A stretch of 47,369 nucleotides of DNA from positions 1 through 47,369 of IMG/VR virus record IMGVR_UViG_3300025009_000163; one strand, written 5' to 3'. Within the stretch, counting starts at the first letter, position 1. Every line of letters begins with the position of its first letter. The translations under genes were made by a program, and so were the position numbers. The stretch is from a virus. Below, one piece after another: positions 1 to 47,369 of the stretch. The notes beneath the pieces were generated by a model. That model was given only the letters and a program-made list of their open reading frames with translations, was not told where the DNA came from and ran no database searches.

Positions 1-102
1 GCGCTGAGCGAGTGGCTAGATAGAGATGAACTGGTAGTGCATGTGTGCGACGATAAGGAGTGCATAGAGTGGGCGGAGAATTGGGGGTGGGTGAAACGAT
101 GA
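1..102 (+). CDS. C-terminal part of duplicated 66-aa Cys-rich protein (copy B, cut by window start)
   Basis: This is the end of a reading frame without a start in the window. Its 102 bases are identical to bases 1109-1210 of the intact copy at 1010-1210. The matching N-terminal part is at 47275-47369, so the two pieces form one gene across the window ends, with 4 bases (GGAT in the intact copy) missing. It ends in an ATGA overlap with the next gene. The product has no known function; it is acidic, Trp-rich at the C-terminus and has Cys pairs. Confidence 0.75.
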   Translation, partial: ALSEWLDRDELVVHVCDDKECIEWAENWGWVKR

Positions 103-473
103 GCAATTGGAAAAAGTATGAACATGGGGAATATATCGTCTGTACGGATTGCCTGGAGAACGAGAACGAAGCCCTGCGCGCCGAACTCGCCCGGCTGCAA
201 GACAAAGCCGATGAACTCGACAACCAACTGACCGGCGCTGAAGAAGCCCTGGCTACACTGACTGAGAGCATGGTCAACGATGAGTTGCGGCGGGAGGTGG
301 AGAGGTTGAAGTCTTTGTTGATTGTTATTGCCGACAAGGCCATTGTTACTGACAGCAACGGAACCTTTTGCACGGTATGTGATGGATTTGATCAGGATTA
401 CGAGGGGGTGTTTCACAAAGATGGCTGCGCGGTTGAATTAATACTTGCTATGAAAAAAGGCGATGAGAAATGA
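99..473 (+). CDS. Hypothetical coiled-coil phage protein
   Basis: The 124-aa product begins with a short Cys-containing motif (EHGEYIVCTDCLE), followed by a Glu/Ala/Leu-rich coiled coil at about residues 20-85 and a C-terminal part with three more Cys. ATG at 99 is chosen because it overlaps the previous stop as ATGA; an upstream start at 60 would lie inside the neighbouring gene. It is a paralogue of the gene at 1207-1560, which has the same N-terminal KHG-YVACIDCL signature. Function unknown. Confidence 0.75.
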   Translation: MSNWKKYEHGEYIVCTDCLENENEALRAELARLQDKADELDNQLTGAEEALATLTESMVNDELRREVERLKSLLIVIADKAIVTDSNGTFCTVCDGFDQDYEGVFHKDGCAVELILAMKKGDEK

Positions 474-727
474 ATGAAAATTATCTAACGTACACAAAAC
501 AACGCCGGGGGCAGGCTCGCGATAGATCGGCTATGGCGGCGATGATAGATATTGATTCGTTTGTGCTTGCATTGGATGACATTGAATTTCTCGAAACAAA
601 AGTCGCCCGCTTGCGGCATGCTATGCGTGAGGCAGTCGATAACTGCGAGACGTGCCGAGGCGAAACCGGTAGCAGGCGCTGCGCCCTGGTCGATGAGGCG
701 ATTAGACTGAAAGGCGGTGAGAGATGA
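470..727 (+). CDS. Hypothetical protein, 85 aa
   Basis: The frame starts at ATG 470, overlapping the stop of the previous gene, and ends overlapping the next start at 724, as expected for a translationally coupled phage operon. The product is charged and mostly helical, with a C-terminal CETC pair followed by a third Cys. No family was recognised. A shadow frame on the opposite strand was discarded because it breaks the operon. Confidence 0.65.
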   Translation: MNENYLTYTKQRRGQARDRSAMAAMIDIDSFVLALDDIEFLETKVARLRHAMREAVDNCETCRGETGSRRCALVDEAIRLKGGER

Positions 728-1008
728 GTGAAGAACTGAAACCATGCCCGTTTTGTGGAGGAAATGCCCTCAGCACGCTGGATCCTGAAAAAATAAGTTG
801 TGATGATTGTGGTGGTCGAATGATCTATTACTACAACTTATCTGTTGACGAAGAATGGAACACCCGCCCACTGGAAGATGCCCTGCTGGAAGCGTGCCGG
901 GCGGCGTTTGCTTTTGTCGAGATGCACGCCGAGAGAGAGGAAGAGCCCGGACCCGTTGCTGAACTACGCGACCTACTCCGTGTCACCATCCAGAAAGCCG
1001 AGGCATAG
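724..1008 (+). CDS. Lar-like zinc-finger protein with shared C-terminal module
   Basis: Residues 1-50 match the Lar restriction-alleviation pattern: LKPCPFCGG, a second Cys pair (CDDCGG) and a WNTRP motif. Lar proteins modulate type I restriction. The remaining ~43 residues, beginning ALLEACRAAFAFVEMHAERE, are almost identical to the C-terminus of the protein at 46723-47031, which has an unrelated N-terminus. The DNA of this module (880-990 versus 46900-47010) is nearly identical too, indicating recent duplication or module exchange. The restriction-alleviation role is inferred from the zinc motif only; many small phage proteins of this type are untested. Confidence 0.65.
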   Translation: MSEELKPCPFCGGNALSTLDPEKISCDDCGGRMIYYYNLSVDEEWNTRPLEDALLEACRAAFAFVEMHAEREEEPGPVAELRDLLRVTIQKAEA

Positions 1009-1009
1009 C

Positions 1010-1210
1010 ATGACCGACGACCTGTACTGCCTTCAGGGCGACGACCCCCGCCACGACCTGCCCGCCGATACGCCCTGCTGCGGGTTCTGCGGGTTGAGTG
1101 ATTTGGATGCGCTGAGCGAGTGGCTAGATAGAGATGAACTGGTAGTGCATGTGTGCGACGATAAGGAGTGCATAGAGTGGGCGGAGAATTGGGGGTGGGT
1201 GAAACGATGA
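1010..1210 (+). CDS. Duplicated 66-aa Cys-rich protein (copy A, intact)
   Basis: This is the intact copy of the gene that is also split across the window ends. It begins MTDDLYCLQGDD, has a CCGFCG motif near residue 24, an acidic middle and a Trp-rich C-terminus (WAENWGW). It follows the Lar-like gene by one base and overlaps the next start as ATGA. Function unknown; the CCxxC arrangement may bind metal (inference). Confidence 0.75.
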   Translation: MTDDLYCLQGDDPRHDLPADTPCCGFCGLSDLDALSEWLDRDELVVHVCDDKECIEWAENWGWVKR

Positions 1211-1560
1211 GTGAACAAGACACATGGGAAACCTGTAAACATGGGCATTACGTTGCTTGCATTGATTGTCTGCGAGAGGAACTTGAGCGGGTAAACGGCT
1301 ATGCCAACAGCGCCGATGCCGTGGCTGATGGACTGAGGCTGGAACTTGGCGAGACACAACGGGAAGTGGAGAGGTTGACTGAGGCGAAGGCCGCCCTGCG
1401 CGCCGAGGTGGAGCGATTGCAGGCGGAAAGTGGCGCATGGAAAGACCAATATATTAAGTTGTGCAATCTACTTGGGCTGGAAGATCCATATCCAGAGGCG
1501 TTGACCTTTGAAACCATCATTGAAATTGTAAAGAAGGATTTACATGAACGAAAAAATTGA
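1207..1560 (+). CDS. Hypothetical coiled-coil protein, paralogue of 99-473
   Basis: The 117-aa product starts MSEQDTWETCKHGHYVACID, resembling the N-terminus of the gene at 99. A long Glu/Arg/Leu heptad region follows (about residues 25-85), then a C-terminal helix. ATG 1207 overlaps the previous stop (ATGA). Each of the two paralogues follows a copy of the 66-aa gene, so a gene block was duplicated. Function unknown. Confidence 0.75.
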   Translation: MSEQDTWETCKHGHYVACIDCLREELERVNGYANSADAVADGLRLELGETQREVERLTEAKAALRAEVERLQAESGAWKDQYIKLCNLLGLEDPYPEALTFETIIEIVKKDLHERKN

Positions 1561-1864
1561 CCAACTAATTAATGCGCTTGAGATAGAATATCTCGAATCA
1601 ACGGGAGTAATGATACAAGAGGGATGGGGCGCTATTCGTGACAGAACCAAAATCATCGAGGCAAGAAATGCCCTGTGTGCCGAGATTACCAGGCTGACCC
1701 AGCAACTCGCCGAACTTGCCGAAGCAGGAGGTTCATATCACGCATCGCACGTCATGTTTCGGGATTGCTTCCAGGAGAAGTATGGCACGACACCAGAAGC
1801 AGTATGGAAAAACTTTATGGATTTATTACGGTTGGCAAGACAGGAGCGGGAGGTGAAATCGTGA
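1544..1864 (+). CDS. Hypothetical helical protein, 106 aa
   Basis: The start ATG 1544 lies 17 bases inside the previous gene, with GGA a few bases upstream. The product is helical, with a heptad-like stretch (ITRLTQQLAELAEAG) in the middle. The stop overlaps the GTG start of the next gene as GTGA. No family was recognised. Confidence 0.7.
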   Translation: MNEKIDQLINALEIEYLESTGVMIQEGWGAIRDRTKIIEARNALCAEITRLTQQLAELAEAGGSYHASHVMFRDCFQEKYGTTPEAVWKNFMDLLRLARQEREVKS

Positions 1865-2256
1865 TATTGACAGGCGAAAAACAAGCAGTTGAAACAGTTA
1901 TACAGATGGGTCGTCAATACGGCTTCGGCAACCTGATTGGCCATCTCAAACGTGCGTGGGCTTTGATGCTCATCGAAAATTATAACCAGTCATGGGATAA
2001 CGCTGTAGCCGCAACCAATGTCGATGCGTATCCGCAAGATTATGCCCCATTCAAAGAGGGTGATCATTTCACCGCCTTGATTGCAGATAAGGCGTGGGAC
2101 GAAATAAGCGCCATGTCACCCACTGAACTGGATGAGTATTTGCGGAAACACAATATCATGCCAGATGAGGCACGCGCCCGGTTTCGGATGGTTGTCGCTA
2201 ACCTGCTGGAAGAATTACGTCCGACAGTGAGCGACCTGCTGGTCCCGTGGGATTGA
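1861..2256 (+). CDS. Hypothetical protein, 131 aa, GTG start
   Basis: GTG at 1861 overlaps the previous stop (GTGA) with GGGAGG upstream, so it is preferred over the in-frame start at 1675, which would overlap the whole upstream gene. The product resembles small helical phage proteins: a QMGRQYGFGNLIGHLKRAWA segment, then an acidic half containing AWDEISAM. It is the last gene before a terminator. Function unknown. Confidence 0.65.
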   Translation: MILTGEKQAVETVIQMGRQYGFGNLIGHLKRAWALMLIENYNQSWDNAVAATNVDAYPQDYAPFKEGDHFTALIADKAWDEISAMSPTELDEYLRKHNIMPDEARARFRMVVANLLEELRPTVSDLLVPWD

Positions 2257-2353
2257 GAGGGCGGATGACCTTGGCAGTTATGGCGCATTTTCGCATTGCG
2301 CCATTAAATGTGCCAATCCTCGGCATACTATGGCATTGGGCACCTAACCCCGC

Positions 2354-2380
2354 ACACCCTGGCAGCCGCCGGGGTGTTTT
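2354..2380 (+). terminator. Probable rho-independent terminator
   Basis: ACACCC (2354-2359) pairs with GGGTGT (2372-2377), and TTTT follows directly. It lies between the accessory operon ending at 2256 and the promoter at 2415, where a terminator is expected. The stem is short, hence moderate confidence. Confidence 0.55.
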
Positions 2381-2414
2381 GCTAAATTGGGCTGAAAGTG
2401 GTCGATATTGCCTA

Positions 2415-2443
2415 TTGACAAACGTATACCTATTTGGTATACT
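2415..2443 (+). promoter_or_regulatory. Strong sigma70-type promoter with inverted-repeat operator
   Basis: TTGACA (2415-2420), a 17-base spacer and TATACT (2438-2443) form a near-consensus promoter. GTATACC (2424-2430) and GGTATAC (2436-2442) form a perfect 7-bp inverted repeat across spacer and -10, so a bound dimer would block RNA polymerase. It drives the genes at 2473 and 2885. The second of these has a ribbon-helix-helix N-terminus and could be the autorepressor (inference). Confidence 0.8.
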
Positions 2444-2472
2444 ATATTCAACAAACACAGAGGAGCGAAAAA

Positions 2473-2874
2473 ATGAACATCAAACTGCAAACCACAACCG
2501 GAACCTACACACTGAAAGACGCTGAAAACAAACTGTACTGGGTGAAAGAAGATGGGCGCAACCTCCTGAAAAGCCGCGATATCAACGCCGCCCTGAACAG
2601 CCGCAACATGGTTGTGAGCGATTACATCTGGGACGTAATGCAGAAAACCATCGCCAGTAGCATCGTTACCGAACAGGCTTCAGTAGCGCCGGTAGTTCCC
2701 GCAGCAGCCCAACCGAGCCAGCGCCAGCTCGATTACATCTCCCTCCTGGAGCAAAAATACCTGCGCTACAACGGTTGCACAGTAGAGCAGATGACCGGAA
2801 AGCCCCTCACAGCCCCTACCACCAAACAGCAAGCCAGCCAGCAGATCGAGTGGTTAAAAATCCAGTTCGCATAA
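2473..2874 (+). CDS. Hypothetical protein, 133 aa
   Basis: This is the first gene behind the strong promoter at 2415, with GAGGAG seven bases upstream of the ATG. The N-terminal ~55 residues look like a small beta domain (TTTGTYTLKDAENKLYWVKE). A Pro/Ala linker follows, then a helical C-terminus (QRQLDYISLLEQKYLRYNGC and a final Gln-rich helix). No family was recognised. It is followed within 10 bases by the RHH-domain gene, so the two are probably co-transcribed. Confidence 0.75.
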   Translation: MNIKLQTTTGTYTLKDAENKLYWVKEDGRNLLKSRDINAALNSRNMVVSDYIWDVMQKTIASSIVTEQASVAPVVPAAAQPSQRQLDYISLLEQKYLRYNGCTVEQMTGKPLTAPTTKQQASQQIEWLKIQFA

Positions 2875-2884
2875 AAAGGAAAAC

Positions 2885-3289
2885 ATGAAAACACAGATTC
2901 ACATCCGGGCGAGCAAGCTCACCGTAAACCAGATCGAAAAATTACTTGAAAAAACGGGCATGACCCAAACCGAATTAATTTCAACTGCTATTGATAGGCT
3001 TTATACACAGGAGATCACCATGAACACATACTATCTGACCTACTCAACGGATGGCTTCGGGGACTGGAACGATACCCCCGCAGATAAAATCGCAGCCACC
3101 ATCCAGCGCTATACTGAAATCGCTTCAGTCGCCATCGAGCAACAGTTCCCCGGTGTGCATGTCGAACCGGTAGAGAACGGCGCATCCGTAAAACTAAACG
3201 GCTCCAACCCACAGGGTGGATTTATTGATACATGGGTTGATGCTCACTGGGTTGATTGGCTCGAACAGGCTACTGAAGAAATTGGATAG
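2885..3289 (+). CDS. Protein with N-terminal ribbon-helix-helix domain
   Basis: Residues 1-45 form a CopG/Arc-like pattern: a short beta strand (TQIHIRAS), a helix (NQIEKLLEKTG), then TQTELISTAIDRLY. This fold dimerises and binds palindromic DNA. The rest, ~90 residues from MNTYYLTYSTDGFGDW, is acidic and of unknown function. An internal ATG at 3020 could give the C-terminal part alone. It is the second gene after the promoter carrying a GTATACC inverted repeat, which suggests autoregulation (inference). A strong terminator follows. Confidence 0.7.
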   Translation: MKTQIHIRASKLTVNQIEKLLEKTGMTQTELISTAIDRLYTQEITMNTYYLTYSTDGFGDWNDTPADKIAATIQRYTEIASVAIEQQFPGVHVEPVENGASVKLNGSNPQGGFIDTWVDAHWVDWLEQATEEIG

Positions 3290-3305
3290 CCGCAGACACC
3301 CCACA

Positions 3306-3335
3306 GCCGCCCCTGACCCGGGCGGTTTTGTTTTT
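3306..3335 (+). terminator. Rho-independent terminator of rightward operon
   Basis: CCGCCC (3307-3312) and GGGCGG (3320-3325) form a GC-rich stem with a 7-base loop, extended by an A-T pair, followed by TTTTGTTTTT. It lies 17 bases after the stop at 3289 and ends the rightward transcript. Confidence 0.9.
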
Positions 3336-3344
3336 GCCGTAATG

Positions 3345-3400
3345 TTTTCACTCTTTTGGCATTAAATCTCAAATGGTGTAAACCGCCGAAAGAGTGAAAA
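3345..3400. repeat. 16-bp inverted repeat (15/16 match)
   Basis: TTTTCACTCTTTTGGC at 3345-3360 is answered by GCCGAAAGAGTGAAAA at 3385-3400, with one mismatch and a 24-base centre. No U-run follows, so it does not look like a terminator. It lies in the gene-free convergent region and may be a protein-binding site or cruciform. Confidence 0.7.
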
Positions 3401-3419
3401 TTACCGTGACACATTCCGC

Positions 3420-3537
3420 CAAAAGTGTTACACAAACCGATTAGTGTATCAAAAGTGTTATACAACCACGCTTATCTGATGCGCCAAATAAGCATCATGT
3501 GCACAAAACGCCAAAATGTAGACATGATACACAAACC
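3420..3537. repeat. Cluster of imperfect direct repeats in convergent intergenic region
   Basis: CAAAAGTGTTACACAAACC (3420-3438) recurs as CAAAAGTGTTATACAACC (3450-3467), exactly 30 bases apart. A looser third copy runs from CCAAAATG (3511) to ACACAAACC (ending 3537). The spacing is close to three helical turns. No coding frame covers them. They could be sites for a DNA-binding protein or part of an origin or packaging locus; function unknown. Confidence 0.6.
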
Positions 3538-3553
3538 CCGCATCACTGCGGGG
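3536..3553 (-). terminator. Rho-independent terminator of leftward transcription
   Basis: CCCCGCA and TGCGGGG form a perfect 7-bp stem with a 4-base loop. Read leftward it is followed by TTTGTGT. It lies downstream of tRNA-Tyr on the minus strand and is the natural end of the long leftward late transcript. Confidence 0.75.
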
Positions 3554-3849
3554 CTGTGCTTGCCTGTCTGCCGCCAACGTGGTTAGTTGGTTAGGCTCGT
3601 CACCCTACGGGCGATGTCAACGCCGTGCTTACGCAGATGGGCAATGGCTGGTATCGCATAACGATACCGTGACTCCTTCCACGCGTGGTGGACGAGCAAT
3701 AAAAGGTGTGTCACGCATGTTCCGTTGGATTTATTCAGCCAACCCCACCGAGAACCCTGCCCGGTAATGCGCCTGGGGGACGATGTCGCCGGAGGGAGTA
3801 CCGGCGTCAGGGGCTTTTCAGATTCCGTAGAAAGACACACCGCTCCCAG
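3554..3849 (-). ncRNA. Gene-free transcribed stretch, possible structured RNA
   Basis: Between tRNA-Tyr and the leftward terminator there are ~300 bases with several perfect hairpins: CGCCGG/CCGGCG (3787-3806), GGTATCG/CGATACC (3650-3668) and the palindrome CCACGCGTGG (3679-3688). No known RNA family was recognised. An 85-codon frame starting with GTG covers 3583-3840 on the same strand but has no clear ribosome site, and its product resembles nothing known. Either a structured RNA or a small orphan gene is possible. Confidence 0.3.
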
Positions 3850-3850
3850 T

Positions 3851-3933
3851 GGAGCAGGTAGGATTCGGACCTACTCAGGCTTTCGCCATCTGATTTACAG
3901 TCAGGCGCGCCTCTCCATCTGCGCCGCTGCTCC
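3851..3933 (-). tRNA. tRNA-Tyr (GTA anticodon)
   Basis: Read on the minus strand, GGAGCAG pairs with CTGCTCC as a 7-bp acceptor stem. A D-arm GCGC...GCGC follows, then an anticodon arm CTGA-CTGTAAA-TCAG with anticodon GTA, a long variable arm (GGCGAAAGCC) as in bacterial class II tRNA-Tyr, and a T-arm GTAGG-TCCGAAT-CCTAC. The discriminator base is A, and CCA is not encoded. It is the only tRNA seen and is the last element of the leftward transcript. Confidence 0.92.
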
Positions 3934-3940
3934 AATAATA

Positions 3941-3991
3941 TAATCGTAATTTGAATAATCCTAATTTGCTTAATCCTAATTTGCTTAATCC
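3941..3991. repeat. Tandem 15-bp repeats immediately upstream of tRNA-Tyr
   Basis: The unit TAATCCTAATTTGCT occurs twice exactly (3956-3970, 3971-3985), once degenerate (TAATCGTAATTTGAA, 3941-3955) and once partially (3986-3991). The block is AT-rich and ends 7 bases before the tRNA 5' end. It may be a processing or regulatory spacer, or simply slippage-generated sequence. Confidence 0.75.
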
Positions 3992-4096
3992 GACACATCC
4001 TCCGTGCCAAATTGTAATTTAGCCTATCCTGTACACATTCGTACTTTCCTACTGCGATAATATGCCTCAGCCTAATTATCGCAGTCTGCAACGATC

Positions 4097-4363
4097 TTAC
4101 TGCATATTCGGCATGACCGCAGTAATATTGTCCCGGTACACGACAACCGAGTGTTTGCGCTCGCTGTCATACACCTCATGCCGGGTCAACTTACCCTGCT
4201 TGACATAGCTATCCAGCAGCCTTGCCGCATACCTCTCCGTCATGCCGTTGTGCAGCGCCTCCGCATACTGGCGAGCGTCGATGTCGCCAGGTTGGCGTAT
4301 AGGTGGCGCAAGTGCGACCAGTTCAGCGAGTAGGGTGCTTGCTTCGGTATCAGATATGTTCAT
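4097..4363 (-). CDS. Small winged-helix-like hypothetical protein, 88 aa
   Basis: This is the last protein gene of the leftward late operon. The product has a helical N-terminus, a helix-turn-like segment (MTERYAARLLDSYVKQGKLT) and a basic strand/turn (RHEVYDSERKHSVVVYR), which could be a small winged helix, but no family was recognised. It overlaps the end of the phosphoesterase gene by 14 bases. Confidence 0.65.
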   Translation of the reverse strand: MNISDTEASTLLAELVALAPPIRQPGDIDARQYAEALHNGMTERYAARLLDSYVKQGKLTRHEVYDSERKHSVVVYRDNITAVMPNMQ

Positions 4364-5168
4364 AACGCTCCTTTGGCCACTTCACCCGGGGGCATATCCA
4401 CCTTGCCGCCCCATCCTCAACGACCACGATAAACACGCCGATGTCAGGCGGCCGGTTGCTGTTGTTGGTCACTTTGACGCCGTAGGTCGTGCGCATCTGC
4501 ATTGCCGGGCAGATCACGCCGGTAACGTCATATTTGCCCCGCTGGATGCGTGCGTTGATAAATTGGTGCCAGTGTGCGCCGATGATGTAGTCAGGCACGT
4601 CCTCACCCTGCTCGAGCAGCTCATACAGCATCGAATTAAGCTTGCTGGTGGCTGGTCCCTCACGCGTCCACGCCATGCGCCCCACCCCCAGCCGCTGATG
4701 TGCGCAGTCAAAACGCACCCCGTCGACGGTAAACTTGAGCCGCCCGAACACGCCCCGCCCACTCATATCTTCGTTGATGCGCCGTTCGCTCTGCGCCATC
4801 TCGCCGGTGTGTAAAGGCGTGCCGCTGATGAATTGCAGAACGTCGCTATCCTTGAAGCCAACATGCTTGAGCGTCCAGTCCATCGCATCGATAAAGATGC
4901 GCTCCTGCTCCTCAACCCTTGCCGTCAGCAGCTCGCTCGTGTCGTGGTGTTTGCCATCCACGCAGTCGCCCATGACGGTGATAACCAGCCGGTCAGCGTT
5001 GAGCGCCTTGACGGTATCCCACGCCTCGACCCACTGCCGCCAGATGATGCGCTGGGTACGGCTGGGGGTGTATGTGCCTTCTGTATCCAGTTGCCATGGT
5101 TTGTCCCGCATGAGCCCGACGGTGGATCCACAGTGGGGGTCGGCGGGGAAGGCTAAGACGGATCTCAT
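4350..5168 (-). CDS. Calcineurin-like metallophosphoesterase
   Basis: The 272-aa protein shows the metal-ligand motifs of the calcineurin phosphoesterase fold in order: DPH near residue 10, GDCVDG near 67, GTPLHTGE near 117 in place of GNH(E/D), and GAHWHQF near 200 for GHTH. The family hydrolyses phosphate mono- or diesters with two metal ions. The substrate here is unknown; phage examples act on nucleic acids or nucleotides. It lies directly after the lysis genes, with the ATG three bases beyond the holin stop, so it is late-expressed. Confidence 0.75.
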   Translation of the reverse strand: MRSVLAFPADPHCGSTVGLMRDKPWQLDTEGTYTPSRTQRIIWRQWVEAWDTVKALNADRLVITVMGDCVDGKHHDTSELLTARVEEQERIFIDAMDWTLKHVGFKDSDVLQFISGTPLHTGEMAQSERRINEDMSGRGVFGRLKFTVDGVRFDCAHQRLGVGRMAWTREGPATSKLNSMLYELLEQGEDVPDYIIGAHWHQFINARIQRGKYDVTGVICPAMQMRTTYGVKVTNNSNRPPDIGVFIVVVEDGAARWICPRVKWPKERYEHI

Positions 5169-5170
5169 AA

Positions 5171-5545
5171 TTACGGCTGTGGGGTTGGGGGGATAAGATA
5201 GATCACCGGCTCGGGTGCTGGTGCCGGTTCAGGCTTTTTGAAATACCTGATCCAGATGTCGTGTATGTAGTTTGCGCCTCTACCAATTGACAAGCCTGTC
5301 AGGATAATGCCCATTGGATGTTCAGCTACAGGTATCCCAACAAATTCACCCATCAGGTACACAAGGTCGAAGCGGTAGACGAAAGCGCCCATCACGCCGA
5401 TCAGCGCAGACACATACATCATGCACCATTTCCATTTCGTCAGCGCCGGAACGTTAGCAACCAGCGCCCCAAAGAAGTACTCAGTGAGGCTCTCGACTAG
5501 GAAAGCCACCAGTAGGATAACTGCAAGAATAGCCAATATAGTCAT
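5171..5545 (-). CDS. Putative holin (membrane protein)
   Basis: The 124-aa product has a hydrophobic N-terminal segment (residues 2-18), a second segment near 40-60 and a weaker third near 80-95, ending in a Pro-rich cytoplasmic-type tail (KKPEPAPAPEP). Its size, topology and place between the XhlA-like/endolysin genes and the operon end fit a phage holin, which makes the inner-membrane lesions that release endolysin. The ribosome site AAGGAGCG precedes the ATG. Confidence 0.65.
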   Translation of the reverse strand: MTILAILAVILLVAFLVESLTEYFFGALVANVPALTKWKWCMMYVSALIGVMGAFVYRFDLVYLMGEFVGIPVAEHPMGIILTGLSIGRGANYIHDIWIRYFKKPEPAPAPEPVIYLIPPTPQP

Positions 5546-5555
5546 AGTTCGCTCC

Positions 5556-5831
5556 TTATGATCTAGTCAAACCCAATGCGCCGAGGATCATCATCACCAC
5601 GGCGATAATCGCATCCCAGCGGTTAGAGGACTTGCGCAACTCACTGATCTCGTTGCAGTTGATCTCGGTCTTGATCTCCAGCCTGTTATGGTTGACGTTG
5701 AGTGTGTTGTAATATTCCGTGATCTTGCGCACCTCTGCCAATATCTCACGCTGTACGCTCTCAACCACTGCCAGCCGCTGACCTAAAAGCGCCATAGTCA
5801 CTTTGCCGTTGCTATTGTCCTCTACTGCCAT
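5556..5831 (-). CDS. XhlA-like lysis accessory protein
   Basis: The 91-aa product has a long amphipathic or coiled-coil region (about residues 15-70), then a basic patch (KSSNRWD) and one C-terminal transmembrane helix (AIIAVVMMILGALGL). This is the architecture of haemolysin XhlA-type proteins that work with holins. The start at 5831 is chosen because GAGG lies six bases upstream; a longer frame to 5933 would run into the endolysin gene. Confidence 0.65.
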   Translation of the reverse strand: MAVEDNSNGKVTMALLGQRLAVVESVQREILAEVRKITEYYNTLNVNHNRLEIKTEINCNEISELRKSSNRWDAIIAVVMMILGALGLTRS

Positions 5832-5842
5832 GTTATGCCTCT

Positions 5843-6595
5843 TTACAGTGGTGTATTTTTCCAGCGTTCCAATTTTTCGATGCGTGCCTTCAGTGCCTCG
5901 TTCTCCGTTGTCAACCTGCCCACCACTTCCCACAGGTCGGCGCTGTCGTCAGCGGGGGGTGGTACTACCGGCGGTGTCAGCCCGCAGAAGCGGTGTAAAT
6001 CTACTAACGACCCGTTGAACCGATCAAGGTCTATATTGCCGCTGCTCACGCCGTAATCAGCGCCCAGCCCCTTGTCGGTGTACTGCCAGAATTTCCAGGT
6101 TGGAAACGATGCGATGGAAGGGACTGATGCCGCTGTCCAGTGTGCTATCCACAGGTCACAATTCTCCAGCAGCCATGCGGGAAGCGGTGCCAGCATCAGC
6201 GCCGTACTCAGGTTGATGTACAAAAGCGTACGGCGGTTTGTTGCGCTCTTGATGTGTAAGACGTAGGGCTCCAAAAAGCGCAGCCCGATATCCCTCGTAA
6301 GGGATCCGAAAGCGCTGTAAGCCTCCAGGTCGCACACCGGCTGGATCTCGGTCGGTTTGGCGTTGTATAGGTCTGCCAGGTATCCGGCTTGCGTAGCGCC
6401 CGCCTGCCGGTAATCGACAAACTGGTACACGCCTCGCAGCAGCCCAACCGAGCCAGCACCAGCGTGGTAGCTGTCGAAGCGGGTGTCTTTGGTCGTGCTG
6501 AAATACCCGCGCAAGATAGCAAACTCGCACATGCTTTTCATCTTGGAGAAATTTACATCGCCCTGCCAATAACTGATGTCCACGCCTGTTATCAT
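5843..6595 (-). CDS. Endolysin, GH25-type lysozyme
   Basis: The 250-aa protein begins MITGVDISYWQGDVNF, the DxS-W signature of glycoside hydrolase family 25 (muramidases cutting MurNAc-GlcNAc bonds). The PVCDLEAY motif supplies the expected acidic pair near residue 90, and WKFWQYTDKG with a later NIDLDRFNG closes the TIM-barrel pattern near residue 195. A Pro-rich linker leads to a C-terminal heptad repeat (ENEALKARIEKLE), probably for oligomerisation. No signal peptide is seen, so holin-dependent export is expected. Confidence 0.88.
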   Translation of the reverse strand: MITGVDISYWQGDVNFSKMKSMCEFAILRGYFSTTKDTRFDSYHAGAGSVGLLRGVYQFVDYRQAGATQAGYLADLYNAKPTEIQPVCDLEAYSAFGSLTRDIGLRFLEPYVLHIKSATNRRTLLYINLSTALMLAPLPAWLLENCDLWIAHWTAASVPSIASFPTWKFWQYTDKGLGADYGVSSGNIDLDRFNGSLVDLHRFCGLTPPVVPPPADDSADLWEVVGRLTTENEALKARIEKLERWKNTPL

Positions 6596-6596
6596 G

Positions 6597-7319
6597 CTAT
6601 ATCTCGTATGCGATACTCATCGCGTTCAGGTACTTGTTTCCGGATGTCGTCCAGCCGGTCGCGCTCAGGTTTTTGTACAGCGTCAGCACCGTGCCAGCCG
6701 AGACGACATAGCCCATGCCTGTTATCAGCGTGCCGTTGTCGGTGGCAAAACCGGAGGCAACCCACGCCATATCTGCGAGCGTCTTGGCGGTGATGGGCAG
6801 GGAGATGGTGAAGGTATTGGCGTTAGAAGTGCCTGCTGCGGGTTGCCGGATCGCCAGCGTGCACACGTTGCCGTCGACGCGGAAGCGGTAGAGCCCGCCA
6901 GCGGGGTCAGCGGAAAAGCCTACCTGTGTGGGGGCCCAATTGAACCAACCGGGGAAGTCAGGTGGGTTGCTGTAACTGTAATATGGGCTTGTGATCGCAG
7001 CATCGGCTAATGCGTAATCGCTCCCGCCCGTTACGGTGACGGTTGTACTTGCACCATACACAGATGACACCACCACGAAGTACTTGACGGTAGTGTTTGT
7101 GCATTTGATGCGTGTGCCTTTGGTGTACTTCGCCGTTTGGTCGCCTGTAACTGTGAATGTTGTCGCGCTAACGTAGGTCATCGCATCCGCTGCGATCCAG
7201 CCCGTGCCGAGATCGGAAACGTTGTATAAATAGCTCATGTTGTCGCGCAGATGCGTGTTCAGCAGTGCTGCCGTTACCAGTTCTTCATCGACCCATGTTC
7301 TCGGTGTCGTGTAAGCCAT
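6597..7319 (-). CDS. Tail fibre / receptor-binding-type protein
   Basis: The 240-aa product starts MAYTTPRTWVDEELVTAALL and continues NTHLRDNMSYL, an N-terminal signature common in environmental siphovirus tail proteins. The remainder is Ser/Thr/Gly-rich beta structure typical of trimeric fibre domains. The start at 7319 has GGAGG at the right distance; an upstream in-frame start would overlap the preceding gene. It lies between the tail tip gene and endolysin. The fibre assignment is inference from position and composition. Confidence 0.6.
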   Translation of the reverse strand: MAYTTPRTWVDEELVTAALLNTHLRDNMSYLYNVSDLGTGWIAADAMTYVSATTFTVTGDQTAKYTKGTRIKCTNTTVKYFVVVSSVYGASTTVTVTGGSDYALADAAITSPYYSYSNPPDFPGWFNWAPTQVGFSADPAGGLYRFRVDGNVCTLAIRQPAAGTSNANTFTISLPITAKTLADMAWVASGFATDNGTLITGMGYVVSAGTVLTLYKNLSATGWTTSGNKYLNAMSIAYEI

Positions 7320-7327
7320 AAATCCTC

Positions 7328-8929
7328 CTAAACCGCCAAAAATGCGGTTGTACTCAATTCGCTGCGCCCGGCCACGCCGAGACGCCAATAGACTGTTGTA
7401 TAACTACCAGGTGCCAGCAGCCAGCGCACCAAGATAATGTTTGCCGCTGATATGCGGTATTCGATGCCGTTGATAAAATAGTCCTTTGCACTGATGCCGC
7501 TTTGATCTTCGGTGACCCGGATGTGTGAGCCGATATCGGTATCCATCACCGCCTGCATAAGCGTTGCATCACGGTTGGCGTAAAACGATATCGTGTTCAG
7601 GTCTACGGGTGGAGCGTTGACAATCTTGGTCATAATGTTTTTTGCGATCCCAACCGCTTCCTCGAGGTTGGAATGGTATTTCATGTCAAGGAATAATTCA
7701 TAAGCCCCGATGGTGTTCATGTTCATAAAGTCGGCTGTTCCGATAGTATTAGGGCTGTCGGGTAGTTCATCCGCAATATCACCGACTGTTGCGGTTACCG
7801 GATCGTAGGTATAGACTGCCTTGCCCCGCTGTTGCAGTGTGGTGATATATCCATCCTGCCCGCTATTATTGGTGATGATGTACTTGGTCGAGTATGCACC
7901 GATCTCGGTTGTTACCGTCAAGCCGCTGGTCAGGTTTGCGCCTGAGCCATCGTTATTGACAAAGGCGGCGTAGTCTGTTGTCCCAACAGGTGTTACTGCA
8001 TCAATACAGGTAACACCTACAGCTGAGTTATTTGGATCTGTAAAGCGTCCGATAATAACCTCACGCTGCGCGTTGTTGATCTTGATCGGGGATTCCAAAC
8101 CGAATAAAACCTGATTGGATGAGTCGGTTGAAAAGGGGTATACCTTTACTGTGACATAGTTATATTTGCGGCTTGACTCTGCTGTTTCCTCAAGGAAAAC
8201 ATTACTGAGCGTTGCAACAGGCGCATTGGCATACAGCACCTCGTTCCGATCCTGCCTGTTTTCAGCTCTCAACATTTCCCAGCCCACTGTACCGTGCTGG
8301 ATGTAGACATAACCCATCTCTGACAGCGCCGCCCGGTGGAAAAGTGTCATTGCCTTCGTGCGGGAATTGCTGCCGTCGTGGACGGTGTTAAATTCGCTGA
8401 TGCCCGTGCTTAAGGCCGTACCGCTCCATGGCGGGCGATTTACCCCATAATAAGCAACTGTGCCAACAATATCATCCAACCCAATGCTTCCCTGATACGC
8501 CAGTTGACCCACATCGGTGATTGCCGCCTGTTCCATCCAATCAAGGGCTGTAACGTGAGTGCTTCGCCGTCCATTGGTTCCGGTGGTTACCCGGATACCA
8601 TCAGGCGGGATATAGCCCAAAAAGCGCACAGCCGTGCCGCCGTTATAGATATAATCCAGTCGCACAGCCAGACCGGGGCCAAAATTTATCATTGCGTTGG
8701 TATGCCCTGGTGTGTAGTAGCCTGCGCTGCCAACGCTGTTATCGGCGCTGTTGTTCAGGGTAAAACTGATCTCGCCGGTGTCTGCTACCCTGTCGGTAAA
8801 GTCATTGCCCCAAATGCCGTATTTTGCCCGCACAGTATTGGCGATCCTCACGTCAGGCGTGATATCAATAAAGTTGGAAGCGGGGTTGCTGTTGCTGATA
8901 TACAGTTTCCAGGCAGGTGTCACGCTCAT
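7328..8929 (-). CDS. Tail tip / baseplate structural protein
   Basis: The 533-aa gene follows the tape measure directly (ATGA overlap), the place of distal tail and baseplate hub genes in siphoviruses. The N-terminus (WKLYISNSNPASNFIDITPD) and central beta-rich region, with a DWMEQA segment near 130, resemble hub-like tail proteins, but no sub-family was recognised. Function is assigned mainly by synteny. Confidence 0.65.
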   Translation of the reverse strand: MSVTPAWKLYISNSNPASNFIDITPDVRIANTVRAKYGIWGNDFTDRVADTGEISFTLNNSADNSVGSAGYYTPGHTNAMINFGPGLAVRLDYIYNGGTAVRFLGYIPPDGIRVTTGTNGRRSTHVTALDWMEQAAITDVGQLAYQGSIGLDDIVGTVAYYGVNRPPWSGTALSTGISEFNTVHDGSNSRTKAMTLFHRAALSEMGYVYIQHGTVGWEMLRAENRQDRNEVLYANAPVATLSNVFLEETAESSRKYNYVTVKVYPFSTDSSNQVLFGLESPIKINNAQREVIIGRFTDPNNSAVGVTCIDAVTPVGTTDYAAFVNNDGSGANLTSGLTVTTEIGAYSTKYIITNNSGQDGYITTLQQRGKAVYTYDPVTATVGDIADELPDSPNTIGTADFMNMNTIGAYELFLDMKYHSNLEEAVGIAKNIMTKIVNAPPVDLNTISFYANRDATLMQAVMDTDIGSHIRVTEDQSGISAKDYFINGIEYRISAANIILVRWLLAPGSYTTVYWRLGVAGRSELSTTAFLAV

Positions 8930-11223
8930 GCAACCGCCTCACTCTTGAGCAACACATCCCGTATTGCCAAAGCGATCATGCGTGGTTGGTCAAGTAGCAG
9001 CGCCTCAAGCTTGTCGTTACTATTATCCTTGCCACCCGCCGGGGTGATGGATACGGTTTCGCCAGACGATGCCACATGCCCCGGACCGACCGGCCAGTTC
9101 TCGTGATAGCCGGGTGGGATCATGTACGACCCACCGCCTGCGTGTTCGATCACATCAGCAAACACACCAGCGCCTGAGCCTGCCACATGCCCGCCGCCTG
9201 TTATCAGTCCAGCGTTGCCGGATGAGGTAATATCGACATGAAACTTGAAATTCTTACTATCTGGTAAGCCAAAGATAGTCGTCAAATTACCCGCCAGTGA
9301 ACCGGTTTCGCCTATCGCTTCACCCAGGTCGATGCCGTTCATCTTGTCGACTTCCTCTTGTGTGGTGATACCGGCATTGATCAGCGCCTGGGTCAGTTCG
9401 TCGTAGGTGATCTTTGCGTCAGCGCCTTCGGTTTTTACAATACTAAAGACCTTGCCCAGTTCTTCCTCGCCGATAATACCCGCCTCAACCATCTGGCTTA
9501 CCCATGTTTCGATAGCGTCTGCCTGCGCATAAGTTGCTTCGGTAGCGCGCCCAGAATCGATAAGGATTTCACGGGTAAACTTTTCGTATTCCGTGGAGGA
9601 TAGGTTAAGACCTTTGATAAATTCAAGCTGGATATCTACCATTTCCTGCCTACTGGCGTTTTTCAGCGCTTCAGCAAGGTTGTTCGTTTTGTCTGTCGCG
9701 TCGTTGGCATTGTCACGGATACTCGCCATTGCATTTGCCATATCCTCCAACGTGGCAACGTAGGGCACAATTGCATCGTTTGACGCCTCAAGCGACGCGG
9801 TGTACTCGTCCTGTGCCGCTTTCAGGTTGTAGCCGTCCACCGCTGCCAGTCGTGCCGTTGCCGCCGCCTCCTGCTGGGCTTCGTTGATGCGCAACTGCCA
9901 GGGGAGCATCGTTTCAGTCGCTTCTGTTACGCCCTCTGTGCTTTCCTCCAGCCCGTACAGGCTGGCTTGATATGCCATAGCCGCGGCGGTGTTATCGCCA
10001 AAGCGCTTGTTAGCACGGTACTGCGCTTCGCTCATAATGTCGAAGTCATGCACAACCTCGATCATGCTGTCGCCTACCCGCTCATACACCTTGACGCCCT
10101 GCCCCATGTCCATGTAAAAGCGGTTGTTGACCGCTAACGACCCCTTCACTCCCTCGATGTATTCGGCGTAGGATTTTGTTGTTTTCTTGAGGTTCTCAAA
10201 GTGCTCATCATAGACGCCGTTGATGTTACCTGCCATGTTCACAAGGTTATCGAGCGCGCCCGCCGCACTGACCAGCCCCGGCAATAGAGCGGTTTTTACG
10301 GTATCACCCACGTTTTTCAGCGAGGCTTCCATCTTCATAAACTGCCCGGCGGCTGTTCCTGCAACGGAGCCGACTGTCTCGATCTGTTCTTCCGCCTGCT
10401 GTAAAAATGCTTCATTGAACGCATCACTGGCGCTCATGCCGGTTGCTTTTAGGGCTTCAACCTTCTCATCAAATCCATCCACTGCCACGCCCAAAGCGTC
10501 AAAGCGCATGGTGGTCTGGTTGGTCAGCGTCAGCACAAGCTGGTTCATGTTCATACCGAGCTGCCCGGCGACCTTCGTCAACCGTACCGCCTCATCGTGC
10601 GTTTTGACCAAACCCAGGCTCATAAAGTCGGTGGCACTGGCGAGCATCTCCATATCGCTCATCAACCCGCCAGTTGCGCCTTTCAGGTCATCCCGCAGTG
10701 CATCGGCGGTTGTGCCGATCTTCTCCGCCAGCCGCCCAAAGCGCATCTCAGTTAATTCGATCTGCGCCCCGCTCTTGCCAAACTCCATGATCTTGGTGAA
10801 GGCGATCCCGAAGCCTGCCACGGCTGCGCCCGCTTTGGCGGCAAAGCCCATCACGCTCATAAAGCCGCTACCGAGCCCTTTCAGCTTGTCACCGAAGGTT
10901 TCGGTTTTCTGCCCGCCTATACCCATCTCGCTACTGAGGTCGCCTATTGCCCGCTTAGCGTCTCCGATGGTGATCTTGCCTTCTTCAAAGTCCTTTTGGA
11001 TCTGTTCGAACGACCGGGCAAAGCGCAAGTTTTCCGGGGTGGCGCCCTTGAGCATATTGCCAAAGTCGCCGATGCGCCCATTCAGCCCAACGGTTGACTT
11101 AGCCGTTTCAGCGATGCTGGCGCGCAGCTTCTGTGTTGCCTCTTGAGCCTGGTTGAAGCCCCTCTGCAAACCAGAGGCATCGGCGCCCAGCTCTACATAG
11201 ATCGAGCTAACTTTTTCGCCCAT
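8926..11223 (-). CDS. Tail tape measure protein
   Basis: The 765-aa protein has the tape-measure pattern: an N-terminal Phage_MIN-like start (SIYVELGADASGLQRGFNQA), long helical stretches, a hydrophobic Gly/Ala-rich segment near residues 115-150 (GFMSVMGFAAKAGAAVAGFG) and a TMP-like central region. From the usual ~1.5 angstrom per residue a tail of roughly 115 nm is predicted. It follows the gpG/gpGT chaperone frames, which normally precede the tape measure. Confidence 0.88.
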   Translation of the reverse strand: MGEKVSSIYVELGADASGLQRGFNQAQEATQKLRASIAETAKSTVGLNGRIGDFGNMLKGATPENLRFARSFEQIQKDFEEGKITIGDAKRAIGDLSSEMGIGGQKTETFGDKLKGLGSGFMSVMGFAAKAGAAVAGFGIAFTKIMEFGKSGAQIELTEMRFGRLAEKIGTTADALRDDLKGATGGLMSDMEMLASATDFMSLGLVKTHDEAVRLTKVAGQLGMNMNQLVLTLTNQTTMRFDALGVAVDGFDEKVEALKATGMSASDAFNEAFLQQAEEQIETVGSVAGTAAGQFMKMEASLKNVGDTVKTALLPGLVSAAGALDNLVNMAGNINGVYDEHFENLKKTTKSYAEYIEGVKGSLAVNNRFYMDMGQGVKVYERVGDSMIEVVHDFDIMSEAQYRANKRFGDNTAAAMAYQASLYGLEESTEGVTEATETMLPWQLRINEAQQEAAATARLAAVDGYNLKAAQDEYTASLEASNDAIVPYVATLEDMANAMASIRDNANDATDKTNNLAEALKNASRQEMVDIQLEFIKGLNLSSTEYEKFTREILIDSGRATEATYAQADAIETWVSQMVEAGIIGEEELGKVFSIVKTEGADAKITYDELTQALINAGITTQEEVDKMNGIDLGEAIGETGSLAGNLTTIFGLPDSKNFKFHVDITSSGNAGLITGGGHVAGSGAGVFADVIEHAGGGSYMIPPGYHENWPVGPGHVASSGETVSITPAGGKDNSNDKLEALLLDQPRMIALAIRDVLLKSEAVA

Positions 11224-11225
11224 AA

Positions 11226-11626
11226 CTACTTTCCTTTCGCCCGCCCGTCCTGTATGCGCAGGTAATCCGCTATTTCTTCCATCGGCAATCCGTCGATGTA
11301 TTCAAGCGTCCAGTGGAATCTTTCAGCCAGGTTCCAGCGCAGTAGTTCAACCGGTGCGGGTTCCCCGAATTTCAGGTGCCGGTAAACCCGCTGGCTCAGT
11401 TTTTTGGGTCGCTTTCCACCGGGTCACGCGCCTGTTTGAGCATCTCTGCCATCAGGCGCTTGAACTCCGGTTGGCTGATCTCATCCAGCATCACGTCAGC
11501 GCTTTCAAAGCCGAATACTTTTGCCAGTATCGCATCCTCGCTCTCGGGGGACTGTCCCTTGTCAAACAGGCTGCGATACTCCCGCAAACTGATGCGGGTC
11601 AGGTCGGCACTATGCAGCGGTGCCAA
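11226..11626 (-). CDS. gpGT-type tail assembly chaperone by -1 frameshift
   Basis: The gpG frame (11396-11626) carries A AAA AAC just before its stop. A -1 shift there joins it to an open frame of 57 further codons ending at TAG 11226-11228, three bases before the tape-measure ATG. The extension (LSQRVYRHLKFGEP...) is charged and well formed and lacks its own ribosome site. Such G/GT pairs bind the tape measure during tail assembly in lambda-like siphoviruses. Confidence 0.75.
11396..11626 (-). CDS. Tail assembly chaperone gpG-like
   Basis: The 76-aa acidic, helical product lies between the major tail protein and the tape measure gene, the invariant place of lambda G-type chaperones. Its TTG start overlaps the end of the major tail protein by 17 bases, with GGGAG eight bases upstream. 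The terminal codons CCA AAA AAC TGA form a -1 slippery site producing the longer gpGT form. The functional call rests on position, size and the slippery site, not on sequence similarity. Confidence 0.72.
   Translation of the reverse strand: MAPLHSADLTRISLREYRSLFDKGQSPESEDAILAKVFGFESADVMLDEISQPEFKRLMAEMLKQARDPVESDPKN
11399..11405 (-). promoter_or_regulatory. Programmed -1 ribosomal frameshift site
   Basis: The heptamer A AAA AAC is in the correct phase (X XXY YYZ) of the gpG frame, one codon before its stop. It leads into the -1 frame that stays open to the tape measure gene. Confidence 0.8.
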
Positions 11627-12014
11627 GGACGGCGCTCCCGTAGCTCAGGAAACCGATGGTGTGCTCGACTACGCCCGCATAGGGGATGCTCTTGGCGTAG
11701 CTGTTGACCAGGAACGGGTACGAGTACTTGGGGCTGCCGGTTGACGAGCCCTGCGGGTACACGTCCAGCGTGCCTATCTGGCCGGGGTAGGTCAGGACAA
11801 TATCCGCTGTGCCCTGCTGGTGGAGATAGGTCAGGTTGGCGGTGCGGTCTTTCGGACCGGGCAGCCACTGCTTCTGAGTGTCCGCCCCGGCGGTTGCGTC
11901 AACCGTGTCGATGGTTTCGTTCTGTGTGAACGTACGGGCATCACCTGAGAGCGATGTGGTCGCAGCAGCGGTGATCCAGTTTAGAATAAGTGAACTTCCG
12001 ACATAAGATGCCAT
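11610..12014 (-). CDS. Major tail protein (putative)
   Basis: The 134-aa product is Thr/Ser/Gly-rich and beta-structured, starting MASYVGSSLILNWITAAATT with GGAG upstream. It has a segment (FTQNETIDTVDATAGADTQK) typical of short tail-tube proteins, and lies between the tail-completion gene and the tail chaperones. It is shorter than many tail-tube proteins but within range. Assignment is mainly by synteny. Confidence 0.7.
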   Translation of the reverse strand: MASYVGSSLILNWITAAATTSLSGDARTFTQNETIDTVDATAGADTQKQWLPGPKDRTANLTYLHQQGTADIVLTYPGQIGTLDVYPQGSSTGSPKYSYPFLVNSYAKSIPYAGVVEHTIGFLSYGSAVLGTAA

Positions 12015-12025
12015 GTGTTACTCCT

Positions 12026-12442
12026 TTAACTTCCGTCTAATGAGATTCGATAGAAACCACCGGAACAGTAAACCTTGTCACTGTTGGGTAGGTTTTCCAC
12101 AAACTGAAAGTCGCTCTCCCGGTTGATCGACATGACCGTGTAGCCGGTCACGTTGAGCGTGCCGTGATGCAAGAGAGCGCTGATCTGCGTGTCGATACTT
12201 CCGGCCCGCAGTGCTGAAGTGTCCGAGTAGCCGCGCACATAATAGATCTGCTCGCGCAGGTCACTTGGAGTGATATTGAGCGGCCCACCCGCCTGCACGC
12301 TGAACACGACATAGTCGAGCGTGGCAGCATCCGGCGGCTGCATGTTGTACACGCTGGTTGTGCCCGCCAGTAAAGCCGTCAGCGCCGTGCCCGAGGATAG
12401 CTTGCTGTAGAGTGCGGTGGCGAGATGGTTGGCTACACTCAT
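12026..12442 (-). CDS. Tail completion / terminator protein (DUF3168-like)
   Basis: The 138-aa product begins with a helix (VANHLATALYSKLSSGTALT) followed by YNMQPPDAATLDYVVFSV and an alternating strand pattern, as in DUF3168 tail-terminator proteins that cap the tail tube. It lies just before the major tail protein. Its ribosome site (AGGTG) overlaps the -35 region of the divergent endonuclease gene at 12481. Confidence 0.7.
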   Translation of the reverse strand: MSVANHLATALYSKLSSGTALTALLAGTTSVYNMQPPDAATLDYVVFSVQAGGPLNITPSDLREQIYYVRGYSDTSALRAGSIDTQISALLHHGTLNVTGYTVMSINRESDFQFVENLPNSDKVYCSGGFYRISLDGS

Positions 12443-12444
12443 AT

Positions 12445-12473
12445 TTGCACCTGTACCAAATTCGTGATATAAT
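12445..12473 (+). promoter_or_regulatory. Promoter for leaderless homing endonuclease-like gene
   Basis: TTGCAC (12445-12450), a 17-base spacer and a perfect TATAAT (12468-12473) point rightward, against the surrounding late operon. The ATG at 12481 begins 8 bases after the -10, where transcription would start, so the mRNA should have essentially no leader. No Shine-Dalgarno sequence is present. Confidence 0.75.
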
Positions 12474-12480
12474 AATGTTT

Positions 12481-13302
12481 ATGAACAAATTTGATTTTCT
12501 TATACACAACTCCGAAATGCTCAAAAAGCTTTATTATGAAGATCGGCTTACTACCCGACAGATTGGCAAACGCTTTGGTATGAGTAAGCATCCTGTCGAA
12601 GATGCTATGAAACATCTTGGGTTCGACTGTAGAGATGAAAGAACCAAGGGCATTAAGCCAACAAAGGAATTTTTGATAAAGGCAATTTTTGAGGATCATC
12701 GATCTCTGAGAAACATTGGCAATGAAATAAATTGCGATCCTGGTGCAATAAGATATTGGGCAAAAGAATATGGCATTGATATCCCTAAACTTAGTACTTG
12801 GTCTCAGCGCAATGCGCAACGAAATTATGAGCGCCCCCAAAAATTCGTTCTCAATAAACTTTACAATCAAGGGTATAGTCTTCAAAATATTGCAGAGAAA
12901 TTTAGTGTCAGCAGACAGGCAATTCAAGAAGCTTTTATAGAATACGAAATACCTATTCACCGATCTGGCTGGAAAGGCTGCCAAGAATTTACATGTTCTG
13001 ATGGGCATGTTGTAAAATCTCTTTATGAACAAAAAGTTGATAATTGGCTTACTGAAAACAACATTCCGCATGTTTATGAGCCAAGCCTTCCATTCTTTAA
13101 GATGAAGGGTGATTTCCTTGCAAACGGCGTATACATCGAAGTGTTTGGCGTTATGGATTCTGAGATATACGATGAACGGAAAAAACGCAAAATAGAGAGT
13201 TATAAAGCCAAAAACCTTGATCTTATAGCGATCAATTATTGGGATTTCAGTTCTCAAAAAAAAGGTCTTTGGCATCGTAAACTCCATAGATTACTTGAAT
13301 AA
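12481..13302 (+). CDS. Free-standing homing endonuclease-like protein (HTH + PD-(D/E)XK-type)
   Basis: This 273-aa gene lies on the strand opposite all its neighbours and is clearly more AT-rich. Residues 1-150 contain about three helix-turn-helix-like units (LTTRQIGKRFGMSK, LRNIGNEINCDPGAIRYWA, LQNIAEKFSVSRQAIQEAFI). The C-terminal half reads as a restriction-endonuclease-like fold: a conserved Glu in VKSLYEQKVDNWL, then GDFLANGVYIEVFG and a final INYWDF, as in Vsr-like or EDxHD homing enzymes. It is inserted between two neck/tail genes and overlaps the end of the opposing gene by 12 bases, consistent with a mobile self-spreading gene. The exact nuclease subfamily is uncertain. Confidence 0.75.
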   Translation: MNKFDFLIHNSEMLKKLYYEDRLTTRQIGKRFGMSKHPVEDAMKHLGFDCRDERTKGIKPTKEFLIKAIFEDHRSLRNIGNEINCDPGAIRYWAKEYGIDIPKLSTWSQRNAQRNYERPQKFVLNKLYNQGYSLQNIAEKFSVSRQAIQEAFIEYEIPIHRSGWKGCQEFTCSDGHVVKSLYEQKVDNWLTENNIPHVYEPSLPFFKMKGDFLANGVYIEVFGVMDSEIYDERKKRKIESYKAKNLDLIAINYWDFSSQKKGLWHRKLHRLLE

Positions 13303-13620
13303 CCTTAAAAAGAAATTGGCAATAGTTGGGCGTACTTTCTCAATTGCAGGTACTAAAAATGGATGCGCTGCCATCCTGTGATTTCCAAGCTCCTGGTAGA
13401 TTCCGTACTCGACCCCATCCTGTACCCGGTATGTTTTGTCGTCTACCTTCTCAGTGTTGATGCTGCTGCGGAGTGCGCCTGTATCCACTGGTGCCATGGG
13501 TTTGGCAGTCTGTTCCACTTCCTCGGCGACAGTCTGCAATATCTCATCGGTGCCGGTGCCCAGGTGTGCGGCGATCTTATCCAGCCGTTCGGTGTTGATG
13601 ACCCACTTTGTGACGATCAT
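13291..13620 (-). CDS. HK97 gp10-like neck/tail protein
   Basis: The 109-aa product includes LDKIAAHLGTGTDEILQTVA and the diagnostic APVDTGALRSSI near residue 45, followed by VEYGIYQELGNHRMAAHPFL, the signature of HK97-gp10/minor tail proteins. The start at 13620 (MIVTKWV) is preferred because it overlaps the previous stop and gives the family length. It acts in head-tail joining or early tail assembly. Confidence 0.85.
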   Translation of the reverse strand: MIVTKWVINTERLDKIAAHLGTGTDEILQTVAEEVEQTAKPMAPVDTGALRSSINTEKVDDKTYRVQDGVEYGIYQELGNHRMAAHPFLVPAIEKVRPTIANFFLRLFK

Positions 13621-13979
13621 AGTTTCTCCAATACGACCCGCTTGACACCCAGCCACGACCCGGCGTTGACGGCGATCACGTTGTAGGTCACGCCAGAGTG
13701 CAATATGCGGTGTGCGGTGGTGACAGCGTATGACTGTGGCAGGGAGCCGATAAACTCCTGGTACGGTCGCAGTGCCTCCCCGCCCTGAACCGCCTCATAG
13801 CCCTTGTGCGCATCCAGCCGAAAGGGGACGTTGGCGTATGCCGTGCCCAGCGCCTGTGATACCCCACCCGCCCCGTCCGGCGTGTCGGTCAGCGTCAGCA
13901 CCGTACAGGTATCCGGCATGGTCAGGCTTTCGATATCGCTGCGTATCTGCGCCAGTTCACTGTCGGTTAGCGTGTTCAC
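13617..13979 (-). CDS. Head closure / head-tail joining protein
   Basis: The 120-aa product has the layout of SPP1 gp16-type closure proteins: an N-terminal helix, a beta-barrel with MPDTCTVLTLTDTPDG, PFRLDAHKG in the middle and the terminal HRILHSGVTYNVIAVN. It lies between the connector and gp10-like genes with 4-base overlaps on both sides. Confidence 0.7.
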   Translation of the reverse strand: MNTLTDSELAQIRSDIESLTMPDTCTVLTLTDTPDGAGGVSQALGTAYANVPFRLDAHKGYEAVQGGEALRPYQEFIGSLPQSYAVTTAHRILHSGVTYNVIAVNAGSWLGVKRVVLEKL

Positions 13980-14551
13980 AAGTCCTCCCGGTACAGGTCG
14001 ATCACCGTCGGCGCCGCCTGGCTCTCGTAGTATTTCGCCATTTCAAGGTACTGCTTCATCATCTGGCTGCGGTGGAGAGAGTGATTATCCGTGCTGAAGT
14101 CGTACATCTTCGAGGCGTTCGATGCTTTGAACCTCCATATCTTTGCGGCGGCTCCGTTGAGGTCGTAGCTGCGCCCGTACGCGTACACAGCCGAACCGGT
14201 GGTGTCGGCGGCGAAAACTACCTCCCCTCGTATGTAGTCCACACTGTAAAGGGATGTGCCCAATATCGTCCCGGCGGCGTTCTCCAGCCAGAAGATAGTC
14301 GTGCCGCCTGTGCTTTGCTCATAATTGCCGAAGTTGCTGTAATAGTTCTTGTATTCCACCGTGCCGCTGTTGTAGGTCTGCGTCATGGTCAGTTCATCCC
14401 GGTAGATGTCGGTGCGGTTAGCATCTAGCACGCGCTGGATCTCGTTGTCGCTCCAGTACGTTGTCGTGCCGATGGTGTAATCTCCCGTGCCAGCATCGGT
14501 ATAGCCCCTCACGGTCTCGATCAGTTCGCTCATTCCGGTTCGTGCCATCAT
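13976..14551 (-). CDS. Head-tail connector (adaptor) protein
   Basis: The 191-aa product begins ELIETVRGYTDAGTGDYTIG followed by YWSDNEIQRVLDANRTDIYR, typical of adaptor proteins that dock under the portal. A beta insertion (FWLENAAGT to AYGRSYDLNG) and a C-terminal helical pair (HRSQMMKQYLEMAKYYES) follow. A GAGGTG site precedes ATGATG, so the start could be 14551 or 14548. Confidence 0.75.
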   Translation of the reverse strand: MMARTGMSELIETVRGYTDAGTGDYTIGTTTYWSDNEIQRVLDANRTDIYRDELTMTQTYNSGTVEYKNYYSNFGNYEQSTGGTTIFWLENAAGTILGTSLYSVDYIRGEVVFAADTTGSAVYAYGRSYDLNGAAAKIWRFKASNASKMYDFSTDNHSLHRSQMMKQYLEMAKYYESQAAPTVIDLYREDL

Positions 14552-14615
14552 TTCACCTCATCAAATAAGCCTATCGTTTCGCTCATCCCGCCCCAGCCGC
14601 CTGCGCTGTTGGGGG

Positions 14616-15878
14616 TCATAGCAGCGCCAGCACTCTCGCGGCAATTGCGGCGTGTCCTGCGGCGGTGGGGTGCAAGCCGTCAGTTGTTTCGTTCTGCGCA
14701 ATCCACGGGTCGGTATAGGTATCCCAGCAGGTAATGCCCTGTGCGGTACATGCGGCGGCAATCGCTGTGCGGATGTTGCCCTTTGCCACTTCTGCCCCTG
14801 CGGTCTGGTCTGCCCAACGGGGTAATACGTTCATGCCGTAAATTGTTGCTCGTGAATTTGACGCCTTGAGAGATGCTATCCCGGCTTCGTAAGTCGCCTG
14901 AAGCGTTGTCATATTTCCAGCATCATCGTCGTTTGTACCAAGTGCGATGATAATTACATCATCGTTATCGGATGCCGCTGCCGTTGATTGAGTCGCCATC
15001 TTTGAAATGACGCCCTCTCCGTTCCCGCTGTGGTTTATCATGCCGCATGAACCGGAGTCGTATTGTTGGCGCACCTTTGCCGTCCAATATACATCCCCTT
15101 TCTCGTTTAGCGTGATGCTGTCACCTAATATACCCATCCACTTGATTTTTGCTGTTGCGTCGGTTGCCAGCGTCCTGACCTCTGCCGCTGTTGCCTCACG
15201 GTTCAGTAGCACCACGTTGCTGATATAACCGTTCCATTTATAAGTAGCGGTACTGTAACCTCCTAATCTAGTGGTTGTCGATGCTAGACTGCCCGCCCAC
15301 GTGCCAAGCGTTGTTAATGCGGCTGTGTATAATGCACCGTTAATGTACAACCTTACCCTGTCGTTTGACGCTGACCATGTGATTGCTAGATGCTTCCATC
15401 CTGTCCCGTCAAGGTAGACTGTATCTGACTTCCACGTGCCCCCCGCCCGTTGCGCAAAAGAACAGTTGCGATCAGCGGAGTTGTTTCTTTGGAATACGAC
15501 TAGATTATTAGCATCGGCTTGCAGCCAAATAGCATAACGCTGTGTCGCATCTGTCCAAACGCCAGCATCAACGGGCTTTATCCATAACGACATCGTGCCC
15601 TCAGCGCCATTGAAAGCGGAGGCTAACGACGCGCTGTATAAATCCGTGTTGCTGTTACTCTCTGGATACAGTGGAGCAAACTTTCCACCGGGCGCTCCTG
15701 TACTTGCGGGAACCACGCCAGCGGTATGCGTACCGTTTCTACTGCTGCCGCTAACATCCTTCGCCACTGTCCCGCTCACTTCATCCAGCGGCCAGTATGC
15801 AATCAGGCTGTCCCTAAACATGCGCCTGATCTTCTGGTAATACGCCAACCCACCCGGCGCCATTGTCGTTTGCTTCAT
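14616..15878 (-). CDS. Virion protein with LamG-like lectin domain and SGNH esterase domain
   Basis: The 420-aa protein has two parts. Residues ~20-235 match a concanavalin/LamG-3-like jelly roll (LIAYWPLDEVSGTVAKDVSG at the start, GTMSLWIKP and DRVRLYINGALY inside). Residues ~245-420 carry all SGNH hydrolase blocks: GDSIT (nucleophile Ser), GNGEG, ALGTND and the C-terminal DGLHP catalytic Asp/His. Such enzymes remove O-acyl groups from glycans. Within the structural operon it is likely a virion glycan-binding deacylase acting on host surface polysaccharide, or on the phage's own glycan (inference). No signal peptide is seen. Confidence 0.82.
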   Translation of the reverse strand: MKQTTMAPGGLAYYQKIRRMFRDSLIAYWPLDEVSGTVAKDVSGSSRNGTHTAGVVPASTGAPGGKFAPLYPESNSNTDLYSASLASAFNGAEGTMSLWIKPVDAGVWTDATQRYAIWLQADANNLVVFQRNNSADRNCSFAQRAGGTWKSDTVYLDGTGWKHLAITWSASNDRVRLYINGALYTAALTTLGTWAGSLASTTTRLGGYSTATYKWNGYISNVVLLNREATAAEVRTLATDATAKIKWMGILGDSITLNEKGDVYWTAKVRQQYDSGSCGMINHSGNGEGVISKMATQSTAAASDNDDVIIIALGTNDDDAGNMTTLQATYEAGIASLKASNSRATIYGMNVLPRWADQTAGAEVAKGNIRTAIAAACTAQGITCWDTYTDPWIAQNETTDGLHPTAAGHAAIAARVLALL

Positions 15879-15882
15879 TGGC

Positions 15883-16311
15883 TTACCCCTTCAGCACAAC
15901 CGTGATAGCCCGTGCATCGCCCTGATTTGTGTCTGTAATAGTTGCGGCTGTAGTGCTCTTACTCCACAGCTTGACAAAGCCCGCAGGGAAAAATTCGTCC
16001 GGGATTTGATATGCACCCGAGATTGCTGTGCCTACCCCGCTGATCTGCACCGGAGCGCCCAGGTAGTCGTAGAGTATCGCAAATGAGCCGCCGCTTGTGG
16101 GGGATACCTTAAAGCCGATGTTAGCGGCTGTCCAAACCGTACCTGCCAGGTGGACCATGCCACCCGGAAAGCCGGTTGCGTCAAATTCTTCTGTTTCAGC
16201 CAAAGCACTGCCGATGGTCAGGCTAACGGTCTTGTAGCCGCGTGAGATGGAAGCTGCGCCGCCTTCCGCCTGGAATATCTGCCCCGCTACCTGATATGAT
16301 GTTTTTGCCAT
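15883..16311 (-). CDS. Hypothetical structural protein, 142 aa
   Basis: The product is Gly/Ala/Thr-rich and beta-structured (GSALAETEEFDATGFPGGMV, TVWTAANIGFKVSPTSGGS). The composition resembles virion decoration or fibre-like proteins, and it lies between the glycosyltransferase pair and the LamG-SGNH gene. It ends 4 bases before that gene's start. Probably a virion component (inference). Confidence 0.65.
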   Translation of the reverse strand: MAKTSYQVAGQIFQAEGGAASISRGYKTVSLTIGSALAETEEFDATGFPGGMVHLAGTVWTAANIGFKVSPTSGGSFAILYDYLGAPVQISGVGTAISGAYQIPDEFFPAGFVKLWSKSTTAATITDTNQGDARAITVVLKG

Positions 16312-16320
16312 TCTGTCCTC

Positions 16321-17016
16321 CTAAATTCGATAGACTAAAAAGTCCTGTGATAATTCCGCTTTCATCATCCCCATCCGCCGGGCTGCCGGTACTATGCCGT
16401 GCCAGCCTTTGACGATGGGGTTTGTTACCTCGTTGACGTTCACCGTTGCGTTCCATGTGTCTGCGCAGGTTTCAAATACGGCGGCGTATTCCGGCCGCTT
16501 TATCAGTTCGTTGAAGCTGCCTTGTTCCTTCCAGCGCTGTTCACCGGGGTAAGTAGCGAACCACTCCGCCACAAACTTGCGGGTCAATTCGGTATTGCGC
16601 CAGTAGGTAACGCCAACGTTGCAGTGCGCCGGTACGTTCAGCATCTTCAGGTATTCGCTCCTGGCGGGGTCGTGTACGCATGCGCCAAATTCGCCAACCG
16701 TCAGCGCTTCCGTCAGGTCGTGCTCGAAGTCCAGCACGGCGGCGTCAGCATCCACCCATGCCACAAACTCATACTCTGCTTCCAGCGCCCGGCGGATCAG
16801 TTCGATCTTGTCCCAGCCGCCGCCGATCATATCGGGGTAGACGCTCCCCATGATGTGCCAGTAGTCGTAGTTGTGCGAGCGTGCATAAGCCGCATGGCGC
16901 TGGTAGGTCAGCCGGAGCATGTCGTGCATGCAGCCGCTAAACCCGGCGTCAAATATTCCCGTACCGTCGACGGTCAAACAGGCTTGGATGATAAGTTTCT
17001 TGTTGGTGCGTTTCAT
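16321..17016 (-). CDS. GT-A type glycosyltransferase
   Basis: The 231-aa protein has a DxD-type motif in VAWVDADAAV near residue 88, preceded by GGGWDKIELIRRALE, resembling GMA12/MNN10 (GT34-like) galactosyl- or mannosyltransferases that use a metal-bound nucleotide sugar. HCNVGVTYWRN near residue 133 and the late KGWHGI motif fit the acceptor side. Its start overlaps the stop of the upstream GT-B enzyme as ATGA, so the pair is translated together next to the capsid genes. Confidence 0.75.
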   Translation of the reverse strand: MKRTNKKLIIQACLTVDGTGIFDAGFSGCMHDMLRLTYQRHAAYARSHNYDYWHIMGSVYPDMIGGGWDKIELIRRALEAEYEFVAWVDADAAVLDFEHDLTEALTVGEFGACVHDPARSEYLKMLNVPAHCNVGVTYWRNTELTRKFVAEWFATYPGEQRWKEQGSFNELIKRPEYAAVFETCADTWNATVNVNEVTNPIVKGWHGIVPAARRMGMMKAELSQDFLVYRI

Positions 17017-19034
17017 TTCAGCCCCCCTTCGATCTCAGTCAGCACGGGAGCCCAATATTTCGAAGTCACCGCGTCCACGTCGTACTCACTTTGTATGTAC
17101 TCAACCGTTTTCGCCGTGGGTGTGGCTTTGCGGTATTCAGCTTCCATGCACAGCTCAACCGGCCGGATATGCGGCCGGTACTGGAAGGCGGCCAGCGGCG
17201 TCCAGAATTTTTCAGCGTCCTTGCGGACAACCATGTGCCCGCTCAGGCACAGCTCACTCATGGCGGTCCAGTCGCCAACAATGACGGGAGTACCGCAATT
17301 GTGAACTAAGTACCCATTTGCTAAATAGGTACTTGATTCGGTTGTGAAGTTGTAGACGGGGAGATTCGTTACTGAGCGTCGTCCGATTTTGAGTATCGGC
17401 TCATATTCACCGTTCGTATCATCTGGACGATCTCCAGTTGACGAGGTGTGAACGGCTCGTTGTGTGATTGCGCTAACCTGAGTTCTGTAAATTCGATCAT
17501 CAGCTTCATCAATGGGCGCTTGATCGTTAGATACGGTTCTAGCGCCTTGTAAAGCGGAAGATGAGACAGCCCTTCGATATGGTACATGTAAGCCAGTCGC
17601 TTGATGCGATGCCGTCTGTGCTCCAGAAAGATAGACGGGCCTATCAACACTGATCCCAACCAGTCCATTAGTTCTATCGAGGTGCTGGCTATTCTGATAG
17701 ATGGCTTTAGTTTGTGCGATCTCATTGGGCGAACCGAGATTGTTCCCTCTCCGTCGATCAGTCCTGCGATATAGGCCAATTGCGTTGGTACTAGATTGCA
17801 CTCGTGTGGTAACTTGTAAGTCTCCATTGATTTCGTAAGACCCAAGCGGTGACGTTGCCATTGTAGCGACCCGAACGTTTTCCCCATTACTACTGCGATC
17901 TCTCGTAACGATTTCTTTTGGTAAAGACGAGACAATGTCTCCAATTCTTCCGGTGTGTATTTGTGGGAGTTTTTCTTCATAACTACTATTATACAACAAC
18001 CGGAGCGCACAATTCAAGTCTTTTGCTTGTATCCATCCCTTATCCGTCCAAAATGGGTGATTGGGAGTGGCTTCGATCATGCCGCGCTTTGTGTGTATTT
18101 GGACAAGATCTCCAGTGAAGTTTTTCACCATTCCACGAAACACACCTTTTGCTTCAACCTTTGTTTCTGCTGGAAAACACGCCTGCGCCTCAAGTATCGG
18201 GATACCAAAGCCCTCACCCGCTGATACCAGCATGTGCACGTCGAAGGCTGAATACAGCTTCGCCAGGTAGTCAGGCGGGTAGCCTAAATAGTTCTGGTAT
18301 GGGTTGCACAGTGCGTAGTCCTCACCTTCCTTCAGCCCGTAGCCTGTGAACACTTCGGGAATGTTGACTACATCGTTGCCGTGTTCGCCCCGGTCTGTTT
18401 GCAGGAAGTAAAAGGCGTCTGCGTGCCTTGCCTTGAAATTGGCGAAGGCTTCGATCATCTGCGTAAAGTTCTTGCGTGAAGGGTTGCCTTTGTTCATGGC
18501 AACGGTGCCAACGATCCACTTATCAGCGGGCAAGCCAAGTTCTTTTCTGCTCTCCGCTTTGTCGCGTGGGTAAAATATCTTTGTGTCGATGCCGTGTGGG
18601 ATGTAGTAGCAGTCAAGCCCCATCTGCTGAGTCATGCGCACGCCAAACTTGCTCATGGCGATACGCTTGTAAGCGTGGTTGAGTTTGTTGCGCACGATCT
18701 GCGGCATGGGCTCATGGTCAATAGGAAACCATGGACACCACTTGAAACCAAACGGATAGCCTTCCGGCTCCATCACCCACACGTCCATCAGGCTGATGGA
18801 GATGTCAGCGTTCCACGTCTGCGAGTGGCCGACAAATACATCGTTGCCGTAGGGGTGGAAGCGTTTGGGTAATATCGTGTAACCGTTGTAATTGAGTACC
18901 CCGCCCTCCAGCCCGTAATAGGCGCTGACGGCGAGCGGGTGCCCGAGTGCCTGGATGCGTGGTGCAAACAGGCCGGTTTGCTGTCCGTATCCGCTGTTAC
19001 TGAAAGGCGCGTTGGAGTGCCAAAGTATTCTCAT
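17013..19034 (-). CDS. GT-B glycosyltransferase interrupted by an intein
   Basis: The 673-aa precursor comprises a 285-residue N-extein, a 294-residue intein and a 94-residue C-extein, so the spliced enzyme is 379 aa. The N-extein has the GT4-like start (HSNAPFSNSGYGQQT), an IPHGID motif near residue 146 and the nucleotide-sugar-binding E-x7-E motif EGFGIPILE near 274-282. The intein sits four residues after this motif, at AQA/CGTPV. Conserved active-site positions are the usual home of inteins because precise loss kills the host gene only when imprecise. With the adjacent GT-A enzyme it probably transfers the sugars made by the late-operon sugar genes (inference). Confidence 0.85.
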   Translation of the reverse strand: MRILWHSNAPFSNSGYGQQTGLFAPRIQALGHPLAVSAYYGLEGGVLNYNGYTILPKRFHPYGNDVFVGHSQTWNADISISLMDVWVMEPEGYPFGFKWCPWFPIDHEPMPQIVRNKLNHAYKRIAMSKFGVRMTQQMGLDCYYIPHGIDTKIFYPRDKAESRKELGLPADKWIVGTVAMNKGNPSRKNFTQMIEAFANFKARHADAFYFLQTDRGEHGNDVVNIPEVFTGYGLKEGEDYALCNPYQNYLGYPPDYLAKLYSAFDVHMLVSAGEGFGIPILEAQACFPAETKVEAKGVFRGMVKNFTGDLVQIHTKRGMIEATPNHPFWTDKGWIQAKDLNCALRLLYNSSYEEKLPQIHTGRIGDIVSSLPKEIVTRDRSSNGENVRVATMATSPLGSYEINGDLQVTTRVQSSTNAIGLYRRTDRRRGNNLGSPNEIAQTKAIYQNSQHLDRTNGLVGISVDRPVYLSGAQTASHQATGLHVPYRRAVSSSALQGARTVSNDQAPIDEADDRIYRTQVSAITQRAVHTSSTGDRPDDTNGEYEPILKIGRRSVTNLPVYNFTTESSTYLANGYLVHNCGTPVIVGDWTAMSELCLSGHMVVRKDAEKFWTPLAAFQYRPHIRPVELCMEAEYRKATPTAKTVEYIQSEYDVDAVTSKYWAPVLTEIEGGLK
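17369..17980 (-). CDS. LAGLIDADG homing endonuclease nested out of frame inside the intein
   Basis: This 203-aa frame (from MKKNSHKYTPEELETL) lies wholly inside the intein, same strand, +1 frame relative to the glycosyltransferase. The N-terminus is a helix-turn-helix (LREIAVVMGKTFGSLQWQR). Near residue 75 stands LAYIAGLIDGEGTISV, a good LAGLIDADG motif with the catalytic acidic residue. The later LPLYKALEPYLTIKRPLMKL is typical of single-motif family members, which act as dimers. A longer frame reaches 18010, but ATG 17980 lies 8 bases after a TATAAT box. It should cut the intein-free allele and drive homing; activity is not shown. Confidence 0.85.
   Translation of the reverse strand: MKKNSHKYTPEELETLSRLYQKKSLREIAVVMGKTFGSLQWQRHRLGLTKSMETYKLPHECNLVPTQLAYIAGLIDGEGTISVRPMRSHKLKPSIRIASTSIELMDWLGSVLIGPSIFLEHRRHRIKRLAYMYHIEGLSHLPLYKALEPYLTIKRPLMKLMIEFTELRLAQSHNEPFTPRQLEIVQMIRTVNMSRYSKSDDAQ
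17988..18017 (-). promoter_or_regulatory. Internal promoter of the intein-nested endonuclease gene
   Basis: Read leftward, TTGAAT (18012-18017), an 18-base spacer and a perfect TATAAT (17988-17993) precede the ATG at 17980 by 7 bases. This is the same -10-to-ATG distance as at the other endonuclease gene (12481). It implies a leaderless mRNA, independent of the glycosyltransferase transcript. Confidence 0.7.
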
Positions 19035-19137
19035 GCAGTCCCTCGTTTATGCGCCCCGAAAGTAGCGCCAGCCAGGGGCCGGGGAATACCCTTTTCGCGA
19101 GCAAGGCTAGACTGGCGCATGATGTTCCAATTGCCGC

Positions 19138-19527
19138 TTAGCGGCCCATTACATATTGCACGTACGCGGTGATGGTCTGCACATCAGCGTTGATGGCGAT
19201 CTGCTTATGGCGCACGATCAAGCCGTAGCCAGCATCGACAAAAGCCGCCGAGATGGTGCCAGCCGCAGCGGTGCCAGCGGTTGTTGCCGCAGAACCTTTG
19301 GTGCCAACGGTGCCATTTACAGCACAGGCGGAGGTCGTGGTCAGCAGGTCGATCTGCGGAGCCGAGCCAGCGCCTGCCGCGTCGGTTGACCAGACGCCAA
19401 AGCCGGTGACGGTGATCCCGCCGCCTTGTGAGCCGGTGGGTGCAAAGCCGAGGAAATAGTCCACGGTGCCGAGTGCCAGGGTGCCCTCTTGCCGGAGGAC
19501 GACGGTGTTCAGGTTTACATTGCTCAT
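19138..19527 (-). CDS. Putative capsid decoration / structural protein
   Basis: The 129-aa product starts MSNVNLNTVVLRQEGTLALG behind a GGAGG site. It is Gly/Ala/Thr-rich with low charge, and lies directly after the major capsid gene, where head decoration or fibre proteins usually are. An in-frame extension to 19596 would run into the capsid gene and is rejected. The two glycosyltransferases begin about 100 bases downstream, making it a candidate glycan acceptor (inference). Confidence 0.65.
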   Translation of the reverse strand: MSNVNLNTVVLRQEGTLALGTVDYFLGFAPTGSQGGGITVTGFGVWSTDAAGAGSAPQIDLLTTTSACAVNGTVGTKGSAATTAGTAAAGTISAAFVDAGYGLIVRHKQIAINADVQTITAYVQYVMGR

Positions 19528-19538
19528 CTCATCCTCCT

Positions 19539-20405
19539 TTATGAAGTGGGTGCGGTCATGTGGAAAATCATCTGAACGCCGAGTGCGGGTTTCCAAATAC
19601 CGGCGTCATAGATCATCGAAAGGTTGAGCTCCAGCCCGCGCCGTGACTCATCCCGTTCGGGGCGAATACGAATCCAGCGCCGCTTGTCAATTGCAAGTGC
19701 CTCTTTGGGATAAACGCCCCCAATGAAGTCGGTGCTTGAATTGGCAGACTGGAACACCTGGTAGATCGGCACACCCATGAACATGAAGCGCGCCTGTAAA
19801 CCCTGGCGGAATACTTCACCCTGAACGCCGGGATCATAGGTAACATTGCTTGCCCCGGCTAGGGTTGCGGTGCTTGCCAGGATTGAGGCCTGATACCCAT
19901 GGATTACACAGGCAAGCGGTTTGAGATTGGATTTGTTGGCGTTGCGAGCTTGGGCGATTGCAGCAGAGATATAGCCCCACGTGATAGTCGCCCCGGTTGT
20001 GCCGAGGGTTCCGCCGGTAAGGCTTGGGAACAGGCTGCAAATGTCGGTCATTACATAACCGGCAGCCCCAAAGCCAAGTTCTTTTGCGGCATCAGTCAAT
20101 ATTTTTTCAGGTAAGTCTGACTCGGCGCGAGCGTCAGAAATGAAAAACTGCGCTCCATATTCAGCCGGGGTCAGAGTTTGTCCAGCGGAAGGCGTGAAAG
20201 CCTGGCTGGTGAGATCGTCGTCGTCGCCTACCGCGTTGATGGTTACGTTGTTGTAGTCATAATTCCGGCGGAGGTTCATCCCGGTACGATCATTGAAAAC
20301 TGTGATCGTGGGTTCGAGATAATTTGTCTCCCGGATTATGAAATCTGCATCAACTTCAACGCGCTGAGCGATGGAACTTACATCACTCCAAATGTTGTTA
20401 GCCAT
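19539..20405 (-). CDS. Major capsid protein (HK97-fold type)
   Basis: The 288-aa product lies immediately after the scaffold gene and has the expected size. An N-arm (NNIWSDVSSIAQRVEVDADF) leads to a beta-rich E-loop region and a P-domain with a helix (PEKILTDAAKELGFGAAGYV). A late A-domain (ACVIHGYQASILASTATLAG; GVPIYQVFQSANSS) and a closing RRGLELNLSMIYDAGI follow. Fold family is assigned from synteny and domain pattern. Confidence 0.82.
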   Translation of the reverse strand: MANNIWSDVSSIAQRVEVDADFIIRETNYLEPTITVFNDRTGMNLRRNYDYNNVTINAVGDDDDLTSQAFTPSAGQTLTPAEYGAQFFISDARAESDLPEKILTDAAKELGFGAAGYVMTDICSLFPSLTGGTLGTTGATITWGYISAAIAQARNANKSNLKPLACVIHGYQASILASTATLAGASNVTYDPGVQGEVFRQGLQARFMFMGVPIYQVFQSANSSTDFIGGVYPKEALAIDKRRWIRIRPERDESRRGLELNLSMIYDAGIWKPALGVQMIFHMTAPTS

Positions 20406-20420
20406 TGATGATTAACTCCT

Positions 20421-20915
20421 TTATGCGAGTCCCAGGCGTCGTCTCCTTTCGGCATCGGTTTCGCCGCCAGATGCGCCGCCGGGGTTGGTTGTCGATAACG
20501 TGGGCGCTGTCTTTTTTGGCAAGGCTTCCAGCAGAGCCTTTGCGTCGGCTTCCAGTTCTTCGGGCGTCTCACCCGTCAACCTGAGCGCCAATGCAGCCGG
20601 TAAACCGGTCTTTTCTGCGATGCTGCGCTTGAGTGCTTCGGCTTCTGTTTTCTTGAGTAGTTTCTGCGTCTCTTTGAGTTCGGCTTTCAGCCTGTCGATC
20701 TCCGACAACTCAGCCTTACGCTTCTCGTCCTCAGCCTCCTCGAACTTTTTTAGCTTCGAGTGCACCCGCTGCGCTTCTTCCTCTTTGTTTTTTAAGGATC
20801 GCCGTGCTGTTTCCAGCTCCTTTTGCAGTTCCTCCGCCGTCAAGGGTTTGGTTGGCTGCGTTTCCAGCGTCTCGCTGGGGGTTTCGACCGTCTCGGTCTT
20901 GGTATCTTCTGGCAT
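20421..20915 (-). CDS. Capsid scaffolding protein
   Basis: The 164-aa product is almost entirely charged coiled coil from residue 25 to 95 (TAEELQKELETARRSLKNKE...). A compact helical region (GLPAALALRLTGETPEELEA) and a basic C-terminus (DAERRRRLGLA) that would contact the capsid protein follow. Position before the major capsid gene is canonical. ATG 20915 has GGAGGG upstream; the GTG one codon earlier is less likely. Confidence 0.85.
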   Translation of the reverse strand: MPEDTKTETVETPSETLETQPTKPLTAEELQKELETARRSLKNKEEEAQRVHSKLKKFEEAEDEKRKAELSEIDRLKAELKETQKLLKKTEAEALKRSIAEKTGLPAALALRLTGETPEELEADAKALLEALPKKTAPTLSTTNPGGASGGETDAERRRRLGLA

Positions 20916-20937
20916 CACGCCCTCCGAAAAATGAAAT

Positions 20938-20996
20938 AAAAAAACCGCCGCTTTTGTGCGACGGTCTCCGGGGAGATGGTCACAAAAAAGCGGCGG
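20938..20996 (-). terminator. Long hairpin with U-run just upstream of the scaffold gene
   Basis: CCGCCGCTTTTTTGTG (minus strand, 20981-20996) pairs with CACAAAAGCGGCGG (20945-20958), with a small inner TCTCC/GGAGA hairpin, and is followed by seven Ts. It has every mark of an intrinsic terminator, yet it stands inside the late operon, 20 bases before the scaffold gene. It may partially terminate, be a read-through point, or protect a processed mRNA end. Confidence 0.8.
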
Positions 20997-21062
20997 TCAG
21001 TAACGGATAGCCCTTATTCAGTTGTTAGGGTTATAGTAGCACAATCTTTCTAAATCACCAAA

Positions 21063-21200
21063 TCAGCGGTTTTTATTCAAATCTTTCTCCTTTCTCAGTT
21101 CGCTTGTGGTGGGTTTGACTCCTAACATAATTTCGATAGTCTCTACTATCACCAGTAGAGCCCGGCGTATCTCATACCAAAATGGTTTATCGGGTATCAT
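21063..21200 (-). CDS. Small hypothetical protein, 45 aa
   Basis: ATG 21200 overlaps the stop of the MuF-like gene as ATGA, and AAGGA lies nine bases upstream. The product (MIPDKPFWYEIRRALLVIVE...) has a helical hydrophobic middle and a basic C-terminus. It is the only candidate gene in the ~280 bases between the MuF-like and scaffold genes. No family recognised. Confidence 0.55.
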   Translation of the reverse strand: MIPDKPFWYEIRRALLVIVETIEIMLGVKPTTSELRKEKDLNKNR

Positions 21201-22198
21201 TTCACCAAATCCTTTAGCGCTGCCTCTACATTCATCGAGCCATAAACCGCGTCATCAGTATGCACGGCTATATCGGTAAAGTTGAATTTGCCAGCCTTCC
21301 ACGCCTCATATTTGCCCTTCCCTAAAATCTGCTTTTGCATAGCCTCAGACTGCTGGCTGAACCATTCTTCACCTGTTTGGATAGTAAAGTCAGGGTTGAG
21401 AATTGTTCGGGGTAACATCGCGCAGCGGCCCGAATAATGGTCATCAAGTCGCTCGTCAACCGTGTGGAATGTCCCGTGCTTTGCAACGCAGGCCGGACAG
21501 GCACTTGGGAGATGTGCGAACCAGAACCAGCCTGTCACAATTTTATTGTTGGCGATATAGTTCGCCCTTGTCGCCTCACGATAACTCCACAATTGCACCG
21601 TCCTTGCCGTCCTCAGCGCATCGGTAAGCGTCATGCCCAGCTTGTCGCGCACAAGCGAAGCAGCCAGAACCTTCGGGTTGCGCCCGAGTGTGACATGCTC
21701 GATGATGGCTTGCGAGATGCGCCGGGCAGCTTCAGCGCCGTAACCGGACAGGCGGCGGAATAGCTCGCCTTCCGGTGACAGGAACGCCAGCAGGTTTTCA
21801 ACGACACGTGGGTTCAGCGACTGGATGTATGCCACAAGCCGCTTATCCCCTGCCACAAGTTCAGCAAGGATCGTGTTCACGTTCTGCCCCGCCAGCGCTA
21901 TCGCCTGTTTTGCGGTTGCGCTCAACTCGGTTTCGAGGTAGACGCTGTACTTTGTGACCTCACGCTCCACCCCGTCGATCAGGCTCTTGTACTGTGCCAG
22001 CTTGACCAGTTCGCCCTGACTGAGCGCCCCGGTCTGCTCAAGTTTCAGCGCCAACGCCTCGACCTTGCCGCGCAGGTTGTCGTATGCGCCCATGTAGGCA
22101 TCGATCAGGCGGGCAAGCGTGGCGGTGTCTTTCGAGGCAAGCGCCCGCTGGAATTTCTCAACCAGTTCGATGATGTTCAGTCCGGGTGCGTCAGTCAT
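21197..22198 (-). CDS. Phage head morphogenesis protein (MuF / SPP1 gp7-like)
   Basis: The 333-aa protein is helical in its first 200 residues. It then carries the MuF-family core: TARTVQLWSYREATRANYIA, a CPACVAKHG pair near residue 240 and the HYSGRCAMLPR motif near 258. The family sits in the head beside the portal and may be ejected with DNA. It normally follows the portal directly; here ten kilobases of sugar genes separate them. Confidence 0.88.
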   Translation of the reverse strand: MTDAPGLNIIELVEKFQRALASKDTATLARLIDAYMGAYDNLRGKVEALALKLEQTGALSQGELVKLAQYKSLIDGVEREVTKYSVYLETELSATAKQAIALAGQNVNTILAELVAGDKRLVAYIQSLNPRVVENLLAFLSPEGELFRRLSGYGAEAARRISQAIIEHVTLGRNPKVLAASLVRDKLGMTLTDALRTARTVQLWSYREATRANYIANNKIVTGWFWFAHLPSACPACVAKHGTFHTVDERLDDHYSGRCAMLPRTILNPDFTIQTGEEWFSQQSEAMQKQILGKGKYEAWKAGKFNFTDIAVHTDDAVYGSMNVEAALKDLVK

Positions 22199-23354
22199 CG
22201 TTACCCCATTTCATCAACTCATCCAGATCGGGTATTGGAGGCGTCATTTCTTGCATCGGTGTCTTGATAAACTCGTTGTTCACCATGCGGTTTACCACCT
22301 TCGGGAATTGCTCATACTTCGGGTCGATCATCAATTCGAGGATGAACGGAGATGAGCCTGTAAAATACGGGCTGTTGAGGAACAGCTCCACATCGGCGGC
22401 AGTGTAGGCTACGCTGGACTGGATCCCAAACGCATCCGCCAACCCGCCGTAGTCTGTGCCACGGTCTGCGATACGCGGCAGCGTCAGCCCGCTGTCCCTG
22501 TCACACGCCACATGGAAGCCGCCAAACCTGGCGTTCTGCATGTTGCGGATACTGGCATAACCGTTGTTGTTGTAGACGAAAAACTTGATCGGCAGGTTCA
22601 GGCGGCGTATTACCTCAAGCTCTTGCACGTTGAGCATAAAGCCGCCATCACCTGTTGCGCAAAGCGTGCGGTTTCCCCCTGCTAGGCACGCACCTATAGC
22701 CATGGGTATGTCAGCGCCCATCAGCCCCATCGTACCGGCGTTGACGAAGCGCTGCCCCCGTTTGATCTTGAAGGCTTGCAGAAACGTATTCGGAGCCGTG
22801 CCGGATGAGCCCATTGCGAGGATGTCGGTGGGTTGGGCGTGGTCACTGAGTAAACTGATAAAGCGGAACGGGTCGACAAACTTTGGGTTGTCCACGCCGT
22901 CCAGTTCAGGCCGGAAGCGGGCGTAGAGCGCACGGCACCAGGTGAGCCAGGCGGGGTCAACTGGATCGTTATTCTGTACCTTCAACTTTGATAAATTAAA
23001 TTTGCCTTTTAGAAATCTATCGGGCAATTTATCCAGTTCAGCCTGGTCAATGTCAAGAACAGACACAAGTCCGTTGGATACAAAGTTCTCGTAACTGAAC
23101 GCTACTTGCTGTTCGTCTAACCGCGCACCATAACAATACAAAACATCCGCCTTCTGCTGGATGATATTCGCAGCCCGCATACCCGACACGCCCGGTCTGC
23201 CGCAGAATACAGGGCTATCTTCGGGCACAAGATCCACAGCCGCCCACGTGGTCAGTACGGGGATGCGTAGTGAACATAAAAATTCAACGAGGACAGGGTT
23301 ACAACGGCAGCCATTACCTATGAGGATGACGGGGTTATACATTGAACACCACAT
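22191..23354 (-). CDS. YerE/acetolactate synthase-like ThDP enzyme, C-terminal subunit
   Basis: The up to 387-aa product (start at 23354, or MYNPVIL at 23342) carries the central domain (NPVILIGNGCRCNP...VLTTWAAVDLVPED) and the C-terminal thiamine-diphosphate domain. The latter has GDGGFMLN, ~25 residues and VYNNNGY, the GDG-x-NN metal/ThDP motif. The N-terminal PYR domain, with the catalytic Glu, is in a separate gene (23553-24080). In Yersinia the single-chain homologue YerE adds a two-carbon unit to a CDP-3,6-dideoxy-4-ketohexose. The other sugar genes here make that role more likely than amino-acid synthesis. Confidence 0.8.
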   Translation of the reverse strand: MWCSMYNPVILIGNGCRCNPVLVEFLCSLRIPVLTTWAAVDLVPEDSPVFCGRPGVSGMRAANIIQQKADVLYCYGARLDEQQVAFSYENFVSNGLVSVLDIDQAELDKLPDRFLKGKFNLSKLKVQNNDPVDPAWLTWCRALYARFRPELDGVDNPKFVDPFRFISLLSDHAQPTDILAMGSSGTAPNTFLQAFKIKRGQRFVNAGTMGLMGADIPMAIGACLAGGNRTLCATGDGGFMLNVQELEVIRRLNLPIKFFVYNNNGYASIRNMQNARFGGFHVACDRDSGLTLPRIADRGTDYGGLADAFGIQSSVAYTAADVELFLNSPYFTGSSPFILELMIDPKYEQFPKVVNRMVNNEFIKTPMQEMTPPIPDLDELMKWGNDD

Positions 23355-23556
23355 TTATGAGCGCTTCGAAGAATGTCCAACCTTGACCATAGCCAAACAA
23401 TAATGCTCTTAATTTTCGTAAGAATAAAGATTTCTCTCTGTCGTTTGGCATAGTCCACACAATAACCCTCACACCTTCTCTTGTAGGTTCTGATTCTCCG
23501 GGTAAGGGATCGCACTCATATTTCCATCGATAACATAATCTGTCAACAATTTTCAT
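23335..23556 (-). CDS. Small orphan protein inserted between the two ThDP-enzyme halves
   Basis: The 73-aa frame starts at ATG 23556, overlapping the stop of the N-terminal half (ATGA), and ends overlapping the start of the C-terminal half. It begins MKIVDRLCYRWKYECD, is aromatic-rich and more AT-rich than its neighbours. The C-terminus (GWTFFEALINVVFNV) is hydrophobic. It is not related to ThDP enzymes and no family was recognised. Confidence 0.65.
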   Translation of the reverse strand: MKIVDRLCYRWKYECDPLPGESEPTREGVRVIVWTMPNDREKSLFLRKLRALLFGYGQGWTFFEALINVVFNV

Positions 23557-24080
23557 TCCACCACCTCCCCCTGCACGTCGACAGGGATATCCAGCCAGCA
23601 GGGACCGGGGCGACCTTCCATGCACAACTGCGCCAGTTCGTGTATATCATCTCGCACGTCCTGACCGTTCATGTGGTTGCCAAAGATAAGCTGATATGCC
23701 CGCTTCGTGATCGGCTTCACCACAGGCACAATATTCACCGACTGAACACCGGATGTGCGTACCTTGTCGCTGAATTGACTCTTTGCTGTTTGTCCCGACA
23801 GGAAAAGTACCGGGAAGCTATCCGTCCATGCGGTAGCGCAGCCGGTAATAGCGTTTGTGGCTCCCGGTCCGCTCGTAACCAGCACCACGCCCAACTTGCC
23901 GCTTATCCCCGCATACCCGCAGGCCGCCAGCGCTGCTCCCTGTTCGTGAAGCATCGGCACATAGCGCAAGCCCGAGCGCCCCAGCGCGTCGACAAGGTGC
24001 ATCGCTCCGCCTCCGGGCAGCATAAACACGCAGTCGGTGTATTGCTTCAAGGTTTGCCAGACGGCGTCAGCTACTCGCAT
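23553..24080 (-). CDS. YerE/acetolactate synthase-like ThDP enzyme, N-terminal (PYR) subunit
   Basis: The 175-aa product is a complete PYR domain: GGGAMHLVDALG near residue 23, the catalytic Glu in MLHEQGAALAACGYA near 46, VTSGPGATNAITG near 68 and a terminal GPCWLDIPVDVQ. It ends exactly where the linker to the FAD-like central domain begins in full-length enzymes. Two chains could assemble into one active site, since ThDP sites form between PYR and PP domains anyway (established for the family). Confidence 0.8.
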   Translation of the reverse strand: MRVADAVWQTLKQYTDCVFMLPGGGAMHLVDALGRSGLRYVPMLHEQGAALAACGYAGISGKLGVVLVTSGPGATNAITGCATAWTDSFPVLFLSGQTAKSQFSDKVRTSGVQSVNIVPVVKPITKRAYQLIFGNHMNGQDVRDDIHELAQLCMEGRPGPCWLDIPVDVQGEVVE

Positions 24081-24342
24081 GGCTTATCTCCGTAAATTCT
24101 TTCGTTACATCAATATCATGTTTAACCCGGATCAAAAACATCCGAACGCCGCAATCAGGACAAACTAACGCAGGGTCAGTCGTCACCAAATAAGCTATGT
24201 CATCAAAGATATTGACACAAACAACAGTAATTTTTGCTTTAATTTCGACATCCCGAAAACATTGATTACAAACACCCTTGTATCCTCGGAGAACTAAAAT
24301 CGTTCCTATTTTCCATTCCTCAAACGGAATTATCTCGCTCAT
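24067..24342 (-). CDS. Small zinc-ribbon hypothetical protein, 91 aa
   Basis: The start overlaps the preceding radical SAM stop (ATGA). Two Cys pairs, CNQC near residue 25 and CPDC near 61, suggest a zinc ribbon. The first part (EEWKIGTILVLRGYKG) looks like a small beta barrel. The sequence is AT-richer than the flanking sugar genes. Function unknown; it is one of several small genes wedged between sugar enzymes. Confidence 0.65.
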   Translation of the reverse strand: MSEIIPFEEWKIGTILVLRGYKGVCNQCFRDVEIKAKITVVCVNIFDDIAYLVTTDPALVCPDCGVRMFLIRVKHDIDVTKEFTEISHASS

Positions 24343-25367
24343 CTCTCTCCCATCACCTGCTCGATAGGCGGCAGGTCATCCGTGCCCAGATGGGCATACT
24401 TGCGGTAAAAGCGTGCATCCTCACTCATGCGGCAGACGGGGTTTCGCTCGCCAAAGTAGCGCATGCCCTTCGCTATTATGTCCGTCAATGACGTATCGAA
24501 GATGTTGCCCAGCGACCAATACATCCACGGGCACGGCAGCACCTCACCCGAGGCGGTGATGCTGATGATGCGCTTGACGGCCGTGCAGCCCAAGTCCCGC
24601 CCGTAATTGGCGGTAGCATGGTCATAGCCGCCGTATTGCTTCAACAGCGCCTTGACCTTGCGGATGTCCTCAGGTGTGCATAGCTCATCGTACTGGTTGC
24701 GGAACTCACCCACCGGTTTGGCGTAGATGGCAGACACCGGCGCTCCCCTGTGGTGCATGTAGCGGATAAACGCCTCGAAGTCTCCCGACGTGACTCGACT
24801 GTGCCAGACCACTGTCGATACCTGGAGCTGCAGACCCGCCTCAAGCACGTTGTCGATAGCGTCCATTGCTTTTTTATGGCTTCCAGGTCTGCGCATTGCT
24901 TTGTCATGTTCTACCTCGTCCAGCCCTTCGATGGATATTTGCACCTTGTCGATGCCTAAGCGTTTGGCGCGCTCTGCGTTGGCTTTGGTGAACAGGAAGC
25001 CGTTGGTATCGAGCTGGATATGAAATCGGTCAGCACCAACTGCCTCAACAAGCTCATCGAAATCAGGGAAAGTAAGCGGTTCTCCGCCAGATAATCCCAT
25101 GTGGGCCAGTCCGTAAGCGTCAGCCTCATCGAACACGCGCTTGACGGTTGGGATGTCGAGTTTTCGCTCATACTGCCTCTCTCTCAGCCCGGCGATGCTG
25201 CAAAACGAACAGTGGAAATTACAGGTGTACTTGTATTGCAATTGGATCAGGGCGATGGACTTGCCCGCCGCAAGCTGGTCATCGAATTTGATGCACTTCT
25301 CGTATACGATAGGCTTCTTTGCCTTGAGCGTCTGCTGACTGGCGTGTTCTTCTGGTTTCAGGGTCAT
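24339..25367 (-). CDS. Radical SAM protein with SPASM-like C-terminus
   Basis: The 342-aa enzyme has CNFHCSFC near residue 50 (the CxxxCxxC [4Fe-4S] motif) and GLSGGEPL near 93 (SAM binding). QLDTNGF and VQISIEGLD follow on successive barrel strands. The C-terminal region (GCTAVKRIISITASGEVLPC...) with additional Cys fits an auxiliary-cluster domain. The substrate is unknown. In a sugar operon, radical SAM enzymes may epimerise, deoxygenate or oxidise an NDP-sugar (inference). It is coupled by ATGA to the methyltransferase upstream. Confidence 0.85.
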   Translation of the reverse strand: MTLKPEEHASQQTLKAKKPIVYEKCIKFDDQLAAGKSIALIQLQYKYTCNFHCSFCSIAGLRERQYERKLDIPTVKRVFDEADAYGLAHMGLSGGEPLTFPDFDELVEAVGADRFHIQLDTNGFLFTKANAERAKRLGIDKVQISIEGLDEVEHDKAMRRPGSHKKAMDAIDNVLEAGLQLQVSTVVWHSRVTSGDFEAFIRYMHHRGAPVSAIYAKPVGEFRNQYDELCTPEDIRKVKALLKQYGGYDHATANYGRDLGCTAVKRIISITASGEVLPCPWMYWSLGNIFDTSLTDIIAKGMRYFGERNPVCRMSEDARFYRKYAHLGTDDLPPIEQVMGER

Positions 25368-26377
25368 ATCTCAATTACCTCCGAGGTTATCCCCATCTCT
25401 TTGATGCGGTTGAGTAGGTTGCTCCGCTGCCCTTGCGCAACGATCACAATCGGCGCGCCGTTGGTGGGCGCCTGGACTATCGGCTTCCCGTTGTAGGTGT
25501 GCCCGATCATGGCGGGGTCGTTGTCGATGTAATCCAGCACTTTCAGGTCAACCTGTGCCAACACATGCCAGGTGATATCGCCCAGCCCCCACACATTGAC
25601 GGGGTAGTTGATCTGCTTCAGCGTCTCGATCTTGGCGTTGATGTGCCGCTCGATGTGATCCCGGCTCAGCCTGGCGGTGTTCATGCGCTTGAAGTACATG
25701 CGCAGGCACTCGGCGGTCTGGTTGCTGCGCACGTCGATATAACGCACACTGTCCACCAGCTCGAAGCCGTAACGGTCCATCAGGCGCAAATAGTCGATCA
25801 TGCGGAAATGGTTGATGTGCTTGGTATGGAAGTCCAGCATCGGCATACCCCAACGCAGGGCAATGCCGGTAGCGTCTGGACCGTCCACGATCAGCAGCCC
25901 GTCATAGTCCAGTGCGTCGCTGATCTTCAGCATGGTTTCGCTGATGTCGTAAACGTGTTCCAGTACATGCGATGCCAGCAGGATGTCGCAGGCGGGCACA
26001 GGCTCCCCGGCGTTGACGTTGTAGGCGTTGGGGAAGCCGTTGCGCTTGAGAAATTCACAGGCGATAGACTTACCGTCGTCGCCTGACCCGCCGAAGTCTA
26101 CAAAGCGTACATCGGGCGCTTCCTCTTGCACGATCTTGATGGCGATATTCTCCAGTCGTTCCACCACGTCGGCGGAGTTGATGCCGTAGCCGTAATAGTT
26201 GCGATAATAGTCGTTGTACATCAGTTGGTCAAACGCTCCATCCCCGTACAGCATCCCGCAGGTACAGCGGTGCCAGTCGATGCGCTGGGGTAGGGGCCAG
26301 CCGTCAGGCGTTTTGAACGGCATAGAGAACAGGACGTAGGGGTTGAACTTGGTACACACGGGACATTGACGGGTCAT
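25364..26377 (-). CDS. Sugar C-methyltransferase-like SAM enzyme (TcaB9/NovU type)
   Basis: The 337-aa product is tripartite. An N-terminal zinc-binding part has CPVC at residues 4-8 and CTCG near 38. A central class I methyltransferase follows (VRFVDFGGSGDDGKS for SAM; LLASHVLEHVYD). The C-terminal Rossmann-like domain reads VNVWGLGDITWHVLA...VLDYIDNDPAMIG. This domain order matches C-3 methyltransferases of deoxysugar pathways (NovU, TylC3, TcaB9), which methylate NDP-4-keto sugars. The protein is somewhat shorter than the ~400-aa family norm. Confidence 0.72.
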   Translation of the reverse strand: MTRQCPVCTKFNPYVLFSMPFKTPDGWPLPQRIDWHRCTCGMLYGDGAFDQLMYNDYYRNYYGYGINSADVVERLENIAIKIVQEEAPDVRFVDFGGSGDDGKSIACEFLKRNGFPNAYNVNAGEPVPACDILLASHVLEHVYDISETMLKISDALDYDGLLIVDGPDATGIALRWGMPMLDFHTKHINHFRMIDYLRLMDRYGFELVDSVRYIDVRSNQTAECLRMYFKRMNTARLSRDHIERHINAKIETLKQINYPVNVWGLGDITWHVLAQVDLKVLDYIDNDPAMIGHTYNGKPIVQAPTNGAPIVIVAQGQRSNLLNRIKEMGITSEVIEI

Positions 26378-26703
26378 AGATTGATCTCCAAATATTTCGA
26401 TGCGATCTTTCGCATATCTTCAAGATGTCGTGATTGTGCATCTGCTTCATGTTTTGACAATCCTTCCGGGCGAAATCCGGTTTGCCACAATTGATTGAAT
26501 AGATGTTGTATTGTTTCTTCGTATGCATCATTGATAAATAACGTTGGCTCAATTACCCCTGTAAAATCTACCGGTTTAACCTCAATAAATTCGGATGGTT
26601 TCGCAACATATTCTTTGCCGTTATAGTCAATTTTGCTTACCCAAAATTCAAAACCTCGCCTTGCGGGGTTTCTGTAAAGATTGATCCGTATATTTTTCAT
26701 CAT
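26374..26703 (-). CDS. Hypothetical protein, 109 aa
   Basis: The frame is coupled to both neighbours by start/stop overlaps (26703 ATGATG; 26374 ATGA). It begins with a beta-rich basic part (KNIRINLYRNPARRGFEFWV) and ends in a helical His/Glu-rich segment. It is AT-rich compared with the flanking radical SAM and methyltransferase genes. No family was recognised. Confidence 0.65.
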   Translation of the reverse strand: MMKNIRINLYRNPARRGFEFWVSKIDYNGKEYVAKPSEFIEVKPVDFTGVIEPTLFINDAYEETIQHLFNQLWQTGFRPEGLSKHEADAQSRHLEDMRKIASKYLEINL

Positions 26704-27695
26704 TTCATTTTCTCCAACATCTCAAAGCGGTGATCGTCCACGGCGTCGCATTTTGGCAGGCTGTCTCTATACTGGCAGTCCTTGCAAGCAGTATTCTCGA
26801 AGCGCCTGCCCTCCAGGTGCATAATCTGGAAGTCACGCCGTTTCTGGTTGTGCCACAGGTTGCGAAGGCTGTTCTCCATGACGTTACCGAGGTTGTGGAA
26901 GTTGCCCCACTCGGCGCAGCATACGTTGGTAACGCCGTCACTGCTCACGCTCATCATGTAGAACGGCAGTGGACAGACTAGCTTCTCGTTATTCGGTACG
27001 CCGTCATGGGTGCCGATGTCCTCCAGAAACATATCCTTGACCTCGGCAGCGCCCCAGCCGTGCAAGCCTTCCATAGCAACGGTATCAGTGATCGGCTCGA
27101 AGTCGGTGTAAAACTTTTCGATATCTGCATCGCTCATCTGGTAGCGGGCGATTTTGGCGTTGATGGTGAATTGGCGGCGACTGTCCTCATACAGCCGTTT
27201 GATGCCGTCAAGGTACTTTGGGTAGTCCACCCGAGTACCCACCACGTCAGGTATTTTGTCGGGGTCGCTGTGCGGTACACTGATACCGAGCATGTCCAGC
27301 GGAGCGGTTGCCAGGTCTGGATGCCTGCTGATGTACTCGCCGTTGGTCTTGCTGTATATCTTCTCGGTGACATCTGCATCACGCAGCAGTTTGACCAGAT
27401 CCACAAAGTCCTTACGCATCAGGGGGTCGCCATCTTTGTAGACGTTTACGATCCTCACCTTGCGGTCAAAGCCTTTCATGTCCTCAACGATCTTGCGGTA
27501 CATTGCCAGCGGCATGTGCCTCTGTTTGCGCCCGGCCTGCTGTAGCATGTCAGGGTTTCCGGTCGGGCAGTAGATGCAGTGAAAATTGCATGTGTTGGTT
27601 ATATCGAGGTACATCGTCCATGGTGTGCTCAGTGGCACAACTTCCCACAGTGGTACACGGTTCTTATCTGCTAGGTCTTTTGTCTGTATTCTCAT
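26700..27695 (-). CDS. Radical SAM/SPASM protein
   Basis: The 331-aa enzyme has CNFHCIYC near residue 36 for the SAM [4Fe-4S] cluster, then VNVYKDGDPL in place of GGEP. The C-terminal SPASM-like set is LVCPLPFYMMSVSSDGVTNV, CCAEWGN and CKDCQY. Start 27695 is chosen for the GGGAG site and TGATG overlap; an ATG at 27701 is also possible. Similar proteins occur in surface-polysaccharide clusters, but the reaction is not predictable. It is the second radical SAM enzyme of this operon. Confidence 0.85.
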   Translation of the reverse strand: MRIQTKDLADKNRVPLWEVVPLSTPWTMYLDITNTCNFHCIYCPTGNPDMLQQAGRKQRHMPLAMYRKIVEDMKGFDRKVRIVNVYKDGDPLMRKDFVDLVKLLRDADVTEKIYSKTNGEYISRHPDLATAPLDMLGISVPHSDPDKIPDVVGTRVDYPKYLDGIKRLYEDSRRQFTINAKIARYQMSDADIEKFYTDFEPITDTVAMEGLHGWGAAEVKDMFLEDIGTHDGVPNNEKLVCPLPFYMMSVSSDGVTNVCCAEWGNFHNLGNVMENSLRNLWHNQKRRDFQIMHLEGRRFENTACKDCQYRDSLPKCDAVDDHRFEMLEKMK

Positions 27696-28111
27696 CACCA
27701 CTCCCTAAAAGGATCAACGATAGACACGTAATTTTCTGTGCGGACGGCGGCAAGTGCGGCTTCGCAGATTGCGCGAGGGGCGGTTTTCGCTGTGGCATAG
27801 AAATGATTAACTTTATTCACACATGAGCATGATGGATAATAAACACCAAACTTGCCCTGTTGATCGGGTGGCCACTCCTTCACAATGACAAGGAACTTCA
27901 AATTCCGCATCCGCTCCACCACCTGCCAGGCTTGTGAGATGTCTTCCGAATACGATGGGGCGCTTTTGTGTCCTTTTACAGGCCCCCAATACAGCAATTC
28001 CCGCCCCGATGGGTCAAAGTAGTAGTGGGGCATTTCAATGCACTTAGCGCCAATGACCTCAACAGCCACAGCCTTATCTAGTTCTACATCCGTCATTTCA
28101 TTAATTTTCAT
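27695..28111 (-). CDS. Phage ABA-sandwich-type protein (paralogue of 39062-39436)
   Basis: The 138-aa product starts MKINEMTDVELDKAVAVEVI and has YSEDISQAWQVVERMRNL in the middle and APRAICEAALAAV at the end. This is the pattern of the phage ABA-sandwich family of unknown function. The gene at 39062-39436 has the same three signatures. GGAG sits four bases before ATG 28111. It is one of the small non-sugar genes inserted in the island. Confidence 0.72.
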   Translation of the reverse strand: MKINEMTDVELDKAVAVEVIGAKCIEMPHYYFDPSGRELLYWGPVKGHKSAPSYSEDISQAWQVVERMRNLKFLVIVKEWPPDQQGKFGVYYPSCSCVNKVNHFYATAKTAPRAICEAALAAVRTENYVSIVDPFREW

Positions 28112-28823
28112 AACTCTCCTTGACATATCGCTCTACGGCTTCTTCAAACGGCGTCCATACCTGGCAGCCCAATTCCATCTGTGCCCGCTCGATGTGCGGG
28201 ATGTAGTAGGGGCGCTGTTCACGGCGGGGCGGGAGAAATTGGATCTTCGGGCTGTGCGGGAAATAGCGCCTTATCTCAACCGCCATACGGATGATACTCA
28301 CGGGTAAGTCACTACCCACGTCAAAGATGCTGCAAGGGTCAGCGTCCCGTAATATCTTCCACATCCAGCGCCCCAGGTCTTGCCCGTACAGGTAGCTGCG
28401 CATGACCGAACCGTCGCCGTTGATGCAGATCGGCAGTCCGTCCACGCACGCACGCAGGAAGCGGGCCGGTGCCAGGTGCGGAGCAAGCCCACGCCCCACA
28501 AAGCTGAACAGGCGGGCGATGCGCACATCCAGCCCACTGGTCAGCAGTGCGTTCTCATCCCGGCGCTTGCCCTTGCCGTACTCGTCAGCCTGTAAGTCAT
28601 ATACCGCCCCTGATGATGCATACAGCACACGCGCATCGCTCTTGAGCGCGCACTCGATCACCTCATCAACAGGGATGGGGGCAAGGTGGACTATGGCGTC
28701 CCATTTCTGTTTGAGTGCGGCAGGATACGTTTTTGTGGAGGCAAAAGTAATATCCCCAACAGGCGGGTCGTTTGCCATCCACTGACCGACAAAGCCTGTG
28801 CCGCCGGTAACAAGTATTTTCAT
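28101..28823 (-). CDS. NAD(P)-dependent sugar epimerase/C4-reductase
   Basis: This 240-aa short-chain dehydrogenase of the extended family has GGTGFVG at residues 7-13 (Rossmann dinucleotide site). LYASSGAVYD supplies the catalytic Ser, and Y82-x3-K86 is the catalytic pair. It is shorter than typical epimerases. Placed after the E1 and 4,6-dehydratase genes it resembles the C4-ketoreductase that ends deoxysugar pathways (YerF- or AbeA-like role, inferred). The start overlaps the E1 stop (ATGA). Confidence 0.75.
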   Translation of the reverse strand: MKILVTGGTGFVGQWMANDPPVGDITFASTKTYPAALKQKWDAIVHLAPIPVDEVIECALKSDARVLYASSGAVYDLQADEYGKGKRRDENALLTSGLDVRIARLFSFVGRGLAPHLAPARFLRACVDGLPICINGDGSVMRSYLYGQDLGRWMWKILRDADPCSIFDVGSDLPVSIIRMAVEIRRYFPHSPKIQFLPPRREQRPYYIPHIERAQMELGCQVWTPFEEAVERYVKESYEN

Positions 28824-29998
28824 GCGTTATTCCTCACATACTCGTATATTTGGTCAATTGCGAAATTGAGATGCTGTTCTTCCAAGCCTGGCCACACCCC
28901 TATCCACAATCCCCGCTCGTGGATAATATCTGTGTTGGTCAATTCCTCGGCAAGCCGGAAGTCGCTCATGCTGAACGCCTTTTGCCGGATCAGGTTGCCG
29001 CCCATCATGGGACGGCTGCCCACGCCCTTGCTGTCGAGGTAGCGTGCTAACCCGTTGCGGTTGACGTTCTCACCGCACAGCAGGGCATACCCGAACCAAC
29101 TCACGGTGTGGTTGATGTTCTGCGCCGGGAGCGTAAACCAGCGTTCCAACCCCAGCTCATGCGCCCTTGATGCAAGGTGCATGTGGTTGGCTCTGCGGGT
29201 GGAGATAAAGTTTTCCAGCCGGTTCAGTTGTGCTACGCCGATAGCCGCTAATATGTCAGGCATTTTCAGGTTGTAGCCGGGGTAGCTGTAGCAATACTTG
29301 TGGTCATAGTCTCCATCAAACCTATGCCCACAGGCGTTATCCTGTCCCGGATCGCAGTAGCAGGAGCGCCCCCAATCACGCATCGATCTTATCTTGCGGG
29401 CATAGTTGGGGTTGTCGGTCAGCACCATCCCGCCTTCCCATGTCGTGATGTGATGGGCGCTGTAAAACGACAGGGTTGAGATATGCCCGAACGAACCTGT
29501 TCTGTGCCCGCCTATCTTGCTGCCGAGTCCATCACAGTTATCTTCGATGAGTATGATATTCCGCTCATCGCACAGCTTGCGTAGCCGGTCAGCCGGGAAC
29601 GGGTAGCCTAATGTATGCGCCAGCACAATGGCTTTCGTTTGGCGGGTGAGCGCCTTCTTGACCTGCTCGAAGGTTGGCACAAAGCCGTCCAGTGACACGT
29701 CGATGAATACCGGCTTTGCTCCACACTGGAGGATGGGCGCCAGCGTGGTGGGGAAGTTGAGCGCCGTGGTCAGCACCTCATCACCGGGGTTGAGTACCGC
29801 CGCACACACCAGCAGGTTGGCAGATGAGCCGCTGTTGACGGGGATGCCGTAGCGCATACCGAGATAGCTTGCCAGTATGCGCCCGAACTCGGCGGTGATA
29901 TGCCCGGATGACGAATTGCTCATCCAGTCCACGAGCGCACGCGAGGCGGCTTCCAGTTCTTCGATGCCGACGACTTTACCAGAGGGGAGGACTTTCAA
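28820..29998 (-). CDS. CDP-4-keto-6-deoxyglucose 3-dehydratase, E1 (RfbH/DdhC-like)
   Basis: The 392-aa protein of the DegT/DnrJ/EryC1 fold shows the two hallmarks of E1. The PLP-binding Lys is replaced by His (SFYSAHHITTWEGG, His182). A Cys cluster CYCDPGQDNACGHRF (Cys213, 215, 223) with a further Cys near 236 holds the [2Fe-2S] cluster. E1 removes the C3 hydroxyl of the 4-keto-6-deoxyhexose using PMP, and needs the flavoprotein reductase E3, which is not in this window. TTG 29998 overlaps the dehydratase stop (TTGA). Confidence 0.88.
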   Translation of the reverse strand: MKVLPSGKVVGIEELEAASRALVDWMSNSSSGHITAEFGRILASYLGMRYGIPVNSGSSANLLVCAAVLNPGDEVLTTALNFPTTLAPILQCGAKPVFIDVSLDGFVPTFEQVKKALTRQTKAIVLAHTLGYPFPADRLRKLCDERNIILIEDNCDGLGSKIGGHRTGSFGHISTLSFYSAHHITTWEGGMVLTDNPNYARKIRSMRDWGRSCYCDPGQDNACGHRFDGDYDHKYCYSYPGYNLKMPDILAAIGVAQLNRLENFISTRRANHMHLASRAHELGLERWFTLPAQNINHTVSWFGYALLCGENVNRNGLARYLDSKGVGSRPMMGGNLIRQKAFSMSDFRLAEELTNTDIIHERGLWIGVWPGLEEQHLNFAIDQIYEYVRNNA

Positions 29999-30927
29999 AC
30001 GACCCCCTTGTAATACTCAATTGTCTTAACCAACCCCTCGGCGAACGTGTGCTTTGGTGTCCAGCCCAGCCGCTTTATCTTGCTGATGTCCAGCCATTGA
30101 CTGTCAATCTCGTTGTTCGTGCCCTGGTAGATGGCGGGGATGTTGTAGCCTAACAGGTCGGTTATCATGCACACCACTTGCTGCACGGTATAGATGCTCT
30201 CCCCGCTCACGTTGTACGCTCCGCTTGCGCCATGTTTCATCAGGTACAGGCAGGCGTTGGCGGCGTCACCGACATAGGTATAGTCACGCCTCATCTGCCC
30301 GTTGCCGTAGATGACAGGCGGCTGTCCGCTCAGTAAGTTGCGGATGGTCTTTGGGATGATGCGGCTAAAGTTCAGGTCGCCCGGCCCGTACAGGTTGCCG
30401 CTGCGCATGATGACGGCGCTCAGCCCGTAAGATGCGATGTAGGTTTGCGCTATCAAGTCCTCGCAGCTTTTGCTACAGGCGTAGGGATGCAGCCCTTGCA
30501 GCGGCATATCCTCGGTGTATGGCAGGGTGGCAGATGTACCATAAGCCTTGTCACTGGTGCAAATAAGCACACGCTCCACTCCCACACGGCGGCAGGTGTC
30601 AAGCACCTGTACCACGCCCATGATGTTCTGCTCGAAGGTGGAGACAGGCGACTTGTTGGCGTAGTGGACGATGCTCTGCGCGGCGATGTGGTACACCTGC
30701 GATATCTCGTACTCGATCAGGATGCGCTCCAATAGTTGCCCATCGCGGATATCCCCCCGCACGCGTGCGCACTTGCGTACACCGCCCGACTTGATGAGGT
30801 AGCTGCGAACCTCGAAGTCACGCTCTAAGATGACAGGCGTGTGCCCCTGCTCGATCAGCTTGAGCGTGAGGTGCGAGCCTAAAAAGCCGGTCGCGCCTGT
30901 GATAAAAATGTTCCCCGTCCCCGCCAT
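29995..30927 (-). CDS. NDP-hexose 4,6-dehydratase-like protein (CDP-glucose type)
   Basis: The 310-aa extended short-chain dehydrogenase has GATGFLG at residues 11-17 and HIAAQSIV near 80. SDKAYG at 125-130 is the Asp-Lys feature of CDP-glucose 4,6-dehydratases, and Y149-x3-K153 is the catalytic pair. MRSGNLYGPGDLNFSRIIPK and DYTYVGDAANA also fit. It supplies the 4-keto-6-deoxy sugar for E1. Start 30927 has AAGGGA seven bases upstream; an upstream ATG (30954) lies in the previous gene. Confidence 0.82.
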   Translation of the reverse strand: MAGTGNIFITGATGFLGSHLTLKLIEQGHTPVILERDFEVRSYLIKSGGVRKCARVRGDIRDGQLLERILIEYEISQVYHIAAQSIVHYANKSPVSTFEQNIMGVVQVLDTCRRVGVERVLICTSDKAYGTSATLPYTEDMPLQGLHPYACSKSCEDLIAQTYIASYGLSAVIMRSGNLYGPGDLNFSRIIPKTIRNLLSGQPPVIYGNGQMRRDYTYVGDAANACLYLMKHGASGAYNVSGESIYTVQQVVCMITDLLGYNIPAIYQGTNNEIDSQWLDISKIKRLGWTPKHTFAEGLVKTIEYYKGVV

Positions 30928-30929
30928 AC

Positions 30930-31331
30930 TTAGATCCCTTCTACAAGCGTCCAAAATTTCTTGATCGCATCATCAACGGTAATTTCCCTGATGGGTGTAT
31001 GCCAATTGCCTTTATAAAAATATCTATTTACAAGGCAAGTACCGCCGCCAATATCATTAGTCGGTGGCTCTTCGTGATAGGCTTCAATCACTATGGCGGG
31101 CTTTATTTCTGATAAGTCATTACATAACCGCTCATAAAATAATTGCTGTCCGTAAGGCATTTCACAGCCGGTGACTTTGTATTCTGTAAATACCCAGGCG
31201 TCATTGTGCCAGTCAATAGCACCGTCAATATCGGTTGGAGTAATATTTCCATACCGTAAGCCGGAAAAATCTATTATCTGTTTCCCGCGCTCCCTGTTAC
31301 GAATTACTCCGCGTTCGTCATTATCGGGCAT
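30930..31331 (-). CDS. Hypothetical PD-(D/E)XK-like or unknown protein, 133 aa
   Basis: The start lies 28 bases inside the methyltransferase gene. The product includes DFSGLRYGNITPTDIDGAID followed by AWVFTEYKVTG. The spacing D(16)...E-x-K is compatible with a small nuclease-like core (hint only). The sequence is AT-richer than the downstream sugar enzymes. No family was firmly recognised. Confidence 0.6.
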   Translation of the reverse strand: MPDNDERGVIRNRERGKQIIDFSGLRYGNITPTDIDGAIDWHNDAWVFTEYKVTGCEMPYGQQLFYERLCNDLSEIKPAIVIEAYHEEPPTNDIGGGTCLVNRYFYKGNWHTPIREITVDDAIKKFWTLVEGI

Positions 31332-32245
31332 AGAATTGCACCAAACTTTCTAAATTCACTTGTGAATGAATCGGGGTTATCACCCAAATATAAAATTGCC
31401 TGTCCTTGCAATGGCGCTCCCGAAGGGTTGCCGTTCATGTCTATAAACTTGACGCGCCGCCGAATGAAGCACGCAGCAGATGCACAGGATAAAAGAGTCT
31501 GAAACCATCCGGTCTCAGTTGCGTTATTCACAAGCACAATGGCTTGTGTCACATCACCGTTTGCGTAATGGTCTGCCAGTTTTTCGCAGAATGAATTTAT
31601 CAAGTCGCTGGAATATGGCGGGTTCATCCACACGCGCCCATCCCATGAGAAGCGCAAACCATCATCCTCAGCGGTAAAGTAAACAGATGCTTTCACGTTC
31701 TGGTTTGCAATCTTGCTGGATGCTGGGTCTAAGTCAATCTCACCCATTACCCGCCGCGCCGCTATGATGTACTCCAATGGCGTATACCATTCGTTGTTGC
31801 CCGAGTTGTTGGAAACATGCGGCTTGTGCTGGATTTCATCAACCACTGCCTGAACATGCGCGCCGGTTATCTTTCCATCTGGCGCTGTGTCAAGTGCGAT
31901 TGCCCACGCTTCGCGCTGTTGTTCGGGTGGTAGGGAAACAAGAGGTCTAACTTGACCTTCGTTGATGGGTAAAAGTGTTACATTTGTAACAGTTTTTAGA
32001 TTTTGCATAGTTTCAGATGCGGCTATCAATTGCCGCGCACGACTTGCAACCCATCCCCACTTATCCTTGCAATAATCCTCAAATGTGCCAAACTCGGCGC
32101 GGTATAACCTGCTATCACGAATTTCAAGTAATGCGTTCCCAACGTCAACAAATGTTTTCAAGCCGCGCTCAATCACGGCTTCACATTGCTCAAGCCTGGA
32201 CTGTTCTGTATTTGTCAGTTGCGTTTGTTCAATGACTGTCAGCAT
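31304..32245 (-). CDS. Phage N6-adenine DNA methyltransferase (Dam-like) with N-terminal DUF3102-type domain
   Basis: The 313-aa protein has a helical N-terminal domain (RGLKTFVDVGNALLEIRDSR... FEDYCKDKWGWVASRARQLI) as in DUF3102/ParB-like accessory domains. The C-terminal phage Dam domain begins NEWYTPLEYIIAARRVMGEI, has DLDPASS and the catalytic NPPYS near residue 213. It methylates adenine, probably to resist host restriction. A second such enzyme is at 40073-40492. It follows the portal gene by 7 bases. Confidence 0.85.
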   Translation of the reverse strand: MLTVIEQTQLTNTEQSRLEQCEAVIERGLKTFVDVGNALLEIRDSRLYRAEFGTFEDYCKDKWGWVASRARQLIAASETMQNLKTVTNVTLLPINEGQVRPLVSLPPEQQREAWAIALDTAPDGKITGAHVQAVVDEIQHKPHVSNNSGNNEWYTPLEYIIAARRVMGEIDLDPASSKIANQNVKASVYFTAEDDGLRFSWDGRVWMNPPYSSDLINSFCEKLADHYANGDVTQAIVLVNNATETGWFQTLLSCASAACFIRRRVKFIDMNGNPSGAPLQGQAILYLGDNPDSFTSEFRKFGAILCPIMTNAE

Positions 32246-32252
32246 GTGCTCC

Positions 32253-33731
32253 TTATTTCACTTGCTTACCAAATGCCTGCTGCATCTGCTTGTCGGGGTT
32301 CACGCCCCCGTTGCGGTCAAACGCTTTCATCAGCGCGCCGCCTAGATCGTCCATGGCCGCTTGCTCTGTTTCCATGCGCTTCTTCTCGTCCTCCCACGTG
32401 TAACCGCGCTTCTCTGCCACGGTCTGCTTGCTGACAACGCCCATGCGCAGATCGGCTTCCAGGAACTCGGTTTCCTCTTTCTCGTTCTCGGGCAGCGGGT
32501 CGGGCCAGGTTAGCTCACACTCTGCCTCGCCCATGTTGGAGAGGATCAGCAAACGGCGGTTGATCTCTTTCAAGCCCCAACCGTAGAGTTCACGCTTGCT
32601 CTCCATCTTTTGCAAGGCGTCCTGGTAGATGACCTTCAGCCCGAAGTTGGTCAATTGCCCCAGCCTGTCCTTGATGGTGGCAACGTCGACGGTGCGCGTG
32701 GTTTCAAACATCGACTGCCGCAAGTCCTCGATGTGCACCATCACGGCGTTCAGGTCGCCTAACTCGGGAAGCTGATAGAAGCCGTTTCCCTCACCTGTCG
32801 GGAAATTGATCATTGTGTCCGGGCTTTCGGCTACATCATCACCCTTTGCTTTTCTCTTTTTGCCGTCCACCTCCACGTTATTGGCTGGTCTGACGTTCAT
32901 CCCAACGCTCCAGCGTTTCGGGTGCGCGTAATAACGGATAATCTTGTTGCGGTTGCTGGTATTGAGGTTGTACTGGTCTTGCAGCCCGATCAGTTCCTCG
33001 GTGATATCAGGTGTGCCCCAGGTGTCGCCGATATTGATCATGTTCTGCCAGTGCACAACAGGCGGAAAGTCGTAGTCCCACGGTATACTTTCTTTCAACT
33101 CCCATTTATCGCCGGATGCCTGGCTGTTCTCAGATAGCTCCACCAGCCACTGCTCATTCTTCTGTAAGGACGTAACCTCTTTGACCCCCATCTCACGCCC
33201 GTTGCGGTCAGTGGTCTTGTACTGGTAGATATATTTCTCGACCTTCGCCATATCATACGGGTCAGTGCGTATGTCCATCAGTGAGCTGTCCAGGGCGATC
33301 AGCTTGTATGTGCCGTCATCCTGGGGGGCGATCTTGCAAAACACCATACCGCTCTCGCAGCCGTTCTTTGCCAGTGCCTGAAGCAGGTCAGGCTTTTTGT
33401 TGGCTTTCCATACCTCATCGACAAAGTCCTTTATGGGGGTGGATTTCTCAACCGGGTCGCCTTCCTCATCCGTGCCGGTTGACTCACCATAGTCAAACTC
33501 GACGCCCTTTCCGAACAGGATCGACACGGAGCGGTCAACGATCAGCCCGATATAGTTTGTGATCTGGTTGTCGTTGTAGCCGTCGCGTGAGGGGCGCAAA
33601 AATAGCTTCTGCTTGCCCAAACGGTACTCACGCCGCCCGAGTATCGTATTGGCACGCTCGAGATATGCGCTCTCAACGTCGCCTAGTATCCAGGTCAGCA
33701 GTCGTGTGCGTATGTTGTTTAGCCAGCTCAT
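32253..33731 (-). CDS. Portal protein (SPP1 gp6-like)
   Basis: The 492-aa product starts with a short basic helix, then QITNYIGLIVDRSVSILFGKG near residue 57, the portal-family motif. GLQDQYNLNTSNRNKIIRYY near 240 marks the stem region, with a Gln-rich helical crown (MQQAFGKQ) at the end. The position directly after terminase is canonical. Twelve copies form the DNA channel at the capsid vertex. Confidence 0.88.
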   Translation of the reverse strand: MSWLNNIRTRLLTWILGDVESAYLERANTILGRREYRLGKQKLFLRPSRDGYNDNQITNYIGLIVDRSVSILFGKGVEFDYGESTGTDEEGDPVEKSTPIKDFVDEVWKANKKPDLLQALAKNGCESGMVFCKIAPQDDGTYKLIALDSSLMDIRTDPYDMAKVEKYIYQYKTTDRNGREMGVKEVTSLQKNEQWLVELSENSQASGDKWELKESIPWDYDFPPVVHWQNMINIGDTWGTPDITEELIGLQDQYNLNTSNRNKIIRYYAHPKRWSVGMNVRPANNVEVDGKKRKAKGDDVAESPDTMINFPTGEGNGFYQLPELGDLNAVMVHIEDLRQSMFETTRTVDVATIKDRLGQLTNFGLKVIYQDALQKMESKRELYGWGLKEINRRLLILSNMGEAECELTWPDPLPENEKEETEFLEADLRMGVVSKQTVAEKRGYTWEDEKKRMETEQAAMDDLGGALMKAFDRNGGVNPDKQMQQAFGKQVK

Positions 33732-33739
33732 GTGTCCTC

Positions 33740-35011
33740 CTACCAGTCAGCAAAGGGATCTAAAATAATTTCCGATTTACGATTGACGCACCACAACATG
33801 AGAGCACGCGCTATTACCGTGTCGTCATGCAGTCCCTCGGGTGCGCTGTATTGACTTCTCCCCGTGATGGCTGATACCTTGCGTTCGTATGCCTCAAGCT
33901 CCCCTGTCCAAACGGGGTCCGCCTGAAACTGCCACTCTGCGCGCTCGAACGCCAGCGCCATATTCTCGATCAGCGGCGGCTTGCTGCTGGGTGTGGTGTC
34001 AAACGCAACCACCGGCAGCCCGGCACGCTGAAGTGCCTCGAAGCCCGGATCGCCGATGCTGTTACGCTCGACGCAGGCCAGGTTGACATGCCACTTTTGC
34101 ATGACTTGCGTGAGCTGCTTGTATTGATGCGCCCACTCAATCTGGTTGAACCTGTCGCGTGCGATCTCACACTGGCAGTCATCGCAGCCGATGCTAATTG
34201 CGGTAAAGTCGTTTTGTTTGCCCCAGTCCACGCCTGCCACAATGTAATGACCATCATGCACATCAGGCGTGGTATTCTGCGCGTTCAGACACGCCATAAT
34301 ATTGCGGAATACAGCGCCTTGCCCCTCGACAAAGTCAGCCATGTACTCCTGCCTGAAGATGTCAATGGGGGTTGACTTGAAGATGTTGACCAGCTCAGTG
34401 AATGGGATGTCAGGGTTCTCAAACGGATGCGGTTTGCGCACAAGCTGCCCGTCGACGATCTCGCAACCCAGCGTCGGGATCTGCCAAAAGCGCGAATCAT
34501 CCCGATCAGCCGCGGCCATGCACTCGGCAAAGAACCAGTTACGCCCCTTCGGTGTGCCCATGCCCCACAGGTCGCCGTTTGTGTCCATCAGCATAGCACG
34601 CACGACCTCGTAATATGCGCGTGGGTTGATGTCTGCCACCTCGTCAAAGCCCACACGGTCAGCGGTATGACCTCTGGCGTTATCGGGATCATCCATCGAG
34701 CGGTAGATGATGACGCCGCCCGTTTTGGGGAGCGTGGCTGTCATGGTTGACTGCTTGAAGTCCATCACACCGGCGGCTGCTTTGGTTGTTTCCCCCCAGC
34801 CGATGCGCACCTGGTCGAAGGTTGGAGCACCCCACAGGAAGCGCTTACCGGTGATAACAGTATCAATCGCCAGCGCCATCATCAGCGTGGTTTTCCTCCA
34901 CCGGCGACCCGCAGATAACCAGTTGAAGCGCCTTGCATCGCGCCTAACCCCTATCTGACCCGGATGTGGGTATGGCAGCCTGATTACGCCAGTCGTTGAC
35001 ATACTCGACAA
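33740..35011 (-). CDS. Terminase large subunit
   Basis: The ~423-aa motor has the ATPase motifs SAGRRWRKTT (Walker A, with Arg where Gly is usual before Lys) near residue 33 and RVGFDEVADINP (Walker B) near 130. A C-terminal RNase H-like nuclease follows, with GVDWGKQNDFTAI, ACVERNSIG and LHDDTVIARAL. TTG 35011 is chosen because GGAGG lies eight bases upstream; ATG 35002 is the next choice and ATG 35026 lacks a site. It packages DNA through the portal. Headful versus site-specific cutting cannot be told. Confidence 0.88.
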   Translation of the reverse strand: MSSMSTTGVIRLPYPHPGQIGVRRDARRFNWLSAGRRWRKTTLMMALAIDTVITGKRFLWGAPTFDQVRIGWGETTKAAAGVMDFKQSTMTATLPKTGGVIIYRSMDDPDNARGHTADRVGFDEVADINPRAYYEVVRAMLMDTNGDLWGMGTPKGRNWFFAECMAAADRDDSRFWQIPTLGCEIVDGQLVRKPHPFENPDIPFTELVNIFKSTPIDIFRQEYMADFVEGQGAVFRNIMACLNAQNTTPDVHDGHYIVAGVDWGKQNDFTAISIGCDDCQCEIARDRFNQIEWAHQYKQLTQVMQKWHVNLACVERNSIGDPGFEALQRAGLPVVAFDTTPSSKPPLIENMALAFERAEWQFQADPVWTGELEAYERKVSAITGRSQYSAPEGLHDDTVIARALMLWCVNRKSEIILDPFADW

Positions 35012-35324
35012 GTAATTTTCCTCCATCTGCGCCGGTGACCTCCTGGCGCTCCACATAGCCTCTATGTTTGCCCTTCGTGGACAGGTAATACTTGATCGCT
35101 GATAGGTCGCTGCCCTGTATCGCCTCAATCAGCTTGGCTTCTGCCAGGTCGGTGACTGTCTCGCACTCATCCTGATACGCCTGCTGGATCGTTGGATAGT
35201 TGACGATGTACTTCTTGGCAGTGTGCCAGTCGCAGCCTATCCGCTTGGCAATCGTTGATATGATCCCGGCTGATTTCGGGATTGCATCGAGGAATTGCTT
35301 GGCGGTGAATAATTCTTTACCCAT
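34944..35324 (-). CDS. Terminase small subunit
   Basis: The 126-aa product has an N-terminal DNA-binding helix-turn-helix (AGIISTIAKRIGCDWHTAKK), then AYQDECETVTDLAEAKLIEA IQGSDLSAIKYYL, a pattern well known in small terminases, and GYVERQEV at the start of the tail. It recognises the pac/cos region. It overlaps the large subunit by ~68 bases in another frame. Confidence 0.88.
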   Translation of the reverse strand: MGKELFTAKQFLDAIPKSAGIISTIAKRIGCDWHTAKKYIVNYPTIQQAYQDECETVTDLAEAKLIEAIQGSDLSAIKYYLSTKGKHRGYVERQEVTGADGGKLLVEYVNDWRNQAAIPTSGSDRG

Positions 35325-35353
35325 TCGTTATTCTTCGCGGATCATAAAAAAAA

Positions 35354-35617
35354 TTAAGACTTATAAGCATTGAGGGCAACTCGTTTTGCTTGTCCTAATG
35401 AGTTAAACGTTCCGAGTTCGGTTATTTTTGGAGTTCCCCATAAATAATCGTTTGCTCTATTCGTAGCCATATGAACTTTGAAACCACCACCACCCAATGT
35501 CCGTATCCGCACAAATTTAGGTCCGTTTGGGTCGCCTAAAAAAAGACCTCGATGGTCACTTGAAAATCCACCACCCCCGCCCCCGCCTCTCCCACCACCA
35601 CCTGATCCCTTAGCCAT
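35354..35617 (-). CDS. Gly-rich hypothetical protein, 87 aa
   Basis: The product begins MAKGSGGGG and has about 14 Gly in the first 18 residues. A small folded part follows (PKFVRIRTLGGGGFKVHMAT ... FNSLGQAKRVALNAYK) resembling DUF2188-like strand-helix proteins. ATG 35617 overlaps the ParB-like stop by 8 bases. Function unknown. Confidence 0.65.
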   Translation of the reverse strand: MAKGSGGGGRGGGGGGGFSSDHRGLFLGDPNGPKFVRIRTLGGGGFKVHMATNRANDYLWGTPKITELGTFNSLGQAKRVALNAYKS

Positions 35618-36641
35618 TTTTGTTATCCTCCTGCTCACCAAAATATAGCCAGCCGTTTGACTGGCACATCTGCTTGACCTGCTTACCACCGCCGTACACG
35701 ACAAATAAAATAGACGGTGTTCCGGCGTGTTCCACCGCCATCTGATACTCTTTCTCGGTTGAGCTCATGCGCTCGGTGTAGCCCCTGGTAGCCCATGCCT
35801 TCCAGCCCTTCGGGATACCCAATAAGTTGAGCGAATAATGCACCTCTGCCACGTTCAAATCCGCGAACACGCGCACGCCGTAGGACTGCCACCACCTCGC
35901 CATCCAACGCTTGCGGTAAATCTGCCACAACGCAACAGCGGGGGGCATCTGGATATAGCAGGACCAATTCGGCTCAACGATGTTCACACACTGCGTATTG
36001 AGGATCGGCGATGGGTCGCGCCATAATGCCTCATAACGGTAATCTTCGGTGTAAAAGTGCCAGGTGCCAGGCATCCGGCGCTTTCGTTCACTCGCTCCCC
36101 ATGTTTCAAACGGTAAATCAAGGGCGGAGGCCTGCAAGTTGATATCAAGCAGCGGCACGCCCCAATCGTTGTCTGAGGGCCAGACTGCATCGGGTACATC
36201 ACGGCGGGTTAACTCAGGTTCGGCTTCCGGTTCGTCAGGCGTAACAGCCGGTACACTAAAACCAAAGTCCTTTTCCGTGAAGCCAAAATCAAATAGATCC
36301 CCAAGATCGAAATTATTTGCGAGAAGGTCAAAATCCCATTTGCCCTGGTTGCGATTGAGGCGGATAGCCAGCTCTGCCGCTTCGTTTGGCGTGAGCATCC
36401 GGTCAGGCACGCGCACATCCACCACATAATCCAGCCCGTACATCTCGATCAATCGGCGTCTGCGCTGGTGCCCACCGATCAGGGTATTGTCTGCGTTGAT
36501 AATCAGGGGATCGGCAAGGCTGAATTTATCCAGCGACCTGTCCAGTTCATGCGCATCATGTTCGAGCAGCAAGCGAGGGTTATTTTCCCACTCTCGCAGT
36601 TCGGACAGTTTTCGCTTTTCGTTGGTCCAGGTAATCGCCAA
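35610..36641 (-). CDS. ParB-like nuclease domain + DUF4417 fusion
   Basis: Residues 1-110 form the ParB/Srx N-terminal fold: LREWENNPR, GGHQRRRRLIEMYGLDYVVD and ELAIRLNRNQGKWDFDLLAN. The C-terminal ~170 residues look like DUF4417 (GTWHFYTEDYRYEALWRDPS, INRxxWSCYIQMPPAVALWQ-like region, ADLNVAEVHYSLNLLGIPKG). Such fusions are usual just before terminase in phages. They may nick or regulate DNA; partitioning is unlikely. Start is TTG 36641 with GAGGAG upstream. It is the first gene of the late operon. Confidence 0.8.
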   Translation of the reverse strand: MAITWTNEKRKLSELREWENNPRLLLEHDAHELDRSLDKFSLADPLIINADNTLIGGHQRRRRLIEMYGLDYVVDVRVPDRMLTPNEAAELAIRLNRNQGKWDFDLLANNFDLGDLFDFGFTEKDFGFSVPAVTPDEPEAEPELTRRDVPDAVWPSDNDWGVPLLDINLQASALDLPFETWGASERKRRMPGTWHFYTEDYRYEALWRDPSPILNTQCVNIVEPNWSCYIQMPPAVALWQIYRKRWMARWWQSYGVRVFADLNVAEVHYSLNLLGIPKGWKAWATRGYTERMSSTEKEYQMAVEHAGTPSILFVVYGGGKQVKQMCQSNGWLYFGEQEDNKNG

Positions 36642-36662
36642 ATCCCGCTCCTCTATGCCGTC

Positions 36663-36720
36663 AGCCTGACCTCAGCGCGGTGTGTCGAGCCCGTAAGTGG
36701 GCAATCTGGCTGGTCAGGCT
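36663..36720 (-). promoter_or_regulatory. Structured leader upstream of late operon
   Basis: AGCCTGACC (36663-36671) and GGTCAGGCT (36712-36720) are perfect 9-base inverted repeats closing a ~58-base element with an inner GCCC/GGGC hairpin. It lies 22-79 bases before the first late gene and would sit in its leader. No -10/-35 pair was visible in this GC-rich stretch. It could be an antitermination or regulator site. Confidence 0.45.
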
Positions 36721-36779
36721 TCTGGCTCGTATGGCATCGGGGGGTTTGGTTCAGGGGTCTCGGCTCTGGGCCGTAGAAT

Positions 36780-36812
36780 CAAAAACGCCCGATGCTTATT
36801 TAGCATCAGGCG
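36780..36812 (-). terminator. Terminator separating early and late leftward operons
   Basis: Read leftward, CGCCTGATGC and GCATCGGGCG form a 10-bp stem (one G-T pair) with a 7-base loop, followed by TTTTTGATT. It lies 90 bases after the end of the last early gene (36903) and before the late operon. The 260-base gap 36642-36902 holds only this and the structured leader. Confidence 0.9.
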
Positions 36813-36902
36813 CTCATCTCTGATAGGTGCCATCCAAAGCGACGGCGTGCAATAAATCTATGAATATAGTATCAAATCAGCAACAAGAAGTCAATAGGCA
36901 AT

Positions 36903-37238
36903 TCAATCAAATTTCGGCTTTTCTATCAAACACCAACATTCCATCAAAAGATTTTCTCTATCATTTGGGAAATACTTTGCATCCAAATCTATTCTGTCAT
37001 ACCTATAAAAAAATGTTCCCTCCAATTGATTATATTTTTTACTGACAATTGCAGCATGGTAAATATAGCTATAACCTAAATCCTTAATACTCGCAATTAC
37101 ATTTTCAATTGTGGCTGGTATATCTGATTCTTCAAAAATAGATTCTAAATCTTCAAAATCAATTTCAGTATATCGAAATGCAACAATTATATTAGCTCCA
37201 TCAGGTGGTTCTTTATCCTCAAATTTATGCCAATCCAT
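36903..37238 (-). CDS. Hypothetical acidic protein, 111 aa
   Basis: This is the last gene of the early leftward operon. The product starts MDWHKFEDKEPPDGANIIVA, resembling the DUF551-like 'W-x-p-x-P' openings of small phage proteins, and is acidic with aromatic-rich C-terminal strands (LLMECWCLIEKP). It is very AT-rich. GGAGA lies before the ATG. Function unknown. Confidence 0.65.
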   Translation of the reverse strand: MDWHKFEDKEPPDGANIIVAFRYTEIDFEDLESIFEESDIPATIENVIASIKDLGYSYIYHAAIVSKKYNQLEGTFFYRYDRIDLDAKYFPNDRENLLMECWCLIEKPKFD

Positions 37239-37274
37239 TTGTTTCTCCTTGATGAATAATAAGACAATGATAAT

Positions 37275-37496
37275 CTATTTGTGGCAGTCCTCATGCCAAA
37301 ACTGTTTATTTTTGCACACGTTGCATGTGATATGCGCGTCGCCGATTATCTCGCAGTTGGCGACCACCAGGCGGCAGGGTTTGTGTGGTTTGCGCAGCAC
37401 CTCACCAATCAGCGCGCCGCAGCGGTCGCATGTCCACCAATTGTTATAGTTCAGTACAGCCGTACCGGCGTAATAAGCGGGTTTAATTTCAGTCAT
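37275..37496 (-). CDS. Small zinc-finger-like hypothetical protein, 73 aa
   Basis: The product contains CDRCGA near residue 27 and CNVC with CH at the end (CNVCKNKQFWHEDCH), a probable two-site zinc finger. ATG 37496 is chosen over an ATG two codons upstream. Function unknown. Confidence 0.6.
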   Translation of the reverse strand: MTEIKPAYYAGTAVLNYNNWWTCDRCGALIGEVLRKPHKPCRLVVANCEIIGDAHITCNVCKNKQFWHEDCHK

Positions 37497-37511
37497 AAGC
37501 ATCGTTGATCC

Positions 37512-37838
37512 TTACCAAATAAGATTGAGAATTACACATACAGCAATGCAGAAAACTATGAAACCCCCGGTCATAAAATACATTTCATTAGCTGATCTAA
37601 CTGCAACAAAATATTTATCTTGCTGCGTTTGGCTAATATCTTCGCTGTACTCATCTCTGGCGTCATGCGATGGACACCACCCATCTTCGCTATATTCTAT
37701 TTTGCGCTTTGGGCACATATAATAAATATGTTTCTTTATTATTTTTTCCCCATTTTTTTGATCGTAGCTAATGATCTGATCGGCTTGACGTTTTATAAGT
37801 TTCTGCCCACATTCAGAACAGTAGAAAATGGTTATCAT
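37512..37838 (-). CDS. Zinc-ribbon protein with C-terminal membrane helix, 108 aa
   Basis: The N-terminus ITIFYCSECGQKLIKRQ and the MCPKRK/WCPSH motifs give a Cys-rich ribbon. The C-terminal FMTGGFIVFCIAVCVILNLI is one clear transmembrane helix, so the ribbon would be tethered to the membrane. ATG 37838 overlaps the upstream stop. Function unknown. Confidence 0.65.
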   Translation of the reverse strand: MITIFYCSECGQKLIKRQADQIISYDQKNGEKIIKKHIYYMCPKRKIEYSEDGWCPSHDARDEYSEDISQTQQDKYFVAVRSANEMYFMTGGFIVFCIAVCVILNLIW

Positions 37839-38086
37839 CGTTGCTCCTTTAGTGCTTCCTGTGCCAATTTGCCCCCGTCGCGTAGTACCGGCGTTGTGCC
37901 GTCGTAGTAACCGATTGTGTCGTGATCGTAGTTGTAGGGGTTGGCGTAGAAGGCAAGGGCGGCGCGGAGGCGCCCTACCTCCTTCAGCGTGGTCCAGGCG
38001 ATGCGGGCGCTGGCAAGTAAGCCGATTAAGATGCCCACAAACAGGATAAATCCACCAACGTAAGAGTAGACTATTATTTCCATCAT
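37835..38086 (-). CDS. Small membrane protein, 83 aa
   Basis: An N-terminal hydrophobic helix (IIVYSYVGGFILFVGILIGL) is followed by a charged helix and a Tyr-rich turn (FYANPYNYDHDTIGYYDG). ATG 38086 overlaps the upstream stop (ATGA) with GGAG five bases before it. Function unknown; the rightward frames here are shadows. Confidence 0.65.
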   Translation of the reverse strand: MMEIIVYSYVGGFILFVGILIGLLASARIAWTTLKEVGRLRAALAFYANPYNYDHDTIGYYDGTTPVLRDGGKLAQEALKEQR

Positions 38087-38352
38087 CGCTGCTCCTCTGC
38101 GTCCTTGAAAAATCCATGCGCCGCTAAAAACGGGATGTACCCCTTGAACTCGGCTTCCACTTTGCGCAGCCGCTCAATCTCCAATTCCTGATCGAATATT
38201 TTGTCCAGCACGTTCCAGTCAAACGCCTCAGCATCCTCGCCCTCGATTTTTGCCGCTACGTTGAGCGCCCGTTGCAGCCGCATGTTCTCGGCTTTCAGCG
38301 CCCACACCTGGCGCCAGAGCGGTTCTGGGTTATACGTTTCAGGTTCGCTCAT
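38083..38352 (-). CDS. Coiled-coil hypothetical protein, 89 aa
   Basis: The product starts MSEPETYNPEPLWRQ, followed by a helical heptad stretch (VWALKAENMRLQRALNVAAK) and a second helix (DQELEIERLRKVEAEFKG). GGAG precedes an ATGATG pair; the second ATG (38352) has better spacing. Function unknown. Confidence 0.65.
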   Translation of the reverse strand: MSEPETYNPEPLWRQVWALKAENMRLQRALNVAAKIEGEDAEAFDWNVLDKIFDQELEIERLRKVEAEFKGYIPFLAAHGFFKDAEEQR

Positions 38353-38369
38353 CATTGCTCCATCTCGCG

Positions 38370-38756
38370 CTATAAAAATCCTTCTGAACCATCGGTATCG
38401 CCATCCCATGAATCGGTAGGTGTAGGAAAGGCATTTGTCCTACGTCGAGAACTAGAGTGATATGTAGAAGGTACTTTATGCTTTTTATCTGGATAATGAA
38501 TATTTCTTATTGGTGGTTTATATTCAATAATTAGTTTTGGGGTTGGCTCTTTAGTTTTTCTAATAGAAAACCTTTTGAAATTCAAAGGCCAGTCCATTAA
38601 AATCCACATAATAATTGCAATCATACCCAATCCTCCCAACACAACATAACAAAAAAAATTTTGTTCACAATATTCATCACGAGTAAGCCATGTGAATAAA
38701 GTTGCAATAACCCAGGTTATTGCCCAAAATATAGCTATCTGAATACCAATGTCCAT
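38370..38756 (-). CDS. Two-helix membrane protein, 128 aa
   Basis: The product has hydrophobic helices at about residues 3-24 (IQIAIFWAITWVIATLFTWL) and 34-52 (CYVVLGGLGMIAIIMWILM), then a basic Ser/Pro-rich tail with IIEYKPPIRN. The DNA is AT-rich. GGAGGG precedes the ATGs; 38756 has the better spacing. It could be an exclusion or lysis-control protein, but nothing supports a specific role. Confidence 0.6.
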   Translation of the reverse strand: MDIGIQIAIFWAITWVIATLFTWLTRDEYCEQNFFCYVVLGGLGMIAIIMWILMDWPLNFKRFSIRKTKEPTPKLIIEYKPPIRNIHYPDKKHKVPSTYHSSSRRRTNAFPTPTDSWDGDTDGSEGFL

Positions 38757-38793
38757 CATCCCTCCTCCCTCTCCCGCATGCACGACAGGACGG

Positions 38794-39069
38794 TTAGCCA
38801 CATCGCAACACCTCGATTGCTTCCTCGACCGTCCTGACCACATGCACCGGCGCATCCCACACGTCAATGAATTTCTGCTCGGCAGCGGTCAACCTGCCTT
38901 TGGGTCCCTTAACTTCGATCAGGTGATTGTGCCCGTGATACGAAATTGTCAGGTCCGGGTATCCATGTCCGAGACAATGGCAATCCCACACAACGGCCCC
39001 GGCGGCGCGCAGGGCGGCGATTATCTCGGCTTGATTGAGGTCGACGCGTTTAGGGGAGCCATTAGGCAT
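38794..39069 (-). CDS. VRR-NUC/Hjc-like nuclease
   Basis: The 91-aa product contains GHGYPDLTISYHGHNHLIEV followed by KGPKGRLTAAEQKFID. This PD...E-x-K arrangement is that of small PD-(D/E)XK nucleases of the VRR-NUC type, which cut branched DNA. ATG 39069 gives the family-like start MPNGSPKRVD. It belongs to the early/replication operon, consistent with recombination or resolution of replication products. Confidence 0.72.
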   Translation of the reverse strand: MPNGSPKRVDLNQAEIIAALRAAGAVVWDCHCLGHGYPDLTISYHGHNHLIEVKGPKGRLTAAEQKFIDVWDAPVHVVRTVEEAIEVLRCG

Positions 39070-39436
39070 GGGCGCTCCTGACGGCTTGTAATGCAGCCTC
39101 GCAAATAGCACGCGGAGCAGTGACACACGGGGCATACCAACTAAAGGGGATTCCGCAGTCTGTAAACTCAGCACAGTAATGATTGCCTCGATCCCATAAC
39201 TTTAAGGCTCTCTCCAACTCCCGCATCCGCTCCACTACCTGCCAGGCGTCCCGAATATCACTTGAATAATTCTCAAGTTCTCCCCCCATAGCCGGACTTA
39301 GTGGATCCGCATAGCACGGGAATTGCCCAGATGGTTCTTTGTGCCATTCGTTTGTGCATGGGACCAACCCCATCACTTCCACCGCAATTAATTTATCCAA
39401 TTCTCTATCCGTCATGCTGCTAATTTCGTCTGTCAT
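39062..39436 (-). CDS. Phage ABA-sandwich-type protein
   Basis: The 124-aa product has TDRELDKLIAVEVMGLVPCT, NYSSDIRDAWQVVERMRELE and APRAICEAALQAV. This is the same three-part pattern as the protein at 27695-28111, with which it shares clear similarity. The family is common in phages and has no assigned function. It overlaps the nuclease gene by 8 bases. Confidence 0.72.
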   Translation of the reverse strand: MTDEISSMTDRELDKLIAVEVMGLVPCTNEWHKEPSGQFPCYADPLSPAMGGELENYSSDIRDAWQVVERMRELERALKLWDRGNHYCAEFTDCGIPFSWYAPCVTAPRAICEAALQAVRSAHA

Positions 39437-39699
39437 TTTGCCTCCAACAAACTGAGTTGATGTACCTCAATTGTCAATTCCTGTTCGATGTCGTATTCTT
39501 CCGGATATTTCCGCATGTGCTGAGCTACGCGTGAATCCGGGTAATATTTCAGGATGTGCTTGGCGTAACATCTTTTGCAAATTACGGTGTTCTCAGCGAC
39601 GCCGTTATCAGTATCTGTATAGCAATAACACACCCGAGGATCTTGTAATTTGTGGTCCCCATATTCGCAAACATCACGAGGTTTTCTTGTTACGCTCAT
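39433..39699 (-). CDS. Cys-rich hypothetical protein, 88 aa
   Basis: Three Cys-containing segments (DVCEYGDHK, CYCYTDTD, VICKRCYAKH) suggest a zinc-binding domain in the first half; the C-terminus is acidic. Overlaps of 4 bases on both sides show operon coupling. Function unknown. Confidence 0.62.
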   Translation of the reverse strand: MSVTRKPRDVCEYGDHKLQDPRVCYCYTDTDNGVAENTVICKRCYAKHILKYYPDSRVAQHMRKYPEEYDIEQELTIEVHQLSLLEAK

Positions 39700-40076
39700 C
39701 TCCCCTCCCTCATCACCGGCACGCCGTGCGCCTGCTGGTTGCGCCTGCCGACAACGATCTTAGCAGCCGCAAGCGTTGTTCCGCATACCGAACAGTGCTG
39801 GGCGCAGGTGCGGCATAACCTGTAACAGTGCGGGCACTGCTGGAAGCGGGGCAGGTACGGCTTCTCACCTGCCGCTTTCTTGCGCCGTTTGTATGTGCGG
39901 TTGCCCTCGGCTTTCTTGCGCAAATATGCCAGGTCGTTGGCTTTGCGGCGCAGGTAGTTTGCCCGCTCGAGCTCCCTGTCATGCAAATACTGGCACGGTG
40001 CGCAGCGTTTGACGTTGCCGTGCAGGGCGGTGATGTTGGCTCCGCAGGCACAGAAGCGGGGTTTGCGGCGGGTCAT
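39696..40076 (-). CDS. Basic zinc-finger protein with two Cys clusters, 126 aa
   Basis: An N-terminal cluster (CACGA ... CAPC) and a C-terminal cluster ([18 protein letters not shown]) flank a strongly basic helical middle ([23 protein letters not shown], abbreviated). This resembles HNH-like or DNA-binding zinc proteins without the catalytic His-Asn motif. ATG 40076 overlaps the methyltransferase stop. Function unknown, nucleic-acid binding probable. Confidence 0.65.
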
Positions 40077-40492
40077 TGGGCCTCCAAAATAGCGTAAATA
40101 CACGGCTGACGGTCCTGTAATTTCGCCGGGTTGGGTTCATCATCCTCAAGGGCAAGCCAACGCGGTTTTCCGGCGTATTCAATCCTTGCGCCACTATCAT
40201 CCAGCACAGATATTGCCCGCACCTGATAGATTGGCAAAATTATCACGCTCATGTTTCCGCACCCCTGTTCCGTAATCGCCTTGCGTACCCACTTCATAAC
40301 GCCACCAGTAAAAGGTGGATTTACCCAGTTTCGTTTGCCCCACGACACCAATAGACCGTCAAAACCATCTGGTCTTGGATGCGGGCACGGGTCAAAGTCA
40401 AAGTTGAATTCAAGTTGCAACTGTTCCATCAACTCAGGCGGGGTAAGCCAGTAGTGCTTACCGTCGCTCTTTGCGCCATCTGTGTAGGTCAT
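40073..40492 (-). CDS. Dam-like N6-adenine DNA methyltransferase
   Basis: The 139-aa protein has [20 protein letters not shown], then [14 protein letters not shown] and the catalytic NPPF motif in WVNPPFTGG near residue 54. This matches short phage Dam proteins (PF05869-type). It is distinct from the longer enzyme at 31304-32245 and lies in the early operon, so the two would act at different times. Start 40492 is supported by GGGGAAAGG upstream. Confidence 0.78.
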
Positions 40493-40704
40493 CCTTTCCC
40501 CTCTCTCCCGTCTATCTCGCGTAATTTTTCCGTCCACACCTGCTTACAGATCGCACACCCTGAGATATGCTCAATCCTCTGTTGCATAAGTTCATCAATG
40601 GCGACATGGATGTTCTGCGAGCCAGCTTTTACTAACTCTAGCTTTTTGTCTATGACACCTAGGAAGTCAGCGCAGTAAGTCATGTAAACTTCTTTTTCGC
40701 TCAT
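40489..40704 (-). CDS. Hypothetical protein, 71 aa
   Basis: The frame starts [20 protein letters not shown] and contains a CAICKQVW pair near residue 50, perhaps half of a metal site. It overlaps both neighbours by 4 bases. Function unknown. Confidence 0.58.
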
Positions 40705-40889
40705 CCCAACACCTCCATCACCGGCTGCGCAACTTCGGCGTAGTGGGCGGCGCGCTCGCGGCAACGTGTGGCGGCTGCATACATTTCGATGGCGTCAAAC
40801 GCATCGGCAGCCCGTTCGTATGCATCGGGGTCGTTTGCGCGCTCAGCTTCGACGCGAAGATAAATGGCGGTTTCATAAGCCGTTTTCAT
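40701..40889 (-). CDS. Small helical protein, 62 aa
   Basis: The product is Ala-rich and helical (ETAIYLRVEAERANDPDAYE; AADAFDAIEMYAAATRCRER), like a single TPR-type helical pair. It overlaps both neighbours by 4 bases. Function unknown. Confidence 0.6.
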   Translation of the reverse strand: MKTAYETAIYLRVEAERANDPDAYERAADAFDAIEMYAAATRCRERAAHYAEVAQPVMEVLG

Positions 40890-41458
40890 TTGTGCATCCT
40901 TTCTGCGAGTTGTTTGATTTCGTTGCCAGGTCCAAGGCTGCGCGCCCGGTCGATGTACTCACGCACCTGGGGCAGCATCTGCGCATCGGAGATAACGCCG
41001 TTCACCGCTTCCTCGTATGCCTTGTTCCAATGCGCCCGGTCAGCGACCGGGTTGTCAGTTGGGAATGTGCGCGGCCAACCCAGCATCTCTGCCACTCGCC
41101 TGACAATGGGGTGCCGCCAGTGATACTCACACCTGACGACGCTGTAACCAAACTGGTCAAGAGCGGGCGTATATGTCCGGCGATTACTGATGGTGATCAG
41201 ATCCTCCCAGGCTTCGGCGGCTGTTGGTATGCCGTCTGCCTTGCGCCGGATCTCAGCGATGGACTTGCGGATCTCATGCACGGATGGAAAAAAAGTATTG
41301 CTGGTGACACAGTGGGCGGCCCCGGCCCGGAGCTGGTCAATCGGAATATCTGCCAGGAACATAACGTATGCCTCGATAGTTTCCTGTTTGAGTTCAAATT
41401 TCGGGTAAGTGCGTGCCAGTAACTTTAAGACGTTAACAATTTCGGCTTCAGTTGACAT
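40886..41458 (-). CDS. Putative helicase loader (replication)
   Basis: The 190-aa product has the helical N-terminus EIVNVLKLLARTYPKFELKQ followed by ETIEAYVMFLADIPIDQLRA and FFPSVHEIRKSIAEIRRKAD. This pattern is found in phage loader/inhibitor proteins of the G39P type that deliver the host DnaB helicase. It is directly downstream of the initiator-like gene. ATG 41458 overlaps that gene by 11 bases. No helicase gene was found, so use of the host helicase is expected. Confidence 0.68.
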   Translation of the reverse strand: MSTEAEIVNVLKLLARTYPKFELKQETIEAYVMFLADIPIDQLRAGAAHCVTSNTFFPSVHEIRKSIAEIRRKADGIPTAAEAWEDLITISNRRTYTPALDQFGYSVVRCEYHWRHPIVRRVAEMLGWPRTFPTDNPVADRAHWNKAYEEAVNGVISDAQMLPQVREYIDRARSLGPGNEIKQLAERMHK

Positions 41459-42185
41459 CAATAACCTCCTCCTGCGGGGTGATCTTCGCCATGTACGCGT
41501 CAAGTGCATCAAGGGAGGATGTGAGGGGAGTTTTGGTTTTTTTCTCGCTTTTCCATTTTGGCCCCATGGTATTCATGCTATTGATCGCCTGACGCATCGA
41601 GGACATATTCTGTTTCGCGCACCACTCAGCCATATCCTTCACTTGTTCGATGCCATAACGCTCTATAAGGATGTCAACCTGGTCAGGCTGCTTATGGTCC
41701 GTCCACAATACCTTGATGATCTTGCGGATTTCTTCAGAGGGATTTGGCGGGGCAGCCTGTATATCTGTCTCTGACTCTGTTTCTGTTAATCTGTTTCTGT
41801 TAATCTGTGTAACGTTTCGTTTCAATTTCGTTACATCATCGTTGTACTGTTCGTGCTGCTTGCGTTTCCTGTGTTGTTCTACGCGCTCAGACACGGTAGA
41901 GGCCTTTTGGCGTTTCTCGAAATTAGGGATAAACCAGCCATTCGGGATACTTTCAAGAAGACCAGTCGATACTAACTGGTCAAGGTCCAATTGAAGATCA
42001 TCTGTGGACATCCTCAGCATCCATGCAAGCTGGCGGGTATCCGGTAATTTACCCGACTTATCCTGGCATAGTCTCCCGGCAAGTAAACACAACTCAGTGA
42101 ACCGTCTCCATATGCGATCAGGCAGGGTTGCCATCTTCGGATCGTCAATGATTTCGTGATACCACTTAATCCAGTAATCAGGCAT
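41448..42185 (-). CDS. Replication initiator / replisome organizer (DnaD-like N-terminus)
   Basis: The 245-aa protein opens with a winged-helix typical of phage replisome organizers (DYWIKWYHEIIDDPKMATLP, IWRRFTELCLLAGRL, LAWMLRMSTDDLQLDLDQLV). A basic linker (VEQHRKRKQHEQY) and a C-terminal domain (IIKVLWTDHKQPDQVDILIE) follow. ATG 42185 overlaps the previous stop as TAATG. The gene contains short iterons (41776-41812), as origins inside initiator genes often do. Confidence 0.72.
   Translation of the reverse strand: MPDYWIKWYHEIIDDPKMATLPDRIWRRFTELCLLAGRLCQDKSGKLPDTRQLAWMLRMSTDDLQLDLDQLVSTGLLESIPNGWFIPNFEKRQKASTVSERVEQHRKRKQHEQYNDDVTKLKRNVTQINRNRLTETESETDIQAAPPNPSEEIRKIIKVLWTDHKQPDQVDILIERYGIEQVKDMAEWCAKQNMSSMRQAINSMNTMGPKWKSEKKTKTPLTSSLDALDAYMAKITPQEEVIDVN
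41776..41812. repeat. Iterons inside initiator gene, candidate replication origin
   Basis: The 14-base unit TCTGTTTCTGTTAA occurs twice in tandem (41776-41789, 41790-41803) with a partial third (TCTGTGTAA, 41804-41812). They lie in the linker coding part of the initiator-like gene, comparable in position to lambda O iterons. An AT-leaning stretch follows. Function is inferred from placement. Confidence 0.5.
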
Positions 42186-42709
42186 TATTGTCTCCACTCG
42201 GCAAGCGTCTTATCCCGTTTTGATCGGTTGCAAACAAAGCAGGCTGTTACAAGATTGTCATCGTCGTTACTTCCACCCCTGGCGATTGGCGTCACATGGT
42301 CGCACTCCAACTTAACTCCACGCTTTCCACAGTATTGGCAGGTGTAATCGTCTCGTTTGAAAATTGCGGATCGTATTCGTCTCCATACCTCTGAAGATGG
42401 ACGACCTACCTTGCTACATACCTGCTTCTCCCAGTTAACCAGTTTGCCGTCTTTGATGATGCTTTTGTCGTTCATAGCGCTGATGACTGCTGTAATCTCA
42501 ACCTCATCAAAGCCGGAGTAGACCGCATATACTTCCGTGTCAAAACCCTCCACTGTTCCACGCTCGGGCTGCTGGCTGGCGTAGTCCATCAGCGCCCAGG
42601 CTATTGCCGATACAATGCCGGTCTTTACACCGGACCTGGTAGCGATGACGGGCCATTTTTTATCCATCGGTGCATCATGCCAGGATCTCCACCATAAAAA
42701 GTTAGCCAT
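42185..42709 (-). CDS. Replisome-organizer-like protein with C-terminal HNH nuclease domain
   Basis: The 174-aa protein has a DnaD/organizer-like N-terminal half (FLWWRSWHDAPMDKKWPVIA, GIVSAIAWALMDYASQ, GFDEVEITAVISAMNDKSII). The complete HNH domain reads RDDYTCQYCGKRG, ECDHVTPIARGGSNDDDNL and CFVCNRSKRDK. Start 42709 follows GGGAGGAAAT; a longer frame to 43087 would overlap the upstream gene. It could nick DNA at the origin, or be a replication protein into which an HNH mobile domain was fused (inference). Confidence 0.78.
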   Translation of the reverse strand: MANFLWWRSWHDAPMDKKWPVIATRSGVKTGIVSAIAWALMDYASQQPERGTVEGFDTEVYAVYSGFDEVEITAVISAMNDKSIIKDGKLVNWEKQVCSKVGRPSSEVWRRIRSAIFKRDDYTCQYCGKRGVKLECDHVTPIARGGSNDDDNLVTACFVCNRSKRDKTLAEWRQ

Positions 42710-42742
42710 ATTTCCTCCCGTTGTCTGGCTCTCCCCCTCCTG

Positions 42743-42763
42743 GGGCCGGGAGCTACCCGGCCC
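42743..42763 (-). promoter_or_regulatory. Perfect GC hairpin before the HNH/replication genes
   Basis: GGGCCGGG and CCCGGCCC form an 8-bp stem with a 5-base loop, about 35 bases upstream of the ATG at 42709 and after the stop at 42795. No U-run follows in either direction, so it is more likely an mRNA processing or translational-control structure than a terminator. Confidence 0.55.
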
Positions 42764-42794
42764 GTCACAGGAGGAAAAGGAGAAAGGATAAGTG

Positions 42795-43202
42795 CTATTC
42801 CACCGGTCTACAGACGACCCCAAAGCCGCCGTAATATCCGTTATGTTCGTTGTGGGTGGCACAGGTAAACTCGCCTTTACTGGTTTTGATAACCAAAAAC
42901 TGAACCTCATGCTCGCCATATTCACCAGGCTCATTCGGTGCATCTCTGAGTTCAGCTTCCACAAAAACAGATCCGCTAAAATCCTCCAATTTGTCGTCAG
43001 TGACCATGTATCTGTTTTCGCAGCAGGATTGACCATCATCGAAAAGTTTGATTTTTTTACCATCTTCAAAATCGAAAAGTAATTCATCGTCGATCATCTC
43101 GACCTTTTTGATTACTTTGCCGTACGAGGCGTTAAGTGTGTTTACCGTTTCTTCATTGCCTCCCAAATATCCAGGCATTGCGCCAATTCCTATGTTTCCC
43201 AT
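42795..43202 (-). CDS. DUF7448-like hypothetical protein, 135 aa
   Basis: The product is acidic and strand-rich with SYGKVIKKVEMIDDELLFDF, DDGQSCCENRYMVTDD near residue 55 and a C-terminal TCATHNEHNGYYGGFGV motif. This is the pattern of the small phage DUF7448 domain. AAGGATATAGAA precedes the ATG. Function unknown. Confidence 0.68.
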   Translation of the reverse strand: MGNIGIGAMPGYLGGNEETVNTLNASYGKVIKKVEMIDDELLFDFEDGKKIKLFDDGQSCCENRYMVTDDKLEDFSGSVFVEAELRDAPNEPGEYGEHEVQFLVIKTSKGEFTCATHNEHNGYYGGFGVVCRPVE

Positions 43203-43230
43203 TTCTATATCCTTTCGCTAAAAATAATTG

Positions 43231-43308
43231 CTACGCCCACTCCCCCACCCTCACCGGCAGCTCCACCGGGATGGCGCGGCGGCGGGCGATATTTGTCAGG
43301 GCGTTCAC
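43231..43308 (-). CDS. Possible 25-aa peptide
   Basis: A GTG start overlaps the stop of the RHH gene (GTGA), and the frame runs 25 codons to TAG (MNALTNIARRRAIPVELPVR...). It fills the ~100-base gap before the next gene, but is too short to be certain. Confidence 0.3.
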   Translation of the reverse strand: MNALTNIARRRAIPVELPVRVGEWA

Positions 43309-43481
43309 TGCGCTGCTTCCACAATCGCCTTGGCATAGCTTTCGCGGATCAACTCACGCACAACCGCGCTCATGCTGCGGTCCTGGATTCTCGCCAAAGT
43401 TGTAAGCTGGCGGCGCAATTCCTCATCCAGCACGATCCGCACAAATTCATATCCGTAATCTTTTTTCGGTTCATCTTTCAT
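43305..43481 (-). CDS. Ribbon-helix-helix (CopG/Arc-type) regulator, 58 aa
   Basis: The protein MKDEPKKDYGYEFVRIVLDE continues with ELRRQLTTLARIQDRSMSAV and VRELIRESYAKAI. The strand FVRIVLD, helix, SMSAVVRELI helix pattern is a standard RHH fold that binds palindromes as a dimer. It is the first gene of the early leftward operon, behind promoter 43523-43550, with GGAG seven bases before ATG 43481. It may bind the nearby palindrome (inference). Confidence 0.8.
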   Translation of the reverse strand: MKDEPKKDYGYEFVRIVLDEELRRQLTTLARIQDRSMSAVVRELIRESYAKAIVEAAQ

Positions 43482-43509
43482 AATGGCTCCTGTAAATTAG
43501 CAGTAAACT

Positions 43510-43550
43510 AATACTAATTAGTATTGTACCTAATTTTGCTAAAAAGTCAA
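43510..43550 (-). promoter_or_regulatory. Early leftward promoter with palindromic operator
   Basis: Read leftward: TTGACT (43545-43550), 16 bases, TACAAT (43523-43528), immediately followed by ACTAATTAG. The start region is covered by the perfect 16-base palindrome AATACTAATTAGTATT (43510-43525). The rightward promoter at 44222 has the same layout and operator half, so both are probably repressed by one protein, most simply the XRE repressor encoded between them. Confidence 0.78.
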
Positions 43551-43641
43551 TAACGAAATGCAAATTGGTACTAGTCAATTAGGGAAATTTGTGGCAAAAT
43601 AGAAGCAGGTAGAAAATCATTAATACGAAGAAAGTATAAGG

Positions 43642-43971
43642 ATGGACACATTTGGAGAGTTTTTACAGAGGAATTTAACAGAGCGTGGTATGCGGCAGGC
43701 TGATTTAGCCCGCGATACCACACTCACCACGGCTGCCGTGGCGTTGTTGGTCAACAACAAAGTGCAAAAACCACAACCGGAAACATGCCTTAAGATTGCC
43801 AAAGCGTTTAGGCTACCATTTGCCGTTGTTTTGGAAGCGGCAGGGTATCCATCCCCAGGATCGCGCTATGGCAATACTGAGTTGTCTGAGTTGTCGGTTA
43901 TTGTCCCTGAGTTGTCTGAAGATGACCGGCGGCGATTGTTGGATCTTGCGCGTGTAATGGCTTCCCGGTAG
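43642..43971 (+). CDS. XRE-family (CI/Cro-like) repressor
   Basis: The 109-aa protein has an HTH_3 domain at residues 1-65: FGEFLQRNLTERGMRQADLA, then RDTTLTTAAVALLVNNKVQK with the recognition helix, and CLKIAKAFRLPFAVVLEAAG. The short C-terminus (VPELSEDDRRRLLDLARVM) may dimerise; there is no LexA-type peptidase domain. It is flanked by two oppositely directed promoters carrying the same ACTAATTAG motif, as expected for a lysis-lysogeny or early/late switch. A variant motif (ACTAGTCAATTAG, 43569-43581) lies before its own gene. Confidence 0.8.
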   Translation: MDTFGEFLQRNLTERGMRQADLARDTTLTTAAVALLVNNKVQKPQPETCLKIAKAFRLPFAVVLEAAGYPSPGSRYGNTELSELSVIVPELSEDDRRRLLDLARVMASR

Positions 43972-44221
43972 GGCGGAGCAGTTCATAGCCGTTCTGGTCA
44001 AGCCAGTTGCGCACGATTCGCCAAGTTATGCTTTTGATAATGATACTTAGCTTGAGTCTGGTTTTTTGAACGATAGCGTGGGGTTTTGGCATATGGGATC
44101 TCACAATGGGGGAATAGTAGGATGAAAAAAGAGTACAGCCAGATTAAAACTAACTAATAATAGTATATCAGTAAATTTCAATTTATCCCTAAAATTCATT
44201 CAATTAAATATAAATTGCCTC
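43972..44221. other. Intergenic region after repressor; weak minus-strand ORF only
   Basis: This AT-rich stretch holds no convincing rightward gene. A minus-strand frame (44092 to 43898, starting MPKPHAIVQKTRLKLSIIIK) gives a 64-aa basic product but overlaps the repressor's 3' end, lacks a clear ribosome site and no family was recognised. The region otherwise leads into the rightward promoter. Confidence 0.4.
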
Positions 44222-44258
44222 TTGACATTTTGCTAAATTTTGCTAAAATACTAATTAG
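44222..44258 (+). promoter_or_regulatory. Early rightward promoter with shared operator half-site
   Basis: TTGACA (44222-44227), 16 bases and TAAAAT (44244-44249) are followed at once by ACTAATTAG (44250-44258). The spacer carries two TTTTGCTAAA-type repeats, also present near the leftward promoter. The layout mirrors that of 43510-43550. It drives the genes from 44301 onward. Confidence 0.78.
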
Positions 44259-44300
44259 AAATAGTAATATAGCAAAACCAATTAGCATACAGGAGGCTCC

Positions 44301-44561
44301 ATGACCACCCCAACCCCCACCGCCCTCGGGCACGACGCGCAAGGCTTTGTGACCGTCGACGACCTCGACACGCTGGTCGAGCTGCCACTGCCGGTTGATA
44401 TCCCGCCGGGCGAGATGCTGGCCCGGATCTGCGGCCACTGCGAGATACCCGACTGCTTCGCGGTTGACGTTTGCCCGCTGATCGAGTACCTGCGCACCCC
44501 AGCCGTAAGCGGCGGCGCAGACATGACCGACGCCACCCGTGGCGATATGATGGGATTTTAG
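44301..44561 (+). CDS. Hypothetical protein, 86 aa
   Basis: This is the first gene of the rightward operon, with AGGAGG six bases before the ATG. The product is acidic and Pro-rich, with an ARICGHCEIPDCFAVDVCPL segment giving four Cys that could bind a metal. It is GC-rich unlike the AT-rich regulatory region before it. Function unknown. Confidence 0.65.
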   Translation: MTTPTPTALGHDAQGFVTVDDLDTLVELPLPVDIPPGEMLARICGHCEIPDCFAVDVCPLIEYLRTPAVSGGADMTDATRGDMMGF

Positions 44562-44571
44562 GAGGCGTAAC

Positions 44572-44871
44572 GTGAGGAAAACCCCGTACACAAAGGCTGA
44601 TTATATATCAAATAAAACTATCCGCCTTTACATGGATGCAAACATACAGGATCATGTTGACCCACTTACAGGCGAGGTAAACGCGACCAGTTTATCAGAG
44701 GACGCTTGCACACATTTCGATTGTTTTGATGGCGACGAGATACCGGATAAATTATTCACACTGGCACAAATTACAGCAACCAGGTATGAAATAAAAACTG
44801 GTATCAGAGAGTCAACTATCCCAAATAGTTTAGGCGGCTTGATTAATAGCCGTGATGCTGATTGGTTTTAG
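44572..44871 (+). CDS. Hypothetical protein, 99 aa, GTG start
   Basis: GGAGG lies six bases before GTG 44572. The product starts MRKTPYTKADYISNKTIRLY with an acidic middle (DHVDPLTGEVNATSLSEDAC). No family was recognised. Confidence 0.65.
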   Translation: MRKTPYTKADYISNKTIRLYMDANIQDHVDPLTGEVNATSLSEDACTHFDCFDGDEIPDKLFTLAQITATRYEIKTGIRESTIPNSLGGLINSRDADWF

Positions 44872-44881
44872 GAGGCATAAC

Positions 44882-45052
44882 ATGAACCGCAATTTGTCGC
44901 CCATAGGATACATAACCACCCTCGTATATGTCGCCCTCGAAATGTTCTGCTCCATGTGGGCATACATCGACGAGCTGGCTGGTCTGACCGTGCTTGTCCT
45001 GCTGGTAACTATGCTGGTCTGGTTGGCGCTGCTCTTTGGAGGTGCGCTGTGA
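44882..45052 (+). CDS. Small two-helix membrane protein, 56 aa
   Basis: The product has hydrophobic helices at about residues 8-27 (IGYITTLVYVALEMFCSMWA) and 34-55 (LTVLVLLVTMLVWLALLFGG). GGAGG lies six bases before ATG 44882; longer frames would overlap the previous gene. It might be an early membrane or exclusion protein; it is not in the lysis cassette. Confidence 0.65.
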   Translation: MNRNLSPIGYITTLVYVALEMFCSMWAYIDELAGLTVLVLLVTMLVWLALLFGGAL

Positions 45053-45276
45053 TGAGCAACCCCTACGGCAAGCGCTCTAATACCACTATGGCGTTGATGC
45101 TGGCGATGGCGCTGGAACAGATGAATAACCCTCACCCAATTCCACACCCACTCAAACGAAAGCCCACCAGTGAAATCAGGCGTGAACGGCAGATCCTGCG
45201 CAAGCGCGCGGATGCCAAAGCCAAGACCCGCCGCAAAATCGCAACCAAATCCCGCAAGGCGAACCGGAGGAAATGA
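45052..45276 (+). CDS. Basic hypothetical protein, 74 aa
   Basis: ATG 45052 overlaps the previous stop (TGATG), with GGAGG upstream. The second half is strongly basic (SEIRRERQILRKRADAKAKT and RRKIATKSRKANRRK), suggesting nucleic-acid binding. No family was recognised. Confidence 0.62.
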   Translation: MSNPYGKRSNTTMALMLAMALEQMNNPHPIPHPLKRKPTSEIRRERQILRKRADAKAKTRRKIATKSRKANRRK

Positions 45277-45593
45277 TGAACCACTACTCGCACAACCTGA
45301 ACGGACTACGCAAGCCGCACTACCTGATCGAAGCGCTGAACTATCTTGACGAGGCAGAGGCTATCTTCAGCGAACACATTGACCACATACCCGCTGATGG
45401 TATCAACAGCGACCCCGCTTACGAGAGTGCATACTTCCGGCTGAAAGATCAGCTTGACAATGCACGCGCCAACGCCCGCCAGATGGAAAGCCGCTGGGAT
45501 GCTGAACAGCGGGCAGAGCGGGAGGGGGGGATCGCGGTTGTAATCCCGGCGAATGTTAAAACAACAGTCGATTCAATTCTGTACACCAAATAG
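45276..45593 (+). CDS. Hypothetical helical protein, 105 aa
   Basis: ATG 45276 (second of an ATGATG pair) has GGAGG at a good distance. The product is helical and acidic with LIEALNYLDEAEAIFSEHID and a QLDNARANARQMESRWDAEQ stretch. It lies just before the RecT-like gene and may be functionally linked. No family was recognised. Confidence 0.62.
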   Translation: MNHYSHNLNGLRKPHYLIEALNYLDEAEAIFSEHIDHIPADGINSDPAYESAYFRLKDQLDNARANARQMESRWDAEQRAEREGGIAVVIPANVKTTVDSILYTK

Positions 45594-45606
45594 AAAGGTT
45601 AAAGAA

Positions 45607-46428
45607 ATGTCAGAAACAACAGCACTAGCCCTCAGGGATACCGTAATCAGCAGTTTTGACGATGTGGCAAAAGTTGCTACAGCCATGACCAAATCGGGCT
45701 TTTTTGCCGACAGTAAGGAACAGGCGCAAGCCATCACCAAAATTTTAGCAGGCAGAGAGATGGGGTTCGGACCTTTTGCCTCGATGACCGGGATCCACAT
45801 CATTCAGGGCCGCCCCGCAATTGGCGCTAACCTGATTGCCGCCGCCGTCAAGGGATCCGGGCGCTATAACTATCGTGTCGTAGAGATGACCGAGAAAACC
45901 TGCTCCATAGACTTCTATGAAGGCAAAGAGAAGATCGGCAATTCAACCTTCACCGCCGAGGATGCACGCAAGGCACAGACGAAGAACATGGACAAATACC
46001 CCCGCAATATGCTGTTCGCCAGGGCGATGTCGAATGGTCAAAAGTGGTTCTGCCCGGATGCGTTCAATGGCGCGACAGTCTACACGCCTGAAGAATTGGG
46101 CGCTGAAACAGATCAGGATGGTAATATCATCACTGCCACTTTCAGCGAACAGCCCCCCACCGACAAACCAACCTTCACCTTCAGCCTGGCTGATCACATG
46201 GGCGAGATCGTCCTACCAGACAGTGTTCCGCCGCTCATGTGGGAAACCGCCAAGGATGCCAAAAGCAGCAAAGGGGACCCGTACCTTGAGATGACAGACG
46301 AGGATATTTATGTCCGCTTCAACTCCCTGATGAAAGCCCTGCCCTCTTACGCTGGCACGAAGCTGGAGAACGGGCAACTCAAATTGGCAGAGCTGCACGC
46401 CCACCTGATGCACCGGTTGGGCGCATAA
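45607..46428 (+). CDS. RecT-like single-strand annealing recombinase
   Basis: The 273-aa protein has the sequence pattern seen in RecT-related annealing proteins of environmental phages: MTKSGFFADSKEQAQAITKI, LAGREMGFGPFASMTGIHII, GRPAIGANLIAAAVKGSGRY, FTAEDARKAQ and KYPRNMLFARAMSNGQKWFC. These proteins coat single strands and pair them for recombination-dependent replication. No exonuclease partner was recognised nearby; the VRR-NUC-like enzyme at 38794 is distant. ATG 45607 is chosen over an overlapping upstream start. Confidence 0.75.
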   Translation: MSETTALALRDTVISSFDDVAKVATAMTKSGFFADSKEQAQAITKILAGREMGFGPFASMTGIHIIQGRPAIGANLIAAAVKGSGRYNYRVVEMTEKTCSIDFYEGKEKIGNSTFTAEDARKAQTKNMDKYPRNMLFARAMSNGQKWFCPDAFNGATVYTPEELGAETDQDGNIITATFSEQPPTDKPTFTFSLADHMGEIVLPDSVPPLMWETAKDAKSSKGDPYLEMTDEDIYVRFNSLMKALPSYAGTKLENGQLKLAELHAHLMHRLGA

Positions 46429-46480
46429 GCGCAAATAGCACAGCGGTTGCCGGCCCGCACAAAACCGGCAGGAGAATAAC

Positions 46481-46678
46481 ATGCCACGCATAATGATAGA
46501 AATATACATCAACGGGAAAAAGCACCGCCTTTGGGGGCAATTCGGTTGGTACCCTGGTGAAGAGTTCAAACTACTTGATGTGACCCTGTTCGACATCACA
46601 GAGTATTTGGTCATCATTTTTCAAATTCAAATTGCGAAACTGCTCATCGGTTTCGGTATCCAAAGTTACGACAACTAA
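46481..46678 (+). CDS. Hypothetical protein, 65 aa
   Basis: An AGGAG site precedes the ATG. The product has a strand-rich start (RIMIEIYINGKKHRLWGQFG) and a hydrophobic middle (ITEYLVIIFQIQIAKLLIGF). A TGCCGG/CCGGCA hairpin lies in the 52 bases before it. Function unknown. Confidence 0.55.
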   Translation: MPRIMIEIYINGKKHRLWGQFGWYPGEEFKLLDVTLFDITEYLVIIFQIQIAKLLIGFGIQSYDN

Positions 46679-46722
46679 CCCCCCTCCCGTGCCGACGGGT
46701 AATCCGGCAGAGAGGTTTGATG

Positions 46723-47031
46723 ATGGCACACACACCGAAAGAGTGGAAAGTAAGTTCCTGGGATGATAAGCCTTGCGTTAAATATCCCGTTGAAGATCTG
46801 GACGGTTGGCAGCATTGGGTCCCGCAAAACGAATACTATCTTGATGGCAGCGCCCTCGACGATGCCCGCTTTATCGTCCAGGCCTGCAACTCGCACGAAG
46901 CCCTGCTGGAAGCGTGCAAGGCGGCGTTTGCTTTTGTCGAGATGCACGCCGAGAGAGAGGAAGAGCCCGGACCCGTTGCCGAACTACGCGACCTACTCCG
47001 TGTCACCATCGTCAATGCAGAGGAGGGGTAG
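46723..47031 (+). CDS. Hypothetical protein with the shared C-terminal module
   Basis: The 102-aa product begins MAHTPKEWKVSSWDDKPCVK and ends with ALLEACKAAFAFVEMHAERE and the following ~20 residues, nearly identical to the end of the Lar-like protein at 724-1008. The N-terminal part with DDARFIVQACNSHEALLEAC resembles small phage proteins that end in a LLEAL helix. GAGG precedes an ATGATG pair; 46723 has the better spacing. It is the first gene of the duplicated block. Confidence 0.68.
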   Translation: MAHTPKEWKVSSWDDKPCVKYPVEDLDGWQHWVPQNEYYLDGSALDDARFIVQACNSHEALLEACKAAFAFVEMHAEREEEPGPVAELRDLLRVTIVNAEEG

Positions 47032-47032
47032 G

Positions 47033-47278
47033 ATGGAATTCAAAATATGGCGCTGGAAAATATCGATCACCGAGCGGTTTAGCCCGAACCTACCTATAAA
47101 CAAATATTGGCGCAGAAACCTGGCTCATTCTGTCGATCAAGATGTCCCAATTCTGTACCGCGACCTGAAAATAGAGCGCATTAAATCCTTGCGCAACTTG
47201 AAACAGTGCGGACTGGTCGAGGCGAAATACTGGGTCGAAATGGCATATTACGATGATGGTTATGGGAGGGTAGCATGA
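47033..47278 (+). CDS. Hypothetical protein, 81 aa
   Basis: GGAGGGGTAGG precedes the ATG at 47033. The product is basic and aromatic (FKIWRWKISITERFSPNLPI; KYWVEMAYYDDGYG). It overlaps the next start as ATGA and separates the shared module from the 66-aa gene, unlike the second copy of the block where no such gene lies between. Function unknown. Confidence 0.62.
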   Translation: MEFKIWRWKISITERFSPNLPINKYWRRNLAHSVDQDVPILYRDLKIERIKSLRNLKQCGLVEAKYWVEMAYYDDGYGRVA

Positions 47279-47369
47279 CCGACGACTTGTATTGCCTTCA
47301 GGGCGACGACCCCCGCCACGACCTGCCCGCCGATACGCCCTGCTGCGGGTTCTGCGGGTTGAGTGATTT
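47275..47369 (+). CDS. N-terminal part of duplicated 66-aa Cys-rich protein (copy B, cut by window end)
   Basis: This is the beginning of the frame whose end is at 1-102. It is nearly identical to 1010-1104 (two silent differences seen) and stops at the window edge. Together with 1-102 it makes a 66-codon gene with 4 bases missing, consistent with a circular molecule opened inside this gene. Confidence 0.75.
   Translation, partial: MTDDLYCLQGDDPRHDLPADTPCCGFCGLSD

Follow-up and report, generated by a model that had tools for sequence, protein, structure and literature searches.

A putative LAGLIDADG homing endonuclease gene encoded out of frame within the intein of a phage glycosyltransferase

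A glycosyltransferase gene of the window, which designates here the whole stretch of DNA analysed (the 47,369-base IMG/VR virus record IMGVR_UViG_3300025009_000163), very probably harbors a class-1-like mini-intein whose spacer contains, in the +1 frame, a homing gene of the free-standing type combining a helix-turn-helix (HTH) and a LAGLIDADG domain. The original prediction, made from this single sequence, placed splicing and homing in two frames of one DNA segment. At the sequence level, this view is now supported by six viral contigs and by the avoidance of stops in the intein frame. It is further supported by a shift in codon-position divergence, by the predicted folds, which are separate for the two products, and by phylogenetic signs of mobility. 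The features discussed below are collected in Table 1.

Table 1. Positions of the features in the window and of related nuclease reading frames in other contigs (positions without a contig name refer to the window)
Feature	Position	Strand	Remarks
N-extein of GT4 glycosyltransferase	18180..19034	-	residues 1-285, ends IPILEAQA
Intein C1...VHN294	17298..18179	-	294 codons, in glycosyltransferase frame; +1 extein residue Cys
N-terminal splicing half, residues 1-65	17985..18179	-	block A CFPAETKV, block B ATPNHPFWT
C-terminal splicing half, ~residues 264-294	17298..17390	-	blocks F and G, LPVYNFTT...YLANGYLVHN/C
C-extein of glycosyltransferase (CGTPVIVGDWTAMSEL...)	17013..17297	-	aligned with Mae-JY09, other phage glycosyltransferases and L012
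Candidate -35 box TTGAAT	18012..18017	-	18 bp from -10; consensus match only
Candidate -10 box TATAAT	17988..17993	-	7 nt before nested ATG; consensus match only
Nested homing endonuclease gene (putative), +1 frame	17369..17980	-	203 codons + stop, ATG start; alternative upstream GTG at 18010
N-terminal helix-turn-helix of nested protein	17843..17953	-	~residues 10-46; model helices 10-20, 25-32, 36-46
Dual-coded stretch, intein-frame HTGRIGDIV and start of nested HTH	17931..17957	-	conserved in relatives
Single LAGLIDADG motif YIAGLIDGEGTIS of nested protein	17735..17773	-	alignments
GDSL-lipase/LamG protein	14616-15878
GMA12/MNN10-like glycosyltransferase	16321-17016
TPP-enzyme	22191-23354
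DegT aminotransferase	28820-29998
Antisense Zn-ribbon + DUF559/Vsr-like nuclease	L175:3865-4746, L178:2584-3477, L190:4235-5122, L186:4241-5248, L181:4082-4972	-
Antisense HTH + MTES_1575-like ORF	L008:3049-3921, L177:1085-1882, L180:4049-4888	-	MuF head gene in L008

The window contains phage structural genes, such as an SPP1-type portal. The gene that hosts the intein encodes a GT4 family glycosyltransferase and forms one uninterrupted open reading frame of 673 aa (17013-19034, minus strand); the boundaries predicted for this frame and for the intein proved exact. The N-extein matches Pfam Glycos_transf_1/Glyco_trans_1_4 below threshold and phrog_2170 at 7.5e-30, and after the intein the glycosyltransferase resumes with CGTPVIVG. 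Intein-free homologs are found in the Microcystis phage Mae-JY09 (47% identity) and in the IMG/VR contig L012 (66%). Because both of them read EAQACG straight through the empty site (EAQA/CG), the insertion of the intein is exact. The window also encodes a GDSL-lipase/LamG protein, a second, GMA12/MNN10-like glycosyltransferase, a TPP-enzyme and a DegT aminotransferase, which suggest a sugar-modification gene set.

By the sequence features tested, the element is an intein, class-1-like, but not a canonical bifunctional one. It begins with CFPAETKV and ends with YLVHN, with TPNH in block B and a terminal His-Asn followed by Cys. The NCBIfam model intein_Cterm matches it above its cut-off, and its profile matches in the PDB are intein/Hint chains. 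The Pfam family Intein_splicing (PF14890) aligns with residues 7-294 at an E of 1.3e-5, below the curated cut-off; among the related inteins introduced below, the match is under the Pfam cut-off in L092 and L173, unlisted for L236 and L237, and above it for L240. The AlphaFold model of the intein frame has an overall pLDDT of 44.9 and reaches confident values at its two ends alone (residues 1-65 and 264-294). By 10-residue block, the pLDDT reaches 75-84 in the N-terminal splicing half and 65-82 in the C-terminal half, and it stays below 50 in the spacer (residues 66-263), which is predicted to be disordered. The termini of this model are beta-rich (pLDDT 65-84), and its top Foldseek matches are all inteins (best E 0.008, none reaching 0.001). 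As had been claimed, the glycosyltransferase frame is devoid of an endonuclease motif: profile searches found no LAGLIDADG match in this frame of the window.

The LAGLIDADG protein announced for the +1 frame was recovered as a product of 203 aa matching phrog_5046 at 5e-16 and, over residues 2-52, the HTH family phrog_323 at 4e-7. Its Pfam LAGLIDADG_3 match is sub-threshold. A profile built from its homologs matches I-MsoI and I-CreI of the PDB, with an E of 1.6e-32 for the best chain (I-MsoI), and the same two enzymes are the top Foldseek matches of its AlphaFold model (pLDDT 84.2, pTM 0.75). In alignments, Y70, A72, G73, L74 and D76-G79 are invariant or nearly so. Judged by its motif and its predicted fold, the nested protein is a single-motif LAGLIDADG endonuclease of the I-CreI/I-MsoI type. 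Its relatives in sequenced phages of Streptomyces, Caulobacter and Sphingobium are separate genes. The observation that about 200 codons stay open in two frames was also borne out. Within the intein, the other sense frame carries 27 stops and the antisense frames carry 12-15, and the double-open stretch is therefore peculiar to the intein/+1 pair. The nested gene had further been described as filling exactly the endonuclease slot. It does lie between the splicing halves, but it exceeds the spacer: its first ~20 codons overlay residues that are conserved in the intein frame (IG[DE][IV]V), and the nested gene of L173 reaches intein codon 295 of 304, with its 3' end over splicing block F.

A search for homologs with the same out-of-phase LAGLIDADG frame, as originally advised, gave five further viral contigs with the same relative frame. 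They were found by alignment-based scans of viral contigs; single-sequence pattern searches of such contigs with the proteins of the window found nothing. The layout is thus present in at least six divergent viral contigs (the window, L092, L173, L236, L237 and L240), with the endonuclease in the +1 frame in all of them and spanning 203-227 codons. In L092, L173, L236 and L237, the intein occupies the same glycosyltransferase codon as in the window; the host gene of L240 is unrelated and encodes a DUF2201 metallopeptidase/VWA protein. Cys1, the block B His, the terminal His-Asn and a +1 Cys or Ser are kept in the six members. The first position of the block B TxxH is Thr in five and Ser in L240, and the C-terminus reads VHN/C in five and VHN/S in L240. 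All six nested proteins share an unchanged acidic motif, DGEG. Host-gene GC varies from 0.36 to 0.67 across the members, and the overlap is AT-rich in L173 (GC 0.40) and L240 (0.36). Downstream of its intein-bearing glycosyltransferase, L173 also has a second, free-standing LAGLIDADG gene with a C-terminal HTH (L173:5352-5897). Among 233 endonuclease-like ORFs of the loci analysed, the sole other same-strand nestings within a long host ORF were those of L146 and L235, which were rejected, both being GC-rich and showing no intein motifs by eye; L006, L098, L152 and L248 display antisense overlaps only.

The distribution of the element points to mobility. In a tree of 83 phage glycosyltransferases, obtained by a quick search and in which L237 is a long branch, the five intein-bearing enzymes need 5 changes, of which at least 4 are forced by well-supported branches; each of the four with a resolved sister adjoins an intein-free glycosyltransferase. 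The nested proteins are 39-50% identical, versus 32-42% for the exteins, and the endonuclease identity is the higher one in 9 of the 10 pairs. This scattered distribution, together with nested proteins that are usually more alike than the exteins, indicates that the intein-endonuclease unit moved horizontally. The GC of the overlap, far below that of the host gene in L236 (0.50 vs 0.66) and L237 (0.52 vs 0.67), suggests a foreign origin. A recent homing event was not caught, the closest pair of intein-bearing and intein-free sequences being 66% identical. These results bear on the possibility that the nested protein is expressed without being a homing enzyme, for example as a domesticated DNA-binding regulator or a degenerating remnant. 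The presence of the HTH and the mostly sub-threshold Pfam LAGLIDADG matches would agree with such a role. The invariance of DGEG, a fold matching active meganucleases, a frame that is intact in the six members and under purifying selection, and the patchy distribution all argue for a homing enzyme and leave this first alternative with a low probability.

Within the overlap, divergence follows the codons of the nested protein. Its third positions, which are the first positions of the intein frame, diverge most (0.637, that is ~64% among the five glycosyltransferase members), versus 0.422 and 0.364 at the other two, the lower value being that of the second position, equivalent to the intein-frame third. 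In the exteins and in the non-overlapping N-terminal intein segment, the most divergent positions are the host-frame thirds. The nested protein is therefore the main target of selection in the overlap. The conservation of the intein frame itself was compared with a null in which the nested proteins were fixed and their codons resampled without stops. Over the whole overlap, it was modest in two pairs (z 2.4-2.7) and not above the null for window-L092 (z 1.0), the signal residing mainly at the edges: intein-frame similarity exceeded the null in the first ~20 codons of three pairs (z 2.3-3.8) and in the last 20 codons of L092-L173 (z 2.7). On account of this excess, and of the L173 nested gene extending over block F, the edges are considered doubly constrained. 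The central intein frame, as far as these sequence comparisons indicate, mostly needs only the absence of stops.

That the central intein frame is conserved little beyond what the nested protein forces could also be expected from a real homing gene lodged in a tolerant site, with a stop-free translation retained in the host protein, vestigial Hint motifs and no splicing. Such insertions exist in phages. Indeed, ShiLan, a hidden out-of-frame HNH endonuclease of phage DNA methylases, is devoid of splicing motifs, and its retention in the protein is predicted; leaderless initiation was proposed for it (Arsenault, Gosselin and Gogarten, 2025, PMC11855218). For the present family, this second alternative is unlikely, a little more so than the first. 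The residues listed above for splicing (Cys1, block B His, His-Asn and +1 Cys/Ser) are retained in six of six members, and the splicing halves of the window are better conserved than what lies between them: the N half is 42-50% identical to those of L092 and L173, and the short C piece 56-71%, versus ~23% for the spacer. Moreover, a retained insert of ~290 residues splitting the conserved EAQA/CG of the glycosyltransferase would probably be damaging.

The requirement for a stop-free intein frame can be followed codon by codon. A nested codon ending in T creates a stop in the intein frame when it precedes AA, AG or GA, and this T is always avoidable by synonymous choice. In the six members, 0 of the 234 nested codons followed by AA, AG or GA end in T, versus 204 of 709 at the other positions of the same genes (Fisher 1.8e-29); the members are related, with nested proteins at most 50% identical, and the events are not fully independent. 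When only contexts with the same next first base were considered, in three members, the counts were 0/107 vs 28/148 (1.3e-7). Synonymous resampling, which for the window held the nested protein fixed and used the codon usage of the phage, left the intein frame stop-free in 1 of 20,000 trials for the window and in none of 20,000 for either L092 or L173. The intein frame is visibly kept open by selection against stops. An origin by chance or error, either an in-frame LAGLIDADG intein thrown out of phase by a pair of errors (of sequencing or frameshift type) that compensate each other, or a frame left open by accident, can invoke the overlapping frames that GC-rich DNA yields by chance, such as those of the unrelated L146 and L235 in the scan, but is very improbable in view of these figures, of the same phase in six contigs including the AT-rich L173 and L240, and of a nested protein that starts with its own Met and HTH and not as a Hint continuation; compensating errors in particular are excluded because the relatives, rather than having one frame broken, keep both open in the same phase.

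The original prediction also credited the nested gene with its own TATAAT box. The hexamer is indeed present and a promoter is plausible in the window and in L237, but it is not significant in the other four members, where a strong shared promoter had been expected. The best sigma70 score of the window is 10/12, and the window (0.0065) and L237 (0.0165) are the only members whose full sigma70-like score is rarely reached when synonymous codons are resampled. In three members (the window, L092 and L237), the nested ATG is preceded, at a distance of exactly 7 nt, by TATAAT or TATACT, a spacing that would fit a leaderless mRNA; the -10 hexamer doubles as Tyr-Asn/Thr codons common to the glycosyltransferase inteins. 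A convincing Shine-Dalgarno sequence is found only in L173, where AGGAGG, a perfect match, precedes the nested ATG by 5 nt, and in L236, with a good GAGGGG. From these signals, a separate start for the nested gene is plausible, not proven.

For a mini-intein with a homing gene nested in its spacer, the following mechanism can be proposed. Translation of the glycosyltransferase frame would produce a Hint domain interrupted by ~200 disordered residues, which would fold from both ends and splice out. Translation of the +1 frame would proceed from an internal start, for which the leaderless-type -10 spacing in three members and the Shine-Dalgarno sequences in two are candidates, and would yield the endonuclease as a separate protein. 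The endonuclease would then dimerise and cut intein-free alleles at or near EAQA/CG, and repair of the cut allele would copy the whole intein. As to the origin of the element, a mini-intein most likely captured a free-standing endonuclease gene, the stops being purged later. We infer the splicing, cleavage, target site and expression of the window element from its sequence.

Textbook inteins are two-in-one proteins in which splicing and homing are fused in frame. The window element shares with canonical bifunctional inteins the blocks A, B, F and G, a conserved host codon and, at the DNA level, a LAGLIDADG sequence between the splicing halves. It differs from them by a nuclease in the +1 frame with its own start and stop, of the single-motif (homodimer), free-standing type with an HTH, and expected as a separate protein. 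The group I introns of I-CreI and I-MsoI are also comparable, since the same endonuclease family is encoded there by a gene located inside a self-removing element and translated separately. Unlike these introns, the window element would be removed at the protein level, and its DNA must therefore encode two proteins at once. In fractured genes, reportedly described by Dassa et al. in 2009, a Vsr-like endonuclease of the free-standing kind is lodged between the two parts of a split intein. A homing gene of the free-standing type between two intein halves is common to both arrangements, but a fractured host gene is broken into two ORFs. The glycosyltransferase of the window keeps its 673 codons in one ORF, since the intein frame runs through the nested gene without meeting a stop.

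ShiLan and the window element are both phage insertions that are stop-free in the frame of the host gene, carry an endonuclease in another frame and show a patchy distribution. The nuclease is HNH, and the splicing domain missing, in ShiLan; the window element has a LAGLIDADG nuclease, splicing blocks, matches to intein profiles and a host frame that is partly constrained. Given these published out-of-frame HNH insertions (PMC11855218), the earlier statement that no described family with this layout was known was too strong. The same article cites 'Non-canonical inteins' (Gorbalenya 1998) and Gosselin et al., 'Actinobacteriophage inteins ... non-canonical architecture' (bioRxiv 2025.01.02.630785), for overlapping reading frames, and both may for this reason hold a precedent. 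A search of the open literature returned no other description of the layout, ShiLan being the closest among the published cases compared.

The layout is not unique to LAGLIDADG enzymes either, as related phage inteins, which were recovered with the same intein profile, show a similar one that involves another nuclease family. A DUF559/MTES_1575/Vsr-type nuclease ORF occupies the +1 sense frame in L182 (L182:4116-4682), L183 (L183:4095-4739) and L184 (L184:4134-4775), where stop avoidance in the intein frame is complete (0/110 vs 112/367, 2e-15). Antisense nuclease ORFs are found in the inteins of L008, L175, L177, L178, L180, L181, L186 and L190, L181 having been read by eye. The DUF559 match is above the Pfam cut-off for L175, L178, L182, L183, L184, L186 and L190, and weaker for L008, L177 and L180. 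Avoidance of antisense TTA, CTA and TCA is convincing only in the AT-rich L190 (4e-6), the others being individually weak. The record of the Gordonia phage Fosterous lists, at the locus of the hidden nuclease, no gene other than the head gene. In addition, the RadA-like gene of the L240 phage (L315:1117-3009) has an intein that, by eye, apparently carries an EDxHD-type nuclease in frame, apparently similar to the DUF559/Vsr-type ones.

A stop-free spacer is all that a mini-intein needs, and a nuclease gene can therefore be accommodated there in a different frame or on the opposite strand. In the light of the out-of-frame DUF559/Vsr-type nucleases of related inteins, the window element becomes one instance of a possibly broader strategy. 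It is likely that frame-decoupled inteins form a general and repeatedly evolved class in phages, made of a LAGLIDADG lineage and of sense and antisense Vsr/DUF559 lineages. As part of this reading, the LAGLIDADG type of the window would represent one lineage, which spread across glycosyltransferases and into an unrelated gene.

The two functions of the element are apparently separate proteins made from the same bases, and the endonuclease could thus be produced without the precursor. The splicing domain could evolve on its own, although the two functions would still be moved together, as one DNA segment. The arrangement suggests how an intein can acquire another endonuclease with no need for an exact fusion in frame, and it provides a natural case of dual coding maintained by selection. 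Some phage inteins that seem to be free of an endonuclease may likewise hide a nuclease in another frame, where ordinary annotation misses it.
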